From NCBI RefSeq assembly GCF_008014695.1, contig NZ_VOXE01000002.1, forward strand, positions 62,001 through 126,000: 64,000 bases of DNA, read 5' to 3'. Shown piece by piece: positions 1-64,000 of this stretch. The number at the start of each line of letters is the position of its first letter. Within the stretch, counting starts at the first letter, position 1. The stretch is from Chryseobacterium sp. Its GTDB lineage: Bacteria > Bacteroidota > Bacteroidia > Flavobacteriales > Weeksellaceae. A program made the position numbers and the translations under genes. Below the pieces are notes generated by a model, which ran no database searches, was not told where the DNA came from, and saw only the letters and a program-made list of their open reading frames with translations.

Positions 1-1
1 C

Positions 2-406
2 TTTGAGTCTGAAGAAAAATTTGATCTGATTCTTTGCAATCCGCCATATTTTGAGGAAAATCCGTCTGTAAAGCATGTTCTTGCAAGACAGCAGACCGAA
101 CTTGATTTCAGGTCTTTAATCATCCGTTCAACATTGCTGCTATCGCCTTCAGGAATTTTTTCAGTCATTATTCCTTTTGAATCCGGAAATGTTTTTGAGG
201 AATTAACTCGTGAAAATCAACTTCATTTAATTAAGAAAATCAACATTTCGGGAATTGCAGGTTCCAAACCCAAACGTTTGGTTATGGAGTTTTGTTTTAC
301 GGAAAAGCCTTTGGTGGAGGGGCATTTTACAATAGAAAAAAGTCCGAGAAAATACTCGGACCAATATCTTGAACTCACCAAGGAGTTTCATGTTTTTAAA
401 AAATAA
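2..406 (+). CDS. tRNA1(Val) (adenine(37)-N6)-methyltransferase, C-terminal part
   Basis: The 5' part of this gene is cut off by the window edge; the frame is open from base 2. The visible piece begins just before an N-P-P-Y-F motif (about bases 44-58), the signature of N6-adenine methyltransferases acting on nucleic acids. It continues into the second half of the Rossmann-type catalytic domain. The family (TrmN6/YfiC) methylates A37 of tRNA-Val with S-adenosylmethionine. The gene converges on the FtsE-like gene with only 3 bp between stop codons. Assignment to TrmN6 rather than another small N6-methyltransferase rests on overall resemblance and size. Confidence 0.75.
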   Translation, partial: FESEEKFDLILCNPPYFEENPSVKHVLARQQTELDFRSLIIRSTLLLSPSGIFSVIIPFESGNVFEELTRENQLHLIKKINISGIAGSKPKRLVMEFCFTEKPLVEGHFTIEKSPRKYSDQYLELTKEFHVFKK

Positions 407-409
407 GTA

Positions 410-1120
410 TTATTCGAAAAGTTCTGCGGTGTCCAAAACCGTTACTTTTCCGTCTTCACATCTGATTGCTTCACCAGGGAAGTTTTGAATCATATGGTAA
501 TCGTGGGTCGCCATCATTACTGCACAGTGGTTTTCCAAAGCCACCTGTTTCAGCAGCGTCATAATATCATTTGAAGTTTCAGGATCCAGATTTCCGGTAG
601 GTTCATCGGCAAGAATCAGTTCCGGATGGTTCAGAAGCGCTCTGGCAATCGCTACACGCTGCTGCTCGCCGCCCGAAAGTTCGTGAGGCATCTTGTGTTT
701 TTTCGATTTCATTCCCACGCTTTCCAGAACTTCATTAATCCGCTCATCAATTTTAGCGCGGTCATTCCAGCCGGTGGCTTCCAGAACGAATTTCAGATTT
801 TTTTCAACTGTTCTGTCGGACAGAAGCTGAAAATCCTGGAATACAATTCCGAGTTTTCTTCGCAGATTAGGGATTTCCGAGGTGCTGAGTTTGGAAAGGT
901 CAAAACCGGCAACGCTTCCTTCACCCGCAGTAAGCGGAATGTGCCCGTAAAGGGTTTTCAACAGAGAACTTTTTCCTGAACCGGTCTTCCCGATGAGGTA
1001 GCAGAACCTGCCCTTTTGAATGTGTAGATCAACATTGCTCAAAACAGTGAAATTCTTCTGCGCAATTTTGGCATTGGTCAGATTGATGATATTTTCGCCT
1101 GGGTCGTTTCTGTGTGGCAT
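410..1120 (-). CDS. ftsE: FtsE-like cell division ABC transporter ATP-binding protein
   Basis: A 236-residue ABC ATPase of the FtsE/LolD class, without a membrane domain. Visible motifs are Walker A GKTGSGKSS (44-52), the Q-loop glutamine (95), the signature LSGGEQQR (148-155), Walker B ending in ADEPTGNLD (171-179) and the H-loop histidine (206). In the family FtsE pairs with the membrane protein FtsX and controls septal peptidoglycan hydrolases at the divisome. No ftsX lies next to it here, so the partner must be elsewhere. LolD-type lipoprotein release is the main alternative, but the sequence around the Q-loop and the residue after Walker B fit FtsE better. The first ten residues (to GEN) are poorly conserved in character, so the true start could be slightly downstream. 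Confidence 0.8.
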   Translation of the reverse strand: MPHRNDPGENIINLTNAKIAQKNFTVLSNVDLHIQKGRFCYLIGKTGSGKSSLLKTLYGHIPLTAGEGSVAGFDLSKLSTSEIPNLRRKLGIVFQDFQLLSDRTVEKNLKFVLEATGWNDRAKIDERINEVLESVGMKSKKHKMPHELSGGEQQRVAIARALLNHPELILADEPTGNLDPETSNDIMTLLKQVALENHCAVMMATHDYHMIQNFPGEAIRCEDGKVTVLDTAELFE

Positions 1121-1231
1121 TTGTATTTAATTGATGATTGATAGGGATTTAAAAGCGGAACGGTGTTTTAAAGGAAATCAAAAATAAAGAAAAGTTTCAT
1201 TCCTCGCTCCATTTTTGGGAAATTTTAACAA

Positions 1232-1264
1232 CAAAAAATGCCTGAAAATTTACTTTTCAAGCAT
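1232..1264 (-). terminator. Rho-independent terminator of rpmH
   Basis: Read on the minus strand, an 11-bp stem with one mismatch (ATGCTTGAAAA / TTTTCAGGCAT) and a 5-nt loop is followed by a run of six T. It starts about 25 bp after the rpmH stop. Confidence 0.75.
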
Positions 1265-1288
1265 ATCCTGTATATGATCGTTACGAGA

Positions 1289-1447
1289 TTATCTCTTAGC
1301 TCTTGCGGAACTAATGCTTAAACTCTTTCTGCCTTTTGCTCTTCGGGCCGCCAAAACTCTTCTACCGTTTGGTGTAGACATTCTTTCTCTGAAACCGTGT
1401 TTGTTTCTTTTCTTTCTTTCGGATGGTTGAAATGTTCTTTTTGGCAT
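1289..1447 (-). CDS. rpmH: 50S ribosomal protein L34
   Basis: This short gene encodes 52 residues starting [18 protein letters not shown] and ending SSARAKR. It is almost entirely basic and matches the universally conserved L34 pattern (MPKRTxQPS, KRKRxHGFRxRM, GRRVLxxRRxKGRxxL). L34 is a structural protein of the large ribosomal subunit that contacts 23S rRNA. The gene has its own promoter with a textbook flavobacterial -33/-7 arrangement about 45 bp upstream and its own terminator, so it is a monocistronic unit. Confidence 0.97.
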
Positions 1448-1490
1448 TGCTTATATTTTTAGTTATAACTCTATCTTATTTTTCAGACTG

Positions 1491-1521
1491 CAAAGATAGG
1501 AAAGTTTTTATTTTCTGCAAA
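1491..1521 (-). promoter_or_regulatory. Bacteroidetes-type promoter of rpmH
   Basis: On the minus strand TTTG (1518-1521) is followed after exactly 19 bp by TATCTTTG (1491-1498). This matches the consensus TTTG-N19-TAnnTTTG recognised by the Bacteroidetes primary sigma factor. Confidence 0.8.
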
Positions 1522-1702
1522 TATATTTGGATTAATTTCGGGGAAACTGGTTTTTATATAAACGTGACTGAAGACAAATTGCATCCTTTCCTGATTCCCC
1601 GAAAGTTTTAGGCAGTTTTTCGGTGAAAGTTGCGCTCCCGAAGTGGAGTTTGGATGTTTGTGGTTTGCCAAACCATCATTCTTCCGCTTTGCCATAAAAA
1701 CT

Positions 1703-1710
1703 TATCTTTG
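1703..1710 (+). promoter_or_regulatory. -7 box upstream of the DHH phosphoesterase
   Basis: TATCTTTG matches TAnnTTTG and lies 22 bp before the chosen ATG at 1733. No clear -33 element is seen. Its position argues against the longer reading frame that begins upstream at 1643. Confidence 0.55.
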
Positions 1711-1732
1711 TCGACTTAAAAAAAGAAGAAAT

Positions 1733-2740
1733 ATGTTTACGCCTTCAGAAATATCAGAAATAAAAAAACTCCTGACTCCCGATAAAAAAATTGTCATCAT
1801 CACCCACCACAATCCCGACGGCGACGCTGTTGGATCGAGTTTGGGACTGAAACATTTTCTGAAACAGAAAGGTCTGGAAGCCGATGTAATTGTTCCCAAT
1901 GATTTTCCGAAATTTCTGAAATGGATGCCTGAATCCAAAAAAATAATCATTGCAGATTATAAACGCAAAGTGGCAGGTGAAGCCATTTACAATGCCGATG
2001 TTATTTTTATCCTCGATTTCAACGCATCGCACCGAAGCGGAAATTTAGTCGGACCGTGGATTGAAAAAGCGCGGGCAAAAAAAATCCTGATCGACCATCA
2101 TCAGCAGCCGGAGGATTTCGATTTTGTATATTCGGACGTCACCGTTCCTGCAACTTCGCAAATGATCTATCACTTTATTCAGGCGCTGGAAGAAGAGGAT
2201 ATAGTAAACCGTGAAATTGCTGAATGTCTTTACACCGGAATTATGACCGACACCGGCGGGTTCCGCTTCCGGTCCACAAGTGCCACAACACACCGGATTG
2301 TTGCCAATTTAATTGAAAAGGGCGCAGATCCTGCAATGATCACTTCCAACACCTGGGATACAAACACCGTTTCGAGGCTTCATTTGCTGGCTTTGGTTCT
2401 GGGCAGAATTGAAGTGGTGAAAGACGGAAAAGTGGCTATTCTGTGGCTGAAACGCGACGAACTGAAGGAATTCGGTTTCCAGAAGGGCGATACCGAAGGT
2501 TTTGTGAATTATGGTTTAAGCATAATGGGAACTCAGGTTTCTGCCTTTTTTATGGAAGATCTGTATGAAGATTTCATTAAGATTTCCTTCCGTTCCAAAG
2601 AAGATGTGGATGTGAACCAGTTTTCCAGAAACCATTTCAATGGCGGTGGCCACATCAACGCGGCCGGCGGAAAATATATGAAATCGATAGAAGAAACCAT
2701 AGAAGATTTTAAAGAAAAAATCGAGAAAGAAGACTTTTAG
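1733..2740 (+). CDS. DHH-family phosphoesterase (NrnA-like oligoribonuclease / PAP phosphatase)
   Basis: A 335-residue protein with the DHH phosphoesterase layout. Near the N terminus is HHNPDGDAVGSS (metal ligands), then DFNASHRSG and the DHH signature ILIDHHQQP. The C-terminal DHHA1 domain contains GGGHINAAGG. NrnA-type enzymes degrade 2-5-mers of RNA and dephosphorylate 3'-phosphoadenosine 5'-phosphate in the cytoplasm. The ATG at 1733 is preferred over an upstream in-frame start at 1643, because a -7 promoter box sits between them and the shorter form begins, as is usual, just before the first beta strand. It is a single-gene unit followed by a strong terminator. Confidence 0.85.
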   Translation: MFTPSEISEIKKLLTPDKKIVIITHHNPDGDAVGSSLGLKHFLKQKGLEADVIVPNDFPKFLKWMPESKKIIIADYKRKVAGEAIYNADVIFILDFNASHRSGNLVGPWIEKARAKKILIDHHQQPEDFDFVYSDVTVPATSQMIYHFIQALEEEDIVNREIAECLYTGIMTDTGGFRFRSTSATTHRIVANLIEKGADPAMITSNTWDTNTVSRLHLLALVLGRIEVVKDGKVAILWLKRDELKEFGFQKGDTEGFVNYGLSIMGTQVSAFFMEDLYEDFIKISFRSKEDVDVNQFSRNHFNGGGHINAAGGKYMKSIEETIEDFKEKIEKEDF

Positions 2741-2757
2741 ATTTATAGATAAAACAT

Positions 2758-2791
2758 AAAGACTGTCAGGGAAAAACTGACAGTCTTTTTT
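2758..2791 (+). terminator. Rho-independent terminator
   Basis: A perfect 12-bp stem (AAAGACTGTCAG / CTGACAGTCTTT) with loop GGAAAAA runs into a T tract. It ends the DHH phosphoesterase transcript and faces the convergent hydrolase gene. Confidence 0.85.
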
Positions 2792-2835
2792 ATGCATTCA
2801 ACCCCAAGTTGAAGTCAACATTTGATGGTAAAGAA

Positions 2836-3618
2836 TCAAAAAACAAAATTTTTGGGAAGATTATGCAGTAACTCGGTGTTGAGAATCGAGGCACAGATTT
2901 CCGGTTTTTCCCAGTGCCCATTGTGTCCGCAGTCGAGAAGATAGGATTTGATGTTGGTGCTGTCGGGAAGGTTTTTGAGCATTTCGTCGGTTTTTACCGC
3001 ATTGTCATGTTTTCCTGCGATCACGAGGATTTTTCCTTCAAAGTTTTCCATGCAGGAAGTTTTGTCGGTTCTATCGATCATGCCTTTTACGGCGGCCAGA
3101 ACCCCGTCAGTTGGTGTTGAAAGGGCAATTTCTTTCGCCAGTTCTATCTTTCCTTCCAGAACATCTTTTTCATTTTCATTAAAAAGATTCGGAATTCCAG
3201 CATTCACGTAATTCGGATACGCTTCTTTGATGATCCTGAAACTTTTTTTCCGCAGTGCTTTCTTTTCCGCATCATCGGCTAAATAGGAGGAAAAAAAGAG
3301 GGTCAGCGTTTTCAGTTTTTCAGGAAATTTTTCTGCGAAAGCCAGAGCAGTATAACCGCCCATTGAATGCCCAAGCAAATGAAAATCTTTCAGTTTCAGT
3401 TTATCTTTCACTTTTTTAACTTCTTCAGCCATGAATTCCATCGTGTGAACTTCGCCGTATATTTTAGACAAACCGTGTCCCGGCAAATCGATTTTAATTA
3501 AAGTAAAATCATCAGACAAGTGCATTTCCATGTCTTCCCAGATCATCAGGTTTTCCATAAAACCATGAAGTAAGACAAGGTTTTCTTTTCCTTTTCCGGA
3601 TATTTCGTAGTTCAGCAT
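2836..3618 (-). CDS. alpha/beta-fold hydrolase
   Basis: About 260 residues with a typical alpha/beta hydrolase core. The oxyanion-hole region is LLHGFMEN near residue 17, the nucleophile elbow is GHSMGG near residue 88, and the catalytic histidine is in CGHNGHWEKP near the C terminus. No signal peptide is present, so it is probably cytoplasmic. The substrate cannot be told; the family includes esterases, C-C bond hydrolases and lactonases. The start chosen is the ATG at 3618. An upstream in-frame TTG at 3637-3639 lies inside the -7 promoter box and cannot be a start for a transcript from that promoter. Confidence 0.8.
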   Translation of the reverse strand: MLNYEISGKGKENLVLLHGFMENLMIWEDMEMHLSDDFTLIKIDLPGHGLSKIYGEVHTMEFMAEEVKKVKDKLKLKDFHLLGHSMGGYTALAFAEKFPEKLKTLTLFFSSYLADDAEKKALRKKSFRIIKEAYPNYVNAGIPNLFNENEKDVLEGKIELAKEIALSTPTDGVLAAVKGMIDRTDKTSCMENFEGKILVIAGKHDNAVKTDEMLKNLPDSTNIKSYLLDCGHNGHWEKPEICASILNTELLHNLPKNFVF

Positions 3619-3636
3619 TTTTCTATTTTTGATATT

Positions 3637-3644
3637 CAAATATA
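3637..3644 (-). promoter_or_regulatory. -7 box of the hydrolase gene
   Basis: Minus-strand TATATTTG matches TAnnTTTG, 18 bp before the ATG at 3618, which implies a very short leader. Confidence 0.5.
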
Positions 3645-3705
3645 GTAAACTCTAAACCAGGAAAGTGAAAATGAGCATCCAAGACGCTCAAAATTTAGTA
3701 TTTAT

Positions 3706-4221
3706 TTACCGTATTTGCTGTTCATATACTTTTTCCTCCCAGGTTTTGAGATCTGCAAGACCATATCGTTCGGTGTGGGTTATTGCAATGTCGTCCAGAA
3801 TATCGACAAAATTTTTATAATTCGACTCATCTGTCGGTTTGATGATAACAGTGAATATTTCCGGATCCGGCGCATTCTTTTTGGCTTCAGCGATTATTTT
3901 TGAAATGTTTAAATGCTCAAAATAGGTTTTCAGCAGGCCTTCAGACTGCAAATCATTTGCATTGCTTTGATGGTAATACACCTCGTTATTTTCTCCGAGG
4001 ATAAAAGTCACCTGATTTTTGTCCTTGATTTCATTTTCGATATGACCATTTGCAGGAAGGCCCAGATCCATGACATTCGGCCGTAGAAAATTGGTGGCCA
4101 GGATGAAAAAGGTAATGAGCAGAAAACCCAGATCCACCATTGGAGTCATGTCGATTTGTATGGATTTCTCGGCAAGCGATTTTTTTCCGTTTTTGCTTTG
4201 GCTTGGTGTAATATTTTCCAT
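3706..4221 (-). CDS. ExbD/TolR-type biopolymer transport protein (orphan copy)
   Basis: About 171 residues: a short cytoplasmic N-terminal stretch, one membrane segment (about 30-50) led by the ExbD hallmark DMTPMVDLGFLLITFF, and a periplasmic domain. The Asp in MVD is the proton-translocating residue of the family. ExbD works with ExbB to power TonB. No ExbB or TonB lies nearby. The periplasmic half closely matches the second ExbD of the main operon (16340-16906), sharing FTVIIKPTD and YKNFVDILD followed by ERYG, so it looks like a paralogue of that gene. The ATG at 4221 is preferred over an upstream start because the residues before it are unlike any ExbD N terminus. Confidence 0.88.
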   Translation of the reverse strand: MENITPSQSKNGKKSLAEKSIQIDMTPMVDLGFLLITFFILATNFLRPNVMDLGLPANGHIENEIKDKNQVTFILGENNEVYYHQSNANDLQSEGLLKTYFEHLNISKIIAEAKKNAPDPEIFTVIIKPTDESNYKNFVDILDDIAITHTERYGLADLKTWEEKVYEQQIR

Positions 4222-4354
4222 GATTGAATTATTTAAAATTAAATGAAATCGAAAAACTGATATAGAATGGACGGTGATTATAATTTTCAGATACAATATT
4301 TATACCTTTTAAGGAAAATTATTGAATATTAATCAATAATTGATATGCAACAGA

Positions 4355-4388
4355 TAAAAACCCCTGAAAGTTCAAACTTTCAGGGGTT
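4355..4388 (-). terminator. Rho-independent terminator of dsbD
   Basis: A near-perfect 14-bp inverted repeat (AACCCCTGAAAGTT / AACTTTCAGGGGTT) is followed on the minus strand by TTTTTAT. It lies directly downstream of the dsbD stop codon. Confidence 0.85.
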
Positions 4389-4415
4389 GATATTTGAGCG
4401 TACGTTTCTGACCTT

Positions 4416-6488
4416 TTATTTCTGTTTTTTAAAGTATCCGATTCCGCAGTTCAGGAAATTTTTGAAATCTTCCTTTTTCATATAACCTGAAACCGGATAA
4501 TTGAGCACTTTACCCTCCGGGGAAACCAGCACATAGTGCGGCTGGGAATTGTTGTTGAAATTGATCTGCTGGAACAGCGACCATTTGTCCCCAATGGTTT
4601 TGATTTTTTTCATCTGACCGTTGCCCATGTCGATTTTGCTCTGCTCATTTTCAGGGAGTTCCTCTTTGTCATCCACATAAAGCGACGCAAGAATCACATC
4701 GTTCTGAAGGATAGGAAGAATATCCGGTTCACTCCAAACAAATTCTTCCATTTTCCTGCAGTTTTCACACCCATAGCCGGTAAAGTCGATGAGAACGGGT
4801 TTGTTTTCCTTTTTCGCCAGTTCAATTGCCTTGAAATAATCGTGCTGCGGATGCATACCGAGAATTCCATCTTTTTCATCATGTAGATAACTGACGTTGA
4901 TTGGCGGCAAAATCCCTGAAAGCAACTGCAGCTTTGGCCGCTCACCCGGAATCAGTCCCTGAATCAGATAAATAATAAAACCGATGCCCAGGAAACCGAC
5001 GATTTTTCTCGTCAGTGAAATTTTTTGTTTTTTATCATCGTGTGGAAATCTGATTTTCCCGAAGAGGTAAAGCACCAAAGCAATCGTAATCAATATCCAC
5101 AGAATGATGAAAAGTTCGCGTTTTAGTAAAAATGTTTTGGAAACCAAATCCGCTTTCGACAGAAATTTTAGAGCGAGACCCAATTCTATAAATCCTAAAA
5201 ACACTTTTACGGTATTCATCCACCCGCCTGATTTTGGAAGACTTTGCAGCGCCTGCGGAAACAATGCCAGAAGACCGAAAACAATCGCCCAGCTCAACCC
5301 GAATCCTCCCAATGCGAAAGTCAGCAGCATCGGAACATTTGCAGAACCGGTGACCGCACTTCCGAGGAGACTGCCCAGAATAGGACCGGTGCACGAAAAA
5401 GAAACGATCACCAATGTTAACGCCATGAAAAATATGCCGATAATTCCGCCCGCGTCCTCCGCTTTTGAAGATTTATTCGCGATGGAACTCGGCAGTGTAA
5501 TGTCGTAGTAACCGAAGAAACTCCCCGCAAAAAAGATGAAAATAATGAAGAAAGCGATGTTCAGCCAGATGCTTGTCGAAATCTGGTTAAAGATATTGCC
5601 CGCAATTCCGTCAATAATATGGAAAGGCACACTCAGCAGCACAAAAATCAGCAGAATGAAAAATCCGTAAACAAAGGCATCGCGTTTTCCTTTTGCAGGG
5701 TTTTTGGAACCTTTTGTAAAGAACGATACGGTTAAGGGAATCATCGGAAACACGCACGGCGTAAGCAATGCAATGAGTCCGCCGAAAAAACCAAGAAGCA
5801 GATAAGTCCAAAAGTTCTCATTATTTTCCTGTTTTTCCATCCCACAGTCGGTTAAAGGATTTTTAAAATCAATGGAATTGACTTTCAGGCCTTTCTGTTC
5901 CGTTTGAATTGGGGAAACCGTCACAATTTTAGTTCCTGCTTTACCGGGAACGGCGGTCTGTGTTAAAGAATCTTTCGCAGATTCTTCAGCGGTTTCCGCT
6001 TCTGAAATCACCGCGCTTCCGCTTGAAACCGGCGTTATTTTCTGTTCGAATTCCAGCGTGTTGGGAGCCAGACAAACCCGGTCGTTACAGGTCTGATAAG
6101 TGATTTCCGCCGTAATATTGGCTGGTTTTGCACCGTTTTTAAGTTTAAATTTCTGTTTGAACTGTACAAGATCAGAGTAATACACGATCTGTGCACCGAA
6201 GGCTTCTGAGAACTCGTCGTGTTTCTTTCCTACTTCCGTCACTTTTCCGATCAGTTGAATGCCGTCTTTAGAGGAGAGTTTCATTTCTGTCGGAATTCCG
6301 GAATCGGGCGGCAGGTCTTTGGAATAAACATGCCAGTCTTTTTCGATGGTTGCCGTCAAAACCGCTTCGTACTCGTTATTCTGAAGGGAATTGATGTTGT
6401 ATTTGAACTTAACCGGATCTTTGATCTGCGCCGAAAATGCCTGATAAATAAAGAGAAGGCTGAAGAGTAACCAATTTTTAAATTTCAT
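4416..6488 (-). CDS. dsbD: Thiol:disulfide interchange protein DsbD
   Basis: A 690-residue protein with the three DsbD parts. After a signal peptide (1-20) comes a periplasmic N-terminal domain with a cysteine pair in YQTCNDRVCL (C134, C139). The central transmembrane domain (about 225-510) starts with the redox motif TPCVFPMIP (243-251) and has a second conserved cysteine in SFSCTGPILG. The C-terminal thioredoxin domain carries CENC at 574-577. The family moves electrons from cytoplasmic thioredoxin across the inner membrane to periplasmic disulfide isomerases and cytochrome c maturation proteins. All redox cysteine pairs are present. Length is somewhat above the enterobacterial form because of a linker at about 150-220. 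It lies 9 bp after tilS on the same strand and may be cotranscribed with it. Confidence 0.92.
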   Translation of the reverse strand: MKFKNWLLFSLLFIYQAFSAQIKDPVKFKYNINSLQNNEYEAVLTATIEKDWHVYSKDLPPDSGIPTEMKLSSKDGIQLIGKVTEVGKKHDEFSEAFGAQIVYYSDLVQFKQKFKLKNGAKPANITAEITYQTCNDRVCLAPNTLEFEQKITPVSSGSAVISEAETAEESAKDSLTQTAVPGKAGTKIVTVSPIQTEQKGLKVNSIDFKNPLTDCGMEKQENNENFWTYLLLGFFGGLIALLTPCVFPMIPLTVSFFTKGSKNPAKGKRDAFVYGFFILLIFVLLSVPFHIIDGIAGNIFNQISTSIWLNIAFFIIFIFFAGSFFGYYDITLPSSIANKSSKAEDAGGIIGIFFMALTLVIVSFSCTGPILGSLLGSAVTGSANVPMLLTFALGGFGLSWAIVFGLLALFPQALQSLPKSGGWMNTVKVFLGFIELGLALKFLSKADLVSKTFLLKRELFIILWILITIALVLYLFGKIRFPHDDKKQKISLTRKIVGFLGIGFIIYLIQGLIPGERPKLQLLSGILPPINVSYLHDEKDGILGMHPQHDYFKAIELAKKENKPVLIDFTGYGCENCRKMEEFVWSEPDILPILQNDVILASLYVDDKEELPENEQSKIDMGNGQMKKIKTIGDKWSLFQQINFNNNSQPHYVLVSPEGKVLNYPVSGYMKKEDFKNFLNCGIGYFKKQK

Positions 6489-6497
6489 CTGAATTTT

Positions 6498-7844
6498 TTA
6501 TTTTTTGTAAAAATCTGGAAGGACGGCTTCCCCAATCGGAAAAGTCAACGCCTGGATTTTTACTTGTAATATCTTTTTTGTGTTTTCCTCTGATGAAAAT
6601 CTGCGGTCCTGCCGGAACGGAACAACGCCCAAAACATCATCGTTCGCGTCGCATAAAAGCCAGATTTCATGCGCAAAAATAGACAATTTTTCATCCTTAC
6701 AGAACTTCGAAATTTTCTTTTTCCCTATCATCCCGATAGGATAAAACGTATCGCCCGCCCTTTTCTTTCTTAATTTTAAAGGAAATGTGAGTTTTTCTGC
6801 ATCGAAAAACCATTCGAAAGAACTTGGATTTTTTGTTGTAGCGTAATTTTGCGGGATGATCACTGTATTTTCTTCAACTTCCAGAAAAATTTCTTCATTT
6901 GAATTGATGGAATTTATTTCAGTTGAATTTTTCAGAATAAAATGATCACGGTCTGCAAACAGCGTATGCGTTCCCGAATGAAAGGTTTTCCCATTCTCTG
7001 CGTCGAGGATTTTTCTGATTTCTTTTTCTTTGTCGAACCCGAATCTTCGGAGGATTTCGAACTGCACAAAATAATGCTGATTGAGGAATTTCGCTTTATC
7101 AATAAAAATCCCGTTCCCGTTTTCTGCAATAAATTTATTTGCGGCTTCCTGAGCTTGTTTATCCGTAAAATCCTTAACCAATTTCAGATAACCGATACTT
7201 TTTGAAAAGTTCTGAAGGAAATGAGCGTTGGTTTCGAGCAGTTTTGGGGTGATTTCGTTGCGTATTTTATTTCTCAGATAATCGCTTTTTTGGTTTGACA
7301 GGTCTTCGCGGAATTCAATATCATGCGCTTCAGCAAAAGCATAGATTTCATCTTTGGAAAAAGACAAAAGCGGACGCAGAATCTGGTTTTCGTTTGCCGG
7401 AATTCCGGTTAAACCTCGTATTCCAGAGGCTTTTGAAAGATTGATGATAAAAGTTTCGAGCTGATCGTTGAGGTGATGTGCTGTAACCAGAAATTCCAGA
7501 TTTTCTTTCTCCTGAATTTTTCTGAAAAATCCGTAGCGAAGATCACGGGCCCAATTCTGGATGGAATTCTTGGGTTTTTTGTCTTTTTCTGAAAGCTGAT
7601 AAAGATGAAATGGAATATGGTTTATTTTGCAGAAATCTTCAACGGTCTTCTGATCCAGATCCGAATTTTTTGCACGCAATTTATAGTTCAGGTGAGCTAC
7701 CTGAAAATTCAGACCTGAGGTTTGAAAAAGATGAAGAAGGACCATGGAATCTGCGCCGCCGCTCACCGCCAAAAGAAAATTCCCGTCCGAAAAATGCGGG
7801 CAGATTTCCTCCATTTGCTGCAGAAAATTCTCGGTAGTCAACAT
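6498..7844 (-). CDS. tilS: tRNA(Ile)-lysidine synthase
   Basis: A 448-residue protein with the PP-loop SGGADS at 28-33, which binds ATP. The N-terminal catalytic domain contains the family motif HHLNDQLETFIINLSKASGIRGL, and TilS substrate-binding and C-terminal domains follow (RKKRAGDTF, GKKKISKF). TilS adds lysine to C34 of the CAU anticodon of a minor tRNA-Ile so that it reads AUA instead of AUG; it is essential. The ATG at 7844 sits about 5 bp from a -7 box, so the transcript would be nearly leaderless. It is divergent from the O-methyltransferase gene. Confidence 0.93.
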   Translation of the reverse strand: MLTTENFLQQMEEICPHFSDGNFLLAVSGGADSMVLLHLFQTSGLNFQVAHLNYKLRAKNSDLDQKTVEDFCKINHIPFHLYQLSEKDKKPKNSIQNWARDLRYGFFRKIQEKENLEFLVTAHHLNDQLETFIINLSKASGIRGLTGIPANENQILRPLLSFSKDEIYAFAEAHDIEFREDLSNQKSDYLRNKIRNEITPKLLETNAHFLQNFSKSIGYLKLVKDFTDKQAQEAANKFIAENGNGIFIDKAKFLNQHYFVQFEILRRFGFDKEKEIRKILDAENGKTFHSGTHTLFADRDHFILKNSTEINSINSNEEIFLEVEENTVIIPQNYATTKNPSSFEWFFDAEKLTFPLKLRKKRAGDTFYPIGMIGKKKISKFCKDEKLSIFAHEIWLLCDANDDVLGVVPFRQDRRFSSEENTKKILQVKIQALTFPIGEAVLPDFYKK

Positions 7845-7848
7845 CCGG

Positions 7849-7856
7849 CAAAGATA
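7849..7856 (-). promoter_or_regulatory. -7 box of tilS
   Basis: Minus-strand TATCTTTG ends 4 bp before the tilS ATG. It faces the -7 box of the divergent gene at 7873-7880. Confidence 0.5.
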
Positions 7857-7872
7857 TTAAAAATCAATTCCC

Positions 7873-7880
7873 TAATTTTG
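7873..7880 (+). promoter_or_regulatory. -7 box of the O-methyltransferase gene
   Basis: TAATTTTG matches TAnnTTTG and lies 19 bp before the ATG at 7900. Confidence 0.5.
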
Positions 7881-7899
7881 GCTAAACTTTTTTAAAATT

Positions 7900-8547
7900 A
7901 TGAGTTTTTTTGAAGAAAACTGTCCCGAAATGGACCGCTATCTGGAAGATCACGCCTCAGTCGAGCCCGATATTCTCAAGAGGTTAAGAAAAGAAACTTT
8001 TCAGAAAACCACACAGCCACATATGATTTCCGGATATCAGCAGGGAAGGCTGCTTACGGTGATATCAAAAATGATTCAGCCGAAAAATATTCTGGAAATC
8101 GGAACCTTCACGGGCTATGCAACGCTTTGTCTGGCTGAAGGTCTGGATCAGGACGGAAAAATAACGACACTGGATGTGAATGAAGAACTGGCGTACCTGC
8201 CTAGAAAATATTTTTATGAAAGCGCATTCGCCGCGCAGATCGATTTCAGAATCCAGGACGCAAAAGTTTTTCTGAAGGAAACCGAGGAGGTTTTCGATCT
8301 TGTTTTTATTGATGCCGACAAAGAAAATTATGTGGAATATTTCCATTTAATCAAACCAAAACTCATATCGGGCTCTGTTGTACTGTTCGATAATGTGCTC
8401 TGGTACGGGAAAGTTCTGGAAGAAAACCCGAAACAGAAATCCACGCAGAATATTAAAGAACTCAACGATTTGGTGGCACACGATGAAGATTTTGAAAATC
8501 TTATTTTACCTTTGCGGGACGGAGTAAATTTAATGAGAAAGAATTAA
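7900..8547 (+). CDS. Class I SAM-dependent O-methyltransferase
   Basis: A 215-residue member of the catechol/caffeoyl-CoA O-methyltransferase family. The SAM-binding motif EIGTFTGYA is at 66-74, the acidic residue LDVNEE near 91, and the metal-binding FIDADKENY at 136-144, followed by FDNVLWYGKV. These are the family's divalent metal and SAM contacts. Family members methylate hydroxyl groups of small aromatic compounds or 5-hydroxyuridine in tRNA (TrrM/YrrM-type), so a tRNA role is possible. The next gene follows after 12 bp on the same strand, suggesting cotranscription. Confidence 0.85.
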   Translation: MSFFEENCPEMDRYLEDHASVEPDILKRLRKETFQKTTQPHMISGYQQGRLLTVISKMIQPKNILEIGTFTGYATLCLAEGLDQDGKITTLDVNEELAYLPRKYFYESAFAAQIDFRIQDAKVFLKETEEVFDLVFIDADKENYVEYFHLIKPKLISGSVVLFDNVLWYGKVLEENPKQKSTQNIKELNDLVAHDEDFENLILPLRDGVNLMRKN

Positions 8548-8559
8548 TCTGCAGGATTT

Positions 8560-9276
8560 ATGGAAAAAGGAATTTGTAATGTTTCGGTGGCACCGCTTCG
8601 GGCTGAAGATTCACATCAGTCGGAAATGGTTTCCCAAATCCTGTACGGAGAAAGCCTTAATATTCTAGAGGTTAAGGGTGGTTTTTCAAAAATTGCAATG
8701 GATTTTGACCAATATCAAGGCTGGGTAGACACCAAACAGATTTCTATTATTTCTGAAGAGGATTTCCAGAACCGCAAGACTGAAATTTTAACCGAACCTT
8801 TTGGAACTTATGACCTGCCAGAAGGGAAAACACTTCTTTCGATGGGTAGTGAAATTCCTGCTCAAACATCAAAAGTGTCGAGAACTGCTTCACCGGAACA
8901 CATTTCTGCAACTGCCCAGCTTTTTCTGAATGTGCCTTATTTATGGAGCGGACGAAGTTTTTTCGGGATCGACTGCAGTGGTTTTGTGCAGTTGGTTTAT
9001 AAGATTCATGAGATTTGCATTCCGCGCGAAGCTTCTCAGCAGGCCGAAAAAGGCAGGGTTCTGGATTTTGTGGAAGAAAGTTGTCCGGGAGATCTGGCAT
9101 TTTTTGAGAACGAAGAAGGGCAGATTGTTCATGTCGGAATGATGCTCGAAGAGCAGAAAATCATGCATGCCTACGGGAAGGTGCGTATTGATACGCTGGA
9201 CTCCTCGGGAATTTTTAATCAGGCATTGAACAGACATACGCATAAGTTGAGATTTGTCAGAAATTTACTGGAATGA
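8560..9276 (+). CDS. NlpC/P60 family cysteine peptidase with N-terminal SH3-like domain
   Basis: A 238-residue protein. Residues about 5-65 form a bacterial SH3-like domain (APLRAE, GESLNILEVKGGFSKI, YQGWVDTKQ). Residues about 112-235 form an NlpC/P60 catalytic domain with Cys139 in DCSGF and His191 in IVHVGM. These enzymes cut D-glutamyl-diaminopimelate bonds of peptidoglycan stem peptides. No signal peptide is visible, so it may act on recycled muropeptides in the cytoplasm, like YkfC-type enzymes, rather than on the wall. It overlaps the next gene by 4 bp. Confidence 0.88.
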   Translation: MEKGICNVSVAPLRAEDSHQSEMVSQILYGESLNILEVKGGFSKIAMDFDQYQGWVDTKQISIISEEDFQNRKTEILTEPFGTYDLPEGKTLLSMGSEIPAQTSKVSRTASPEHISATAQLFLNVPYLWSGRSFFGIDCSGFVQLVYKIHEICIPREASQQAEKGRVLDFVEESCPGDLAFFENEEGQIVHVGMMLEEQKIMHAYGKVRIDTLDSSGIFNQALNRHTHKLRFVRNLLE

Positions 9277-9734
9277 AGCTACTTCTAATCATCATAAAAA
9301 TATTAAATTACCTGATCCTTATTTTTATTTGGGGGTTTACGGTCTTCAATTTTTTTTCATTACCGGATATCATTCCTACCCATTTTGGATTTAACGGCAA
9401 AGCTGATGCTTATGGTTCCAGGAATTCGCTTTGGATGCTTCCGGTTATCTCTACCGTGCTTTTTTTAGCTTTGAATTATCTTTCAAAAAACCCGCATTCT
9501 CCGCTGTTGAATATTCCCGATTCGATGCGGGACGATAAAAAAGGTGCTGAATTTTTTGTCACCGTGATGCAGTTTTTTCTCGTCCTGACTTTTGCAAGTC
9601 TGATTCATGAGACTATTCAGGTAACCAATCAGGGTACTGATGAAATTTCCAACCGGACCCTTTATATTTTGGGAGCAATGTTTGTCTGTATGTTCGGAAT
9701 GCTGCTTTCAAAAAAGAAAACTAAAACTGTTTAA
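9273..9734 (+). CDS. DUF1648 domain-containing membrane protein
   Basis: A 153-residue membrane protein. The N-terminal half has the DUF1648 pattern LPDIIPTHFGFNGKADAYGSR between the first and second membrane segments. Four hydrophobic segments are visible (about 3-28, 48-65, 90-110, 125-143). DUF1648 proteins (SdpI/YhdG-type relatives) are small integral membrane proteins; some are immunity or signalling proteins, but no function can be assigned here. Its ATG overlaps the stop of the NlpC/P60 gene (ATGA), so the two are translationally coupled. Confidence 0.7.
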   Translation: MKLLLIIIKILNYLILIFIWGFTVFNFFSLPDIIPTHFGFNGKADAYGSRNSLWMLPVISTVLFLALNYLSKNPHSPLLNIPDSMRDDKKGAEFFVTVMQFFLVLTFASLIHETIQVTNQGTDEISNRTLYILGAMFVCMFGMLLSKKKTKTV

Positions 9735-9743
9735 ACATTTATT

Positions 9744-10991
9744 TTGAGGTTTTTTTACAACATATTCGTTCATTTGCTCATTTCCTCAATGAAGGTTGGT
9801 GCACTTTTCAACTATAAACTGAAAAAAGGTCTCGCCGGAAGGAGGCAGAGCTGTGAAATTGTGCAGTCGAAAATTCGGCCCACCGACAAAGTCATCTGGA
9901 TGCATGCCGCAAGTTTAGGTGAGTATGAGCAGGGGCTTCCGGTTCTCGAAAAATTGAAGGAGAAGTTCCCGGATCATAAAATCCTGATCACTTTTTTTTC
10001 TCCCTCGGGTTATGACAATGTCATTAAAAAAAATAATATTGCAGATGCCGTGTGTTTTCTGCCTTTCGATACTGAAAAATGGGTGAAAGAATTTACGTCC
10101 CACTTCAAAACCGATATTTTTTTCACGGTAAAATACGATTTCTGGTATCACCTTCTGGAGGAACTGAAAAATCAGGAAACAAAGGTTTTTGTGATTTCTG
10201 CTCTTTTTTATGAAACACAGATTTTCTTTAAATTCTACGGTACCTGGTTTAAAGAACAGCTGAAAGAAAATGTAGACTGGTTTTTTCACCAGACCCGACA
10301 TTCGACTGCGTTGGCCAAAGGAATTGGCCTTAAAAATTCATCAACAGCTGGAGATACGCGTTTCGACAGGGTGAAAAAACTTCGCGACCGCGACAATTCT
10401 GTAGCATTTATAGAAGGTTTTAAACAGAATAAAAAAACAGTAGTTTTTGGAAGTTCCTGGGAATCTGAAGAACGAATTGCGGAAATTGTTGCTTCCGCAA
10501 ATCACCAGTTAAAACTCATCATTGCACCCCACGACTTGAAAAGGGTACCGCATTTACAGCAGATTTTCCCGAACGCACTTTTATATTCTCAGCTTAGTGA
10601 GAACCCTTCACTCCAAAATTCCAATGGACAAATTTTGATTATCGACTGTATAGGTTTGCTTTCAAAACTGTATTCTTACGGAGATCTGGCAGTTGTTGGC
10701 GGTGGTTTTCATACAAAAGGGCTTCATAATATTCTGGAAGCAGCAACTTTTGGAATTCCTGTAATTTTCGGAAACCATTATACCAAAAATCCTGAAGCGG
10801 ATGAAATTCTTTCTTTAAACGGCGGAAAGGCTTTTGAAGACGAGTTTTTTGCAGCACCTTATATTCTGGGTTTAATGAATGATGACGGTTTGAGGAAGCA
10901 GATGGGAGCGAATGCTGCCGAATTCATCAATGTCCAGCCTGATGCAACTGAAGCGATTGAAAAGAAACTGAAAGAGTTACTGGATTTCTGA
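9744..10991 (+). CDS. waaA: 3-deoxy-D-manno-octulosonic acid (KDO) transferase
   Basis: A 415-residue glycosyltransferase of the WaaA/KdtA family. After an N-terminal membrane anchor (about 1-22) come WMHAASLGEYEQGLPVL, whose Glu is the family's catalytic base, and the donor half with FGSSW, APHD and the CMP-binding LYSYGDLAVVGGGFHTKGLHNILEAA region. The enzyme transfers KDO from CMP-KDO to lipid A precursor on the cytoplasmic face of the inner membrane. The only start giving the full anchor is TTG at 9744; the first ATG in frame (9792) would remove it. It follows the previous gene by 9 bp. LpxB, an earlier step, is encoded at 32031. Confidence 0.9.
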   Translation: MRFFYNIFVHLLISSMKVGALFNYKLKKGLAGRRQSCEIVQSKIRPTDKVIWMHAASLGEYEQGLPVLEKLKEKFPDHKILITFFSPSGYDNVIKKNNIADAVCFLPFDTEKWVKEFTSHFKTDIFFTVKYDFWYHLLEELKNQETKVFVISALFYETQIFFKFYGTWFKEQLKENVDWFFHQTRHSTALAKGIGLKNSSTAGDTRFDRVKKLRDRDNSVAFIEGFKQNKKTVVFGSSWESEERIAEIVASANHQLKLIIAPHDLKRVPHLQQIFPNALLYSQLSENPSLQNSNGQILIIDCIGLLSKLYSYGDLAVVGGGFHTKGLHNILEAATFGIPVIFGNHYTKNPEADEILSLNGGKAFEDEFFAAPYILGLMNDDGLRKQMGANAAEFINVQPDATEAIEKKLKELLDF

Positions 10992-11126
10992 TTTTGATTA
11001 AACAAAATGATTTTCAGGTCAAATTCTATGTCCTCTTGAGCTAATAATGTCAATAATAGAAGAAAAAGAAAATTATATCACGTAAATTTTAAAAAAAATT
11101 ATATTTTTATGCCAGAAAAATTACAT

Positions 11127-11573
11127 ATGAAAAAATTAGCTTTAATATTTGCTGCAATCTTACTTTTGGTCATTACCGGATGTAATAATACCGAGGATCA
11201 ACCTACTTATTCCATTGTCGGGAACTGGCAGCCTGTAAAAAGGGTTGAAACAAGGGTAACCAACAGCACTCCTGTTTCAGAAACTTATATTTATACCGAC
11301 TGTCAGAAAGAATCAAGATGGGTTTTTAATGAAGACAGCAGTGGTAAGCAGACTACTCATGATGAGGTTGGAACCATTTGTGCCACCACAAGCGATAAGA
11401 ACTTCACCTATGCATATGACAAAAATTCTACAAAACTTCAGATGAGCTTTCAGGGGGTGATTGAATATGGTAGAGTAATTTCTCTGGATAATGAAAATAT
11501 GAATATTATCATTGAAAAAACGGTTGCAAATGTTTACTCTTCGGATACCTATACTTTCAAGAAAATAAATTAA
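11127..11573 (+). CDS. Putative lipoprotein, lipocalin-like
   Basis: About 148 residues. A lipoprotein signal peptide begins at the ATG at 11127 (KK, hydrophobic stretch, lipobox ending ITGC). An ATG at 11109 would add six residues before it. The mature part starts with a GNW motif (IVGNWQPVKR) and consists of repeated short beta strands. This resembles small flavobacterial lipocalin-like lipoproteins (GxW near the N terminus). The ligand is unknown. It stands alone, with a terminator downstream. Confidence 0.6.
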   Translation: MKKLALIFAAILLLVITGCNNTEDQPTYSIVGNWQPVKRVETRVTNSTPVSETYIYTDCQKESRWVFNEDSSGKQTTHDEVGTICATTSDKNFTYAYDKNSTKLQMSFQGVIEYGRVISLDNENMNIIIEKTVANVYSSDTYTFKKIN

Positions 11574-11624
11574 GATCCGGCTTTCCGGAACTGGCATTGT
11601 TAATAAGACCTTGCCATTGGTAAG

Positions 11625-11655
11625 AATCCTCCTTTTCGAAGTGAGGATTTTTTCT
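11625..11655 (+). terminator. Rho-independent terminator
   Basis: AATCCTC / GAGGATT stem with an inner CTT-TTCG-AAG extension (stable UUCG loop), followed by TTTTTTCTTTT. It separates the lipoprotein gene from leuS. Confidence 0.75.
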
Positions 11656-11666
11656 TTTAAAAAACT

Positions 11667-11674
11667 TAAATTTG
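11667..11674 (+). promoter_or_regulatory. -7 box of leuS
   Basis: TAAATTTG matches TAnnTTTG, 21 bp before the leuS ATG. Confidence 0.5.
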
Positions 11675-11695
11675 CATCTTACTCAAAAATAGACA

Positions 11696-14509
11696 ATGTT
11701 TTACGACCATCAAACGATCGAAAAAAAGTGGCAGAAATTCTGGGAAGAAAATCAAACCTTTAAAACCGAAAATACCGCCGACAAACCTAAATTTTATGTT
11801 TTGGATATGTTTCCCTATCCTTCCGGAGCAGGTTTGCACGTGGGACATCCGTTGGGATATATCGCATCAGATATTTACGCACGGTATAAAAGACATCAGG
11901 GCTTTAATGTTTTGCATCCCGTGGGTTACGACAGCTTTGGACTTCCGGCGGAACAGTATGCGATACAGACCGGGACTCATCCCGCAATTACCACCGAACA
12001 GAATATTACAAGATACGAAGAGCAGCTGAGAAAAATCGGTTTTTCTTTTGACTGGAGCCGTGAACTGAGAACTTCCGATGCTTCCTATTATAAATGGACG
12101 CAGTGGATTTTTATTCAGCTTTTTCAGTCGTGGTACAGCAAACGTACAGATAAAGCGGAATCCATAAAAGCTTTGATTCACCATTTTGAAGAATTTGGTT
12201 CTGCGAATTTATCTGCGGTTCAGAATGATGAACTGAATTTCACTGCGGAGGAATGGAAAAATGCCTCTGAACTTGATCAACAGGATATTCTGTTGAATTA
12301 CCGCCTGGCTTACCGTGCCGAAACCACTGTAAACTGGTGTCCTGGTTTAGGAACTGTGCTTGCGAACGATGAGGTGAAGGATGGGAAATCGGAGCGTGGC
12401 GGATTCCCTGTTTTTCAGAAAAAAATGATGCAGTGGAGCATGCGGATCACTGCGTATTCCGAAAGACTGCTGCAGGGTTTAAAAACTTTGGACTGGCCGC
12501 AGCCGCTGAAAGATTCCCAGGAATACTGGATCGGGAAATCGCAGGGTGCACAGGTCACCTTTGATGTTGATAATGCTGAAGAGAAAATTTCGGTTTTCAC
12601 AACACGCCCTGATACGATTTACGGAGCAACTTTTATGGTGCTCGCACCCGAAAATCCTTTGGTTGAAAAACTGACTACTGAAGAGCAGAAGACAGAAGTA
12701 AATCAGTACATCGAGGAAACTTCCAAAAAAACCGAAAGAGACCGGATGACTGATGTTAAAAACGTCAGCGGTGCTTTTACGGGGAGCTATGCTTTGAATC
12801 CGTTTACCGATGAAAAAATGCCGGTCTATATTTCAGATTATGTCCTGATGGGTTACGGAACAGGTGCTGTAATGGCGGTTCCGGCTCATGACGAGCGCGA
12901 CCACCGTTTTGCGAAAAAATTCGGACTGAATATCGTGAAAGTCGTACAAACCGAAGAAGATATTCAGGAAAAATCTTTCGATTCCAAAGACAGCGTCTGC
13001 GTGAATTCCGATTTCCTGAACGGATTGAAGTACAAAGAAGCCAAGATAAAAATCATTGACGAAATTACCAACCGTGGCATCGGCCACGGAACGACGAATT
13101 ACAAACAGCGTGATGCGATTTTTTCGCGTCAGCGATATTGGGGAGAGCCCGTTCCGGTATATTATAAAGTCGGAATGCCTTACGCGCTGCCGGTTTCGGC
13201 ACTTCCTCTGGAACTGCCTGAGGTGGATAAATATTTACCAACCGAAGACGGCGATCCGCCACTCGGAAATGCAAAGAATTTTGCGTGGGACGAAATGAAG
13301 GAGAAAGTCGTGGCAACAGAATTGATCGATCACATCAACATTTTCCCTTTGGAATTGTCAACAATGCCGGGTTGGGCCGGAAGTTCATGGTATTTTCTAC
13401 GATACATGGATCCGACAAACGAAGAGGTGTTTACCGATAAAAATCTTTCGGATTATTGGGGACAGGTCGATTTATACATCGGCGGCAGCGAACATGCGAC
13501 CGGACATTTGCTTTATTCCCGTTTCTGGAATATGTTTCTGAAGGACAGGGGCTACATCAGTCATGATGAACCGTTCAAAAAACTCATTAATCAGGGAATG
13601 ATTCTGGGGGTGAGTGCGTTTGCTTACAGAATAGAGGGTAAAAATGAGTTTGTATCTAAGAATTTAACTGAAAAATATACAACTCAGAAAATCCATATCG
13701 ATGTTTCTCTATTAAAAGGAACTTCTGATGAACTGGATGTAGAAAAATTCAAAAACTGGCGTTCAGAATTTGCAAATGCTGAATTTATTCTGGAAGACGG
13801 TAAATATATTTGCGAAAGGGAAGTGGAGAAAATGTCCAAATCCAAATACAACGTTGTAAATCCGGATGACATCTGCGAAGAATATGGCGCAGACTGTTTA
13901 AGGATGTATGAAATGTTCCTGGGACCTTTGGAACAGAGCAAACCGTGGAACACGCAGGGATTAAGCGGCGTGTACGGATTTCTCAAAAAACTGTACAACC
14001 TCTATTATAATGGAGAGGTTTTCGAGGTTTCGGAAGAAGAACCGACGAAAGAAGAATACAAAGTGCTGCATACACTGATTAAAAAAGTGGTATCGGATAT
14101 TGACCATTTCTCGTTCAATACCTCAGTTTCCTCGTTTATGATTGCCGTAAACGAATTTCAGAAACTGAAAACCAACAAAAGAAAGATACTGGAACCCATT
14201 GCAATAGTGATTTCTCCGTACGCGCCGCACCTTGCGGAGGAACTTTGGCATCATTTAGGATACAATGATTCTGTCGAGTTTCAAAAATTCCCGGAATTTG
14301 AAGAAAAATATCTTGTAGAAGACGAAATCGAGTATCCCGTAAGTTTTAACGGTAAAATGAAGTTTAAGCTTGCTTTACCGGCAGATTTATCGGCTGCGCA
14401 GATTGAAGAAAAGGCGATGAACGATGCACGTGTTCAACAACAGTTGGGTGAGAATAAACCCAAAAAAGTCATTATAGTGCCGAAAAAAATTATTAATATT
14501 GTGTATTAA
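11696..14509 (+). CDS. leuS: Leucine--tRNA ligase
   Basis: A 937-residue class I aminoacyl-tRNA synthetase. The HIGH-type motif is HVGH at 48-51 in PYPSGAGLHVGHPLGY. The CP1 editing domain (about 270-480) contains TTRPDTIYGATFMVLAPE and MAVPAHDERDHRFAKKF. The KMSKS motif is at 712-716, and an anticodon-binding domain and C-terminal domain follow. It attaches leucine to tRNA-Leu and hydrolyses mischarged products. An insert at about 650-705 before KMSKS fits Bacteroidetes LeuS. It is a single-gene unit with promoter and terminator. Confidence 0.97.
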   Translation: MFYDHQTIEKKWQKFWEENQTFKTENTADKPKFYVLDMFPYPSGAGLHVGHPLGYIASDIYARYKRHQGFNVLHPVGYDSFGLPAEQYAIQTGTHPAITTEQNITRYEEQLRKIGFSFDWSRELRTSDASYYKWTQWIFIQLFQSWYSKRTDKAESIKALIHHFEEFGSANLSAVQNDELNFTAEEWKNASELDQQDILLNYRLAYRAETTVNWCPGLGTVLANDEVKDGKSERGGFPVFQKKMMQWSMRITAYSERLLQGLKTLDWPQPLKDSQEYWIGKSQGAQVTFDVDNAEEKISVFTTRPDTIYGATFMVLAPENPLVEKLTTEEQKTEVNQYIEETSKKTERDRMTDVKNVSGAFTGSYALNPFTDEKMPVYISDYVLMGYGTGAVMAVPAHDERDHRFAKKFGLNIVKVVQTEEDIQEKSFDSKDSVCVNSDFLNGLKYKEAKIKIIDEITNRGIGHGTTNYKQRDAIFSRQRYWGEPVPVYYKVGMPYALPVSALPLELPEVDKYLPTEDGDPPLGNAKNFAWDEMKEKVVATELIDHINIFPLELSTMPGWAGSSWYFLRYMDPTNEEVFTDKNLSDYWGQVDLYIGGSEHATGHLLYSRFWNMFLKDRGYISHDEPFKKLINQGMILGVSAFAYRIEGKNEFVSKNLTEKYTTQKIHIDVSLLKGTSDELDVEKFKNWRSEFANAEFILEDGKYICEREVEKMSKSKYNVVNPDDICEEYGADCLRMYEMFLGPLEQSKPWNTQGLSGVYGFLKKLYNLYYNGEVFEVSEEEPTKEEYKVLHTLIKKVVSDIDHFSFNTSVSSFMIAVNEFQKLKTNKRKILEPIAIVISPYAPHLAEELWHHLGYNDSVEFQKFPEFEEKYLVEDEIEYPVSFNGKMKFKLALPADLSAAQIEEKAMNDARVQQQLGENKPKKVIIVPKKIINIVY

Positions 14510-14542
14510 TAAAAATTAAAAATAAGTTTAGGTGATGCTCTG

Positions 14543-14576
14543 TCACAAAAAAAGAGGTTCTTTTTTTGTGATTTTT
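14543..14576 (+). terminator. Rho-independent terminator of leuS
   Basis: A perfect 13-bp stem (TCACAAAAAAAGA / TCTTTTTTTGTGA) with a 3-nt loop is followed by TTTTT, 34 bp after the leuS stop. Confidence 0.8.
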
Positions 14577-14766
14577 CAACACTCTAATTGAAAGTGAAAA
14601 TTATCATCAGAATATAAAAATTAATTTAATGATAATGCAATGTTAAAATCTCATAACATAGGAGGCATTATTGCCAACTTTAGGCCAAGCCCTTGCATTA
14701 TTGAATATTTTGACTTTATTTTACACTCGAAAAATTAAAAAAATAACAATTATAATTTAGTTTAGT

Positions 14767-15636
14767 ATGGAAATGAATGTTTCAAACAACGAGGAGCACG
14801 TAGTTGCTAAAAAACAAGGCGGGTTAAACCCAGCATTAATAATCCCTATTCTTATTGTAATAGGTATTGCAATTTATTTATTTGTTTTGGGGAATCCCGG
14901 AAATTTCAAAGCTGATCCACGGCTTGACGGTTTGTCATCTGTAGCGTTCTCAGGATTAGAGACCAAAGAACTTCACCCTGGTGATGGATTTATGGGCGTT
15001 ATTTATATGGGAGGACCAATTGTACCTATCCTTATTTCTTTCATGATCATCGTAATTGTATTCTCAATTGAGCGTGCTTTGGTTTTAAGAAAAGCATCTG
15101 GTCAAGGAAATGTTGACAATTTTGTACTGAATGTACGAAGATTGCTTAACCAAAACAAAATTGATGAAGCTATCGAAGAATGCGACAGACAGGAAGGATC
15201 TGTAGGAAATGTGGTTAAAGAAGGTCTTACGACGTACAAAGCGCTTTCCCATGATACAACGCTGAACAAAGAGCAGAAAATGGTAGCATTGAACAAGTCA
15301 ATTGAAGAAGCTACAACACTTGAAATGCCAATGTTAGAGAAAAATATGATGATTCTTTCAACACTGGGAACAGTTGCAACATTGGTTGCCCTATTGGGAA
15401 CAGTAATCGGGATGATCAAGGCATTTAGCGCATTGGGTTCAGGTGGAGGAACACCGGATTCAGCAGCACTTTCAATCGGTATTTCTGAGGCACTTGTAAA
15501 TACTGCTTTAGGTATTGGTACATCAGCGGTTGCGATTATCCTTTATAACTATTTTACTTCCAAGATTGACGGATTAACGTTTAAAATTGACGAAATCGCA
15601 ATGTCAATCCAGCAGTCATTCGCAGAATTTCACTAA
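14767..15636 (+). CDS. exbB: MotA/TolQ/ExbB proton channel family protein
   Basis: A 289-residue membrane protein. It has an N-terminal membrane segment (about 23-43), a second at about 82-102 (VPILISFMIIVIVFSIERALVL), a cytoplasmic loop, and two C-terminal segments (about 190-215 and 232-258). The ExbB/TolQ pattern TLGTVATLVALLGTVIGMIKAF and ISEALVNTALGIGTSAVAI is clear. ExbB forms the pentameric proton channel that drives TonB. The extra N-terminal segment is common in Bacteroidetes. It is first in an operon with two ExbD genes and TonB. Confidence 0.93.
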   Translation: MEMNVSNNEEHVVAKKQGGLNPALIIPILIVIGIAIYLFVLGNPGNFKADPRLDGLSSVAFSGLETKELHPGDGFMGVIYMGGPIVPILISFMIIVIVFSIERALVLRKASGQGNVDNFVLNVRRLLNQNKIDEAIEECDRQEGSVGNVVKEGLTTYKALSHDTTLNKEQKMVALNKSIEEATTLEMPMLEKNMMILSTLGTVATLVALLGTVIGMIKAFSALGSGGGTPDSAALSIGISEALVNTALGIGTSAVAIILYNYFTSKIDGLTFKIDEIAMSIQQSFAEFH

Positions 15637-15726
15637 GAAATTTTGTAATGAATTGCAGGCAGTTTTTTAACTTCAATGTTCTAAGATTGTCTAAAAACGT
15701 GAAGTTTAATAAAAAAATAAAATATA

Positions 15727-16332
15727 ATGGCGAGAGTCAAACCAAAAAGACATAATATAAGGGTAGATATGACGGCCATGACCGATGTATCATTTCTACT
15801 CCTTACGTTTTTTATCCTCACGGCTCAGTTTGCAAAACCTGATGTCGAGACGATAACCACGCCATCTTCTATATCTGAAAAGCTTCTTCCGGATGCCAGT
15901 TTAATGACAGTTTTAAGCACAACCGACGGAAGATTCTATTTTACACCTGTTGAAAACGGTACCGAAAGAATGGCACTGTTGGATAATATGGGAAAGAAGT
16001 ATGGAATGAAATTTACCAACCAGGAAAAGGTTGCTTTCACAAAAGTGCAGTCAATCGGTGTACCGATGAGCCAGCTGAAAGGCTATCTTAATCTTTCGGA
16101 TGCTGACCAAAAAGCTTTTAAAAGCAAAACCGGAATCCCGATGGACAGTACAGATGCGCAGCTCATCGATTGGGTTCAGCAGAGTTTGGCTGTAAACCCT
16201 GATTACAAATTGGCAATCAAGGGGGATACACAGACCAAGTACCCTAAAGTGAAAGCTTTATTCGAAGGATTACGAGATATCGATTTCTTGAAATTCTGGT
16301 TGATAACAAGTCAAGAAGGCGCAAATCAATAA
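15727..16332 (+). CDS. exbD: ExbD/TolR family biopolymer transporter (first copy)
   Basis: A 201-residue protein with one N-terminal membrane segment in the ExbD setting MTAMTDVSFLLLTFFILTAQF; the Asp is the expected proton carrier. The periplasmic part (about 45-195) is longer than classical ExbD. It differs clearly from the other two ExbD proteins of the window (AMTD instead of PMVD). ExbD and ExbB together energise TonB. It follows exbB by 90 bp and precedes the second exbD by 7 bp. Confidence 0.92.
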   Translation: MARVKPKRHNIRVDMTAMTDVSFLLLTFFILTAQFAKPDVETITTPSSISEKLLPDASLMTVLSTTDGRFYFTPVENGTERMALLDNMGKKYGMKFTNQEKVAFTKVQSIGVPMSQLKGYLNLSDADQKAFKSKTGIPMDSTDAQLIDWVQQSLAVNPDYKLAIKGDTQTKYPKVKALFEGLRDIDFLKFWLITSQEGANQ

Positions 16333-16339
16333 TTGAACA

Positions 16340-16906
16340 ATGGCAGAAGTACAAGTAAAAGACAACAGCGGGAAAGGTGGAAAAGTACGCTCGAAAAAGC
16401 AGGTACCACACGTAGATTTGACCCCAATGGTGGATTTGGCGTTCCTTTTGATTACATTCTTCATGTTGGTAACCACCTTCAATAAACCGAATGTAATGGA
16501 TCTCGGACTTCCGGCGAAACCTAAGAAGGATCAGCCGAAACCACCTGATACAGAAATAAAACTTTCAAATTCCATCTCTCTTTTGATTGGTAAAGATAAC
16601 AGGCTTTTTTGGCATCAGCAGGACAATACGAGCCTCACCGATGCAACCCTGAACGAGACCAATTTCGACAGAGAAGGAATCAGGAAAGTAATTGAGCAGG
16701 CAAAAGCCAGAGCGGCTGATCAATCGTTATTCACGGTGATAATTAAGCCTACGGATGATGCAGTATATAAGAATTTTGTTGATATTCTTGATGAAATGAC
16801 CATTACCAACAGTGAAAGGTACGGGGTAACGGACGTTAAGCCTTGGGAACAGGCCATTTACGAAAGAAAAGTCGGAGGCAGCACTGCACCGGCTCCAGCA
16901 AATTAA
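16340..16906 (+). CDS. exbD: ExbD/TolR family biopolymer transporter (second copy)
   Basis: A 188-residue protein. A basic N terminus is followed by HVDLTPMVDLAFLLITFFMLVTTF, the ExbD membrane helix with its conserved Asp, then a periplasmic domain ending in an Ala/Pro-rich tail. Two ExbD genes in a row are the usual Bacteroidetes arrangement, probably giving a heteromeric complex with ExbB. It is the closest relative in the window of the orphan ExbD at 3706-4221. Stop and tonB start are 23 bp apart. Confidence 0.92.
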   Translation: MAEVQVKDNSGKGGKVRSKKQVPHVDLTPMVDLAFLLITFFMLVTTFNKPNVMDLGLPAKPKKDQPKPPDTEIKLSNSISLLIGKDNRLFWHQQDNTSLTDATLNETNFDREGIRKVIEQAKARAADQSLFTVIIKPTDDAVYKNFVDILDEMTITNSERYGVTDVKPWEQAIYERKVGGSTAPAPAN

Positions 16907-16929
16907 TCTAACCATAAAAAAGACATAAA

Positions 16930-17763
16930 ATGGCAGATGATACAAATTATGGTCAGAATCTAACCTTAGACGAGATTGTATTTGAAAATAGAAATAAGGA
17001 ATATGGTGCTTATGATTTAAGAAGCCGTTATCCGAAAATATTAACCAGATCTTTCCTTCTTGGAACCTTGCTTTTTTTGATAATGGCTTTAACTCCATTT
17101 ATCATTTTGAAAATCAAGCAGATGAATGCAAAGGACAAGCAGGAAGTTGATGCAAATTTGATTGAAATTATAGATCAGGATGTGATCATTGAACAGCCTG
17201 AAGAAGCACCGCCACCGCCACCTCCACCTCCAAAAGAGGAGCCAAAGCAGGAAGTGATTCAGAATGTTGTTCCTGAGCCGAAAAAAGCACCGAAAGTGGA
17301 AACACCGCCGCCGCCGATTTCAAAACAGCTTGAAACAACAACTGGTCTTCAGAATCAGGAAGGAGTGAAGACTCCGGCTTACACGCCGCCGCCGCCACCG
17401 CCATCTACAGGTACAAAAGCGACAACAGCGGAAGTGAAAGTAAGTACGACAGAGGTTTATGATAAGGTAGATCAGTCTTCTCAGTTTCCTGGTGGACTAA
17501 ACGCTTTCAGACAGAAATTTCAGGATAATTTTGATACCTCAGCCATGGATGGAGGCGAAGGTAATATCAAAGGTGAAATTAATTTTGTCGTAGAGAGAGA
17601 TGGAAGTATAACCGATATTAAAGTTAATGGTTCCAATTCAGATTTTAATTCCGAAGCCATCCGCGCGGTTAAATCTATTAGAAATAAATGGGTACCTGCA
17701 AAAGTCAACGGTCAGGCAGTTCGTTCACGTTACAGATTTCCTGTAACCATGAATTTCGAATAA
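16930..17763 (+). CDS. tonB: Energy transducer TonB
   Basis: A 277-residue protein. The cytoplasmic N terminus carries the Bacteroidetes motif LDEIVFENRNKEYGAYDLR, followed by one membrane anchor (about 37-58). A periplasmic spacer rich in proline follows (runs of PPPPPP and PKEEP near 95-160). The C-terminal TonB domain (about 185-277) contains GEINFVVERDGSITDIKV and RSRYRFPVTMNFE. TonB carries energy from the ExbB/ExbD motor to outer-membrane receptors. A strong terminator follows. Confidence 0.95.
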   Translation: MADDTNYGQNLTLDEIVFENRNKEYGAYDLRSRYPKILTRSFLLGTLLFLIMALTPFIILKIKQMNAKDKQEVDANLIEIIDQDVIIEQPEEAPPPPPPPPKEEPKQEVIQNVVPEPKKAPKVETPPPPISKQLETTTGLQNQEGVKTPAYTPPPPPPSTGTKATTAEVKVSTTEVYDKVDQSSQFPGGLNAFRQKFQDNFDTSAMDGGEGNIKGEINFVVERDGSITDIKVNGSNSDFNSEAIRAVKSIRNKWVPAKVNGQAVRSRYRFPVTMNFE

Positions 17764-17783
17764 GTTAATTTATCTTAAAATTG

Positions 17784-17814
17784 AAAAAGAGAAGCTTTAC
17801 GCTTCTCTTTTTTT
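17784..17814 (+). terminator. Rho-independent terminator after tonB
   Basis: A perfect 12-bp stem (AAAAAGAGAAGC / GCTTCTCTTTTT) with loop TTTAC, followed by more T. A -7 box starts right behind it. Confidence 0.85.
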
Positions 17815-17815
17815 G

Positions 17816-17823
17816 TATTTTTG
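17816..17823 (+). promoter_or_regulatory. -7 box of the small membrane protein / PstS-like operon
   Basis: TATTTTTG matches TAnnTTTG and ends 5 bp before the ATG at 17829, so the transcript would be nearly leaderless. Confidence 0.45.
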
Positions 17824-17828
17824 TTTTT

Positions 17829-18032
17829 ATGATGTTCAATTGGTTATCATTAGTTACCGGATTTTTTTACATGGTCTTAGGCGTTGTGGTCATAGTCTAC
17901 AAGTTCTTCATCATTACTTTGGAACCCAATATTGCCTACCCGTTAGGTGCTTTGCTTATTTTGTACGGCCTCTTCCGTATTTTCAGGGCGGTAGATAAGA
18001 TTAAACAAGCAAGAAGAAAAGATGAAATTTAA
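17829..18032 (+). CDS. Small conserved membrane protein, function unknown
   Basis: 67 residues beginning MMFNWLSLVTGFFYMVLGVVV. Two hydrophobic segments (about 5-28 and 38-55) are followed by a basic tail (RAVDKIKQARRKDE). The frame can be extended upstream to a TTG at 17781, but that stretch is inside the tonB terminator, so the ATG at 17829 is chosen. It overlaps the PstS-like gene by 11 bp and is probably coupled to it. I do not recognise a characterised family. Confidence 0.6.
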   Translation: MMFNWLSLVTGFFYMVLGVVVIVYKFFIITLEPNIAYPLGALLILYGLFRIFRAVDKIKQARRKDEI

Positions 18033-18891
18033 AACTTTATATCTACTGATCTGTGCCCTTTTTTTACTGAGCTGCTCCAAAAAGAAAACCGTTGTTAATG
18101 ATTATAACAAAGGTACACTTACCGTAGTTACCGATGGATCTTTCAAAAGTGTTGTCGAGGCACTTACCGATGGTTACATGATCAGTTATCCCGATACCAA
18201 AATCGGCGTTCAGGTACAGAAAGAAGATTTGGCATTTCTGGATTTGCTTAAAGGCAAATTGAAACTCATTGTAATGTCCAGAGAGCTTTCCGAGAAAGAA
18301 ATTACCGCGTATAAAACACAGACGAAACTGAATTATGAACCGGCCAGATTTGCCGCAGATGCTGTTGTTTTTATTGTACCTAAAGATGATGAAAGAACAT
18401 CTATTTCAATGGATGAAATAAAAGAAGGGCTGCAGTCTCAAAAAAAACAGTTCATTTTTGACGGCACTAACTCCAGCAACCTCAACTTTGTTGCTCAAAA
18501 ACTCGGAAAACTGCCTTCAGATTTGCAGTATTCTATTCTCAACGGTAATGAAACCGTTATTGATCGGTTAAATGATTTTCCAGGGAAAATTGGGGTTGTA
18601 GGTCTGAATACTTTTAGCCGGCCTTACGGTAAAGATGCTTTGATACTGAAAGATAAATTTAAAATTCTTTCAGTTTATGAAAAAGGCAAACTTTACGAGC
18701 CGAGTACCGCTAATTTGGCGAATATGAAATATCCGTTTACAAGAATCCTGTATTTTTTAAGGAACGAACCCGGATTTGGAATCGCAAACGGATTCATGAG
18801 ATTTTCATGTACCCAATTAGGACAAATGATAGTAAGCAAGGAGGGTTTACAGCCTTTTAATCTGTACGCAAGAGAAGTACAGATGCGTTAA
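18022..18891 (+). CDS. PstS-like phosphate-type substrate-binding lipoprotein
   Basis: A 289-residue protein with a lipoprotein signal peptide (lipobox LLSC, Cys18). It has a periplasmic-binding-protein fold of the PstS type: an N-terminal strand GTLTVVTDGSFKSVVEAL, then DGTNSSNLNFV in the position of the phosphate-binding loop of PstS, and RNEPGFGIANGFMRF near the C terminus. No phosphate permease genes (pstC, pstA, pstB) are nearby. In flavobacteria this protein commonly sits behind TonB, so it may serve the energy-transduction region rather than phosphate import. The ligand is unproven. Confidence 0.7.
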   Translation: MKFKTLYLLICALFLLSCSKKKTVVNDYNKGTLTVVTDGSFKSVVEALTDGYMISYPDTKIGVQVQKEDLAFLDLLKGKLKLIVMSRELSEKEITAYKTQTKLNYEPARFAADAVVFIVPKDDERTSISMDEIKEGLQSQKKQFIFDGTNSSNLNFVAQKLGKLPSDLQYSILNGNETVIDRLNDFPGKIGVVGLNTFSRPYGKDALILKDKFKILSVYEKGKLYEPSTANLANMKYPFTRILYFLRNEPGFGIANGFMRFSCTQLGQMIVSKEGLQPFNLYAREVQMR

Positions 18892-18976
18892 CAAGTCCTA
18901 AAATTTTTCTTTTGGAACGAAAGTTGTCTGCTAATTGTCAATAAAAAGTAATATATTAATTTAAATGATGTTTGAA

Positions 18977-20617
18977 ATGAATTTAACAAAAAAAATTGTT
19001 TATACCGCAGCAGTAGGTTTTTTTACGAACTTCGCTTTCGCACAGACCGTGCAGGAGGGAATTGTAAATGTAGACAGTCATAAATTTGCGAAAGCACGTC
19101 AGATTTATAATGAAATGATCTCTAAAGCGCCTTCAGAAGGTGATAATTATTTCTATTTAGGCAATACCTACCTCACCCAGTTCGAACCTAATTTCGAGAA
19201 AGCAGCGGAAAATTTTAATAAAGGCCTTGCTGTCGATAAAAAAAGTGATCTGAATAAAATTGGTCTCGCCACTATAAAATTGGGGAAAGGCGACAAATCC
19301 GCCATCGCAGAAATTCAAAGTGTTGTTAAAGATACGAGAGAAAAGGACCCGGAAATTCTTTATCGTGCAGCAGAAGCCCTGACAATGTTCGAAAATAACA
19401 ATGCACCCGACATTGCGATTGACTATCTTAACAAGGCGGTAGAAAGATCGGAAAGAGGCGGAGTGCCTGCACCTTACTACTATTCTTTAGGAGATGCCTA
19501 CCGTTTGAAAAAACTTCCTGGCGACGCAATGTCTGCTTATGATAAAGCATCTGTGGTCGCTAAAAATAAAGCTTCCGTATTCACGAGAATGGGAACGCTG
19601 TGGATGGCCGCCAAACAGTGGAAACTGGCAAAAGAAAATATCGACAAAGCTATAGCTGTAGATCCAACGTATGCTCCTGCTTATAAAGCACTGGCAAATT
19701 ATGATATCACTTATCAGGAGAATGCAAAAGCGACTCAGGATTTGATTAACTATACCAGATATGCAGATGATGATCCTTATACTTTATTGGAGATTTCAAA
19801 ACTATACTTTACCAATGAAGATTATGCGAATTCAAAAGCCACGTTGGATAAAGTCTTTGATAAAGTTGATGATCCAATCAAATATAAATTAAGATCATAT
19901 ATCATGTATTCTGAAGGAAATTATGCAGCTGCAAAACAGGATTATGACGTTTTTCTTTCAAAAGCAGATAAAACCAGAATTCAGCCTGCAGATCAGGGAC
20001 TTCAGGGGTTAATTATAGCCGCACTTGCCAAGGATGAAAAAGATCCTACTCAAAAATCTACTGCAATGCTCCAATCTCAAAAGCTTATTGCTATTGCAAA
20101 AGCTGCTAAAGATGAAACCCTGAAATGGGACGAAGAGCTGGCCAAAATCAACAGGGGTGGAGCGATTTCAACAGCAGCCGTCAATTCAGGTCCGACAAAT
20201 GCACAGATCGAGGCTTTAAAAGTTAAAATTGCTGCGAATCCTAAAGATACCGATGCGCTGTATGCAATGGCAAATGAATACCAAAATCTTAAAAACTGGA
20301 ACGGTGCCATTTTAACATGGCAAAAAATGTCGCAGTTGTTGCCGGATTGGGCGCCAGCATATTACAGTTTAGGCTATGCATATCAACAAGCCGGTAATAA
20401 TGATATGGCAAAAATGTCTTATCAGAAGTTTATCGATACGGTAAAACCCGCTGATATGGAAACCAACAGACAGACATTAGCTTACGCGTATTTCGCGGTT
20501 GCTTATATGGTGAAAGATTCTGATCTTGCAAAAGCAAAAGATTACGCTGCGAAATCAGTTCAGATGGATCCTACCTATCAGGATGCCATCAACTTGAATA
20601 CACAGTTGAATAAATAA
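18977..20617 (+). CDS. Tetratricopeptide repeat protein, exported
   Basis: About 546 residues. The signal peptide is MNLTKKIVYTAAVGFFTNFAFA; two ATGs at 18965 and 18968 would add a few residues. The mature protein consists of repeated 34-residue helical pairs with TPR features, for example PYYYSLGDAYRLKKLPGDAMSAYDKA and PAYYSLGYAYQQAGNNDMAKMSYQK. An Ala/Gly-rich linker lies near residue 400. TPR proteins act as protein-interaction scaffolds; this one is probably periplasmic. It follows the PstS-like gene by about 80 bp on the same strand and ends the TonB region. Confidence 0.8.
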   Translation: MNLTKKIVYTAAVGFFTNFAFAQTVQEGIVNVDSHKFAKARQIYNEMISKAPSEGDNYFYLGNTYLTQFEPNFEKAAENFNKGLAVDKKSDLNKIGLATIKLGKGDKSAIAEIQSVVKDTREKDPEILYRAAEALTMFENNNAPDIAIDYLNKAVERSERGGVPAPYYYSLGDAYRLKKLPGDAMSAYDKASVVAKNKASVFTRMGTLWMAAKQWKLAKENIDKAIAVDPTYAPAYKALANYDITYQENAKATQDLINYTRYADDDPYTLLEISKLYFTNEDYANSKATLDKVFDKVDDPIKYKLRSYIMYSEGNYAAAKQDYDVFLSKADKTRIQPADQGLQGLIIAALAKDEKDPTQKSTAMLQSQKLIAIAKAAKDETLKWDEELAKINRGGAISTAAVNSGPTNAQIEALKVKIAANPKDTDALYAMANEYQNLKNWNGAILTWQKMSQLLPDWAPAYYSLGYAYQQAGNNDMAKMSYQKFIDTVKPADMETNRQTLAYAYFAVAYMVKDSDLAKAKDYAAKSVQMDPTYQDAINLNTQLNK

Positions 20618-20636
20618 TTCTAAATACTCAATTTTG

Positions 20637-20668
20637 AAACTTCCTGATGAGAATCGGGAAGTTTTTTT
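20637..20668 (+). terminator. Rho-independent terminator
   Basis: AAACTTCCTGAT / ATCGGGAAGTTT stem (one G-T pair), loop GAGA, followed by TTTTTTTATT. Confidence 0.8.
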
Positions 20669-20670
20669 AT

Positions 20671-20678
20671 TAAATTTG
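20671..20678 (+). promoter_or_regulatory. -7 box of bshB1
   Basis: TAAATTTG matches TAnnTTTG and ends 4 bp before the bshB1 ATG; the transcript would be leaderless or nearly so. Confidence 0.5.
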
Positions 20679-20682
20679 ACCC

Positions 20683-21402
20683 ATGAAAGCAGAAATTTTA
20701 GCAATCGGAGCCCATCCGGACGATGTAGAGCTGGGCTGCGGCGGGACTTTGGCAAAAATGATTTCCGACGGAAAAAAGGTAGTGGTTGTTGATCTCACTC
20801 AAGGAGAACTGGGAACACGCGGTACCAATATTACAAGAGCACAAGAGGCGGCCAACGCTTCTGAAATCTTAGGGATTTCATCCCGCGAAAATTTAATGAT
20901 GAAAGACGGTTTCCTTTTGAATACAGAGGAAAACCAAATGAAGATTGTTAAAATGATCCGTAAATACCGACCAGAACTGATTTTTGCCAATGCCACTGAT
21001 GACCGCCACCCGGATCATGCAAAGGCAGCGAAACTGGTTTCCGATGCCTGTTTTCTATCCGGTTTGGTGAAAATTGAAACTAAAGTGGAAGGTCATCAGC
21101 AGGAAGCATGGCGCCCGAAGCATGTTTTCCACTATATTCAGTGGAAAAATATAGAACCGGACTTTGTTGTAGATATTTCCGGGTTTATGGAAAAGAAAAT
21201 TGAGGCCTGTCTGGCATATAAAACGCAGTTTTACGATCCCAAATCTAACGAACCGATGACCCCTATCGCAACTAAGGATTTCCTGGAAAGCCTGACTTAC
21301 AGGGCCCAGGATCTAGGTCGACTCTCCGGAGTAGAGTTCGCAGAAGGTTTTACTACAGAAAAGCTGCTGGCTTTCAAAAATTTCGATGGAATAATTTTGT
21401 AA
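20683..21402 (+). CDS. bshB1: Bacillithiol biosynthesis deacetylase BshB1
   Basis: A 239-residue zinc deacetylase of the LmbE/PIG-L family. Metal- and substrate-binding motifs are AHPDDVE (10-16) and DDRHPDHAKAA (106-116). The C-terminal region has EACLAYKTQFYDP and FLESLTYRAQDLGRLSGVEFAEGF, typical of BshB1. It removes the acetyl group from GlcNAc-malate to give GlcN-malate, the second step of bacillithiol synthesis. Bacillithiol is the major low-molecular-weight thiol in several Bacteroidetes. The other bsh genes are not in the window. Confidence 0.92.
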   Translation: MKAEILAIGAHPDDVELGCGGTLAKMISDGKKVVVVDLTQGELGTRGTNITRAQEAANASEILGISSRENLMMKDGFLLNTEENQMKIVKMIRKYRPELIFANATDDRHPDHAKAAKLVSDACFLSGLVKIETKVEGHQQEAWRPKHVFHYIQWKNIEPDFVVDISGFMEKKIEACLAYKTQFYDPKSNEPMTPIATKDFLESLTYRAQDLGRLSGVEFAEGFTTEKLLAFKNFDGIIL

Positions 21403-21425
21403 TTTATCGAAAAGCTTTATATTTG
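21396..21425 (+). promoter_or_regulatory. Promoter of tRNA-His
   Basis: TTTG at 21396-21399, then 18 bp, then TATATTTG at 21418-21425; this is close to the -33/-7 consensus. It lies 12 bp before the tRNA and overlaps the 3' end of bshB1. Confidence 0.65.
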
Positions 21426-21437
21426 CAACCTCAAACG

Positions 21438-21511
21438 GTGATTGTAGCTCAGTTGGTTAGAGCGCCGGATTGTGGTTCCGGAGGTCGGGGGTTCGAGACC
21501 CCTCATTCACC
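21438..21511 (+). tRNA. tRNA-His (anticodon GTG)
   Basis: The sequence folds into a cloverleaf. The acceptor stem is GTGATTG / CATTCAC, the D arm is GCTC..GAGC, the anticodon stem is CCGGA / TCCGG with loop TTGTGGT (anticodon GTG), and the T arm is GGGGG-TTCGAGA-CCCCT. The base before it (21437) is G and the discriminator is C, giving the extra G-1:C73 pair that marks tRNA-His. CCA is not fully encoded. The acceptor stem has one T:T mismatch at position 5:68 and the T stem has one G:T pair. Confidence 0.96.
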
Positions 21512-21515
21512 CATA

Positions 21516-21547
21516 AAAAAACGCACTGATTTTTCAGTGCGTTTTTT
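21516..21547 (+). terminator. Rho-independent terminator of tRNA-His
   Basis: A perfect 14-bp stem (AAAAAACGCACTGA / TCAGTGCGTTTTTT) with loop TTTT, 4 bp after the tRNA. Confidence 0.9.
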
Positions 21548-21601
21548 GGTTTTTACTGCGTCGGGTTTAGATGAAAATAAAAACTGAAACCTCAAGCAAA
21601 T

Positions 21602-21638
21602 AAAAAAGCATCCCAATTGGAATGCTTATGCTTTTTTA
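21602..21638 (-). terminator. Terminator of the DUF3276 gene
   Basis: AAAAAAGCAT / ATGCTTTTTT inverted repeat that overlaps the stop codon of the gene; the T run is present on both strands. Confidence 0.6.
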
Positions 21639-21971
21639 AACCTCTTCGTCTGAATCAATGGTGAACGAACGGCTTTTGAAATCTTTGTCATGTTTTTCGG
21701 AAATCACATCTTCGCCTTTCTGGCTGATGATAAAGTCGGTTGATTCTTTGAACATTTCTTCGAAACTTTTGAAATCTTCCTTGTACAGGTAAATCTTGTG
21801 TTTCTCGAAAGTAGCTTCACCATTTTCACCGAAATTCTTCTTACTTTCAGTAATCGTAAGATAATAATCACCAGCTTTGGTCTCCCGTACATCAAAGAAA
21901 TAAGTTCTTCTTCCGGCTTTCAGCACCTTGGTAAAAATTTCGTTTTCGTGGCGTTCCTTGTAATCGCTCAT
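21636..21971 (-). CDS. DUF3276 family protein (PUR-alpha-like nucleic-acid-binding)
   Basis: A 111-residue protein of the DUF3276 family, the bacterial relatives of PUR-alpha that bind single-stranded DNA or RNA. The characteristic stretch is EIFTKVLKAGRRTYFFDVRETKAGDYYLTITE near residues 11-42, followed by KHKIYLYKEDFKSFEEMF. This matches one PUR repeat (four strands and a helix), and such proteins act as dimers. The role in Bacteroidetes is not established. The acidic C terminus (DSDEEV) is typical. It is a monocistronic unit. Confidence 0.85.
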   Translation of the reverse strand: MSDYKERHENEIFTKVLKAGRRTYFFDVRETKAGDYYLTITESKKNFGENGEATFEKHKIYLYKEDFKSFEEMFKESTDFIISQKGEDVISEKHDKDFKSRSFTIDSDEEV

Positions 21972-22085
21972 TTGTAAATAGTTTTTTGAATCTTATAATA
22001 ACAAATATAAAATATTTCCGCGAATGGCAAAATTTATTTTCAGTTTTTGTTAAGAAAAGTGGATTATCAATAACGATTTTACATT

Positions 22086-23747
22086 CTAAACGGCTTCAGC
22101 ATTGTCTATTTCTGTGAGATTCAGGATTTTATCTGCTCTTTTTGCGCTTGATTCCCGATGGGTGATGATAATGGAAGTTCGGTTCTGCAGTTCTTTTTCA
22201 ATATTCTGAAGGATATTTTCTTCAGTTTCAGTATCCAAAGCCGAAAGTGAATCATCGAAAATAAGAATGCTGGGCTCCTTAATCAGCGCTCTTGCAATGC
22301 ATATCCTCTGCTTCTGGCCGCCGGAAAGCATTACGCCGCGTTCTCCCACCATTGTTTTATATTGGTCTTTAAAACCAATGATATTTTTGTGGACGTCGGC
22401 TTTTTTTGCATATTCTACAACTTTTTCATGAGTTGAACTGTCTATGGCAAAACCGATATTGCTTTCAATGGTATCAGAAAAAAGGTAACTTTCCTGCGGA
22501 ATGTAACCGATATGTTTTCTATAATTTTCGAGGTTCAGATCTTTCAGGTTTTTTCCGTCTACAAGTATTTCGCCTTCCGTTGGATCAATTAACCTGCAGA
22601 GCAATAAAGCAATCGTTGATTTTCCGCTTCCGGTTTTGCCCATGATGGCGAGTGATTTTCCGGCCTCGATCTTGAAACTCAGATTGTCCAGTGCTTTGAT
22701 CCCGGTATTTGGATACACATAGGAAACATTTCTGAATTCAATATCACCTTTTATCGGATGAATTTCATTAACGGTATTGATGATATCGGTCTTCATATCC
22801 AGAAATTCATTGATTCTCGACATCGAAGCTTCCGCACGCTGGTTGATGGAAGTCACCCATCCAACCATGGAAAACGGCCAGATCAGGATGTTGATGTACA
22901 TAAAGAAATCAGCGATTTTTCCGACCGAAAGTTCATTGTTCATGTATTTTTGGCCACCAATCAAAAGAATTACAACATTCAGCAGCCCGATGACAAAAAG
23001 AATAATGGTGAAAAAGTAGGCTTCGGTTTTGGCCAGATCCAAAGCTTTGTCCTGATAGTCTTTTACTTTAATTCCGTAATTCTTCTCAATATATTTTTCC
23101 TTGGCAAAGAATTTCACGACACGGATGCCAGAAAAACTGTCCTGAACAAAAGTGGAGATCGCTGACTGGCTTTTCTGCATAATTTTCGATTTCCGGTTGA
23201 TGACCGAACTCACTTTGTAAATCACGAAAGATAAAATTGGCAGCGGAATAAGGGTGTAAAGCGTCATCGATACATCCGTTTTCAGCATGTAGAAACTGGT
23301 GATGAGGAGCAAAATCAGTAAGTTTACGACATACATGACACCGGGACCCAGATACATTCTCACCGCCACAACGTCTTCACTTAACCGGTTCATAAGATCA
23401 CCAATCGTGGTTTTCTTGTAATCGGTTAATGAAAGTTCCTGGTAGTGGGTGTAAATTTTGTTTTTCAGTTCGTATTCAATCCTTCGGGAGGCTACAATAA
23501 TGGTTTGCCGCATCATAAAAGTGAAAAATCCGGTGAGGAGCGAACAGGCAACTATAATGGCTACAAAAATCAGGACCTGTTTGTTAAAGCCGTTATGGAG
23601 GTTTTTTGAGATTTCATCAACCGATTTCCCCACAAACTGAACTTTGTAGATATTGAAAAAATTACTCGCTATGATGAAGAGGAACCCCCAAAACAAAAGT
23701 TTTTTGTGCTTTAAGAAATAAGGATTTAAGGTTTTAAGTGCATTCAT
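22086..23747 (-). CDS. ABC transporter, fused permease and ATP-binding protein
   Basis: A 553-residue type I ABC exporter half. Six membrane segments lie in residues 1-300. The nucleotide-binding domain (about 335-545) has Walker A MGKTGSGKST, signature LSGGQKQR, Walker B SILIFDDSLSALD and H-loop IITHR. Family members (MsbA/LmrA/YheH-type) export lipids, drugs or peptides as homo- or heterodimers. The Walker B glutamate is replaced by Asp-Ser (DDSLSALD), which occurs in the non-hydrolysing half of heterodimeric exporters and in some active ones. No partner gene is adjacent. The substrate is unknown. Confidence 0.85.
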   Translation of the reverse strand: MNALKTLNPYFLKHKKLLFWGFLFIIASNFFNIYKVQFVGKSVDEISKNLHNGFNKQVLIFVAIIVACSLLTGFFTFMMRQTIIVASRRIEYELKNKIYTHYQELSLTDYKKTTIGDLMNRLSEDVVAVRMYLGPGVMYVVNLLILLLITSFYMLKTDVSMTLYTLIPLPILSFVIYKVSSVINRKSKIMQKSQSAISTFVQDSFSGIRVVKFFAKEKYIEKNYGIKVKDYQDKALDLAKTEAYFFTIILFVIGLLNVVILLIGGQKYMNNELSVGKIADFFMYINILIWPFSMVGWVTSINQRAEASMSRINEFLDMKTDIINTVNEIHPIKGDIEFRNVSYVYPNTGIKALDNLSFKIEAGKSLAIMGKTGSGKSTIALLLCRLIDPTEGEILVDGKNLKDLNLENYRKHIGYIPQESYLFSDTIESNIGFAIDSSTHEKVVEYAKKADVHKNIIGFKDQYKTMVGERGVMLSGGQKQRICIARALIKEPSILIFDDSLSALDTETEENILQNIEKELQNRTSIIITHRESSAKRADKILNLTEIDNAEAV

Positions 23748-23893
23748 AAATCAGGGCAAAAATAAGCAAAATTACATTGACTGTTATTTGATATCCTCAT
23801 TTTCTCTCATGGCTAAAGGATATTTCGCTTTAAATTTTGAAGTATGAAGAACGATTCCTCGAAGCACCTGCTGCCTACTTCCGACTATTTTAC

Positions 23894-23901
23894 TATCTTT
23901 G
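23894..23901 (+). promoter_or_regulatory. -7 box of the nusB operon
   Basis: TATCTTTG matches TAnnTTTG, 23 bp before the nusB ATG. Confidence 0.55.
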
Positions 23902-23924
23902 CACGCATAAAAGCTCTTTGAAAA

Positions 23925-24827
23925 ATGTTAGGAAGAAGACAAATCCGTGAAAAAGTTGTAGAAAGCCTGTATTCTTATTATCAGAATCCCCTGAAGTTTG
24001 ATATTCTGGAAAAAAATATGTTTTCGGAGATCGATAAAATATACCATCTGTATATTTATCAGCTCAATTTTCTGGTGGCCCTGAAGCATCTTGCTGAAAA
24101 GCAGATCGAAATCGGGAAGAATAAGTATATCAAGACCGACGCCAACACCAATCCTAACCAGAAGTTCATTAACAATCAGGTATTGCTGATGCTGGAAGAA
24201 AATACGGAAAGACTTTCTTTCACTTCCAAACACATTAATCTGAAATGGGATCTTTACGACGACTTGCTTGTAAAAACATTCCAGAGAATGACTGCCGGAA
24301 AAAGGTATCAGGATTTCATGAAGGAAGAAGGGTATTCGTTTGATGCTGACCAAAAGTTCATTGGAAAACTGTTTTTAAGATATATCGCTGAAAACGAGGA
24401 TTTTCACGAACATCTCGAAGCCATGGAAATGAGTTGGGCCGATGATTTTCATATCTCCAATTCCATGATTCAGAAAACGATCGGTTTCTTTAAGGAAAAT
24501 GAACCGAGTCATACGCTGATCAAGATGATTAAAGATGAAGAAGACCGGGATTTTGCCAGAAAACTGCTGAAAACTGCCCTCAACCATTGGGAAGAAGGCG
24601 AAAAGAAACTGGAAGGGCTTTTGGAAAACTGGGATCTAGACCGCGTTTCTTTAATGGATAAAATAATTCTGGTAGCTGCTTTTTCAGAACTGGATTATTT
24701 CCCGCTTACTCCTTCGAGAGTTATTATTAATGAATATATCGAGATTGCAAAAGTTTTTTCAACGGACCGTTCCAATATTTTCATTAATGGAATTTTAGAT
24801 AAGTACACCAAAGATTTAAACAGATAA
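23925..24827 (+). CDS. nusB: Transcription antitermination factor NusB
   Basis: A 300-residue protein. The C-terminal part (about 170-300) has the NusB helical fold, with LLENWDLDRVSLMDKIILVAAFSELDYF and RVIINEYIEIAKVFSTDRSNIFINGILDKY. The N-terminal extension of about 160 residues begins MLGRRQIREKVVESLYSYYQ and is usual for Bacteroidetes NusB. NusB with NusE binds boxA RNA and supports rRNA antitermination. It starts an operon with the DUF1573 lipoprotein (14 bp gap) and yajC (17 bp gap). Confidence 0.9.
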   Translation: MLGRRQIREKVVESLYSYYQNPLKFDILEKNMFSEIDKIYHLYIYQLNFLVALKHLAEKQIEIGKNKYIKTDANTNPNQKFINNQVLLMLEENTERLSFTSKHINLKWDLYDDLLVKTFQRMTAGKRYQDFMKEEGYSFDADQKFIGKLFLRYIAENEDFHEHLEAMEMSWADDFHISNSMIQKTIGFFKENEPSHTLIKMIKDEEDRDFARKLLKTALNHWEEGEKKLEGLLENWDLDRVSLMDKIILVAAFSELDYFPLTPSRVIINEYIEIAKVFSTDRSNIFINGILDKYTKDLNR

Positions 24828-24841
24828 TTAATTAAAAAGTT

Positions 24842-25336
24842 ATGAAAAATTTAGTAAAATTATTACCGGTTGTTGCGGTATTGGCCTTAACAGGCTGCAA
24901 AAAAAACGAAAAGGCAGATCAGATTATCGTAAATGAAACTTCAACCGAAATGCCGGCGGAACCAGCACCAGCACCTGCAGTTGCGACTCCTGAAGAAATG
25001 GTAAAGGAAGCACAGTCTAAGCCTCTTACTACATTGGCTTTATCTGAAAATCAGTTTGATTTCGGAAAAATCAAGAAAGGAGAAACAGTTCAGCATATCT
25101 ATGAAGTAACCAACACAGGAACCAATCCGCTGATTATTTCTCAGGTTAAACCCGGTTGTGGTTGTACAGCTCCTGAATATACCAAAGATCCGATATTACC
25201 TGGACAAAAAGGAAAGATCACATTGAAATTCGATTCTTCAAGTTTCGACGGAATGGTGAACAAACAGGCTGAAGTATATGCAAACGTTGAAAAAACGCCG
25301 ATTGTCATTACTTTCACGGCAAATATTCAACCCTAA
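24842..25336 (+). CDS. DUF1573 domain lipoprotein
   Basis: A 164-residue lipoprotein. The signal peptide ends in lipobox LTGC (Cys19). A Pro/Ala-rich linker (about 38-55) follows, and then a DUF1573 immunoglobulin-like domain (about 65-164) with FDFGKIKKGETVQHIYEVTNTG and the typical KPGCGCT motif. DUF1573 proteins are abundant in Bacteroidetes envelopes; their function is not known. The position between nusB and yajC is conserved in the group. Confidence 0.85.
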   Translation: MKNLVKLLPVVAVLALTGCKKNEKADQIIVNETSTEMPAEPAPAPAVATPEEMVKEAQSKPLTTLALSENQFDFGKIKKGETVQHIYEVTNTGTNPLIISQVKPGCGCTAPEYTKDPILPGQKGKITLKFDSSSFDGMVNKQAEVYANVEKTPIVITFTANIQP

Positions 25337-25353
25337 TCAATAAACAGAAGAAA

Positions 25354-25683
25354 ATGCTTACAATATTTTTACAGGCTGCTGCACCGGAAGGTTCTATGAT
25401 GCCGACCATCCTCATGATGGGAGCCATGTTCGTCGGATTTTACTTTCTGATGATCCGCCCTCAAATGAAGAAATCAAAACAGGAAAAATCTTTTCAGGAA
25501 ACCCTGAAAGTGGGAAGCAGAGTGGTGACCACCTCCGGAATGCATGGAAGAATTGCTCAGATCCAGGAAGACGGGGTCGTTATTGAAACCCTTTCAGGAA
25601 AACTAAAGTTTGAAAAAGCTGCTATTTCCCGAGAGTTTACGCAGCAAAGATTTCCGGACAATGCTCCAGAGGTTACCAAATAA
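25354..25683 (+). CDS. yajC: Preprotein translocase subunit YajC
   Basis: A 109-residue protein. A single membrane segment (about 15-33, ILMMGAMFVGFYFLMI) is followed by RPQMKKSKQ and the cytoplasmic YajC core LKVGSRVVTTSGMHGRIAQIQEDGVVIE. YajC associates with SecDF at the Sec translocase and is usually not essential. It is last in the nusB operon, with a terminator behind it. Confidence 0.93.
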   Translation: MLTIFLQAAAPEGSMMPTILMMGAMFVGFYFLMIRPQMKKSKQEKSFQETLKVGSRVVTTSGMHGRIAQIQEDGVVIETLSGKLKFEKAAISREFTQQRFPDNAPEVTK

Positions 25684-25710
25684 AATTTTTAAGATCAGAT
25701 AAGATCAAAA

Positions 25711-25740
25711 AAATCCATCGCGAGATGGATTTTTTTTGTT
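25711..25740 (+). terminator. Rho-independent terminator of yajC operon
   Basis: A perfect 9-bp stem (AAATCCATC / GATGGATTT) with loop GCGA, followed by a T tract. Confidence 0.85.
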
Positions 25741-25757
25741 TAAAACATTTTTCGGTT

Positions 25758-27446
25758 TCAACTCAGCAGCAGGATGAGCAGACTGGCCATAAAAATCCTG
25801 AATATCGTCACCAAAGGATAAACCTGTGCATAACTTTGAATGGGAACATCGGAATCCAGATAATTAGTACTGAACGCCAAAGCAGCAGGATCAGTATAAC
25901 TTCCGCTCATGATGCCGGCCAGCTGCAGAAAATTGATCTTCATAAAAAACCGGCCGATAATGACCATCAATATCAGCGGGATAAAGGTAATCGCTGATCC
26001 GTACAGCAGCCATGTCCAGCCGTTGAATTTTATAAAATTCTCATAAAATCCGTCACCGGCATGAATTCCGACTGCTGCGAAAAACAGACAGATTCCAAGA
26101 TCTTTCATGAAATAAGTCGCTCCAGTGTTGATGTAGGAATGGATAAATGAAATTCCGCCATATCTTGAAATCAGCAGCGCCACAATTAAAGGACCGGCCG
26201 CAAAGCCAAGTTTCAACGGAATAGGCAGTCCGGGAATCATTAACGGAACTGATCCTACGATAATCCCGATCAGAAGCCCACCAAACAGCGAAAGAAAATC
26301 AGGTTCCATCAATTTTTTTTCTTGATTTCCGATGATTTTTTCTGCTTCCGCGATGCCCTCTTGGGAACCGATTACTCGAAGGATATCACCGTAAAAAAGT
26401 TCAAGGCTTGGTCGCGCCATCATTTCTTTTCCGGCACGGAAAACCCTTGTCACTTTCAGGTCATACGTATTGTACAGATCCAATTCGGAAAGTTTTTTAT
26501 GTACTGCAGACGGTTTTGTCACAAAAATGTTTTTGGTTCTGATGTCTGATTCTGATTCAATGAACAAATCGGTGGAAGGACGTCCAACAGAGGAAATAAA
26601 ATGATCCAGTTCTTTTTCCGTTCCCACGAGCATCAAAACGTCTCTTTCTTCCAGACGTGTATCTAAAGTGGGCGAGGCCACGGCTTCGCTGCCGCTGTGT
26701 TTGATTCTCGAAACCAAAATATTGGCGCCCACTTCTTTGATGCTGTGCTGAAGGGTTTTCCCGAAAAATGCAGGGTTCGTAACACGCATTTTTTTGTGGA
26801 TCAAAGGAATCTCGGTTTTTGTTTTGAGCATACGGAACTTCCGCATTTCAGTTTCCGGATGTATTTTCAGTAAAATCTTCGATAAAATAACAGTTCCGAT
26901 AATACCGAAGACACCGAGCGGATAAGTAATCGCATATCCAATGGCGGGATCGGCGAATGTTTTGCCCGGGAATTGGATCTTTAGTTCTTCGATCGTATTT
27001 TTCGCAGCTCCCAAACCCGGAGTGTTTGTGACGGCGCCGCTCATCATTCCGACTAAATTTTCAATCTGAATTCCGGTGATTTTAAAAAGAATAAAAGTGA
27101 TGATTCCACCAAGTAAAACACAGGAAACTGCGAGGATATTGAATTTCAGACCTTCGTTTTTAAAAGAGGAAAAAAAAGAAGGACCTACCTGAAGACCAAT
27201 TCCGTACACGAAAAGAATTAATCCGAAGTCCCGTATAAAGTCCAGAATTCCGGCTTCAATACGATAACCCAATTGACCCAGAAGCAATCCTGTAAACATG
27301 ACGGCAGAAACCCCAAAAGATACTTTTCCGAATTTCAGTCTTCCCAAAAAAATGCCCATTCCAATCGCAAGCATAATGGAAATTAAAGATTGGGTGACAT
27401 TTGGATTTTCTAAGGGGAAGAGTAACGTTTCCAGCCAGTCCAGCAT
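25758..27446 (-). CDS. AspT/YidE/YbjL-type transporter with RCK_C domains
   Basis: A 562-residue protein with two membrane blocks (about 1-185 and 385-562), each of the AspT/YidE/YbjL duplication type (SGAVTNTPGLGAA in the first, MSGSYTDPAALAF in the second). They flank two cytoplasmic RCK_C (TrkA-C) domains at about 205-370 (LVGTEKELDHFI, LRVIGSQEGIAEAE). The fold suits an aspartate:alanine-exchanger-type secondary transporter regulated through its RCK domains. The substrate cannot be read from sequence. It stands alone between yajC and aspS. Confidence 0.85.
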   Translation of the reverse strand: MLDWLETLLFPLENPNVTQSLISIMLAIGMGIFLGRLKFGKVSFGVSAVMFTGLLLGQLGYRIEAGILDFIRDFGLILFVYGIGLQVGPSFFSSFKNEGLKFNILAVSCVLLGGIITFILFKITGIQIENLVGMMSGAVTNTPGLGAAKNTIEELKIQFPGKTFADPAIGYAITYPLGVFGIIGTVILSKILLKIHPETEMRKFRMLKTKTEIPLIHKKMRVTNPAFFGKTLQHSIKEVGANILVSRIKHSGSEAVASPTLDTRLEERDVLMLVGTEKELDHFISSVGRPSTDLFIESESDIRTKNIFVTKPSAVHKKLSELDLYNTYDLKVTRVFRAGKEMMARPSLELFYGDILRVIGSQEGIAEAEKIIGNQEKKLMEPDFLSLFGGLLIGIIVGSVPLMIPGLPIPLKLGFAAGPLIVALLISRYGGISFIHSYINTGATYFMKDLGICLFFAAVGIHAGDGFYENFIKFNGWTWLLYGSAITFIPLILMVIIGRFFMKINFLQLAGIMSGSYTDPAALAFSTNYLDSDVPIQSYAQVYPLVTIFRIFMASLLILLLS

Positions 27447-27571
27447 TTTTATTTTTTTAACTACGTAAAGTTACTGCTTTGAGAGAGGATCGCTTTTAAA
27501 TATGAAGTGAAATTTATCAATAAAGGAAAAAAATGCTCGTGGAAAATGTACCTGTATTCAGTTATTGAGAC

Positions 27572-27595
27572 AAAAAAAGGGAAGTACAACTTCCC
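27572..27595 (-). terminator. Rho-independent terminator of aspS
   Basis: On the minus strand GGGAAGT / ACTTCCC with a 3-nt loop is followed by TTTTTTT, just downstream of the aspS stop. Confidence 0.8.
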
Positions 27596-27602
27596 ATAAA
27601 AT

Positions 27603-29357
27603 TTATTCTTTAGTTTCCAGCTTTAAGTAAAGCTCATCCAGCTGTTCATCTGCAATTTTTGAAGGTGCATCAATCATCACATCTCTGCCTGAATTGTTTT
27701 TCGGGAAAGCGATATAATCCCTGATGACTTCATTTCCGTCTAAAATTGCCACCAAACGGTCGAATCCGAAAGCCAGACCAGCGTGCGGCGGCGCTCCGAA
27801 TTTAAACGCGTTCATAAGGAAGCCGAACTGCGCGTCGGCATCTTCTTTCGTGAATCCAAGCAGATCAAACATTCTGGACTGTAAATCTTTGTCGAAAATC
27901 CTTACCGAACCGCCGCCGATTTCGTTTCCGTTCAGAACCAAATCGTAAGCGTTGGCTCTTGCTTTTCCGGGATCAGTCTGCAGCAAATGAATATCTTCAG
28001 GTTTTGGTGAAGTAAAAGGGTGGTGCATTGCATGATAACGCCCTGTTTCTTCGTCCCATTCCAAAAGCGGAAAATCAATGACCCAAAGCGGTGCGAATTC
28101 TTTTGGATTTCTTAAACCCAAACGGTTCCCAAGTTCCATTCTTAATGCGGAAAGCTGGGTTCTTACCTTATTTTCGTTTCCGGACATTAAGAAAATCAGA
28201 TCGCCTTCTTTTGCGCCGAATTTTGCTGTTATTTTCTTTAAATCTTCCTCGTTGTAGAATTTATTTACCGAAGAAGTAACAATTCCGTCATTTTGGAATT
28301 TAATCCAGATCATACCGGAAGCGCCGATTTGAGGGCGTTTTACCCAATCAATCAGTTCGTCGATCTGTTTTCTCGTGTAATCTGCACAACCTTCTACATT
28401 AATTCCGACCACGAGTTCTGCATCATCAAAAATCTTGAAATCTTTTCCTTTTACCAGGTCATTCACTTCCACGAACTCCATCCCGAATCTGATGTCCGGT
28501 TTGTCGTTTCCATAGGTTTTCATGGCTTCATCAAAAGTCATTCTCGGGAATTTTCCGAATTCGTTTCCGGTAATGTCTTTCAGTAAAGTTGCCGTCATTC
28601 CTTCAAAGATTTCCAGAACATCTTCCTGCTCTACGAAAGCCATTTCGCAGTCGATCTGGGTAAATTCCGGCTGTCTGTCGGCTCTCAGATCTTCATCCCT
28701 GAAACATTTTACAATCTGGAAGTAGCGGTCCATTCCGCCAATCATCAATAACTGTTTAAAAGTTTGCGGCGATTGCGGCAATGCATAAAATTGCCCCGGA
28801 TTCATGCGGCTCGGCACAACGAAGTCTCGTGCACCTTCGGGAGTTGATTTGATGAGAACAGGCGTTTCCACTTCGATGAAATTTTTGTCCGACAGATAAT
28901 TTCTGACTTTCTGCGCCATTTTATGTCGGAAAATCAGTTTGTCTTTCACCGGATTTCTGCGGATATCGAGGTAGCGGTATTTCATACGGAGTTCCTCACC
29001 ACCGTCGGTTTCGTCTTCAATTGTGAAGGGCGGAAGCTGAGATTCGTTTAATATCTTTAAGTTTTCCACCAGAATTTCAATGTCACCGGTTGGAATTTTC
29101 GGGTTTTTGCTCACTCTTTCGATGACTTTCCCTTCGATTTGAATGACAAATTCGCGTCCGAGTTTTTTGGCGTTTTCCAAAAGTTCGGCAGATGAACGGT
29201 CAGCATCAAAAACGAGCTGGGTAATTCCATAACGGTCGCGCAGATCGATCCATATCATAAATCCTTTGTCGCGGATGGTCTGAACCCAGCCGGAAAGGAT
29301 AACATTTTCATTAAGATTGGTCAGAGAAAGTTCTCCGTTGGTGTGCGTGCGGAACAT
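27603..29357 (-). CDS. aspS: Aspartate--tRNA ligase
   Basis: A 584-residue class II synthetase of the bacterial type. It has an N-terminal OB-fold anticodon-binding domain (about 1-105, [22 protein letters not shown]), motif 2 [16 protein letters not shown], a GAD insertion domain (about 290-400) and motif 3 [10 protein letters not shown] near the C terminus. It charges tRNA-Asp. No asparagine-specific features are seen. The leader from the -7 box to ATG is about 45 bp. Confidence 0.96.
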
Positions 29358-29404
29358 CGTAAGAATGGATTTTGGGATGATTGTTCTTGAAAATTTTATA
29401 GTTG

Positions 29405-29412
29405 CAAAGATA
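29405..29412 (-). promoter_or_regulatory. -7 box of aspS
   Basis: Minus-strand TATCTTTG matches TAnnTTTG, 47 bp before the aspS ATG. Confidence 0.5.
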
Positions 29413-29469
29413 GGATTTTTGGATGAAATGAGGCAGTTGATCGCGAAGTTTCAGCCTGCGGATGAGTAA

Positions 29470-29676
29470 TTAATCCGGCCGGTATTCGATTAATTCTCCT
29501 GGCTGACAGTCTAATGCTTTACAGATAGCTTCGAGCGTCGAAAGTTTAATAGCCTTAGCTTTTCCTGTTTTTAAAATAGAAAGATTGGCTTGCGTAATTC
29601 CAATTTTTTCGGCGAGTTCCTGGCTTTGCATTTTGCGTTTAGCAAGCATTACGTCGACGTTGATTATGATGGCCAT
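29470..29676 (-). CDS. Small XRE-type helix-turn-helix regulator
   Basis: 68 residues forming one Cro/C1-type helix-turn-helix (SQELAEKIGITQANLSILKTGKAKAIKLSTLEAICKALDCQPGELIEY). It resembles the YozG/YdaS-like short XRE regulators. It starts 1 bp after the stop of the DUF2975 membrane protein, so the two are cotranscribed. The same pairing of a DUF2975 membrane protein and a 60-75 residue XRE protein occurs widely (YoaS-YozG in Bacillus), which suggests a membrane sensor or partner for the regulator. The target is unknown. Confidence 0.85.
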   Translation of the reverse strand: MAIIINVDVMLAKRKMQSQELAEKIGITQANLSILKTGKAKAIKLSTLEAICKALDCQPGELIEYRPD

Positions 29677-29677
29677 A

Positions 29678-30253
29678 TTAGATTGTTAAGTCATTTTCAG
29701 ATTGAAGTTGATAACCTTTTTTGAAGAAGTCATAGGCAAACAAACAGATCATACCGATAAGTACGAAAGGAAATGCGGTAAAAATAACCTTTAAAGTTTT
29801 TGTCTCATAAATGAAATTCCAGAATATAAAGTAAACCGTTGCAACAGAAAAGTTCGTCCACACAAAAACCTTGAGCCATATCAGAATGGAATTGCTGAAA
29901 ATGGGAACTTTACTTAAATTATCAAATATACGATACAACGTATAAAAATAGAATGTTAGTGCACCAAAACCCAATCCGTTCATCAGGAATGTTTCCCAAG
30001 AGAATTCTCCGAACATAAAATTTTGGTCAGTGAATGGATAGTTTATTTGGAATGAATTCAGAGAGTTCAAACCAAAAGCATTAACTCCTAAAGTTATGCT
30101 ATTCCCAAAAATTTCACTATTGCTGGACAATTTATACGAGGCAATCCCGTAGCCAATGAAAAAATAGAACAGATGAAATGCAAAGAAAAGAAAACATACA
30201 AAAAATGCCCATTTTACGAGCGTTGCAACAGATTTTTTACCAGTGATGTTCAT
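29678..30253 (-). CDS. DUF2975 domain-containing membrane protein
   Basis: A 191-residue protein with four hydrophobic segments (about 12-35, 85-105, 122-145 and 155-175). The pattern fits DUF2975: a first membrane helix, an extracytoplasmic loop, then LYRIFDNLSKVPIFSNSILIWLKVFVWTNF. It sits upstream of the XRE regulator with a 1-bp gap. In such pairs the membrane protein may hold or sense for the regulator, but this is inference. It is AT-rich like other small accessory genes. Confidence 0.7.
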   Translation of the reverse strand: MNITGKKSVATLVKWAFFVCFLFFAFHLFYFFIGYGIASYKLSSNSEIFGNSITLGVNAFGLNSLNSFQINYPFTDQNFMFGEFSWETFLMNGLGFGALTFYFYTLYRIFDNLSKVPIFSNSILIWLKVFVWTNFSVATVYFIFWNFIYETKTLKVIFTAFPFVLIGMICLFAYDFFKKGYQLQSENDLTI

Positions 30254-30423
30254 AATTAGTTATTAAAGTTATTGTGAATATATAATTAATTATTGTAAAA
30301 CAATAAAAAATCGCGATTAATTTATTATTTTTTTCAGAATTTAATCATGCAACAGATGGAAGGACTTAAAAAAGAAGTTTAAAATTTTATGAATTTTTAC
30401 GATCCGCCTTTGTGTTTTTTCTT

Positions 30424-30431
30424 TAACTTTG
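30424..30431 (+). promoter_or_regulatory. -7 box of the bTHX gene
   Basis: TAACTTTG matches TAnnTTTG, 32 bp before the ATG. Confidence 0.5.
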
Positions 30432-30463
30432 GGTACATCAATAACTAAAAAACATTATTAATT

Positions 30464-30709
30464 ATGGGAAAAGGTGACAAAAAATCAAAACGCGGAAAAA
30501 TCAATGCAGGAAGCTATGGTAAAACAAGACCACGCAAATCAACATCGGTAAAAAATATTCCTGTAACCGTTTTGGATGAGGAAGAAAAAAAAGCCCCTAA
30601 AACCAAAGTGAGAAAAGAAGTAGGATACCCAACTGACAAATCAGAAAATGCTGAAGTAGCTGCTGAACCGAAACCCAAAACCCCAAGAAAGAAAAAAACC
30701 GAAGAATAA
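30464..30709 (+). CDS. 30S ribosomal protein THX (bTHX), extended form
   Basis: 81 residues. The first 25 (MGKGDKKSKRGKINAGSYGK and on) match the short basic THX peptide, which inserts at the top of the 30S head. The remaining residues form a charged, lysine- and glutamate-rich tail not found in the 26-residue Thermus protein. Extended THX forms are known in Bacteroidetes. It has its own promoter, and its stop codon lies within the terminator stem. Confidence 0.85.
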   Translation: MGKGDKKSKRGKINAGSYGKTRPRKSTSVKNIPVTVLDEEEKKAPKTKVRKEVGYPTDKSENAEVAAEPKPKTPRKKKTEE

Positions 30710-30722
30710 TCTTCGGTTTTTT
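30693..30722 (+). terminator. Rho-independent terminator of the bTHX gene
   Basis: AAAAAACCGAAGA / TCTTCGGTTTTTT stem with a 4-nt loop; it overlaps the last codons and stop codon. Confidence 0.8.
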
Positions 30723-30740
30723 ATTTTTTCAGAGGAAATG

Positions 30741-31403
30741 TTATTTTCTGCCTCCCAAAATGCTTCCAAGAAGGCCACCTAAACCGTCTTGCTTTTCAGA
30801 AGAAGTTTCTCTGCCGAGGACGCCTCCCAAAATATCGTTTAATGGATTTCCGGATGACTGCTGTGAGCCACCGCCCAAAACCTGTCCCAGAATATCATTG
30901 ATGGGATTTGAAGGTTCAGCCTGCGCCTGATTTTGCGCACCGCCTAAAATTCCGCCTAAGAGATCGCCCAGTCCGCCGCCGGAATTTACGCCGCTTGCCT
31001 GTTTTTCTTTTCCGATGAATCCCATAATCAGTGGTGCAAGCATTGCCAAAACCGGTCCTATTTTATCCATGGAAATTCCGGTGTTCTGGGAAAGTTGGTT
31101 TTCAACCTGCCCTTTTTGTCCTCCAAAAATGTGATCCAGAATCGAACCTCCTTCCTGCTGTCTGGTTTCGGCCTGTGACGGATCGTTCAGAATACTTCCG
31201 TCATGATCTTTTTCAAGTGCATTATTCAGCGCATCAGCTTCGTTGGGGTTTTCCTGAGATTTTTTTCTCAGATAGGAAATCACCAACGGTGCAGCAACAG
31301 CAAGCAAGGCAATAATCTGGTTTTTAGAGATTCCGAATTTATTTTCAGCCTTTTCAGCGACCTGGTTTCCGGCACTGCCGGTAATTAAATCAATTAAATT
31401 CAT
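30741..31403 (-). CDS. DUF937 domain-containing protein
   Basis: A 220-residue protein. The DUF937 part comprises two similar modules of the type ...KFGISKNQIIALLAVAAPLVISYLRKK (about 20-48) and NTGISMDKIGPVLAMLAPLIMGFIGK (about 105-131). The C-terminal third (about 140-220) is a low-complexity Gly-rich stretch with repeated LGGLLGxILGG and NDILGxVLGG units. No signal peptide is present. The function of DUF937 proteins is unknown. It is monocistronic. Confidence 0.8.
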   Translation of the reverse strand: MNLIDLITGSAGNQVAEKAENKFGISKNQIIALLAVAAPLVISYLRKKSQENPNEADALNNALEKDHDGSILNDPSQAETRQQEGGSILDHIFGGQKGQVENQLSQNTGISMDKIGPVLAMLAPLIMGFIGKEKQASGVNSGGGLGDLLGGILGGAQNQAQAEPSNPINDILGQVLGGGSQQSSGNPLNDILGGVLGRETSSEKQDGLGGLLGSILGGRK

Positions 31404-31478
31404 GGTTGTTCTTTAATGTTAAGAGTTGAACTCACCTTCATCAAAAAACATTCCGCAAAATTGCGGTTGGATGGAAGA

Positions 31479-31988
31479 TTAATTCTTAAAAATCGGAACA
31501 TTCGAACAGGCCTCACCAAACATCAGTGATTTGGCTATTGGTTTAAGCTGCTCAACAAGCTCGATGTAAGCGTTTTCAGGTATATTTTCGTCGGAACAGC
31601 CTTTCACCAAAATTCTTTTACCGGTCATGTCGGTAAAATCATAGGTTTGAATGGCATTGTGCATGAGCAGGACTTCCAAATCCTCACGGTTGCCAAAAAC
31701 AACTTTGGACGCTGAATCGGTGATTTTTGCGGTGAGAAGAAAATAGGCCCAAAGCGGCACAATTGCATCGGCGGAATTGTAAATATAAACGTAACAGTCT
31801 CTGTAGTTTTCGCCGTTAAGTGCTGCGACTTTTTCCCGAAAATCTTTTTCCTTTAAAATCAGTCCTTCAAAAAGAAAATCCTTCAAATCAATTCCAATTC
31901 GTTTCCCTTTTGGGACGAGCGCGGAAATATCAAGATTCACCAGACCGCTGTCTGCAACCTTATTCTTTATTTCAAAATCTTCTGACAT
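31479..31988 (-). CDS. DUF2480 family protein
   Basis: A 169-residue cytoplasmic protein of the Bacteroidetes-specific DUF2480 family. Recognisable stretches are NLDISALVPKGKRIGIDLKDFLFEGLILKEKDFRE and the C-terminal GKRILVKGCSDENIPENAYIELVEQLKPIAKSLMFGEACSNVPIF. Conserved cysteines near the C terminus are present, and the family is of unknown function. It is divergent from lpxB; the two -7 boxes nearly touch. Confidence 0.8.
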   Translation of the reverse strand: MSEDFEIKNKVADSGLVNLDISALVPKGKRIGIDLKDFLFEGLILKEKDFREKVAALNGENYRDCYVYIYNSADAIVPLWAYFLLTAKITDSASKVVFGNREDLEVLLMHNAIQTYDFTDMTGKRILVKGCSDENIPENAYIELVEQLKPIAKSLMFGEACSNVPIFKN

Positions 31989-31998
31989 TTTTTATCTT

Positions 31999-32006
31999 TA
32001 TCTTTG
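31999..32006 (+). promoter_or_regulatory. -7 box of lpxB
   Basis: TATCTTTG matches TAnnTTTG, 24 bp before the GTG start of lpxB. Confidence 0.6.
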
Positions 32007-32007
32007 G

Positions 32008-32015
32008 CAAAATTA
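32008..32015 (-). promoter_or_regulatory. -7 box of the DUF2480 gene
   Basis: Minus-strand TAATTTTG matches TAnnTTTG, 19 bp before the DUF2480 ATG; only 1 bp separates it from the lpxB -7 box on the other strand. Confidence 0.5.
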
Positions 32016-32030
32016 CAATTTTATTACGAA

Positions 32031-33134
32031 GTGAAATACTATATCATTGCAGGAGAAGCTTCAGGAGATCTGCATGCATCCAATTTAATGAAATCGATTC
32101 TGAAAAAAGATCCTGAAGCCGAATTCCGGTTCTGGGGTGGTGATTTAATGACAGAAGTGGCTGGATTTTCTCCGGTAAAGCACTACAAAGATCTGGCCTT
32201 TATGGGATTTCTGGAAGTGGCAAAAAACATCGGAACGATTTTTAAAAATATCAGATTCTGCAAAGAAGATATCCGAAGTTATAAACCCGATGTGTTGGTT
32301 TTGGTAGATTATCCAGGATTCAATTTAAGGATAGCCCAATTTGCTAAAAATCTCGGAATTAAAGTAGTTTACTATATTTCGCCCCAACTTTGGGCCTGGA
32401 AGGAAGGAAGGGTTGAAAAAATAAAGAATTTTGTGGATGAAATGCTCGTCATCCTGCCTTTCGAAAAAGAATTCTATCAAAAACATGGAGTGGATGCCCA
32501 TTTTGTCGGTCACCCTCTTTTAGATGCAGTCTCGGATCTAAAACCGATCGATATTGAACAGTTTAAATCGGAAAACGGACTGAACGAAAAGGAAATAATC
32601 GCTCTTTTGCCCGGTTCCCGTGAACAGGAAGTGACCAAGATGCTGGAACTTATGCTTTCCGTTCGTCCGCAGTTTCAGGATTATCAGTTCGTGATTGCCG
32701 GTGCTCCCGGCTTGCCGAAAGAATTTTACGAAAAATTTGTTGATGAAAACGTTCATTTTATTTCGAACAGAACATATGATTTACTGCGGTCTTCCAAAGC
32801 AGCACTCGTCACTTCTGGCACTGCTACTTTAGAAACGGCTCTGCTGAACATTCCTGAAGTGGTGTGTTACCGAAGCAGTAGAATTTCTTATGAAATCGGA
32901 AAGCGCGTCGTTAGAAACATCAAATACATTTCTCTTGTGAATTTAATCATGGATCGGGAAATTGTAACCGAACTGATTCAAAAAGATCTGAAAACTGAGA
33001 ATTTGGTTAGAGAACTGAAACTGATATTAACTGGAGAGCCGCGTCAAAAAATGCTTAATGAATTCGACTTACTGCGTAAAAAACTCGGTGGGAAAGGCGC
33101 GAGCGATCATGCTGCTGAAATTATTGTCCGGTAA
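32031..33134 (+). CDS. lpxB: Lipid-A-disaccharide synthase
   Basis: About 367 residues of the LpxB (GT19) family: KYYIIAGEASGDLHASNLM at the N terminus, YYISPQLWAWKEGRVEKIK, FVGHPLLDA, LLPGSREQEV and SGTATLETALLNIPEVVCY. It joins UDP-2,3-diacylglucosamine and lipid X to make the lipid A disaccharide. The start is a GTG at 32031. The upstream TTG at 32004 is inside the promoter -7 box, and the region between them is not LpxB-like. Together with WaaA (9744) it shows lipid A-KDO synthesis. Confidence 0.95.
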   Translation: MKYYIIAGEASGDLHASNLMKSILKKDPEAEFRFWGGDLMTEVAGFSPVKHYKDLAFMGFLEVAKNIGTIFKNIRFCKEDIRSYKPDVLVLVDYPGFNLRIAQFAKNLGIKVVYYISPQLWAWKEGRVEKIKNFVDEMLVILPFEKEFYQKHGVDAHFVGHPLLDAVSDLKPIDIEQFKSENGLNEKEIIALLPGSREQEVTKMLELMLSVRPQFQDYQFVIAGAPGLPKEFYEKFVDENVHFISNRTYDLLRSSKAALVTSGTATLETALLNIPEVVCYRSSRISYEIGKRVVRNIKYISLVNLIMDREIVTELIQKDLKTENLVRELKLILTGEPRQKMLNEFDLLRKKLGGKGASDHAAEIIVR

Positions 33135-33193
33135 AATATTTAAGGTCAACGTATTAGATAAAAATATATTACTTTTATAGTAAATATTTTTTC

Positions 33194-34993
33194 TTGTATA
33201 AACAGCCATTACTTATTCTGTGCGTTTGTTTTATTCTGGGAATTTTCTTTCAGGAAAAATTTATTTTGACTGAAAAATACATTGTTTTTATTCTCATTTT
33301 CAGTTTTCTGACGCTATTCCTCTTGTTATCAGGGAATTTTTATGTACAGAAATTCAAGTTCTGTTTTCTTGGATCTTTCTTCTTTTCACTCGGACTTTTT
33401 GCCCATTTTTTAAGGAACCAACCGCCTCGACTGCCTCAATTCAACACCAAAGAAAGCATTGTCTTTAAAATGCAGAGAAAACTCAATTCCAACGAGAAAA
33501 ACCGGCGGTATGAGGTTGCAATTGTAGACTGCGAAAACTACAGAGACAAAACCTTTTTCCCGATTAATTCGGTACTTTCCGTTCCCAGATCAGAACCGGA
33601 ACTAGACTTTCAGCATTATTATAAAGCGGAAGCTTATGTCAACCGCGTTCAGCCGCCTGCATATGATTTCAACTTTGATTATCAGAAATATTTAGCCAGA
33701 AGAAACATCTATTTTCAGAGTTATCTTCCCAACTCTTATCGTGCTGCATTTAGAAATGACCTGAGTCTTTCGGAAAAAATCCGTCAGAAAAGGCTGGAAA
33801 CCTTACATAAAATTGATTCTTCACAGCTTTCGCCCAAAACGAAAGAATTTACGAAAGGAATTATCCTGGCCGACCGGACGGAGATGGATGAACAGACGGT
33901 GCAGGATTTCAGCAAATCAGGTCTGGTGCATATTCTGGCAATTTCCGGCTCGCATATGGCGATTATTTTCTGGCTCATTCTCCTCTTTTTGAAACCGGTT
34001 TTCCCAACAAAATTTCGCCATTTCCAGATCATTATCGCTTTGTTTTTAATCTGGGCTTTTGCTGTTTTTATTGATTACGGAAGTTCTGTAGTCCGCTCCT
34101 GCATTATGATTTCGGTGTATTACATTTATGTTTTGCTTCAGCGGAAACCCGATTTGCCCCATGCCATGGCTTTATCGGCATTTATCATTTTAATTTTAGA
34201 CAGCAACCAGCTTTTTGAGGTCGGTTTTCAGTTGAGTTATGCGGCTGTTTTCGGGATTTTATGGCTGAATCGGCCCATTTTGAAGTACCTTCCGAAACCG
34301 AAAAACAATTTTCAGAATTTTCTGGTGAATGTCCCGTCAATCAGTTTGGCGGCACAGATTGCCACTTTTCCGATCGTAATTTTTTATTTCCATCAGTATT
34401 CATTCATTTCACTTCCGGCAAATCTGGTGGTGATTCCGTTTTCAGAAATCATCATTATTTTTTCTTTGCTGATGACCGTTTTGCTGGCTATTTCGCTGCA
34501 GTTTTCGGGACTGAACTTTATTTATGAATCTTTTGTGAATGGTTTGCTGATGGTAATTCACTTTTTCGGAAATACAGAAGCCGCTTTTATTAAAAACATT
34601 CCGATGAGCCTTCCGGAAGCTGCGGTCTTATTTGTGGGAGTCTATTTTTTAAGATTTCTGATTTTAAAGTTCAGTATGAAGGCTATTTTTCGTTTTCTGG
34701 CAATCGTTCTGCTTTATTTCATGCTGAAGACCGCCTTAGGGCTGTATTATGACCGGAACAATGAGATTTTAATTCATGAATATTTTAACCAGACCATTGT
34801 TTCTGTAAAAGAACGGAAGAAGGTCATTTTCTGGGTAAAGGAGAATGCTGATCTCAATAAAATCAGAAAATTTGTAATTGACCCTTATTTGACTTCGAGG
34901 CGGACAGATGATTATGAGATCAAATTTCTGCGTAAAGAGGCAAAGGCGATAGAAATCAACGGAAAACTTTATCCGCTGAAGTATAGGAGATGA
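33194..34993 (+). CDS. ComEC/Rec2 family competence protein
   Basis: A 599-residue membrane protein. Two or three hydrophobic helices lead into a DUF4131-type soluble domain (about 55-190). The Competence domain (about 210-500) contains GIILADRTEMDEQTVQDFSKSGLVHILAISGSHMAIIFWL and FQLSYAAVFGILWL. ComEC forms the inner-membrane channel for single-stranded DNA uptake in natural transformation. The C-terminal metallo-beta-lactamase domain of longer ComEC proteins is absent, as in many flavobacteria. No ATG fits; a TTG at 33194 is the only plausible start. Confidence 0.85.
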   Translation: MYKQPLLILCVCFILGIFFQEKFILTEKYIVFILIFSFLTLFLLLSGNFYVQKFKFCFLGSFFFSLGLFAHFLRNQPPRLPQFNTKESIVFKMQRKLNSNEKNRRYEVAIVDCENYRDKTFFPINSVLSVPRSEPELDFQHYYKAEAYVNRVQPPAYDFNFDYQKYLARRNIYFQSYLPNSYRAAFRNDLSLSEKIRQKRLETLHKIDSSQLSPKTKEFTKGIILADRTEMDEQTVQDFSKSGLVHILAISGSHMAIIFWLILLFLKPVFPTKFRHFQIIIALFLIWAFAVFIDYGSSVVRSCIMISVYYIYVLLQRKPDLPHAMALSAFIILILDSNQLFEVGFQLSYAAVFGILWLNRPILKYLPKPKNNFQNFLVNVPSISLAAQIATFPIVIFYFHQYSFISLPANLVVIPFSEIIIIFSLLMTVLLAISLQFSGLNFIYESFVNGLLMVIHFFGNTEAAFIKNIPMSLPEAAVLFVGVYFLRFLILKFSMKAIFRFLAIVLLYFMLKTALGLYYDRNNEILIHEYFNQTIVSVKERKKVIFWVKENADLNKIRKFVIDPYLTSRRTDDYEIKFLRKEAKAIEINGKLYPLKYRR

Positions 34994-35089
34994 ATCCGAT
35001 CGTAGTTATCACTCTTTTCGTCTTATTTAGAAATGTTACAAACTGTAAATTTCTGACTTTTCTCACCTTCAATTACCTTAACAATTTTT

Positions 35090-35097
35090 TAACTTTG
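35090..35097 (+). promoter_or_regulatory. -7 box of the sdhCAB operon
   Basis: TAACTTTG matches TAnnTTTG, 26 bp before the sdhC ATG. Confidence 0.5.
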
Positions 35098-35123
35098 TGA
35101 AAATTTCAATTTAAACAATAATT

Positions 35124-35786
35124 ATGGCGGGATTAACGAATTCTACTATCGGTAGAAAGTATGCAATGGCATTGTCTGCAATGTTTTTGCTCATTTTCCT
35201 TATCATGCACCTTTCGGTCAACATCATTTCCGTTTTCAGTCCGGGCGCTTTTAATACAGCTTCAGATTTTATGGGTTACAATCCATTCATACAGTTTCTG
35301 ATGCAGCCTGTTCTCGCATTTGCAGTGATTTTCCACTTTATTATGGGATTTGTTCTGGAGCTCAAAAACCGCAGTGCACGACCTGTACGTTATGCGGTTA
35401 ACCACGGTTCTGCCAACTCAACATGGATGTCGAGAAATATGATTATTTCCGGTCTTGTGGTTCTGGCATTTTTGGGACTTCATTTTTACGATTTCTGGTG
35501 GCATGAGATCAGTTTCAAATATGTGGATGTAAATACACCGGATGCTGAAAGATTCTGGCCGGAACTTCACGAGAAATTTGCAGATCCTTTAAGGGTAATA
35601 TTTTATGTAGTGTCTTTCATTCTGTTGGGTCTTCATTTGGCGCACGGTTTTCAGTCCTCATTTCAGTCGGTTGGTGCAAGACATCCCAAATACACTCCTG
35701 TGATTAAGGCATTGGGCACCTGGTATTCGATCCTGATTCCGGCAGGTTTTATCTTCATTGCAGTTTATCATTATTTAACTCAGTAA
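35124..35786 (+). CDS. sdhC: Succinate dehydrogenase cytochrome b subunit
   Basis: A 220-residue protein with five membrane helices of the b558 single-subunit anchor type (TIGR02046-like). Candidate haem histidines are in LIMHLSVN, VIFHFIMGF, LGLHFYDF and LGLHLAHGFQSSFQS. It anchors SdhA and SdhB to the inner membrane and passes electrons to menaquinone. The two-haem one-subunit anchor, rather than separate SdhC and SdhD, is the Bacteroidetes form. First gene of sdhCAB. Confidence 0.93.
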   Translation: MAGLTNSTIGRKYAMALSAMFLLIFLIMHLSVNIISVFSPGAFNTASDFMGYNPFIQFLMQPVLAFAVIFHFIMGFVLELKNRSARPVRYAVNHGSANSTWMSRNMIISGLVVLAFLGLHFYDFWWHEISFKYVDVNTPDAERFWPELHEKFADPLRVIFYVVSFILLGLHLAHGFQSSFQSVGARHPKYTPVIKALGTWYSILIPAGFIFIAVYHYLTQ

Positions 35787-35884
35787 AATTTTAAGTTTTT
35801 TGTTAAAATTTAAAATAAAAGTATTCACGAACTCAAATGGAAATCTCCGTATCGTGGATTGATTAAAATTTAAAATTTCTAAAA

Positions 35885-37897
35885 ATGAGCAAATTAGATT
35901 CTAAAATTCCAGCCGGCCCTTTAGCCGACAAATGGAAAAACCATAAAGACCACATGAACCTTGTTGCGCCCAACAATCGCGACAAAATTGATATTATTGT
36001 TGTTGGAACCGGGTTGGCAGGAGGTTCTGCAGCAGCAACTTTGGCAGAACAGGGATATAATGTAAAGGCCTTCTGTTATCAGGATTCACCAAGAAGAGCG
36101 CACTCTATTGCAGCTCAGGGCGGAATCAACGCAGCAAAAAATTATCAGGGCGACGGTGATTCAACCTACCGTTTGTTCTATGACACGATAAAAGGAGGAG
36201 ATTACCGCTCGCGCGAAGCCAATGTATACCGTCTTGCAGAAGTTTCTGCTGATATTATTGACCAGTGCGTTTCACAGGGCGTTCCTTTCGGAAGGGAATA
36301 CGGCGGCCAACTTGACAACCGTTCCTTTGGTGGAGTACAGGTGAAAAGAACTTTTTACGCAAAAGGCCAGACCGGACAGCAGCTTCTATTGGGAGCATAT
36401 TCCGCCATGAGCCGCCAAATCGGAAAAGGCCGGATTAAAATGTATAACCGTCACGAAATGATGGAACTGGTGATCGTTGACGGAAAAGCCAGGGGGATTA
36501 TCGCAAGAAACCTCGTAACCGGTGAAATCGAAAGACATTCTGCACACGCTGTTGTAATTGCTTCCGGAGGTTACGGAAATGTGTATTTTCTTTCCACCAA
36601 TGCAATGGGATCGAACGTTTCCGCAGCCTGGAAAATCCATAAAAAAGGAGCGTATTTCGCAAATCCTTGCTATGTTCAGATTCACCCGACCTGTATCCCG
36701 GTTCATGGAACGCAGCAGTCTAAACTGACGTTAATGTCAGAATCTTTAAGAAACTCAGGAAGAATCTGGGTGCCTAAAAATATTGAAGACGCCGTAGCCA
36801 TCCGCGAAGGAAGGTTAAGAGCCGAAAGCATTCCTGAGGAAAACCGCGATTATTATCTGGAAAGAAGATATCCTGCATTTGGAAATCTCGTTCCGCGGGA
36901 TGTGGCTTCGAGAGCAGCAAAAGAAAGATGCGATGCCGGCTACGGGATCGAAAACAATGATACGAAAGAAGGCGTTTACCTGGATTTCTCTACAGAAATC
37001 ATTAAAAAAGGAACAGAGTCAGCCTTGGAAAAAAATATTCACAATCCTACTCCGCAGCAGATCTACGATTTAGGGAAAGCCTGGATCGAAGAAAAATACG
37101 GAAACCTTTTTGTGATGTATGAAAAAATCACGGCGGATAATCCGTACGTGACTCCAATGAAGATTTATCCTGCGGTTCATTATACGATGGGTGGTGTTTG
37201 GGTAGATTATAATTTACAGTCCACGATTCCGGGATGTTTTGTGATTGGTGAAGCGAATTTCTCCGACCACGGCGCAAACAGACTCGGTGCTTCTGCACTG
37301 ATGCAGGGCTTGGCAGACGGATATTTCGTGCTTCCTTACACCATTGCTGACTATCTTTCAGCAGATATCAGAACCGGTGCCATTCCGACAGATTCGCCGG
37401 ATTTTGCAACGGCCGAGAAAGAGATTAAAGACAAGATCAATTTCTTCATCAATAATAACGGTACGCACACTGTAGATCATTTCCATAAAAAATTAGGACA
37501 CATCATGTGGAATAAAGTGGGGATGGGAAGAACGCCGGAAGGCCTTCAGGAAGCGATCAAAGAAATTGAAGAAGTTAGAGCAGAATTCTGGAGAGATGTA
37601 AAAGTTCCGGGCACAAACGAAGAAATGAACCCTGAACTTGAAAAAGCCTTCAGAGTGGCAGATTTCCTTGAACTGGGTCATTTAATGGCGATTGATGCGC
37701 TGAAAAGAGAAGAATCATGCGGTGGACATTTCCGTTGGGATCATGCAACGCCGGAAGGTGAAGCGGAGCGGGATGATGAAAACTTTAAATATGTTGCAGC
37801 ATGGGAGTATCAGGGAATTGATATCAACAAGGAGGTTATGCACAAAGAAGATCTGATTTACGAAAACATCGAAGTAAAAACCAGAAGTTACAAATAA
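35885..37897 (+). CDS. sdhA: Succinate dehydrogenase / fumarate reductase flavoprotein subunit
   Basis: A 670-residue flavoprotein. The FAD dinucleotide motif is GTGLAGG (41-47). [12 protein letters not shown] carries the His (73) that binds FAD covalently in the family. Substrate residues occur in HPTCIPVHG, and [25 protein letters not shown] closes the FAD site. The longer length matches the menaquinone-linked Bacteroidetes type. It oxidises succinate to fumarate or the reverse, in complex with SdhB and SdhC. Confidence 0.96.
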
Positions 37898-37918
37898 CCT
37901 CCATTAAAACAGAATACA

Positions 37919-38686
37919 ATGAGTGCAAAAAAAGGACTTAATCTGACTCTGAAAATTTGGAGACAGAAAAACAATAAATCAAAAGGACAGTTTGAGACCT
38001 ATAAAATCTCCGATGTCCCTACCGCTTCATCTTTCCTGGAAATGTTGGACATGCTCAATGAGAATTTGATCAATGACGGAAAAGAACCGATTGCTTTCGA
38101 CCACGACTGCCGCGAAGGAATCTGCGGAATGTGTTCGCTGTATATCAACGGCAGGGCGCACGGTCCCGATACCGGAATCACGACTTGTCAGCTGCACATG
38201 AGAATGTTCAAAGACGGTGAAACGATTCATATTGAGCCTTGGAGAAGCGTTGCTTTTCCTGTGATCAAGGATTTAGTAGTAGACCGGAGTTCTTTCGACA
38301 GGGTAATGGCTGCTGGTGGATTTATTTCTGTGAACACTTCCGGAAATACGCTTGATGCCAACGCCATTCCGGTGCCGAAGGAAGATGCCGACAAAGCCAT
38401 GGATGCAGCTGCATGCATCGCATGTGGTGCATGTGTGGCAAGCTGTAAAAATGGATCGGCCATGCTTTTCGTAGGAGCAAAGGTTTCCCAGTTCGCATTA
38501 TTGCCGCAGGGACGTGTTGAAGCGAAGCGAAGAGTGTTGAATATGGTGAAGGCAATGGATGAAGAAGGCTTTGGAAACTGTTCCAACACCGGCGCGTGTG
38601 AAGTGGAATGTCCGAAAGGAATTTCTCTTGAAAACATCGCCAGAATGAACCGAGAATACATGTCAGCACACTTGGACAGAGGTTAG
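37919..38686 (+). CDS. sdhB: Succinate dehydrogenase iron-sulfur subunit
   Basis: A 255-residue protein. The [2Fe-2S] domain has Cys64, 69, 72 and 90 (CREGICGMC...TTC). The C-terminal ferredoxin domain has CIACGAC (166-172) plus C176 for the [4Fe-4S] cluster, and [11 protein letters not shown] (221-231), where the [3Fe-4S] cluster belongs. It connects SdhA to the SdhC anchor. It starts 21 bp after sdhA. Confidence 0.96.
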
Positions 38687-38706
38687 CATTTATCAAATAT
38701 CTATAT

Positions 38707-38738
38707 AAAAACCGTTTTCTGAATGAAAGCGGTTTTTT
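38707..38738 (+). terminator. Rho-independent terminator of sdhCAB
   Basis: AAAACCG / CGGTTTT outer stem, with an inner TTTC / GAAA pairing around the loop, followed by TT. It is close after the sdhB stop. Confidence 0.65.
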
Positions 38739-38795
38739 GCTGTTAAAACTTTCACAAAAATTCAATTTATATTTTAAATAACTCGGGGAATAACT

Positions 38796-38803
38796 TATTT
38801 TTG
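38796..38803 (+). promoter_or_regulatory. -7 box of the thioredoxin-like lipoprotein gene
   Basis: TATTTTTG matches TAnnTTTG, 61 bp before the ATG at 38865. Confidence 0.45.
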
Positions 38804-38864
38804 TGAAAATTTAATCATCATGACCTTTGGTACCGAAAAATTTAAAATAAAAAAAATACAACTA

Positions 38865-40388
38865 ATGACTAAAACGTATCTGTTATTGTTCTTCATTGCG
38901 CTTTTTGCCGTTTCATGTTCCAAGAAAGTGGAGATCAACGGAAAGATCAATGGTACCGCTTCTCCTTTGGAAAGAGTGGAATTTATTGAGGCTTCAGGAG
39001 TGGCGACTTTGCCTCTTACAAATATTGGAGTGGACGCGAACGGAAACTTCAAAGGAGATTTCGAAGCACCTAAAAACGGAATGTATGTAATTTCCTATGC
39101 CGGAAAACAGAACCTCATCTACCTGAAAGGCGGACAAACTGTTAACATCTCCGGAAATGCAGCTACTTTCCCTACAGAATATGTGATTAATGGCGATGCA
39201 AAAGGTAACAACGATTTCCTTCAGAACTCGCAGAAATTCCTTGCAGGCTATGCAGGCAAAGTAAACATGCAGGAAATGATGCAGCGCGACGAAGCTTCTT
39301 TTCTGAAAGGGATTCAGAAAATTCATGATGACCTCGTGAAAAACATTGAAGAGAACGCCAAGAAAACCAAAGCCGACAATGATGTGGTGGAGTGGAAGAA
39401 ACATGATCTTGCAAGCACCATACTGTCTATTATGGCACAGTACGAAACTACAAAAGCCATGGCATCAGGTAATCCTGCATACAAGTCAGGAAAGAATTTC
39501 GTGGATTTCGAGAATAAACTTCAGCCGGATAAAGATAAAATGGTAAAGGAAATTCCATCATACCGGAATTATCTCCTGTCCAAAATGACAGCAGACTTCC
39601 AGAAATATGGGGAAGCCAACAATAAAGACAATAAACTTTCCATGACGGAACTGTTCAACAATTATCTTAAAACTCAGAAAGACGTTTCTCAGGTGACCAA
39701 AGATTACCTTTTGGCCTATGTAATGGCACAGTCGGATATTCAGCCAACTACCCCAAAAGAGACTCAGGACAAAATAGCGAAGATTATTGAAAACGACATC
39801 AAAGATGCCGGCGTGAAAGCTGATCTTAAAAAAATCCAGTTCGTGGTTTCCGGCCTTAAGGTAGGTGAAGCTGCTCCCGATGCTGCCCTGATCAAACAGG
39901 ACGGTAAAGCCTTCAAGATTTCTGAGAACAACGGAAAACCTACTATGATGGTGTTTTATGCTTCATGGAACCCATACATTTCAGAAAGTGTAATCCCTGT
40001 GCTTACAGAAGTGACCAACTTCTACAAATCGAAAATGAATTTTGTATATGTAAATCTTGATGATACCAAAGATCAGTTTATTAAAACAAGCAATGCTTTG
40101 ATGAAGGGCTTACCCGGAACCAATGTATATGCAGAAGGCGGATTGAAGTCTGATCTTGCTAAAAAATACGGTATTTACGGTTTCAAACTTCCAAGTTTTG
40201 TAGTACTGGATAAAACGGGGAAAGTGGCCAGCAGAGCGTTCTTCAACCTTGGAGATCCTGAAATGGTAACCGTTCTGGACCGTGAAACCGGTCTTAAGGC
40301 GCCGTCGGTGCAGCCCGAGGTTCAGCTTCAGAATCAACTGATCCCGCAGCAAGAGTCGGCACAGCAGCAGGCTCCTGCAACCAAGTAG
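38865..40388 (+). CDS. Thioredoxin-like lipoprotein with DUF4369 domain, cysteines lost
   Basis: About 507 residues. A lipoprotein signal peptide ends in FAVSC. The N-terminal part (about 20-120) resembles DUF4369 (EINGKINGTASPLERVEFIEA, YVISYAGKQNLIYLKGGQTVNISG). A helical middle follows. The C-terminal part (about 335-480) is a TlpA/AhpC-type thioredoxin fold (LKVGEAAPDAALIKQDGKAF, MMVFYASWNPYISES, KYGIYGFKLPSFVVLDKTG). Where the redox motif WCxxC should be, it reads W368-N-P-Y-I, so it cannot do dithiol chemistry. A Gln-rich tail ends it. The ATG at 38865 is chosen because it directly precedes the signal peptide. Role unknown. Confidence 0.75.
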   Translation: MTKTYLLLFFIALFAVSCSKKVEINGKINGTASPLERVEFIEASGVATLPLTNIGVDANGNFKGDFEAPKNGMYVISYAGKQNLIYLKGGQTVNISGNAATFPTEYVINGDAKGNNDFLQNSQKFLAGYAGKVNMQEMMQRDEASFLKGIQKIHDDLVKNIEENAKKTKADNDVVEWKKHDLASTILSIMAQYETTKAMASGNPAYKSGKNFVDFENKLQPDKDKMVKEIPSYRNYLLSKMTADFQKYGEANNKDNKLSMTELFNNYLKTQKDVSQVTKDYLLAYVMAQSDIQPTTPKETQDKIAKIIENDIKDAGVKADLKKIQFVVSGLKVGEAAPDAALIKQDGKAFKISENNGKPTMMVFYASWNPYISESVIPVLTEVTNFYKSKMNFVYVNLDDTKDQFIKTSNALMKGLPGTNVYAEGGLKSDLAKKYGIYGFKLPSFVVLDKTGKVASRAFFNLGDPEMVTVLDRETGLKAPSVQPEVQLQNQLIPQQESAQQQAPATK

Positions 40389-40410
40389 ATCTAAATAATA
40401 TTTTATATGA

Positions 40411-40437
40411 AACCTTGTCATTCGACAAGGTTTTTTT
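40411..40437 (+). terminator. Rho-independent terminator
   Basis: A perfect 9-bp stem (AACCTTGTC / GACAAGGTT) with loop ATTC, followed by TTTTT. Confidence 0.85.
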
Positions 40438-40458
40438 AATTTTAGTGAAAATTGCTTT

Positions 40459-40785
40459 ATGAAAGAACAGAAACTCCTTATTTCCGCACCGCTGCTCTAT
40501 GGAATTGCGCTTCTCGGAGCCGTATTTACCATCATTACCGTAACACTGGATGCCGCGGTGCTGGGATTGAATATCCCGGCAAACTTCTTCCTTTTTGTAG
40601 GGTCATTCTGCACCCTTATGGCGATCCTTGTGTCCGCCGCCGATGTTTTCCGCAATCAGGTGAAGAACAGAGCCCTTTGGCTCGTGACTTTCGTCATCTT
40701 TGGCGGAATCGGAGTCCTGTACTATCTCTATAACCGGAAAAGGTTTCTTGCTAAAAGCAACATTAATTTAAATCATTTGCCATGA
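40459..40785 (+). CDS. Small membrane protein of unknown function (first of a pair)
   Basis: 108 residues. Hydrophobic segments lie at about 8-30, 38-62 and 71-92. The last segment LWLVTFVIFGGIGVLYYLYNRK, with flanking basic residues, resembles the C-terminal half of the PLDc_N-like small membrane module. No signal for a known family is strong enough for a name. Its stop overlaps the start of the next gene (ATGA), so they are coupled. Confidence 0.65.
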   Translation: MKEQKLLISAPLLYGIALLGAVFTIITVTLDAAVLGLNIPANFFLFVGSFCTLMAILVSAADVFRNQVKNRALWLVTFVIFGGIGVLYYLYNRKRFLAKSNINLNHLP

Positions 40786-41087
40786 ATGTTTCTCCAATGT
40801 TGATCGACCGCCGCACTTTACTGGGGCTGGCTTTTCTAAGTCTTGCCATTATACTTATTGGTGCCCTACTGAAGATTACCCATTTCAGCATAGGACCCAT
40901 TACCGGCAACTATCTGTTGGCCGTTGGTCTTGTTCCCGGATTTTTTGTCTGGGCACTGGTCATTTATGATATTCTGAAACATTCCTTCCGGAATTCTTTA
41001 CTTTGGCTCATTGGCATAATCTTCTTCGGGAATCTAGGATGCATTGTCTATCTTCTCCAGCGCGATGAACTGGTGACGCGGCGTTAA
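40782..41087 (+). CDS. Small membrane protein of unknown function (second of a pair)
   Basis: 101 residues with three hydrophobic segments (about 12-33, 45-65 and 73-92). The C-terminal pattern NSLLWLIGIIFFGNLGCIVYLLQRDE parallels the upstream gene (NRALWLVTFVIFGGIGVLYYLYNRKR), so the two look like diverged paralogues. The arrangement is a translationally coupled two-gene unit. Function unknown; a PLDc_N-like membrane module is the nearest pattern I can see. Confidence 0.65.
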   Translation: MNVSPMLIDRRTLLGLAFLSLAIILIGALLKITHFSIGPITGNYLLAVGLVPGFFVWALVIYDILKHSFRNSLLWLIGIIFFGNLGCIVYLLQRDELVTRR

Positions 41088-41215
41088 ACCCTCATTTTCT
41101 TCAGATATTCCGCGAGATGAGAACCTTTTTTCCTTAATTTTTTAAGGAGGGATGAAGCGATTTTTTTGGATAATTTATGCCGGCTGCGCACCCTGTATTC
41201 ATGCGGCCTACAAAA

Positions 41216-41313
41216 GACCCGTATCTTTTACACAAAAGATGCGGGTCTTTTCACAAAAAGATACGGGTCATTTATCCAAACGATGCGGGTCATTTGTGTA
41301 AACGATGCGGGTC
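41216..41313. repeat. 22-bp periodic array, five units (first one inverted)
   Basis: The 10-bp core GATRCGGGTC occurs at 41238, 41260, 41282 and 41304, exactly 22 bp apart. One further unit, 22 bp before the first, is GACCCGTATC at 41216, the exact reverse complement of GATACGGGTC. Units are flanked by A-rich runs before (AAAA or AAAC) and T-rich runs after (TTTT or ATTT), so each unit is an imperfect 18-bp palindrome. The 12-bp gaps vary in sequence. Confidence 0.9.
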
Positions 41314-41543
41314 ATTTTTACACCCCTCTGCTAAGCACTTGCAACACTTCAGCATCAGCCCTGAAAAACTGTCTTTCGAAAGGGTTTCAGCGCTTCAATG
41401 TTGTGAAAATTGATTGCATTGGTTCTTACGCTTATGCTATTTATTTTCCGCATTTTTCTCCCTCTTTTTTTCTTCATGATCGTGTGTGTGCGGGCAATTG
41501 CAAAGTCAGCCCCTGAAGTTTATGGATATTATTTTCAAAACCT

Positions 41544-41551
41544 TACTTTTG
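41544..41551 (+). promoter_or_regulatory. -7 box of rlmD
   Basis: TACTTTTG matches TAnnTTTG and ends 4 bp before the rlmD ATG. Confidence 0.5.
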
Positions 41552-41555
41552 CACC

Positions 41556-42968
41556 ATGGCAAAACACAAAAAGAAAAATCTTGTTCTTGAGAATATCAAA
41601 CTCACCTCTGCCGGTTCCAAAGGCGTAGCAGTAGGCCGGACCGAAGAAGGCAAGACCGTGCTGGTCTCCGGAGCAGTTCCGGGAGATACCGTGAATGTGC
41701 GGGTGAAAAAAGCAAAATCGAATTACTTTGAAGGCGAAGCAATTGATATTATCGTGCGTTCGCCTTACCGTGTGGAGCCAAAATGCATCCATTTCGGCGT
41801 ATGCGGCGGCTGCAAATGGCAGAACCTGTCTTATGAAAAGCAGCTCGACATCAAGCAGGATGAGGTGTACAACCATATTAAAAGAATCGGCGGTTTCGAG
41901 GATTTTGAAACCATGCCCATCATTGGCAGCGAAGAGCAGTATTTCTACCGCAACAAAATGGAGTTCTCTTTTTCCAACTCGCGCTGGCTCACGCATTATG
42001 AGATCAGTTCCGAAGAGAATTTCGGCAACCGAGATGCCCTCGGTTTCCATATCCCGGGCCAGTGGAGCAAGATCCTGGACCTGAAGGAATGCTGGCTTCA
42101 GGAAGATCCTTCGAACGCCATAAGACTTGCGGTGAAGAACTACGCTGTACAGAACGGACTGGAGTTTTTTGATGTAAAGAATCAGCAGGGTTTCCTCAGG
42201 ACGCTTATGCTTCGCCAGACTTCGAAAGGGGAATGGATGGTACTCTTCCAGCTCTTCCGCGAAGAGAAAGAGAACCGCGAGCAGCTTTTTGAATATCTGC
42301 TGAAGGAATTTCCTCAGATCAAGACCTTAGTGTATACCATCAATGCCAAACAGAATGACTCGATTTATGACCAGGATATAGAGACGTATTTCGGAGACGG
42401 CTATCTGATGGAAGAAATGGACGGCCTGTTTTTCAAAATAGGACCCAAATCATTTTTCCAGACCAATTACCGGCAGGCATTGCAGCTCTACCGCAAAACA
42501 TTGGAATTTGCAGATCTGCAGGGACACGAGGTGGTATATGATTTATACACCGGCACGGGAACCATCGCCCAGTATGTTGCACGGAATGCGAAACAGGTGA
42601 TCGGTATTGAGTCGGTTCAGGAAGCCATCAACGCAGCGAAAGAGCATGCTGAAATCAACGGTCTCGACAACTGTACGTTTTACTGCGGCGACATGAAGGA
42701 CATCTTCAACGATGGTTTTCTCGCCAGTCACCCGAAAGCGGATGTTCTGATTACCGATCCGCCAAGAGACGGCATGCACCAGAAGGTGGTAGAGCAGATC
42801 CTGAAACTGGCGCCGGAGAAGATTGTTTACGTAAGCTGCAACTCGGCTACACAGGCCAGGGATATCGCTTTGATGAAAGATGCCTACCGCCTTGTGAAGA
42901 TCCTGCCGGTGGATATGTTCCCGCAGACGCATCATGTAGAGAATATTGCCCTGCTTGTTAAAATATAA
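41556..42968 (+). CDS. rlmD: 23S rRNA (uracil(1939)-C(5))-methyltransferase RlmD
   Basis: A 470-residue RumA/TrmA-type methyltransferase. An N-terminal TRAM domain (about 10-65) comes first. The [4Fe-4S] ligands are Cys77, 83, 86 and 179 (CIHFGVCGGC and ECWLQ). The SAM-binding region is YDLYTGTGTIAQYVARNA, then DPPRDGMH. The catalytic Cys428 lies in YVSCNSAT. It makes m5U in large-subunit rRNA. The exact target position cannot be told from sequence and could be another uridine. It is followed by DUF6452 and DUF6048 genes. Confidence 0.92.
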   Translation: MAKHKKKNLVLENIKLTSAGSKGVAVGRTEEGKTVLVSGAVPGDTVNVRVKKAKSNYFEGEAIDIIVRSPYRVEPKCIHFGVCGGCKWQNLSYEKQLDIKQDEVYNHIKRIGGFEDFETMPIIGSEEQYFYRNKMEFSFSNSRWLTHYEISSEENFGNRDALGFHIPGQWSKILDLKECWLQEDPSNAIRLAVKNYAVQNGLEFFDVKNQQGFLRTLMLRQTSKGEWMVLFQLFREEKENREQLFEYLLKEFPQIKTLVYTINAKQNDSIYDQDIETYFGDGYLMEEMDGLFFKIGPKSFFQTNYRQALQLYRKTLEFADLQGHEVVYDLYTGTGTIAQYVARNAKQVIGIESVQEAINAAKEHAEINGLDNCTFYCGDMKDIFNDGFLASHPKADVLITDPPRDGMHQKVVEQILKLAPEKIVYVSCNSATQARDIALMKDAYRLVKILPVDMFPQTHHVENIALLVKI

Positions 42969-42988
42969 TAGCTTAATTTTAATGTCAA

Positions 42989-43477
42989 ATGCGATCCATG
43001 AAATTATTAAAGACCGTCTTTTCCCTCGTCATGATCCTTTCGCTTCTGTCCTGCGGAAGTGATGATGACATCTGCACAAGCGGCGAAGCCACCCCAAGGA
43101 TGAAGCTCAAATTCAAGACCCAGAGCACCGGTAAAGCCAAAACCCTGGACTCTGTATTCGTATATGTTGATTACGGCAATGGAATGATCCCGGTAGAGGA
43201 AAGAAAAATGGCAACCGATTCGGTTTTTGTTCCGCTAAGGGTGGATGAACAGCCTTTTACCGATGTGTATGTCGGGCTCAGCAAAGCCGGAGCAAAATCG
43301 AAGATCCGGGTGAGTTATGTAACGAAATCCGAATATGTTTCGCCCGCCTGCGGCATTAAAAAGATCTATGAAAATGTGACTTCCGCCCTTACCGTTCCAA
43401 CGCCGGTTCTTGGATTGGATCAGCAACAAACCCAAATTACAGATGAAAACAAAACGCATATTTTTCTTCTTTTTTAG
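42989..43477 (+). CDS. DUF6452 family lipoprotein
   Basis: A 162-residue lipoprotein (signal peptide ending LLSC) followed by DDICTSGEATPRMKLKFKTQ, which fits DUF6452. A later Cys in SPACGIKKIYENV is also typical. The first ATG (42989) or the one at 42998 can be the start. In flavobacteria this family is regularly located between rlmD and a DUF6048 gene, and that is the order here. The function is unknown. It starts 20 bp after rlmD and overlaps the next gene by 35 bp. Confidence 0.75.
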   Translation: MRSMKLLKTVFSLVMILSLLSCGSDDDICTSGEATPRMKLKFKTQSTGKAKTLDSVFVYVDYGNGMIPVEERKMATDSVFVPLRVDEQPFTDVYVGLSKAGAKSKIRVSYVTKSEYVSPACGIKKIYENVTSALTVPTPVLGLDQQQTQITDENKTHIFLLF

Positions 43478-44099
43478 TCTTCTTTTTATCCTGAATGCTG
43501 CCCAAAAGCAGGATTCGGTAAAAGTAAAGTTCAGATATGAGCCGAATTTTCTTGTAGGATTCGACCTGCTGAATGGCGGAATGAGTTTCTTTACCGACCG
43601 GAAAGTGTTTCAGGGTTTTATTTCCTCGAAGATTAAAAATAATATTCACGCTGTAGTTGACGCCGGTTTCGAGAAAAACAGGTATCAGAAAAACGGGTAT
43701 GATGCTGACGTTTCGGGACCTTTTATTAAACTGGGTGCCTTTTATATGCTGAGCAAAGACCCGGAAAATGAATTCAACGGCTTTTATGGCGGCGGAAAAG
43801 TGGCGGGTTCTTTCTATAAACAGGAATACCGCGCGGTTCCGGTCCGCGGTTTCGGCGAGAGTGCTACATCGGTAGCTTTTCCGGAATCAGCTCAGTCGTC
43901 TTATTGGCTGGAAGGGGTAGTCGGCGGAAGAGTCAAACTTTTTGACTCGAACTTTTATATCGATGTGAATGTTCAGCCGCATTATTTGCTGTATTCCACG
44001 AAGCAGGAAGAAATTCAGCCGATGATTGTTCCAGGTTTCGGGCGCAGTTCCACTAAATTCGGTGTAGGCTTTTCCTGGAATGTAGCGTATATGTTTTAG
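43443..44099 (+). CDS. DUF6048 family protein
   Basis: A 218-residue exported protein. The signal peptide begins at the ATG at 43443 (KTKRIFFFFFSLLFILNAAQ). The mature part is rich in beta strands with aromatic ends (FLVGFDLLNGGMSFFTDRKVFQGFISSKI, GVGFSWNVAYMF), suggesting an outer-membrane beta barrel. The upstream start at 43410 would lengthen the overlap and add nothing signal-like. It overlaps the DUF6452 gene in another frame by 35 bp. Confidence 0.75.
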   Translation: MKTKRIFFFFFSLLFILNAAQKQDSVKVKFRYEPNFLVGFDLLNGGMSFFTDRKVFQGFISSKIKNNIHAVVDAGFEKNRYQKNGYDADVSGPFIKLGAFYMLSKDPENEFNGFYGGGKVAGSFYKQEYRAVPVRGFGESATSVAFPESAQSSYWLEGVVGGRVKLFDSNFYIDVNVQPHYLLYSTKQEEIQPMIVPGFGRSSTKFGVGFSWNVAYMF

Positions 44100-44106
44100 A
44101 GAACAT

Positions 44107-44568
44107 TTACTTCTTCCGGAAGCCCGGCGCGATGGAATTGTATAGATCTTTAAGTTCTGCAGGTGGGTTTCCGGAATCAAAATCTGCAGAAGAATAAGTC
44201 TTTCCGTTACTTGTAATCTTCAAAATGGAGATTAAAGCCCCGTCAGAATATCTTTTGTTCGTTGGTGCTTCAAATTTCGGAAGATTGCTGAGGTTCAGTT
44301 TCCCCACTGTTTTCACAATTGCATCCCATTCGCCCGGCAAAACTTTGGTTTTTGTGGTCACTCCATTCAGTGTAACCGTTTTCTCATTAGGGGCAAATGT
44401 AATTGCTCTGTTCGTTCCGCGTGTTTTTTCTTCCAGATACACCTCCTGGATAGATGATTGTTTTGAAGTGTAATTTGTATTGTCCATTGTTGGAGTTTCT
44501 GGTTTGGCGTTACAGTTTAAACTGCTTATCCCAATCATAATAACCAAATAAAGATTTATTTTTTTCAT
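44107..44568 (-). CDS. Hypothetical lipoprotein
   Basis: 153 residues. A lipoprotein signal peptide ends in SSLNC. The rest contains IQEVYLEEKTRGTNRAITFAPNEKTVTLNG and a C-terminal DSGNPPAELKDLYNSIAPGFRKK. I do not recognise the family; similar short lipoproteins are common in flavobacterial envelopes. Its stop is 7 bp from the convergent DUF6048 stop. Confidence 0.6.
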   Translation of the reverse strand: MKKINLYLVIMIGISSLNCNAKPETPTMDNTNYTSKQSSIQEVYLEEKTRGTNRAITFAPNEKTVTLNGVTTKTKVLPGEWDAIVKTVGKLNLSNLPKFEAPTNKRYSDGALISILKITSNGKTYSSADFDSGNPPAELKDLYNSIAPGFRKK

Positions 44569-44636
44569 ATTTTAAATTTCTGAACCGTAAATTTAAATTA
44601 TTCTAATTAAGCACAGGAAAATTATATTGGATATAT

Positions 44637-44644
44637 TATATTTG
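44637..44644 (+). promoter_or_regulatory. -7 box of the M43-type protease gene
   Basis: TATATTTG matches TAnnTTTG, 17 bp before the ATG. Confidence 0.5.
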
Positions 44645-44661
44645 TACCAAATTACTATAGA

Positions 44662-46707
44662 ATGAAAATAAATTTTTTTACTAAAAATATAATATTAGCT
44701 TTTGCTCTTTTAAGCTTTTTCAGCTTGAATGCACAAGTGAAGAAATCAAAAGAAATCAAAGTATTCGGAAAAACTTATACCCAGGCTGATTTATCAAAAT
44801 CAAAGGGGTTTATTCGTTGTGCCACTACAGAATATGAAACGTATTTGCAGGGCAAGTATCCAAACAGAATGAATGATTCGCAGTTTGAGGCCTGGATCAA
44901 GCCTTTAATTGAAGAAGCAAAGAACAATAAATCCCAAAGTGGGGGAATTATCACAATTCCTGTGGTTGTTCACGTTATCCATAACGGCGAAGCTTTAGGT
45001 GTTGCACCCAATATTACAGATGAACAGGTCATTTCGCAAATAACCGTAATGAACGAAGACTTCCGTAGGATGGCATTAACTCCAGGATTTAATAGCAATC
45101 CTGTAGGAGCCGATACGATGATACAGTTTGCACTGGCTAAGGTTGACCCTAATGGGAATCCAACAAATGGAATTGATAGGGTGAATATGTGTAAATATTC
45201 ATGGTCTAATGATGACCAGAGTAATAACGAAACAATAGACAGTACCCTTAAACCTGCAACAATATGGGATCCTACTCAATATATGAATATGTGGAGTGTA
45301 AGATTTTCGGCGTCTGACCTTCTTGGCTATGCTCAGTTTCCATCCAATTCAAGTCTACCCGGACTTTCAACAAACGGAGGGCCCGCTAACACAGATGGTG
45401 TAGTGGCCAATTATTCAACATTTGGCAGCATCGATTATAATATTAATAACACATTTTTTCTAAACACTCCTTATGACAAGGGTAGAACGATGACGCATGA
45501 AGTTGGGCATTTCCTCGGGTTGAGACACATCTGGGGCGATGATGGAAGTGCTGCAGTTTGTGCCACTGACTATTGTAACGATACCACTCCAGCACATGAG
45601 GAAAACTACGGTTGTCCAAGCGTTGCAAGCTGCACGGCAGGACTGTTTGAAATGGTGGAAAACTACATGGATTACACCGATGATGCATGTATGAATCTGT
45701 TTACGGTTGATCAAAAAGCACGAATCACAGCGGTTATGAATAACTCCCCGCGCAGAGCAACACTCAAAACTTCTACCAAAGACATCGCAATTCCTCTTTT
45801 TGCCAATGATGCAGAAATTAAAGTGGAAAGATCCTGCCAGGTTGAAAACTGCAGCTCTGGCTTTAAACTGACTTTATACAACAGAGGTACCTCATTGCTT
45901 ACTTCTGCTGTTATTACTTATACGGTAAATGGAGGTACACCACAGATTTATAACTGGACCGGCTCGTTGGCTCAGGATAAATTCAGTACGTTCTTTGTTC
46001 CTGTTTCATCCGCAGTAGCATCAGGAACTGTAACTGCAGCAATTACAACGGTTAATGGAACTGCAGATCAGCGGATTACGAATAACACGGCTACCGGCAG
46101 TTATGTTTCTTCACCGTTACCGGCGAGTTATGCTTTCAGCACAGTTGTCTTTACTTTACAGAGAGACTTGTATGGTTCAGAAACGCGTTGGGAACTCAAA
46201 AACAGCGCTGGAACAATTGTAACTCAGGGCGGTCCTTATGCGAATGCTTCCGGATCAACTTTGCCACCGCTTATTACTCAAACCTGGAATTTGGCAAATA
46301 ATACCTGTTATACATTTACCATTTATGATGATTATCAGGATGGTATCTGCTGTGGCGGTGGAAATGGATATGTGAGAATTAAATCACAAGATGGTTTAAC
46401 GACTGTATTTGAAGCTACTAATTTTGGTGCTTCTGCAAGCAAATCCTTTGGATCTAATTTACTGGCTGCTTCTGAAGCTTTGTTAACAGATGTAAATATC
46501 TATCCAAACCCTGCTACCGATATCCTGAACATTACAAAGGTAAGTGATAAGGCAACCTATACCATTCACAATACCGTAGGGCAAATCGTTTCAAGAGGAA
46601 ATGTTAAGAACAATAAAGTCTCTGTAGACCGACTGACGAAAGGCGTTTACATCATAACGCTGAATTATGAAGGCAAAACGATTTCTCATAAATTCATCAA
46701 AAAATAA
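44662..46707 (+). CDS. Secreted M43-type zinc metalloprotease with T9SS sorting tail
   Basis: 681 residues: a signal peptide (1-24), a propeptide, a metzincin catalytic domain with HEVGHFLGLRH at 279-289 (three zinc His and the catalytic Glu280) and a Met-turn in ENYMDYTDDACM. A beta-rich middle with ENCSSGFKLTLYNRG (about 395-480) and a domain with DDYQDGICCGGGNGYVRI (about 550-590) follow. The C terminus (about 612-681) is a type A type IX secretion sorting domain (VNIYPNPATDILNI, GVYIITLNYEGKTISHKFIKK). The pattern fits pappalysin-like M43 enzymes. It should be exported through the T9SS and attached to or released from the cell surface. Confidence 0.9.
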   Translation: MKINFFTKNIILAFALLSFFSLNAQVKKSKEIKVFGKTYTQADLSKSKGFIRCATTEYETYLQGKYPNRMNDSQFEAWIKPLIEEAKNNKSQSGGIITIPVVVHVIHNGEALGVAPNITDEQVISQITVMNEDFRRMALTPGFNSNPVGADTMIQFALAKVDPNGNPTNGIDRVNMCKYSWSNDDQSNNETIDSTLKPATIWDPTQYMNMWSVRFSASDLLGYAQFPSNSSLPGLSTNGGPANTDGVVANYSTFGSIDYNINNTFFLNTPYDKGRTMTHEVGHFLGLRHIWGDDGSAAVCATDYCNDTTPAHEENYGCPSVASCTAGLFEMVENYMDYTDDACMNLFTVDQKARITAVMNNSPRRATLKTSTKDIAIPLFANDAEIKVERSCQVENCSSGFKLTLYNRGTSLLTSAVITYTVNGGTPQIYNWTGSLAQDKFSTFFVPVSSAVASGTVTAAITTVNGTADQRITNNTATGSYVSSPLPASYAFSTVVFTLQRDLYGSETRWELKNSAGTIVTQGGPYANASGSTLPPLITQTWNLANNTCYTFTIYDDYQDGICCGGGNGYVRIKSQDGLTTVFEATNFGASASKSFGSNLLAASEALLTDVNIYPNPATDILNITKVSDKATYTIHNTVGQIVSRGNVKNNKVSVDRLTKGVYIITLNYEGKTISHKFIKK

Positions 46708-46727
46708 AGACGGATTCTTAGAATAAC

Positions 46728-46756
46728 AAAATCCCCGAGAATTTCGGGGATTTTTT
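46728..46756 (+). terminator. Rho-independent terminator of the protease gene
   Basis: A perfect 11-bp stem (AAAATCCCCGA / TCGGGGATTTT) with loop GAATT, then TT; it faces the convergent coaE gene. Confidence 0.85.
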
Positions 46757-46776
46757 GTTTTAGAAAAAGAAATATT

Positions 46777-47439
46777 TTAATTGAAGTTCTCCAAGAGTTT
46801 TTTGGTATGCTGCTGCAGTTCTTCAAGTCCGTCATTGTTGTAAAGCACAAAATCCGCAAGTCTTATCTTATCCTTCTCCGGCATTTGATTTTCCATCACA
46901 TTTTCGACTTCCCGGTAGGTTTTGCCGTCGCGGTCCATTACGCGTTTAATCCTGACGTTGTCATCTGCTGTAACCAGGACAGATTTGTAGCAATCTTCGT
47001 GTAATTTAAGCTCAAAAAGCAGTGCTGTTTCCTTGAAAATGAATTCTGCGTTCTGTCTTTTTACCCAGTTTTCAAAATCAGTTTTTACAGCGGGATGAAT
47101 CAAAGCATTTAACTTCAGCAGCAGGTCTTCATCATTGAAGACAATTTCAGAAACAAATTTCCGGTCATAAAGACTGTTTTCATCATACGCTCCTTCACCT
47201 AACAACTCTTTAATTTTCTGTTTTAAATCGTCATCATCATTTACGATTTCTTTTGCCCGCACGTCAGAATAATACACAGGAAACCCCATTTCTTCAATAA
47301 ATTTGGCGACAGTCGTCTTTCCGGAACCAATTCCACCGGTTAACCCAATGATTTTCGGTTCAGGTTGGCTATTTTTCTCACCAGATTCCTCCTGCAGTCC
47401 TTCGGCGGTTTCGCCATTCTGTTTAATATCCGAAAACAT
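46777..47439 (-). CDS. coaE: Dephospho-CoA kinase
   Basis: A 220-residue kinase. P-loop GGIGSGKTT at 35-43; further family stretches are YYSDVRAKEIV and IHPAVKTDFENWV. It phosphorylates dephospho-CoA, the last step of coenzyme A synthesis. The first 28 residues (MFSDIKQNGETAEG and on) are charged and are not part of the kinase fold. They arise because the gene begins inside the 3' end of the MBL gene (17-bp overlap). No other ATG lies before the P-loop. Confidence 0.92.
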   Translation of the reverse strand: MFSDIKQNGETAEGLQEESGEKNSQPEPKIIGLTGGIGSGKTTVAKFIEEMGFPVYYSDVRAKEIVNDDDDLKQKIKELLGEGAYDENSLYDRKFVSEIVFNDEDLLLKLNALIHPAVKTDFENWVKRQNAEFIFKETALLFELKLHEDCYKSVLVTADDNVRIKRVMDRDGKTYREVENVMENQMPEKDKIRLADFVLYNNDGLEELQQHTKKLLENFN

Positions 47440-48289
47440 CGTTCATGGTATAAGTTTCATTCAAACGGACGCCTTTTTCCGTCATTTTCAGGCTAGCCAA
47501 TTCGTTGTGTGCATCGTGTTCGAAGAAAAGAAGATATTCATTATCAATACACTGTTTCAGAAATTTTGCTTTTTCGTCCATTGTTAAGAGCGGGCGCGTA
47601 TCGTAACCCATCACATACACCTGCGGAATATGTCCCACCGTAGGAATCAGATCTGCTGCAAATACAATGGTTTTATCTTGGTAACGGATTACCGGAAGCA
47701 TCTGTTTTTCGGTATGACCATCCACAAAAATAACGTCCATTTTCAGATCCGGCGCGAAGCCATAATTGCCGTTTTGGGGAGTTGGGAGGAAGTTCAGCTG
47801 ACCGCTTTCCTGCATGGGCAGGATGTTTTCCTTCAAAAAACTCGCTTTTTCTCTCGGATTGGGTTCCGTTGCCCATTTCCAGTGCTCTTCGTTGGTCCAG
47901 AACTGCGCATTTTTGAATGCCGGACGATATCTCGTTCTGTCATCATTCCATTCAATCGCACCGCCGCAGTGGTCGAAATGAAGGTGGGTCAGGAAAACAT
48001 CGGTGATGTCTTCACGAACGAAACCGTATTTTTTTAGGTTTTTATCCAAAGAATCATCGCCATAAAGGGAGTAATGACCGAAGAATTTCTCATTCTGTTT
48101 GTTGCCGAGTCCGCAGTCGATCAAAATGAGTTTTTTGCCGTCTTCAATCAGAAGTGAGCGGGTGCCTAACTCAATTAAATTGCGTTCGTCTGCAGGATTG
48201 GTCTTTTCCCAGATGGTTTTCGGGACGACGCCAAACATCGCGCCACCGTCTAATTTAAATTTTCCGCACTGTATGGGATATAGTTTCAT
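47423..48289 (-). CDS. MBL-fold metallo-hydrolase
   Basis: A 288-residue metallo-beta-lactamase-fold protein. The metal motif is THLHFDHCGG (His102, His104, Asp106, His107); other ligand regions are VDGHTEKQMLP and FAADLIPTVGH. The layout resembles N-acyl homoserine lactonase / YtnP-like enzymes; the substrate is unknown. No signal peptide is visible. It is the middle gene of paiB-like, MBL, coaE on the minus strand. Confidence 0.85.
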   Translation of the reverse strand: MKLYPIQCGKFKLDGGAMFGVVPKTIWEKTNPADERNLIELGTRSLLIEDGKKLILIDCGLGNKQNEKFFGHYSLYGDDSLDKNLKKYGFVREDITDVFLTHLHFDHCGGAIEWNDDRTRYRPAFKNAQFWTNEEHWKWATEPNPREKASFLKENILPMQESGQLNFLPTPQNGNYGFAPDLKMDVIFVDGHTEKQMLPVIRYQDKTIVFAADLIPTVGHIPQVYVMGYDTRPLLTMDEKAKFLKQCIDNEYLLFFEHDAHNELASLKMTEKGVRLNETYTMNDVFGY

Positions 48290-48304
48290 AACTGATCATT
48301 TTAA

Positions 48305-48910
48305 TTAAATATTCTGCATTTTCTCTGCAATTTTGATGGAATGAGGATTGCCGGTTTCTTTCAGGTTCGAAATGATACTTTCCTTATTTTTCTCATCCCG
48401 GTTTTGGGAGAGCTTCGAGACAATGTGCACTTCCTCCGGAATGATATTAATTCCGAAAGCGCCCTGCATCTGTTCTCTCACATATTCTGTGCCCATGTTT
48501 GCAACAAGCATCGGACATTTCTGAATTTTTTCATATTTTGAAGTGAGTTTTTCAAGATGCCGATAAAGCTCACCATCATTCATCAGCCTCACTTTCCCGC
48601 GGATCTGTACCGCTTCATAATTCCACGTAGACACATTTTTATGATCATACCAGGAAGAAGAAATATAAGAATGGGCACCAAGGAAATCACACAGTACATT
48701 GTCGCCGTCTTTCAGGAATTTTGCCTGAAAATTGGCTTTCGAAATGTGGGTTTCCAGATAAAATCCATCCGCTGTTTCATTCAGTAAAAACATCGAATGT
48801 GTCGCCGCAAGTTTTTCTTCATTTGAAATCAACAGCGCAAAACCGTTTTCACTGATGATTTCTTTCATCAATGTTAGGTCTTCGCTTTTATAGATTTTGG
48901 GGATGTACAT
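48305..48910 (-). CDS. PaiB-like FMN-binding protein
   Basis: A 201-residue protein of the PaiB family: MYIPKIYKSED at the N terminus, GFALLISNEEKLAATHSMFLL, FLGAHSYISSSWYDHKNVSTWNYEAVQIRGKVRLM and AFGINIIPEEVHIVSKLSQNR. PaiB proteins have a split-barrel FMN-binding fold and repress protease genes in Bacillus; most members have unknown roles. It is the first gene of the three-gene minus-strand unit and starts 2 bp before the stop of the WG-repeat protein gene on the same strand. Confidence 0.85.
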   Translation of the reverse strand: MYIPKIYKSEDLTLMKEIISENGFALLISNEEKLAATHSMFLLNETADGFYLETHISKANFQAKFLKDGDNVLCDFLGAHSYISSSWYDHKNVSTWNYEAVQIRGKVRLMNDGELYRHLEKLTSKYEKIQKCPMLVANMGTEYVREQMQGAFGINIIPEEVHIVSKLSQNRDEKNKESIISNLKETGNPHSIKIAEKMQNI

Positions 48911-48912
48911 TT

Positions 48913-49992
48913 TTATGGAGCAGATGTGATGTAAAAAGAATCGCCAGTTTTGGTAAAAACTATGCTTTCTTGACGGAAACCCAGTATGTTTTTTGAATTA
49001 CCATTTTCAGATTTAGGACTTAAACGTAAATCAATTGCAAGACTTTTATTTTCTTCCTGAAACATATTTTCATCAAAAAAATCAATATTATATTTATTTT
49101 GCAAATATTTTTTGAAAAGAGAATTTACTTTTCCACTGTATTTATCAATAAAAATTGCTTTATTGATAAATTCTGATTTTTCTTTCCTCTGTAAGAGAAT
49201 TGTTTTGTTGTAGTATTTTTCAGAAATTTTTCCTTGTATTTTATAATCGGGCAAAAATTTTGTTTGAAACCATTTGATGAAATCCTTTTCCGGAATATAA
49301 AAAGAATAGGTATTTCCATCGTTTCCTTTATAAGAAATATAAAAATCGGGATCTACATTTTTATTTAATTTAAAATTTTTGTAAATATCATTGTAATCAA
49401 TATTTCTGATAAAATCCGGTTCCTCAATTTCAAAAAGCTCTTTATTCTCAGTATTAATTACCATTGTTTTTCCTTCCCAAGACCAATGTTCACAATCTGG
49501 ATATTTTCGTTGCTTTCCGTTGCTTTCTTTCCAACATTTTTTTTCAGCATCTTTTATTACGATCGCAATTCCGTTATGAAAATCTCCTGCATCATTATAA
49601 ACTGCAGGAATTACAACTTTCCCATTTTTATCGAAAAACCCGACTTTATCTGTTTTCTCATCTCTAAATTTTATTTTCTCTTCATATTCCTCCGCAAACA
49701 TAAAATCAAAAACATACAAACTGTCTTTTCCGAATTTCCTCCCATTTTTATTGAGATAATATTGCTCGCCGCTATAATTTTCTGCATAATCCCAAACTGC
49801 GATAACGTTTTTAAAAACATCACTACTCATCATTGCTTGTTCATACATTGGCTCAATTTTAATATTTCCCACTATATCTTTAAATCCGATTTTCGTGGAA
49901 TCCTCATTATAGAAGGCATACCAGTTGGTATCTTTTTGTCCAAAACAAAAAGCAGAAACCAAAATAAAAAAAAATAAATTCAGATTTTTCAT
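48913..49992 (-). CDS. WG-repeat-like exported protein
   Basis: A 359-residue protein with a signal peptide (about 1-19, ending SAFCFGQ). The N-terminal half has two WG-type repeats (TKIGFKDIVGNIKIEPMYEQ and KVGFFDKNGKVVIPAVYNDAGDFHNGIAIV), which form short beta hairpins. The C-terminal half (about 170-359) is lysine-rich and not recognised. The gene is more AT-rich than neighbours. The role is unknown. Its ATG shares one base with the ruvB stop codon at 49992. Confidence 0.65.
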   Translation of the reverse strand: MKNLNLFFFILVSAFCFGQKDTNWYAFYNEDSTKIGFKDIVGNIKIEPMYEQAMMSSDVFKNVIAVWDYAENYSGEQYYLNKNGRKFGKDSLYVFDFMFAEEYEEKIKFRDEKTDKVGFFDKNGKVVIPAVYNDAGDFHNGIAIVIKDAEKKCWKESNGKQRKYPDCEHWSWEGKTMVINTENKELFEIEEPDFIRNIDYNDIYKNFKLNKNVDPDFYISYKGNDGNTYSFYIPEKDFIKWFQTKFLPDYKIQGKISEKYYNKTILLQRKEKSEFINKAIFIDKYSGKVNSLFKKYLQNKYNIDFFDENMFQEENKSLAIDLRLSPKSENGNSKNILGFRQESIVFTKTGDSFYITSAP

Positions 49993-51014
49993 TAAAACAG
50001 CTGATCAGGCCTTTTCGGTATTGAAATATTCAAATGTTTATACGCTTTTTCCGTCACCTCACGTCCTCGCGGCGTTCTGATAATAAAACCCTCCTGAATC
50101 AGGAATGGTTCATACACTTCTTCAAGCGTTTCAGGGTTTTCACCGATTGAAGTGGCCAATGCAGAAATTCCCACCGGTTTTCCGCGGAAATTTTCAATCA
50201 TGACTCGCATAATCTTATTGTCCATATCATCGAGGCCGAATTCGTCCACATTCAGAGAATTTAACGCAAATTTGGTAATACCGATTTCAATTTCTCCGTT
50301 TCCTTTAATTTCCGCAAAATCACGTACTCTCCTTAAAAGTGCATTAGCGATTCTGGGTGTTCCGCGGCTTCTTCTTGCAATTTCCAAAGCCGCATCTTCA
50401 TAGATTTTTACGCCTAAAACACGCGCACTTCTTTCGATAATCATTCCGAGCAGTTCAATCGTGTAATATTCGAGCCGCGACTGGATCCCGAATCTAGCGA
50501 GCATGGGTTTCGTCAGCATTCCGCTTCTGGTTGTGGCGCCTACCAATGTGAAAGGGTTCAGCCCGATCTGTACGCTTCGTGCATTCGGACCGGACTCCAG
50601 CATAATATCGATTTTATAATCTTCCATTGCCGAATACAGGTATTCTTCCACAATCGGGGAAAGCCGGTGAATTTCATCAATAAAAAGCACATCGTTTTCT
50701 TCAAGATTCGTGAGCAGTCCGGCTAGACTTCCGGGTTTGTCCAGAACCGGACCGGAAGTTATTTTGCAGCCCACTCCCAATTCATTTGCAATGATATGGG
50801 CCAAAGTAGTCTTCCCCAAACCTGGCGGACCGTGAAGTAAAACATGGTCGAGTGCACCGCCACGATTTTTTGCGGCGGCCACGAAAATCTCCAGATTGTC
50901 GAGGGTTTTCCGCTGTCCTGCAAAATCCTGAAAACTCTGCGGCCGGATTTTTTCTTCCTGCAGCAGTTCGTCATCAGAAAAATTCTCTTTATCGGCGTGC
51001 AAAAAATCGGACAT
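49992..51014 (-). CDS. ruvB: Holliday junction branch migration ATPase RuvB
   Basis: A 340-residue AAA+ ATPase: Walker [10 protein letters not shown] (62-70), Walker B FIDEIHRL, sensor 1 GATTRSGML, arginine finger in [11 protein letters not shown], and a C-terminal winged helix ([29 protein letters not shown]). RuvB drives branch migration at Holliday junctions with RuvA. A -7 box lies about 23 bp upstream. Confidence 0.97.
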
Positions 51015-51036
51015 TTTGTGGGGATTTGTATATCAT

Positions 51037-51044
51037 CAAAAGTA
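51037..51044 (-). promoter_or_regulatory. -7 box of ruvB
   Basis: Minus-strand TACTTTTG matches TAnnTTTG, 22 bp before the ruvB ATG. Confidence 0.5.
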
Positions 51045-51212
51045 AGAAATTTTTCAGGGAATCCGGGAATTTTTGGATGCTGAATACAAAAGAATTGATT
51101 CAGTACAAATTAAACCGGCGCGCACGATTGACGTTCTGAATAACTCTCATTTATGACAGATTCGCTGATGAAATCGCATAAAATTGTGTTTTAAATTCTT
51201 ATTTTTACCAAT

Positions 51213-52448
51213 ATGAAATTAATTGGTCCCTTTAAGCAAATTGTTACACTTGTGAATCTTCCGCTGCGCGGAAAGCTATCGGATGACCAGCTCGAGATCA
51301 TCGCAAACGGCGGGATTTTAGTGGACGATGGAAAAATCATTGAAATCGGAAACTTTGATTTCTTAAAGGAAGAAGGAAAGCATTCTCAGATCGAATTGAT
51401 TGACGAGGAGCAGATCTGTTTGCCTGCTTTTACGGATTCGCACACGCATATCTGTTTCGGTGGGAACCGCGCCAACGATTTTGCGATGCGCAACGCAGGC
51501 AAAACCTATTTGGAAATTGCCGAAAGCGGCGGCGGAATCTGGAGTTCGGTGCAGCATACCAGAAATGCTTCGGAGGAAGAATTGTTAAAAACCACTTTAG
51601 AACGGATCAATTCCCTGATCTCTTTGGGAATAACCACGATTGAAATAAAATCCGGCTACGGTCTGGATCTGGAAAATGAACTCAAAATGCTTCGTGTGAT
51701 AAAAAAAGCACAGGCAATAACGGAAGCTACTCTTGTTCCGACCTGTCTTTCCGCACACCTGAAACCGAGAGATTTTGAAGGAAGTTCTGAAGAATATCTC
51801 AATTATATTGTCGATGAAATTCTACCGCAGGTAAAGAAAGAAAAACTTTCAGAACGGGTGGATATTTTCATTGAAAAATCTGCTTTTCAGCCCGAAGAAA
51901 GCAAAAAGTTCCTGTTAAAAGCGAAGGCATTAGGTTTTCAGATAACGGTTCATGCTGACCAGTTCACCCCCGGAAGTTCGAGAATTGCGGTTGAAGTTGG
52001 CGCGAAGTCAGCGGATCATCTGGAAGCGACTATTGATGAAGATATTCAGTTTTTGGCAAATTCAGAAACCGTAGCTGTAGCACTTCCCGGCGCCAGTCTT
52101 GGATTAGGTGAGAAGTTCACACCCGCACGGAAAATCCTGGATCATGATGGGATTCTTGCCATCGCAAGTGACTGGAATCCCGGTTCTGCACCGATGGGAA
52201 ATCTCATTACTCAGGCCAGTATTTTGGCGACTTTTGAAAAACTGACTACCGCAGAAGTTCTGGCCGCAATTACGTTCCGTTCTGCTTTTGCTTTGAATCT
52301 GGAAGACCGCGGAAAACTGGAAAAGGGAAAAAAAGCTGATTTTGTAACCTTCATAACAGATAATTTTCAGAATATACTTTATCAGCAGGGCAGTATGAGG
52401 GCGGAAAACGTCTATATAAACGGCAATAAAACAGAAAAGAAATTATGA
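51213..52448 (+). CDS. hutI: Imidazolonepropionase
   Basis: A 411-residue amidohydrolase: metal-binding DSHTH (His77, His79), CFGGNRANDFAMRNAGKTYLEI, IEIKSGYGLDLENELKML, VTVHADQF and DHLEATIDEDI. It hydrolyses 4-imidazolone-5-propionate to N-formimidoyl-L-glutamate, the third step of histidine degradation. It overlaps hutG by 4 bp, so the two are translationally coupled. hutH and hutU are not in the window. Confidence 0.95.
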   Translation: MKLIGPFKQIVTLVNLPLRGKLSDDQLEIIANGGILVDDGKIIEIGNFDFLKEEGKHSQIELIDEEQICLPAFTDSHTHICFGGNRANDFAMRNAGKTYLEIAESGGGIWSSVQHTRNASEEELLKTTLERINSLISLGITTIEIKSGYGLDLENELKMLRVIKKAQAITEATLVPTCLSAHLKPRDFEGSSEEYLNYIVDEILPQVKKEKLSERVDIFIEKSAFQPEESKKFLLKAKALGFQITVHADQFTPGSSRIAVEVGAKSADHLEATIDEDIQFLANSETVAVALPGASLGLGEKFTPARKILDHDGILAIASDWNPGSAPMGNLITQASILATFEKLTTAEVLAAITFRSAFALNLEDRGKLEKGKKADFVTFITDNFQNILYQQGSMRAENVYINGNKTEKKL

Positions 52449-53374
52449 ATGACGATTTGAAGATTTGGACGGGCCGTCTTGACGGAACAGACCCTTTACA
52501 GCACAGGATTTTTCAAAGGGTTTCTTTGGAAGATGATTACATGACTATTTCACCGAACGATTTCGTTTTACACGGATTTGCCGTAGACGAAGGCGTGACC
52601 AGAAATAAAGGCAGGGCAGGAGCGAAAGATGCGCCGGAAGTTATCCGTAAAAATATCGCCAATTTTCCGGTCATCAGCCCGGATTTTTTGCTGAAAGATT
52701 TTGGAAATATTACATGCCACGGAGGCAATTTAGAAACGGCTCAGTTTGAACTCGCTGAGAAAACTTCAAAAATTTTTCAGAGAGGAGGCAAATCCGTAGT
52801 TTTCGGCGGTGGTCATGAAGTGACATTTGGTCATTATTCAGGTCTCAGAAATGCTTTTCCCGGAAAGAAAATCGGCATCATCAACATTGACGCGCATTTT
52901 GACAACCGTGAACCTGAGATCGGAACCGGTGCAAGTTCCGGAACGGGATTTTGGCAGATTGCCCAGGAAGGAGAAATCCATTCGCTGCATATCGGAATCC
53001 AGAGGAATTCCAACACCCTAAAACTGTTTGATACTGCGCATCAGTATGGCATGAAATACATTTTAAATGATGAACTGTTTTTTGAAAACCTGCCGAGTAT
53101 CTATCAGAAAATAGATGTTTTTTTCGAAGATATAGATGTTTTATATCTCACGGTCTGCATGGATGTTTTCAACGCTTCCATCGCGCCGGGAGTTTCTGCT
53201 TCGGCCTATAATGGGATTTGTGCTGATGCTGCGTTTATGCATTTCTTCCGGCATATTTTAAAAAATGACAAACTCAAGGCGATGGATATTGCGGAAGTGA
53301 ATCCTGTCTTTGATATTCAGGACCGTACCGCAAGGCTGGCCGCAAGTTTAGTAAACGAATGGTTTATGATTTAA
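52445..53374 (+). CDS. hutG: Formimidoylglutamase (arginase/ureohydrolase family)
   Basis: A 309-residue ureohydrolase: GGGHE (His124), NIDAHFDNR (Asp149, His151, Asp153) and TVCMDVFNASIAPGVSA near residue 238. It cleaves N-formimidoyl-glutamate to glutamate and formamide, the last step of the direct hut route. The usual D-x-D metal motif here reads C-M-D, so one ligand position (238) differs from textbook ureohydrolases. It follows hutI directly, which supports the HutG assignment over agmatinase. Confidence 0.9.
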   Translation: MNDDLKIWTGRLDGTDPLQHRIFQRVSLEDDYMTISPNDFVLHGFAVDEGVTRNKGRAGAKDAPEVIRKNIANFPVISPDFLLKDFGNITCHGGNLETAQFELAEKTSKIFQRGGKSVVFGGGHEVTFGHYSGLRNAFPGKKIGIINIDAHFDNREPEIGTGASSGTGFWQIAQEGEIHSLHIGIQRNSNTLKLFDTAHQYGMKYILNDELFFENLPSIYQKIDVFFEDIDVLYLTVCMDVFNASIAPGVSASAYNGICADAAFMHFFRHILKNDKLKAMDIAEVNPVFDIQDRTARLAASLVNEWFMI

Positions 53375-53407
53375 AAGAATCCATTCAATTTTAACCTCAA
53401 ATTCCCT

Positions 53408-54700
53408 ATGCAAAAAAATATTCAGAATAAATTAAAAACCGCAGATAAGGCTTTTCATGACTGGAAAAAAATTCCTTTCGGTGAGCGTCAGAAACTGCTT
53501 AAAAAATTGGCGAAAATCCTGAAGAACAATTCAGAGAAATACGCGAAAATCATCACCGGAGAAATGAATAAACCCATTTCGCAGTCTATCGCGGAGGTAG
53601 AGAAATGTGCCCTGATGATCGATTATTATGCCAAAGCATCAAACGTGTTGAAACCGGAAAAAATTGAAACGGAATTCAGAATTTCCGAAATCCATTACGT
53701 CCCGAAAGGCGTGATTTTGGGTGTAATGCCCTGGAATTTCCCATTCTGGCAGGTGTTGAGGTTTGCGGTTCCCTCCATTTTGGCCGGGAACACCGTGGTT
53801 CTAAAACATGCTTCGATCTGCTTCGGCAGCGGAAATTCTATTGAAAAAATATTTTTGGAAGCCGGTTTCCCGAAAGGAATTTTTCAGAACCTTGAAATCG
53901 GACATGATGAAGTGAAAGAAGTTCTTGAAAATCCTATGGTAAAAGCGGTAAGTCTGACAGGAAGTGAAAAAGCAGGTGCTGAAGTGGCTTCCACCGCCGG
54001 AAAAAATATAAAGAAATCACTGCTTGAACTGGGAGGAAGCGATGCCTTCATCGTTCTGGACGACGCCGATTTCGAAAATGCTGCGGAAAGCGGCGCGAAA
54101 GCCAGACTTCAGAACTGCGGTCAGGCCTGCAATGCCGGAAAACGGTTCATCATCCAGAAAAATGTGGAAAAGGAATTTCTTCCGGTTTTTGTTAAAGAAT
54201 ATCAGAAATATGTTCCGGGAAATCCCTTAAAAAAGGAAACGAAAATTGCCGGAATGGCAAGACCTGATTTAGCCGATGAACTGGAAAAACAGTACAGAAA
54301 AGCCATAAAGTTTGGTGCCGAAATCATTCTTCCGCTGGAACGAATTTCTGACATTGGCTTTATTCCCGGTCTTATAAAAGTGAAAGCCGGAAATCCTATT
54401 TTGGAAGAAGAACTTTTCGGCCCGCTCGGAATGGTCATGATTGCAAAAAATGATAAAGAAGCTTTAGAAATGGCCAATGATATTCCTTTCGGGCTGTCGA
54501 ATTCGGTTTGGACCAAGGATAAAAAAAGACAGCAGTTTTTTATTGAAAACCTGGACTCGGGAACCGTGAGCATCAACAAGGAAACTAGTTCTGATCCGAG
54601 ACTACCTTTTGGCGGCGCAAAATCTTCCGGTTACGGTGTGGAGCTTTCTTTACTGGCACTGAAGGAGTTTGTTACTGTTAAAACGGTAGTTGGAAACTAA
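53408..54700 (+). CDS. NAD(P)-dependent aldehyde dehydrogenase, probably succinate-semialdehyde type
   Basis: A 430-residue ALDH, shorter than the usual 450-480. Motifs are GVILGVMPWNFPFWQVLR (cofactor binding), SLTGSEKAGAEVA, LELGGSDAFIVLDDADFENA with the catalytic Glu, and NCGQACNAGKRF with catalytic Cys241. The C terminus is RLPFGGAKSSGYGVELS. It resembles short NAD-dependent succinate-semialdehyde dehydrogenases common in Bacteroidetes. Missing N-terminal residues are outside the catalytic core. It lies 33 bp after hutG on the same strand; whether it is part of histidine degradation is unclear. Confidence 0.85.
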   Translation: MQKNIQNKLKTADKAFHDWKKIPFGERQKLLKKLAKILKNNSEKYAKIITGEMNKPISQSIAEVEKCALMIDYYAKASNVLKPEKIETEFRISEIHYVPKGVILGVMPWNFPFWQVLRFAVPSILAGNTVVLKHASICFGSGNSIEKIFLEAGFPKGIFQNLEIGHDEVKEVLENPMVKAVSLTGSEKAGAEVASTAGKNIKKSLLELGGSDAFIVLDDADFENAAESGAKARLQNCGQACNAGKRFIIQKNVEKEFLPVFVKEYQKYVPGNPLKKETKIAGMARPDLADELEKQYRKAIKFGAEIILPLERISDIGFIPGLIKVKAGNPILEEELFGPLGMVMIAKNDKEALEMANDIPFGLSNSVWTKDKKRQQFFIENLDSGTVSINKETSSDPRLPFGGAKSSGYGVELSLLALKEFVTVKTVVGN

Positions 54701-54734
54701 GAAGATTCAGCAATTTTAATCTAAAAATAATCAT

Positions 54735-54767
54735 AAAAAATTCCTGAAGTGTATTCAGGAATTTTTT
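54735..54767. terminator. Bidirectional terminator
   Basis: A perfect 14-bp stem (AAAAAATTCCTGAA / TTCAGGAATTTTTT) with loop GTGTA gives a T run on both strands. It serves the aldehyde dehydrogenase and the convergent pyk gene. Confidence 0.9.
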
Positions 54768-56212
54768 TAAATGGTTGTCAGTCTGAAGGTGTTGGTTCTG
54801 CCGCCTTCGTAGGCTGGTGTGGCATTCAGGTTGATGACAAAATCGCCCTGTTCCACAAATCCGTAATTGTGCGTGAGCATATTGACCTGAACAATGGTTT
54901 CATCCGTAGATTTCTCCATATCATAATAAAATGCACGGACTCCCCAAAGAAGATTCAGCATTGTAATGACGCGGCGGTTTGAACTGAATACAATAATATG
55001 CGAGTTCGGACGGTGTGCAGAAATCTGAAAAGCCGTATAACCGGAATGGGTTAAGGTAATGATTGCCTCAACATTGGTGGTTTTTGCGATCCTTACCGCA
55101 GCAAGGCACACTCTGTTCGTGATAAAACGGTCATCAATACAGTCGAAGTCGTGTTCAACAGGAGAATTCTTTTTTTGATAGAAATGGGTCCGTTCAATAT
55201 TTTTTACGATTTTCGACATGTTCTGAACCACTTCAACCGGATATCTTCCTACTGAAGTTTCCCCGGAAAGCATCACGGCATCAGCGCCATCCAGAACGGA
55301 ATTTGCCACATCATTTACTTCTGCACGCGTAGGAGTCAGACTGTTGATCATGGTTTCCATCATTTGAGTGGCAATGATCACCGGTTTGGAATAATTTCTG
55401 GCTTTTTCCACCAACGTTTTCTGGATGGCAGGAACCTGTTCCATCGGGACTTCAACACCCAAATCGCCACGAGCCACCATCAGTCCGTCACATTCCATCA
55501 GGATTTCGTCGATGTTTTTCACGCCTTCAGGCTTCTCGATTTTTGCAATAATCGGGGTTTTCTGTTTATTTGTCGGATGGTCGCTCATGATCTTTTTAAG
55601 ATCGATGATGTCCTGGGCATGACGCACAAATGACAGTGCGATCCAGTCCAGTTCCAGATCCAGCATAAAGTTGGCATCTTCAATGTCTTTTTCGGTAAGT
55701 GCCGGAAGCGAAACATTGGTGTTAGGGAGATTGACTCCTTTTTTGGAACTCAAAGGTCCACCCTGAATGGTTTTGGCTCTTACGGTATCGATTCGGTTGG
55801 TTTCCAGAACTTCCAGAACGAGTTTTCCGTCGTCAATCAGAATTCTTTCCCCAACATTTACATCCTGAGGAAACTGCTGATAGGTCATGTACACCCTTTC
55901 GGAATCGCCTTCAATTTTTTCGTTCGTAAAAGTTAATATATCACCCGGATTGAGGTATGAGCCTTCTCTTACGACGCCAACTCTTAATTTCGGACCCTGT
56001 AAATCTCCTAAAATGCTTACTGAAAAGCCAAATTCTTTATTAATCTCGCGGATGATCCTGACATTATTTCTAACCAAATCATAATCTGCATGGGAAAAGT
56101 TGATCCTGAACACATCAACTCCAGCCTGAATGAGCTGAACCATCGTTTCTTTATCTGATGACGCTGGCCCCAGGGTTGCGATTATTTTGGTTTTTTTAAG
56201 ATATTTATTCAT
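54767..56212 (-). CDS. pyk: Pyruvate kinase
   Basis: A 481-residue kinase: KIIATLGPASSD, FRINFSHADYD, the signature region IIAKIEKPEGVKNIDEILMECDGLMVARGDLGVE and ATQMMETMINSLTPTRAEVNDVANSVLDGADAVMLSGETSVG, and a C-terminal regulatory domain. It converts phosphoenolpyruvate and ADP to pyruvate and ATP. Its start overlaps the stop of the IPExxxVDY gene by 8 bp, so it is the last gene of the operon rnc - IPExxxVDY - pyk. Confidence 0.96.
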   Translation of the reverse strand: MNKYLKKTKIIATLGPASSDKETMVQLIQAGVDVFRINFSHADYDLVRNNVRIIREINKEFGFSVSILGDLQGPKLRVGVVREGSYLNPGDILTFTNEKIEGDSERVYMTYQQFPQDVNVGERILIDDGKLVLEVLETNRIDTVRAKTIQGGPLSSKKGVNLPNTNVSLPALTEKDIEDANFMLDLELDWIALSFVRHAQDIIDLKKIMSDHPTNKQKTPIIAKIEKPEGVKNIDEILMECDGLMVARGDLGVEVPMEQVPAIQKTLVEKARNYSKPVIIATQMMETMINSLTPTRAEVNDVANSVLDGADAVMLSGETSVGRYPVEVVQNMSKIVKNIERTHFYQKKNSPVEHDFDCIDDRFITNRVCLAAVRIAKTTNVEAIITLTHSGYTAFQISAHRPNSHIIVFSSNRRVITMLNLLWGVRAFYYDMEKSTDETIVQVNMLTHNYGFVEQGDFVINLNATPAYEGGRTNTFRLTTI

Positions 56213-56678
56213 AGTATTGAATTATTTGGTAAAGTTCATCATCTGAACTTAAAGGAAATTCCTGAATTTGAAATACCAGGAGATCAGGCAGCAAAATTAA
56301 GGAAAAATCGGCAATAACATCCGATGAAGTGGCGATATAATCCACATCGATATGATTATGTAACAGAAACTTAACAGACTCTTCACCGGAAAAGAGTTCA
56401 AAAGATTCCTTTTTCCGGATGCCTTCGTATGAGATATTGCGGATGAAACGGAAACACGTTTTTACTTCGTGGTGGTATGCCTGGAACTGCGCAAATTTGT
56501 ATGTAAAATATTCCCCGTCAATGACCAAGTCTTCAATGCGCGAAAAGCAGAAATGGTTGATTCTGTTTACGGTGAAAAAGAGTTCATAATCGGGAATATC
56601 TTTTGCCAACCGAACCAAACCAATGGTCAAATCGTCATTATCTTCTTCCAGACTAAAGAACTGTTTTTGGATTTTCAA
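56205..56678 (-). CDS. IPExxxVDY family protein
   Basis: A 157-residue Bacteroidetes-specific protein (IPExxxVDY family) of unknown function. The family motif region appears here as KDIPDYELFFTVNRIN (about 28-43). The protein is aromatic-rich (KCFRFIRNISYEG and LLPDLLVFQIQEFPL). It lies between rnc and pyk, its usual location, overlapping rnc by 26 bp and pyk by 8 bp. No signal peptide is visible. Confidence 0.8.
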   Translation of the reverse strand: MKIQKQFFSLEEDNDDLTIGLVRLAKDIPDYELFFTVNRINHFCFSRIEDLVIDGEYFTYKFAQFQAYHHEVKTCFRFIRNISYEGIRKKESFELFSGEESVKFLLHNHIDVDYIATSSDVIADFSLILLPDLLVFQIQEFPLSSDDELYQIIQYYE

Positions 56679-57417
56679 GAATATTTTCTTTTTTGTTTAA
56701 AATGTAAAAAGCCCGCTGTGCGGCTTTTTCTTCGGCTTTTTTCTTGGAACTGTCTGTGGCGTTCGATATTTTTTCTGCACCCAGCCAGACATGGCATCTG
56801 AAAACGGTGACCTTTTGTGCCTGATGTTCCTCGCAGGTTTCGTATCGGATCAGGACCTTTTTCTTCTGGCTCCATTCCAGCAGAAGACCTTTATAACTAA
56901 CGATCTTATTTTCAAGTTTATTGATTTCCTGTGGGGTGAGGAGTTTTTCGAGAATGATTTTCTTACAGAAATCATAGCCTAAATCGAGATAAATGGCGCC
57001 AACAAGAGCTTCAAAAAGATTTCCGCTGATATTCTCGCTTAAAGTGATGGAATAGCCTGGCTCCAGAAATTTTGTCAGCTGCAGTTGTTCACCAATCCTG
57101 TTCAGGTTTTTGCGGTTAACAATTTTTGATTTCATTTGGGTAAGATACCCTTCTCTTGCATCGGGATAAGCCTGAAATAGATGACAGGAAATAATGGTAC
57201 CCAAAACCGAATCGCCCAGAAATTCCAGACGTTCGTAATTTTTAAGATCTGGATTTCTCGAAGAGTTTTTCAGAGAAAAAGCTTCGCGGTAAAGATGAAT
57301 ATTATGGATTCCACAGCCAGTAATTTTACTGATTTCAGAACTGAGGTAATAATCGTTTTCCGTTAAAGTTTTTCTTCGGTGTCTTAGGAATTTAGAAAAG
57401 TAATTCTTTAACTCCAT
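56653..57417 (-). CDS. rnc: Ribonuclease III
   Basis: A 254-residue enzyme. The RNase III signature NYERLEFLGDSVLG is at 60-73 (catalytic Glu and Asp). A second motif is NLFEALVGAIYLDLGY. The C-terminal part has double-stranded RNA-binding features (KKKAEEKAAQRAF). It processes rRNA precursors and double-stranded RNA. It is last in line after acpP and fabF (fabF stop is 12 bp upstream of rnc) and overlaps the next gene by 26 bp. Confidence 0.95.
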   Translation of the reverse strand: MELKNYFSKFLRHRRKTLTENDYYLSSEISKITGCGIHNIHLYREAFSLKNSSRNPDLKNYERLEFLGDSVLGTIISCHLFQAYPDAREGYLTQMKSKIVNRKNLNRIGEQLQLTKFLEPGYSITLSENISGNLFEALVGAIYLDLGYDFCKKIILEKLLTPQEINKLENKIVSYKGLLLEWSQKKKVLIRYETCEEHQAQKVTVFRCHVWLGAEKISNATDSSKKKAEEKAAQRAFYILNKKENILENPKTVL

Positions 57418-57429
57418 GCATTGTAGGAA

Positions 57430-58674
57430 TTAGATTTTTTTAAACAGAACGCAGGCGTTGTGGCCTCCGAATCCAAAAGTATTGCTCATGGCAATATCCA
57501 CATTTTTCTTTACCGCAGTATTGAAGGTGAAATTCAGTCTCTTGTCAATATTTTCATCATCGGTGAAATGATTGATGGTAGGAGGGACGATTCCGTGAAT
57601 AATGGTACCCAAAGCTGCAATAGCTTCAATAACACCGGCAGCGCCCAAAAGGTGGCCGGTCATGGATTTTGTTGAATTGATCTGAATGTCGAAAGCATGA
57701 TCGCCCAAAAGTCGTGAAATTGCATTGGATTCTGCGATGTCACCAAGCGGAGTAGAAGTACCGTGCATATTGATATGATCTACTTCGTCTGCTGTTACTT
57801 CAGCATCTTCAAGACAGTTTTTCATGACAAGATAAGCGCCCAAACCTTCGGGATGAGGTGCGGTCATGTGATACGCATCTGCACTCATTCCGCCGCCTTT
57901 TAATTCGGCATAAATGGTAGCTCCGCGTTTTTTGGCGTGTTCATATTCCTCCAGAACAATAGAGCCGGCTCCTTCACCCAGAACAAAACCGTCGCGGTCT
58001 TTATCAAAAGGTCTTGAAGCTGTTTTAGGATCATCATTTCTGGTAGAAAGTGCCATCATGGCGTTGAAGCCGCCAACTCCACTCGCTGTAACTGCAGCTT
58101 CAGAACCGCCACATACAATAACATCAGCTTTACCTAATTGGATGAGCATTTTGGAATCGATTAAGGCGTTTGCCGAGGAAGCACAGGCTGAAACGGTGGT
58201 GTAATTAGGTCCATGAAAGCCATACTCAATGGAAATGTGTCCAGGAGTAATGTCGGCAATCATTTTAGGGATGAAAAAAGGGTTAAATCTTGGAATTTCT
58301 GATTTTGCCCACTCCAGAACTTCATGTTCAAAAGTTTCGAGGCCTCCGATTCCGGAACCCCAGATTACTCCAACCCTGTTTTTGTCTACGTTATCTTCAA
58401 TAATCCGGGAATGGGCGACCGCTTCGCGGGCTGCAATCATTCCGAACTGGGTATTCCTGTCCATTTTTTTAGATTCTTTTTTCTCTAAATAATCTAATGG
58501 ATTGAAATTTTTGATTTCGCAGGCAAATTTTGTTTTAAAATTTGTGGTATCAAAAAGAGTAATCGGAGCGGCTCCGCTCTCACCTTTGACAAGATTTTCC
58601 CAGTAATCTGCGGCATTTTTACCGATGGGGGTAAAGGCGCCAAAACCGGTTACAACTACTCTTTTTAATTCCAT
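57430..58674 (-). CDS. fabF: Beta-ketoacyl-ACP synthase II
   Basis: A 414-residue condensing enzyme. The catalytic triad is Cys164 (TTVSACASSANA), His304 (INMHGTSTPLGD) and His341 (KSMTGHLLGAAG). It elongates acyl-ACP chains in type II fatty acid synthesis. The acp gene lies directly upstream, and rnc directly downstream, which is the usual acpP-fabF-rnc order. Confidence 0.97.
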   Translation of the reverse strand: MELKRVVVTGFGAFTPIGKNAADYWENLVKGESGAAPITLFDTTNFKTKFACEIKNFNPLDYLEKKESKKMDRNTQFGMIAAREAVAHSRIIEDNVDKNRVGVIWGSGIGGLETFEHEVLEWAKSEIPRFNPFFIPKMIADITPGHISIEYGFHGPNYTTVSACASSANALIDSKMLIQLGKADVIVCGGSEAAVTASGVGGFNAMMALSTRNDDPKTASRPFDKDRDGFVLGEGAGSIVLEEYEHAKKRGATIYAELKGGGMSADAYHMTAPHPEGLGAYLVMKNCLEDAEVTADEVDHINMHGTSTPLGDIAESNAISRLLGDHAFDIQINSTKSMTGHLLGAAGVIEAIAALGTIIHGIVPPTINHFTDDENIDKRLNFTFNTAVKKNVDIAMSNTFGFGGHNACVLFKKI

Positions 58675-58702
58675 AAATTCTAGAAATTTCTCTGATAAAG
58701 AA

Positions 58703-58942
58703 TTACTTGTTAACTACCTCTTCGATATAAGCGATTGCGTGACCTACTGTAGTAATTTTCTCGGCCTGATCGTCTGGAATCTGAATGTTAAATTCTTTTT
58801 CGAATTCCATGATAAGTTCCACAGTATCTAAAGAATCAGCTCCTAAATCGTTTGTGAAGCTCGCTTCTGGAGTTACTTCCGTTTCTTCAACGTCAAGCTT
58901 ATCAGCGATGATAGCTTTTACTCTTGATGCAATGTCTGACAT
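58703..58942 (-). CDS. acpP: Acyl carrier protein
   Basis: A 79-residue acidic protein with the phosphopantetheine attachment site at Ser37 in [18 protein letters not shown]. It carries acyl chains during fatty acid synthesis. It starts the acpP-fabF-rnc-IPExxxVDY-pyk string on the minus strand. Confidence 0.97.
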
Positions 58943-58976
58943 AATAATTTATTTTTTAATATAATTGTTAATGGTG

Positions 58977-58984
58977 CAAATATA
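58977..58984 (-). promoter_or_regulatory. -7 box of acpP
   Basis: Minus-strand TATATTTG matches TAnnTTTG, 34 bp before the acpP ATG. Confidence 0.5.
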
Positions 58985-59102
58985 TAAAATTCTGAATGAT
59001 AAAACCTTTTTTTGAATTTATTTGCGGTTTTTTGTTGCTACGATTTGATTATCAGGATTAATTATTTCAGGGCATTCACATAATGGTTTAATGTCCTCAA
59101 AT

Positions 59103-59134
59103 AAAAAACCACCCTCTATATAAGGTGGTTTTTT
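59103..59134 (-). terminator. Orphan terminator upstream of acpP
   Basis: A perfect 11-bp stem (AAAAAACCACC / GGTGGTTTTTT) with a 10-nt loop has a T run on both strands. No gene ends here on either strand, and it sits 17 bp from the tRNA-like sequence. Confidence 0.75.
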
Positions 59135-59140
59135 CAAAAA

Positions 59141-59163
59141 GTGGAGTTGGAGGTTTTTGAACC
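59141..59163 (-). other. Candidate attachment site (tRNA 3' end-like)
   Basis: On the minus strand the sequence begins GGTTCAAA and ends CCTCCAACTCCAC. This resembles the T loop, T stem and acceptor end of a tRNA gene. The T stem does not pair well here (the base expected to be C61 is A), so only part may be the core site. It is followed by a terminator, as expected downstream of a tRNA. It lies about 130 bp before the recombinase start. Confidence 0.35.
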
Positions 59164-59220
59164 TTACATATTTTAACATAACTTAAAATGTGTAAGTGTG
59201 CTATTTTTCAGTATTTTAAC

Positions 59221-59228
59221 TATATTTG
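59221..59228 (+). promoter_or_regulatory. -7 box of the recombinase gene
   Basis: TATATTTG matches TAnnTTTG, 65 bp before the ATG. Confidence 0.45.
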
Positions 59229-59293
59229 TATATGTGAATATAATTAGTTTTTATATCTAAATATAGAAGAAGTAGCACCCAAACTGGCACCCT

Positions 59294-60535
59294 ATGAATT
59301 ACACTTTTAAACTTAAGAAGCCTAGTGAAACTAAGGAAACCCTCATTTACTTCCGTACTTTTTTCAACAGTGAAAATAAGAATTTTATCTATTCTACTGG
59401 TGAAAAAATTAAGCCTTCTGAATGGGACTTTGAAAATAGGCAACCTAACGATTTGAATGGGAGAACTAAGCGAGCTGAAATTCATAGAAGTCTGAAAATG
59501 CAACTAGATAGGTATAGTAGTTTTTTTACTGAGATAGTAAATCGTTATAAAAATATAAGCGAAGAACTTACCGTAGATATACTTAAACAACGATTTGATG
59601 AAAAGTTCAAGAAAATTACTGTAAAAAGTGATTTTTTTAGAATTTATCAGGAATTTTTGGATGAGAAGGAAAATGATTATACAGGAAATTCGATTTCAAA
59701 TTCGACTTTAAAACGTTATAAATGTAACAAAACTTTACTTGAAGATTTTGAGAAGAATAGTAAAATAAAGGTTACTCTCGGAAAATTTGATGATAAGCTC
59801 TATAACAAATTTCTTAAATATTGTATTGAAGAAAAAAAGCATTCTGCGAATACTGTACATAGAAATGTTGGTCTTCTAAAGACTTTTTTGCTTTGGGCTT
59901 TAAATAGGAAATATACTTACAATAACGATTTTATTGCTTTCAAGAAACCTGCTAAATTTATTACTGACGAAATTGCTTTGAACTACGAACAGGTTGAACT
60001 AATTTACAAGTACGATCTTGCTAAAAATAAAAGATTGGAAAAAGTTCGTGACCTATTTGTTTTTGGTTGCACTACAGGAATGAGGTTCGGTAATTATAGC
60101 ACAATCTCAAAGAGCGATCTTGAAGGTAATTTTATTAGAGTAATTGATTTAAAAAGCAAATCAAAAAATTTAGCAATTCCTTTAAATAGTATATCTAAAT
60201 CAATTCTTGAAAAATATGATTATAATTTGCCGAGCATTACAAATCAGAAGATGAACGAATATATTAAGGAGGTATTTAAAGAATTAAAATTTACTGATGA
60301 AATAAAGAAGACAATGAAGTATGGTGATGAATTGGTAGACCAAAAAGCCGAATTTTGGACAAGAATTTCCTCACATACTGCAAGAAGAAGTTTCATCACT
60401 ATAATGAAGAACAAACGAGTTCCGGATAAAGTAATAATGAGTTATACAGGTCATACAAGTCTGGAGGTCTTCAATGCATACTATCGACCGAGCGAAGAAG
60501 ATAAAATCAATTATATGAATGAAGTTTTTAAATAA
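59294..60535 (+). CDS. Tyrosine recombinase / integrase
   Basis: A 413-residue site-specific recombinase. An N-terminal arm-binding region (about 1-95) is followed by a SAM-like core-binding domain (about 110-215). The catalytic domain has Arg264 (TTGMRFGN), His361 and Arg364 (SSHTARRSF), His387 (YTGHTS) and Tyr396 (NAYYRP). All residues of the R-K-H-R-H-Y set that I can place are intact, so it should be active. The pattern matches Bacteroidetes island integrases. It is the first gene of the element. Confidence 0.95.
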   Translation: MNYTFKLKKPSETKETLIYFRTFFNSENKNFIYSTGEKIKPSEWDFENRQPNDLNGRTKRAEIHRSLKMQLDRYSSFFTEIVNRYKNISEELTVDILKQRFDEKFKKITVKSDFFRIYQEFLDEKENDYTGNSISNSTLKRYKCNKTLLEDFEKNSKIKVTLGKFDDKLYNKFLKYCIEEKKHSANTVHRNVGLLKTFLLWALNRKYTYNNDFIAFKKPAKFITDEIALNYEQVELIYKYDLAKNKRLEKVRDLFVFGCTTGMRFGNYSTISKSDLEGNFIRVIDLKSKSKNLAIPLNSISKSILEKYDYNLPSITNQKMNEYIKEVFKELKFTDEIKKTMKYGDELVDQKAEFWTRISSHTARRSFITIMKNKRVPDKVIMSYTGHTSLEVFNAYYRPSEEDKINYMNEVFK

Positions 60536-60550
60536 TCATTAATTTAGATT

Positions 60551-61285
60551 ATGGATCAAAAGAAACTTTATGGACGTTGGAATTTTTGGGAAGAATTTGT
60601 AGGTTATCCTATGATGATTTTTTACTGGATCAAAGGTGAAAAAATTTCAAAGATGTTGTCAAAAAGAATTGAAAAAGCCAAACAGAAATCCAGCCAAATC
60701 AGTCTTACTGATAAGAAAAGAAATGAGTTTCTTATTCGATATGAAAAGTTAGATAACTTTTTCACTTTCCACTTCAAAAATATAGATGCTTCCCGAAATC
60801 ACAACTTTGAAGAGAAAATCGAATATTGTTTAGAGCAATATCGAAGAGAATCATTAAGTATTTTAAGCTCAAGCAACCTGATGAAATTACAGGGCAATTT
60901 TTTGAATGGAGCTGAAACTACGCTTTTACTATATTTTGCTTTAGAAGGTAAAGTAAAAAGAGAAATTCGCTTATCGGATATTATGATTGGTGAAAACAGT
61001 TCGCAAATTTTCATTGCTTTTCTAAAGGGTAAAAAATTCATAGATGAAAATCACAACCTAATCGTAGATCAGAAATCTTCCTTCATCAGAATCCACCGAT
61101 TCTTAAAAGACAATCATATTATTAATCCGGATTTTCAAGACACCACTATTATTGAGGCTATGGAAAACGAATATAATTCCAATTTTGACAAAGGAACATT
61201 TTCACGGGCAATAACTGTGAAACCTAATGATTTTGAGGAAACTATCTATCAAGAATTATCTAAGTTGTTTAATATCAAGTATTAA
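60551..61285 (+). CDS. Unrecognised island protein
   Basis: A 244-residue protein starting 15 bp after the recombinase stop. It is hydrophilic and lysine-rich, with a Trp-rich N terminus (YGRWNFWEEFVGYPMMIFYWIKGE). The middle looks helical (RIEKAKQKSSQISLTDKKRNEFLIRYEKL), and the C-terminal half has NGAETTLLLYFALEGKVKREIRLSDIMIG and FLKDNHIINPDFQD. No membrane segment or signal peptide is evident. I do not recognise a family. Cotranscription with the recombinase suggests a role in island maintenance or transfer, but this is inference. Confidence 0.7.
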   Translation: MDQKKLYGRWNFWEEFVGYPMMIFYWIKGEKISKMLSKRIEKAKQKSSQISLTDKKRNEFLIRYEKLDNFFTFHFKNIDASRNHNFEEKIEYCLEQYRRESLSILSSSNLMKLQGNFLNGAETTLLLYFALEGKVKREIRLSDIMIGENSSQIFIAFLKGKKFIDENHNLIVDQKSSFIRIHRFLKDNHIINPDFQDTTIIEAMENEYNSNFDKGTFSRAITVKPNDFEETIYQELSKLFNIKY

Positions 61286-61361
61286 ACTTTACGCAATTGA
61301 GTAGAATTGCATCATTAGTTATTCCAATCATACAATTTTGTCTGCAAATAAATATCAGATT

Positions 61362-61640
61362 ATGCAGACAACAAATCCATTCCAAACCATTCTCGACGAA
61401 TTAGGGGAAGTGAAAGACTTACTCTATTCTCTCAAAAAAGAACCTGACATCGAGTTGAAAAAGAAATTATACTCTATCAGAGAGTGTTCAGAAATTCTAA
61501 AACTCGATTATCAAACCGTACGCTCACATATTTTAAAAGGTAACATTAAAGCAGAACAAATAGGAAGATTCTACAGGGTCAACCATTTTGATCTGATGGA
61601 TGCTTTAAACGAGGTCAAATCACTTAAGTATAGAAGATAG
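61362..61640 (+). CDS. Excisionase-like helix-turn-helix protein
   Basis: About 92 residues. The C-terminal part is a helix-turn-helix of the excisionase/MerR type (LYSIRECSEILKLDYQTVRSHILKGNIKAEQIGRFYRV). The N-terminal 35 residues are helical and acidic. Such proteins typically bend attachment-site DNA and favour excision. The start ATG at 61362 is preferred over a TTG at 61338 because only the former is followed by a normal N terminus. Confidence 0.8.
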   Translation: MQTTNPFQTILDELGEVKDLLYSLKKEPDIELKKKLYSIRECSEILKLDYQTVRSHILKGNIKAEQIGRFYRVNHFDLMDALNEVKSLKYRR

Positions 61641-61712
61641 ATAGAGACTTTATTTATCAAGCATTCTAATTCACCCTTCAGTATTTCCTGTGCGGAATCA
61701 AACCTTTAAAAT

Positions 61713-62951
61713 ATGAGCGAAAAAATCCCATATCTAAGAGTAGGGACAACCTACTATAAAACTATTGAGAAACCATTGATCTCAGGTGATAAAATCTCAA
61801 TATTGACTCGATGGAATCGTGAGACCATTATCAGCGATCACGGAAAGATATATGTCTCAAAAGTTCCTAAGTATGATGGTTTCTGTTGTATACCATCCCA
61901 TTTGCAATACCAACAAATTATCCAAGGATTCTATAATGTTTACAATGAGATTCCTTATCAGCCGATTAAAGAAACACCGGAGCAAACATATCTACAAGAG
62001 AAGATTCCATTTTCACTTAGATTTATGGAGCATATTTTTGGAGAACAGTTGGAACTAGGATTAGATTATATCAAGATCTTACTGCAATATCCAACACAGA
62101 TCCTCCCGATTCTTTGTCTTGTAAGCAAGGAAAGATCTACCGGGAAATCTACATTCATCAAATGGCTTAAATCCGTTTTTGGACTAAATATGACTTACAT
62201 CAAAGGCGATTCTTTCAGCAGTCAGTTCAATTCGGATTGGACATCAATGTTGATCGTTGCTATTGATGAAGTATTCTTTGACAAAAAGGAGATTACGGAA
62301 CGACTAAAATATCTTTCCACTACCGATAAAGACAAGAAAGAGGCAAAAGGAAAAGATCGTGAAGAAGTGGAATTTTTTGGAAAATTTATTCTCTGTTCCA
62401 ATAATGAAGATAACTTCATTCAGATTGATGAAAATGAGATACGATTCTGGATCATCAAGGTAAAATCGATTAAAACGGAGAATACTGAATTTCTACACAA
62501 TTTAAATAAAGAAATCCCTTATTTTCTTAGATATTTAATTCAAAGACCTTTTCACAGCCGTAAGGAGACAAGGATGTGGTTCACTGATTCCCAGATCAGA
62601 ACCAAAGCCCTTCAGAAATTGGTTTGGAAAAATAACAACAAATTAGAATCTAAAATCGTCGAACTTTTATATGAGTTTTTTGAGAGTACGGAAGACAGCA
62701 AGATCAATTTTATTCCACAGGATATTTTCAATATGCTGGTTAAAATGTTCAGTAAACAGTATTGGACGGTAAACGATGTCCGAAAACTCCTGAAAGAAAA
62801 CTGGAAACTTGAACCTCAGAACAATTCACTGGCTTACATCAAATACGACATCGATTACAGTAGAAGTTTTTACCAACAGAATAAAACAGGACGGTATTTT
62901 ACAGTAGACAGAAATTTTATTCTTCAAAAATTTGATGAAATGATGAATTAA
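61713..62951 (+). CDS. Primase-helicase family protein (DUF5906-type helicase)
   Basis: 412 residues. The central AAA-type (superfamily 3) helicase has Walker A SKERSTGKST (138-147) and Walker B IVAIDEVFF (Asp185, Glu186), followed by CSNNEDNFIQIDENEIRFWII. The family occurs in mobile elements of Bacteroidetes. It probably acts in replication of the circular intermediate together with the toprim primase gene that follows. Confidence 0.85.
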   Translation: MSEKIPYLRVGTTYYKTIEKPLISGDKISILTRWNRETIISDHGKIYVSKVPKYDGFCCIPSHLQYQQIIQGFYNVYNEIPYQPIKETPEQTYLQEKIPFSLRFMEHIFGEQLELGLDYIKILLQYPTQILPILCLVSKERSTGKSTFIKWLKSVFGLNMTYIKGDSFSSQFNSDWTSMLIVAIDEVFFDKKEITERLKYLSTTDKDKKEAKGKDREEVEFFGKFILCSNNEDNFIQIDENEIRFWIIKVKSIKTENTEFLHNLNKEIPYFLRYLIQRPFHSRKETRMWFTDSQIRTKALQKLVWKNNNKLESKIVELLYEFFESTEDSKINFIPQDIFNMLVKMFSKQYWTVNDVRKLLKENWKLEPQNNSLAYIKYDIDYSRSFYQQNKTGRYFTVDRNFILQKFDEMMN

Positions 62952-62984
62952 TTGATAATGAAAATAAAATCAATTAGTTACATC

Positions 62985-63140
62985 TCATCAAAAACCTCAT
63001 CAAACTTTTAAACCTTGGTTTTTGATGTGAGAATGATGAGAAGAATATTTCTACTTTGATGAGATGATGAGACCTTGATGAGGTTATAAAGTATTGTAAT
63101 TCAATTTTTTATAAGGCTTTCTCATCAATTCATCAAAAAT
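62985..63140. repeat. TCATCA/TGATGA cluster between replication genes
   Basis: In about 160 bp the core TCATCA or its complement occurs many times. CTCATCAAA is at 62985 and again 12 bp later at 62997. TTTGATGAG is at 63056, TTGATGAG at 63076, ATGATGAG at 63034 and TGATGAG at 63066. CTCATCAAT is at 63122 and TCATCAAAAA at 63131. Part of it also forms an inverted repeat (ATCAAAAACC, then GGTTTTTGAT). The arrangement resembles an iteron or protein-binding array. Confidence 0.75.
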
Positions 63141-63217
63141 TAGTCGAAGACAAACTAATCCGCCTTTCATCGACAGGACAACTACTATCTATTAATAAAA
63201 ACATTAAAATTTACACA

Positions 63218-64000
63218 ATGAACTGCAAACAATTTAACAACATATCGTTGGAAGAAGTCCTCCTTTCTCTCGGACACCTTCCTACAAAACAAAATGAAAA
63301 AGAAGCTTGGTATCTCAACCCCTTTGCCAACGAATCCCAAGCCTCTTTTAAAATCAATAAAAGAATAAACTATTGGTACTTATTTTCAGAAGGAATCGGT
63401 GGAACGAATACCGACTTTATGAAGAAATATCTGAACGCTTCAGTCAATGAAGTTTTAGTATGGGCAGAAGATCAGAATTTCTCTTCTTTTCAAAAGCAAA
63501 ACATTCCTGATCAGAAGTTCGAAAACCCGAGTAAAAATTATGAGATACTTGATGTGAATGAAATCCAGCATCCTGCACTTTTGGAATATTTAAGAGAAAG
63601 AAAAATTGGAAATCAAACTCAGTTCTTACACGAAATTCGTTACCGAATGAATGATAAAAACTATTTCGGAATTGGATTCGAGAACGATTCTGGCGGTTAT
63701 GAAATCCGTAATAAATATTCTAAAATCTGTTTGGGTAAAAAAGGTGTTTCAACCATTAAAAATGGTTCGGTATCGCTTCGAATTTTCGAAGGTTTTTTTG
63801 ATTTTATTTCCTTTAAAAATGTAGAAAATTTTTTAGAAAAAGAACCTTCTGATTATATCATTTTGAATTCCGTTTCGATGATTCACAATATTAAAAATTC
63901 ATTAGGAAATTATGAAAATATTGAACTTTATTTTGACAATGACGAAGCCGGAAATCTGGCGGTTGAAATGATTAAAAATGAAAACAAAAACGCAGAAGAT
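63218..64000 (+). CDS. Toprim-domain primase, N-terminal part (truncated by window edge)
   Basis: Open for 261 codons to the window edge. It begins MNCKQFNNISLEEVLLSLG. Residues about 30-75 correspond to a CHC2-type domain (YLNPFANESQASFKIN, WYLFSEGIGGTNTDFMKKYL) in which the zinc-binding cysteines are missing. The toprim domain follows, with the glutamate in RIFEGFFDFISF and the acidic LYFDNDEAGNLAVEM. It probably primes replication of the element. This zinc-less form is common in Bacteroidetes mobile elements. Confidence 0.85.
   Translation, partial: MNCKQFNNISLEEVLLSLGHLPTKQNEKEAWYLNPFANESQASFKINKRINYWYLFSEGIGGTNTDFMKKYLNASVNEVLVWAEDQNFSSFQKQNIPDQKFENPSKNYEILDVNEIQHPALLEYLRERKIGNQTQFLHEIRYRMNDKNYFGIGFENDSGGYEIRNKYSKICLGKKGVSTIKNGSVSLRIFEGFFDFISFKNVENFLEKEPSDYIILNSVSMIHNIKNSLGNYENIELYFDNDEAGNLAVEMIKNENKNAED

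What the first reader, a model, noticed from the sequence alone, without database searches (positions are those of the whole stretch)
41216..41313. Five-unit 22-bp periodic array upstream of rlmD, first unit inverted
Seen: a 10-bp core GATRCGGGTC at 41238, 41260, 41282 and 41304 with exactly 22-bp spacing, preceded in the same register by its reverse complement at 41216. Each unit sits in A-rich/T-rich flanks, giving an imperfect 18-bp palindrome. Inference: 22 bp is about two helical turns, so identical protein contacts would lie on one face of the DNA. This fits an operator array or a nucleoid or partition-type binding site. It lies in a 468-bp gap with no gene. It does not look like CRISPR (gap 12 bp, core 10 bp) and is not coding, since 22 is not a multiple of 3.
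Basis: partly seen in the sequence, partly recalled or inferred. Interest (0 to 1): 0.6.

Follow-up and report, generated by a model that had tools for sequence, protein, structure and literature searches.

The report
Private DNA-site arrays of HU-HIG proteins
The five-unit repeat is one of many small 22-bp palindrome arrays scattered through Weeksellaceae genomes, whose sequence changes in step with a short N-terminal segment of a histone-like (HU-HIG) protein, so it is very probably that protein's private binding site, a pairing I found no description of.

Summary
It is not chance and not a one-off. Across Weeksellaceae, HU-HIG genes (PF18291) carry adjacent arrays with the same 22-bp architecture. 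Arrays with that genome's core are also dispersed in other intergenic gaps, enriched between convergent genes. Cores differ widely between species and paralogs. In one orthologous HU-HIG group the core covaries with residues about 6-25 of the protein and not with the rest. Residue 25 predicts palindrome position 4 (N to A 13/13; D or Q to T 7/7). Residue 14 separates AA/TT from other centres (22/22). The protein module and the core switch together on a tree of the rest of the gene. I conclude that arrays are specific binding sites of HU-HIG dimers, read by an N-terminal beta-hairpin that canonical HU/IHF lack. The window array is a dispersed array for this genome's first HU-HIG protein, not an rlmD operator. 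What binding achieves is unsettled: architectural or insulator role (favoured), selfish repeat, or terminator. Against: the sister genome's rlmD core matches no HU-HIG locus examined; the second own HU-HIG does not fit the simple code; no binding data.

The parts
41212..41229 (-). unit 1 (inverted), AAAAGACCCGTATCTTTT on + strand; AAAAGATACGGGTCTTTT on -
41234..41251 (+). unit 2, AAAAGATGCGGGTCTTTT; identical to the lone unit beside HU-HIG gene 1 elsewhere in the genome
41256..41273 (+). unit 3, AAAAGATACGGGTCATTT
41278..41295 (+). unit 4, AAACGATGCGGGTCATTT
41300..41317 (+). unit 5, AAACGATGCGGGTCATTT
41212..41317 (.). whole 22-bp-period palindrome array (5 units, 4-bp variable linkers)
41088..41555 (.). 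468-bp gap holding the array; tandem (+ +) context
40782..41087 (+). 101-aa small membrane protein gene left of the array (weak GldL_N / PLDc_N matches); context only
41556..42968 (+). rlmD (TIGR00479, 339 bits), right of the array; context only

Best explanation
The array is a cluster of sequence-specific binding sites for a dimer of the HU-HIG family (HU/IHF superfamily), here the product of the gene at G000:C2:241294-241668. Each 18-bp palindrome binds one dimer. The two-fold A/T arms are shared by most HU-HIG sites. The inner 10 bp are read by an N-terminal beta-hairpin (residues about 4-27) that canonical HU and IHF lack. The 22-bp step, about two helical turns, puts successive dimers on one face, favouring cooperative assembly. 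Each HU-HIG paralog keeps a private core, present beside its own gene and in dispersed intergenic arrays. When the hairpin changes, the arrays of that genome change in step. Shown: anatomy, linkage to HU-HIG genes, same core in trans in many cases, covariation with the N-terminus, residue-base pairing. Inferred: physical binding, cooperativity, and the role, most likely architectural or insulator-like (analogous to IHF on RIB elements) rather than promoter control of rlmD.
For: Of 24 loci of this HU-HIG orthologous group, 20 have a 22-bp palindromic array upstream, z 5 to 15 against dinucleotide shuffles. Among lags 15-35, almost only 22 appears in 8-kb loci, and at the HU-HIG gene. Most called HU-HIG paralogs in G083, G098, G107, G060, G159 and G147 have such an array just downstream or upstream with paralog-specific cores. 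Core distance correlates with residues 6-25 at r=0.71 (0/2000 permutations) against 0.36 for synonymous changes in the same codons, 0.24 for the 95 bp before the gene, and 0.00 for the 30 bp before the start; partial r for residues 9-25 stays 0.72-0.75. With the rest of the protein the partial r is 0.06. Residue 25 with position 4 (eta2 0.98) and residue 14 with position 9 (0.93) are the top two of 486 column-position pairs. On a tree of codons 31-122, residue 25 and position 4 both change 5 times and agree in 20/20; residue 14 and the centre both change 4 times and agree in 22/22; all 3+3 supported independent pairs go the same way. In trans: dispersed arrays, found mostly with a core-blind pattern, match their own genome's HU-HIG locus best of 29 loci in 18 of 30 cases. 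The same trpS/HAD gap carries CGTCCTTACG in K. chaponensis and CGTCCGTATG in K. pullorum, each equal to that genome's HU-locus core. Window array: best match G027 HU-HIG 1 array, second own HU-HIG 1 unit.
Against: No binding data. The own HU-HIG 1 locus has only one unit. The sister genome's rlmD array (CACTTCGGTG) matches no HU-HIG locus examined. HU-HIG 2 of this genome has nearly the same hairpin as its G147 ortholog (CGTCGARACG) yet its arrays are mainly AAGCAAGCTTGC; two of them interleave both cores. Seven of 30 dispersed arrays clearly mismatch the own-genome loci tested. Array and N-terminus are physically close, so co-recombination could contribute. The residue-base code holds in one orthologous group only. 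The structure model is weak (pLDDT 55).
Confidence: 0.77

Rival explanations
1. Selfish or mobile intergenic repeat (REPIN-like): arrays are copies of the HU-HIG-locus array that spread, with HU-HIG helping or only coating them; no benefit to the host.
For: Gene flanked by its repeats, with dispersed same-core copies; patchy HU-HIG number, up to about 25 per genome; rlmD array in only 2 of 30 Kaistella loci read; conserved flanking hairpin at both HU-locus and dispersed arrays in Epilithonimonas-type genomes; convergent-gap bias also fits harmless insertion.
Against: HU-HIG has no transposase domain; dispersed arrays in Kaistella and G147 show no obvious shared flanks; orthologous arrays stay at one place while their cores change with the HU locus.
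Confidence: 0.3
2. Bidirectional transcription terminators: the inverted first pair folds as an 18-bp stem with a 4-nt loop and an A/T-flanked end.
For: Perfect or near-perfect inverted pairs in the window, L133, L209; convergent bias.
Against: Many arrays consist of direct repeats that form no such stem (for example L183, L189 of G147); terminators need no 22-bp register and no core tied to HU-HIG residues; 4 of 9 dispersed G147 arrays lie between divergent genes.
Confidence: 0.08
3. Autoregulatory operator of HU-HIG, with dispersed arrays as a small regulon.
For: Adjacent array upstream of the gene in this orthologous group.
Against: In other subfamilies the array lies after the stop codon; dispersed arrays favour convergent gaps without promoters; in the window a conserved flavobacterial promoter-like sequence of rlmD abuts its start codon, over 200 bp from the array.
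Confidence: 0.12
4. Linkage artefact: array and 5' end of the gene are swapped together by recombination, so core and N-terminus correlate without binding.
For: The rest of the gene has a discordant tree, so recombination or fast module change occurs.
Against: DNA between array and start codon and synonymous sites correlate much less; dispersed arrays match in trans; C. echinoideorum HU-HIG L055 has no adjacent array, but that genome's dispersed arrays carry the core of its NPQQP class.
Confidence: 0.1

Closest known systems
HU-HIG family (PF18291), solved relative BVU_2165 (4fmr); Burroughs et al. 2017 HU/IHF survey (recalled, text not held)
   Same: The linked gene is a member by Pfam score; lineage-specific expansion in Bacteroidetes.
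   Different: As far as I know, no description of cognate DNA arrays, of sequence specificity or of a hairpin code; none found in the papers searched.
IHF-binding RIB/RIP and BIME repeats of enterobacteria (Boccard and Prentki 1993, cited in PMC3733652)
   Same: HU/IHF-family protein bound to palindromic repeats at 3' ends of transcription units.
   Different: There the repeat is REP-derived and IHF is a housekeeping factor; here each paralog has a private, fast-changing core at a fixed 22-bp step.
REP/REPIN with RAYT transposase (PMC3116915, PMC2817692)
   Same: Single gene beside its palindromes plus dispersed copies; gene-specific repeat sequence.
   Different: Gene is an HU-fold protein, not a Y1 transposase; tandem 22-bp arrays; tens, not hundreds, of copies.
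Iterons and parS/ParB-type centromere arrays
   Same: Phased protein sites near the binding protein's gene.
   Different: No Rep or ParA/ParB gene linked in the loci read; sites scattered over the chromosome.

Membership tests
HU-HIG (PF18291), for the linked protein | score over the curated cut-off of PF18291 | tested here: met
   88.8 and 116.6 bits against 26.2 for the two genes of this genome
HU-HIG (PF18291), for the linked protein | HU/IHF fold | tested here: inconclusive
   Residues 35-125 align to HU chains (E about 1e-3); Foldseek best 4fmr then HU/IHF but model pLDDT 55
CRISPR array | near-identical repeats with unique spacers of similar length, 20-50 bp each | tested here: not met
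   18-bp palindromes with 4-bp linkers
REP / REPIN | dispersed palindromes with a linked RAYT (Y1) transposase | tested here: inconclusive
   Dispersal and palindromes met; linked gene is HU-HIG, not a transposase; no genome search for Y1 transposases was made
Known structured RNA (Rfam 15) | match over a family's gathering score | tested here: not met
   none in 10 array loci, none over gathering in the window
IHF-RIB-like architectural site | direct binding and bending by the HU/IHF-family protein | not testable with these tools
   needs EMSA, footprint or ChIP-seq
IHF-RIB-like architectural site | location at 3' ends / outside promoters | tested here: met
   21 of 37 dispersed arrays in convergent gaps against 13 of 87 background gaps, Fisher p=5e-6 (two rows placed by eye); the window array itself is in a tandem gap
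Plasmid iteron / parS | linked rep or parAB gene | tested here: not met
   neighbours of window and dispersed arrays are varied chromosomal genes

The most novel reading that the evidence does not exclude
HU-HIG proteins form a new class of nucleoid protein with evolvable sequence specificity: a hypervariable N-terminal hairpin with a readable residue-to-base code, co-evolving with private 22-bp phased arrays scattered over the chromosome. They act as paralog-specific chromosome-organising or partition-like systems, from Weeksellaceae to Parabacteroides and Treponema.
Probability: 0.4. Interest if true: 0.9.

Novelty: new variant of a known kind. Interest (0 to 1): 0.78.

Why it matters
HU-fold proteins are textbook low-specificity DNA packers, and IHF reads sequence mostly indirectly. 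A branch in which short phased arrays and a hypervariable hairpin change together would be a new DNA-recognition mode. It would give the large unexplained HU-HIG expansions of Bacteroidetes a testable partner, with specific residue swaps predicted to change specificity. It would also explain a class of dispersed intergenic repeats found in many Weeksellaceae genomes.

Tried and rejected
Rfam scans found nothing relevant. A conserved 38-bp hairpin (CCCTTCTGCAAGTCC-GATGAACA-GGGCGTTTGCAGAGG) beside arrays is strong in Epilithonimonas-type loci. By eye I thought I saw it in the window flank; the score test did not support that, so it is not claimed for the window. I considered co-recombination of array and gene 5' end, and tested it with synonymous sites and intervening DNA. 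The sigma-70 promoter and terminator scan shows nothing at the array. A viral-contig search for relatives found none. Phage and plasmid searches gave only distant HU-HIG genes. The first mechanical context script mislocated two arrays (L197, L201); they were placed by eye. The literature library holds nothing found on HU-HIG arrays and not the 2017 HU-superfamily paper.

Full report
Observation. The real unit is an 18-bp imperfect palindrome with A/T arms, AAAMGATRCGGGTCWTTT, at 41212, 41234, 41256, 41278 and 41300, each followed by four variable bases. The first unit has the opposite polarity. Neighbouring units agree at 16-18 of 18 positions; 300 Markov resamples of the gap never exceeded 14. 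No other strong lag-22 place exists in the window. In the 2.77-Mb genome this core recurs only as one lone exact unit, AAAAGATGCGGGTCTTTT, at C2:241839, which lies upstream of a 126-aa gene.

The linked gene. That gene scores 88.8 bits against PF18291, HU-HIG (cut-off 26.2). A second HU-HIG gene lies at C1:692996. In the sister genome G027 (Kaistella sp. MAG), the same gap beside the orthologous HU-HIG gene holds a six-unit array, AAAAGTCCCGTATCGTTT + 4, at 22 bp. A scan of named genomes gave 25 loci, nearly all Chryseobacterium, Kaistella and Epilithonimonas. Of 24 loci of this group, 20 carry a palindromic array at exactly 22 bp upstream, z 5 to 15 against dinucleotide shuffles. A lag scan from 15 to 35 finds 22 almost exclusively, and at the HU-HIG gene. 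In other Weeksellaceae genera with up to about 25 HU-HIG genes, most called paralogs carry an array just after the stop codon, each type with its own core. Outside the family, Parabacteroides distasonis (22 bp, upstream of the HU gene preceding rpsL) and a Treponema plasmid (21 bp) also have one; nine further distant hits that I read do not.

Dispersed arrays. A core-blind pattern, AAAAN10TTTTN4AAAAN10TTTT, over 297 genomes shows strong excess over the reversed control in many (for example 24:0, 28:2, 26:2, 17:0). In those genomes arrays are scattered and share a genome-specific core. G147 has about ten places with CGTCGARACG, all in 22-bp register, one of them just after its HU-HIG gene. This genome's HU-HIG 2 core (AAGCAAGCTTGC) occurs at three places. 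Dispersed arrays sit in convergent gaps in 21 of 37 cases against 13 of 87 other gaps (p = 5e-6; two rows were placed by eye, and arrays of one genome are not independent).

Specificity. In the orthologous group (22 proteins with unit sets), core distance follows residues 6-25 (r 0.71) and not the rest of the protein (partial r 0.06), although residues 85-107 vary as much. Controls for linkage are weaker: synonymous changes in the same codons 0.36, the 95 bp before the gene 0.24, last 30 bp before the start 0.00. Among 486 column-position pairs, residue 25 with palindrome position 4 and residue 14 with position 9 rank first and second. N25 goes with A4 in 13 of 13, D25 or Q25 with T4 in 7 of 7; R25 (this genome and G027) is mixed. 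R14 goes with an AA/TT centre in 6 of 6, all others with another centre, mostly CG (16 of 16). The tree of codons 31-122 separates sequences that share hairpins. Trait and site change five and four times respectively and always together; only three supported independent pairs exist per trait, so each sign test alone cannot reach significance. A protein outside the set, G147 C13:200171 (D25), has T4 as predicted.

In trans. Of 30 dispersed arrays tested against 29 HU-HIG loci, the own-genome locus ranks first in 18 (nine of these are from G147). K. chaponensis and K. pullorum share an array in the same trpS/HAD gap; each copy has the core of its own genome's HU locus. C. echinoideorum's L055 protein lacks an adjacent array, and that genome's two dispersed arrays carry the core of its hairpin class. 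The clear mismatches are G071 L192/L193 (equal to the core of a paralog found in E. caeni and E. hungarica, perhaps relicts), G159 L199, G207 L138 and the G027 rlmD array, besides the two G288 arrays just named.

The window array. Its cores match the G027 HU-HIG 1 array best and the own HU-HIG 1 unit second. Of 30 Kaistella rlmD loci whose DNA I read, only this genome and G027 have an array there. G027's is at the same place with the same 22-bp step but the core ACACTTCGGTGA. So the position appears inherited and the core replaceable. Replacement is visible in this genome: the C3:566722 array alternates AAGCAAGCTTGC and CCTTTCGACG-type units in one register, and the HU-HIG 2 locus has one CGTCGAAAGG unit among AAGCAAGCTTGC units. 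The second core is that of the G147 ortholog. This is also a problem for a hairpin-only code, because the two orthologs have almost the same hairpin.

Mechanism. Inference: a dimer binds each palindrome, with A/T arms common to the family and the inner bases read by the N-terminal hairpin. The AlphaFold2 model has strands 4-10 and 21-27 around a loop, then the HU elements, but overall confidence is low; HU chains in the PDB align only from about residue 35 on. Two helical turns between sites place dimers on one face. Because the adjacent array is upstream in one subfamily and downstream in others, and dispersed arrays avoid promoter-bearing gaps, I favour an architectural or insulator-like role over promoter control. 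A selfish repeat is the main rival. The confidence of 0.77 is for HU-HIG binding sites; for the architectural role alone I would give about 0.4.

Novelty. HU-HIG is a named family and IHF-bound dispersed repeats are known, so I rate this a new variant of a known kind. I found no description of HU-HIG target arrays or of a residue-base code in the literature that could be searched, which omits most subscription papers.

Noticed in passing
L062, L063, L066-L068, L071, L074, L192-L196, L198, L199, L202-L204: A conserved imperfect hairpin, CCCTTCTGCAAGTCC-GATGAACA-GGGCGTTTGCAGAGG, lies beside arrays at HU-HIG loci and at dispersed sites in Epilithonimonas-type genomes; no Rfam match. Function unknown.
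   Followed up: partly
L223 1107-1215 (G027) against window 40782-41087: In G027 the small membrane-protein gene left of the array is truncated after about 23 codons and runs straight into the array's flank, as if a deletion ended at the array.
   Followed up: no
L201 4022-4129 (G000:C3:566722-566829) and L046 1384-1490: Arrays mixing two cores in one 22-bp register, apparently caught during unit-by-unit replacement.
   Followed up: partly
L312 992-1079 (Parabacteroides distasonis) and L317 872-955 (Treponema saccharophilum plasmid): Similar palindrome arrays (22 and 21 bp) upstream of HU-family genes outside Weeksellaceae.
   Followed up: partly
L048 from about 2000 (G008): A CRISPR-like array with a repeat of about 47 nt (GTTGTTCCTCGTCACGAAGATAATGAAATTTGAAAGCAATTCACAAC) close to a decayed HU-HIG copy.
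   Followed up: no
L043, L047, L049, L048 (G008, G017): Several near-identical HU-HIG genes per genome with shared flanks and CACCGCGGTG arrays, suggesting duplication of gene plus array as one unit.
   Followed up: no
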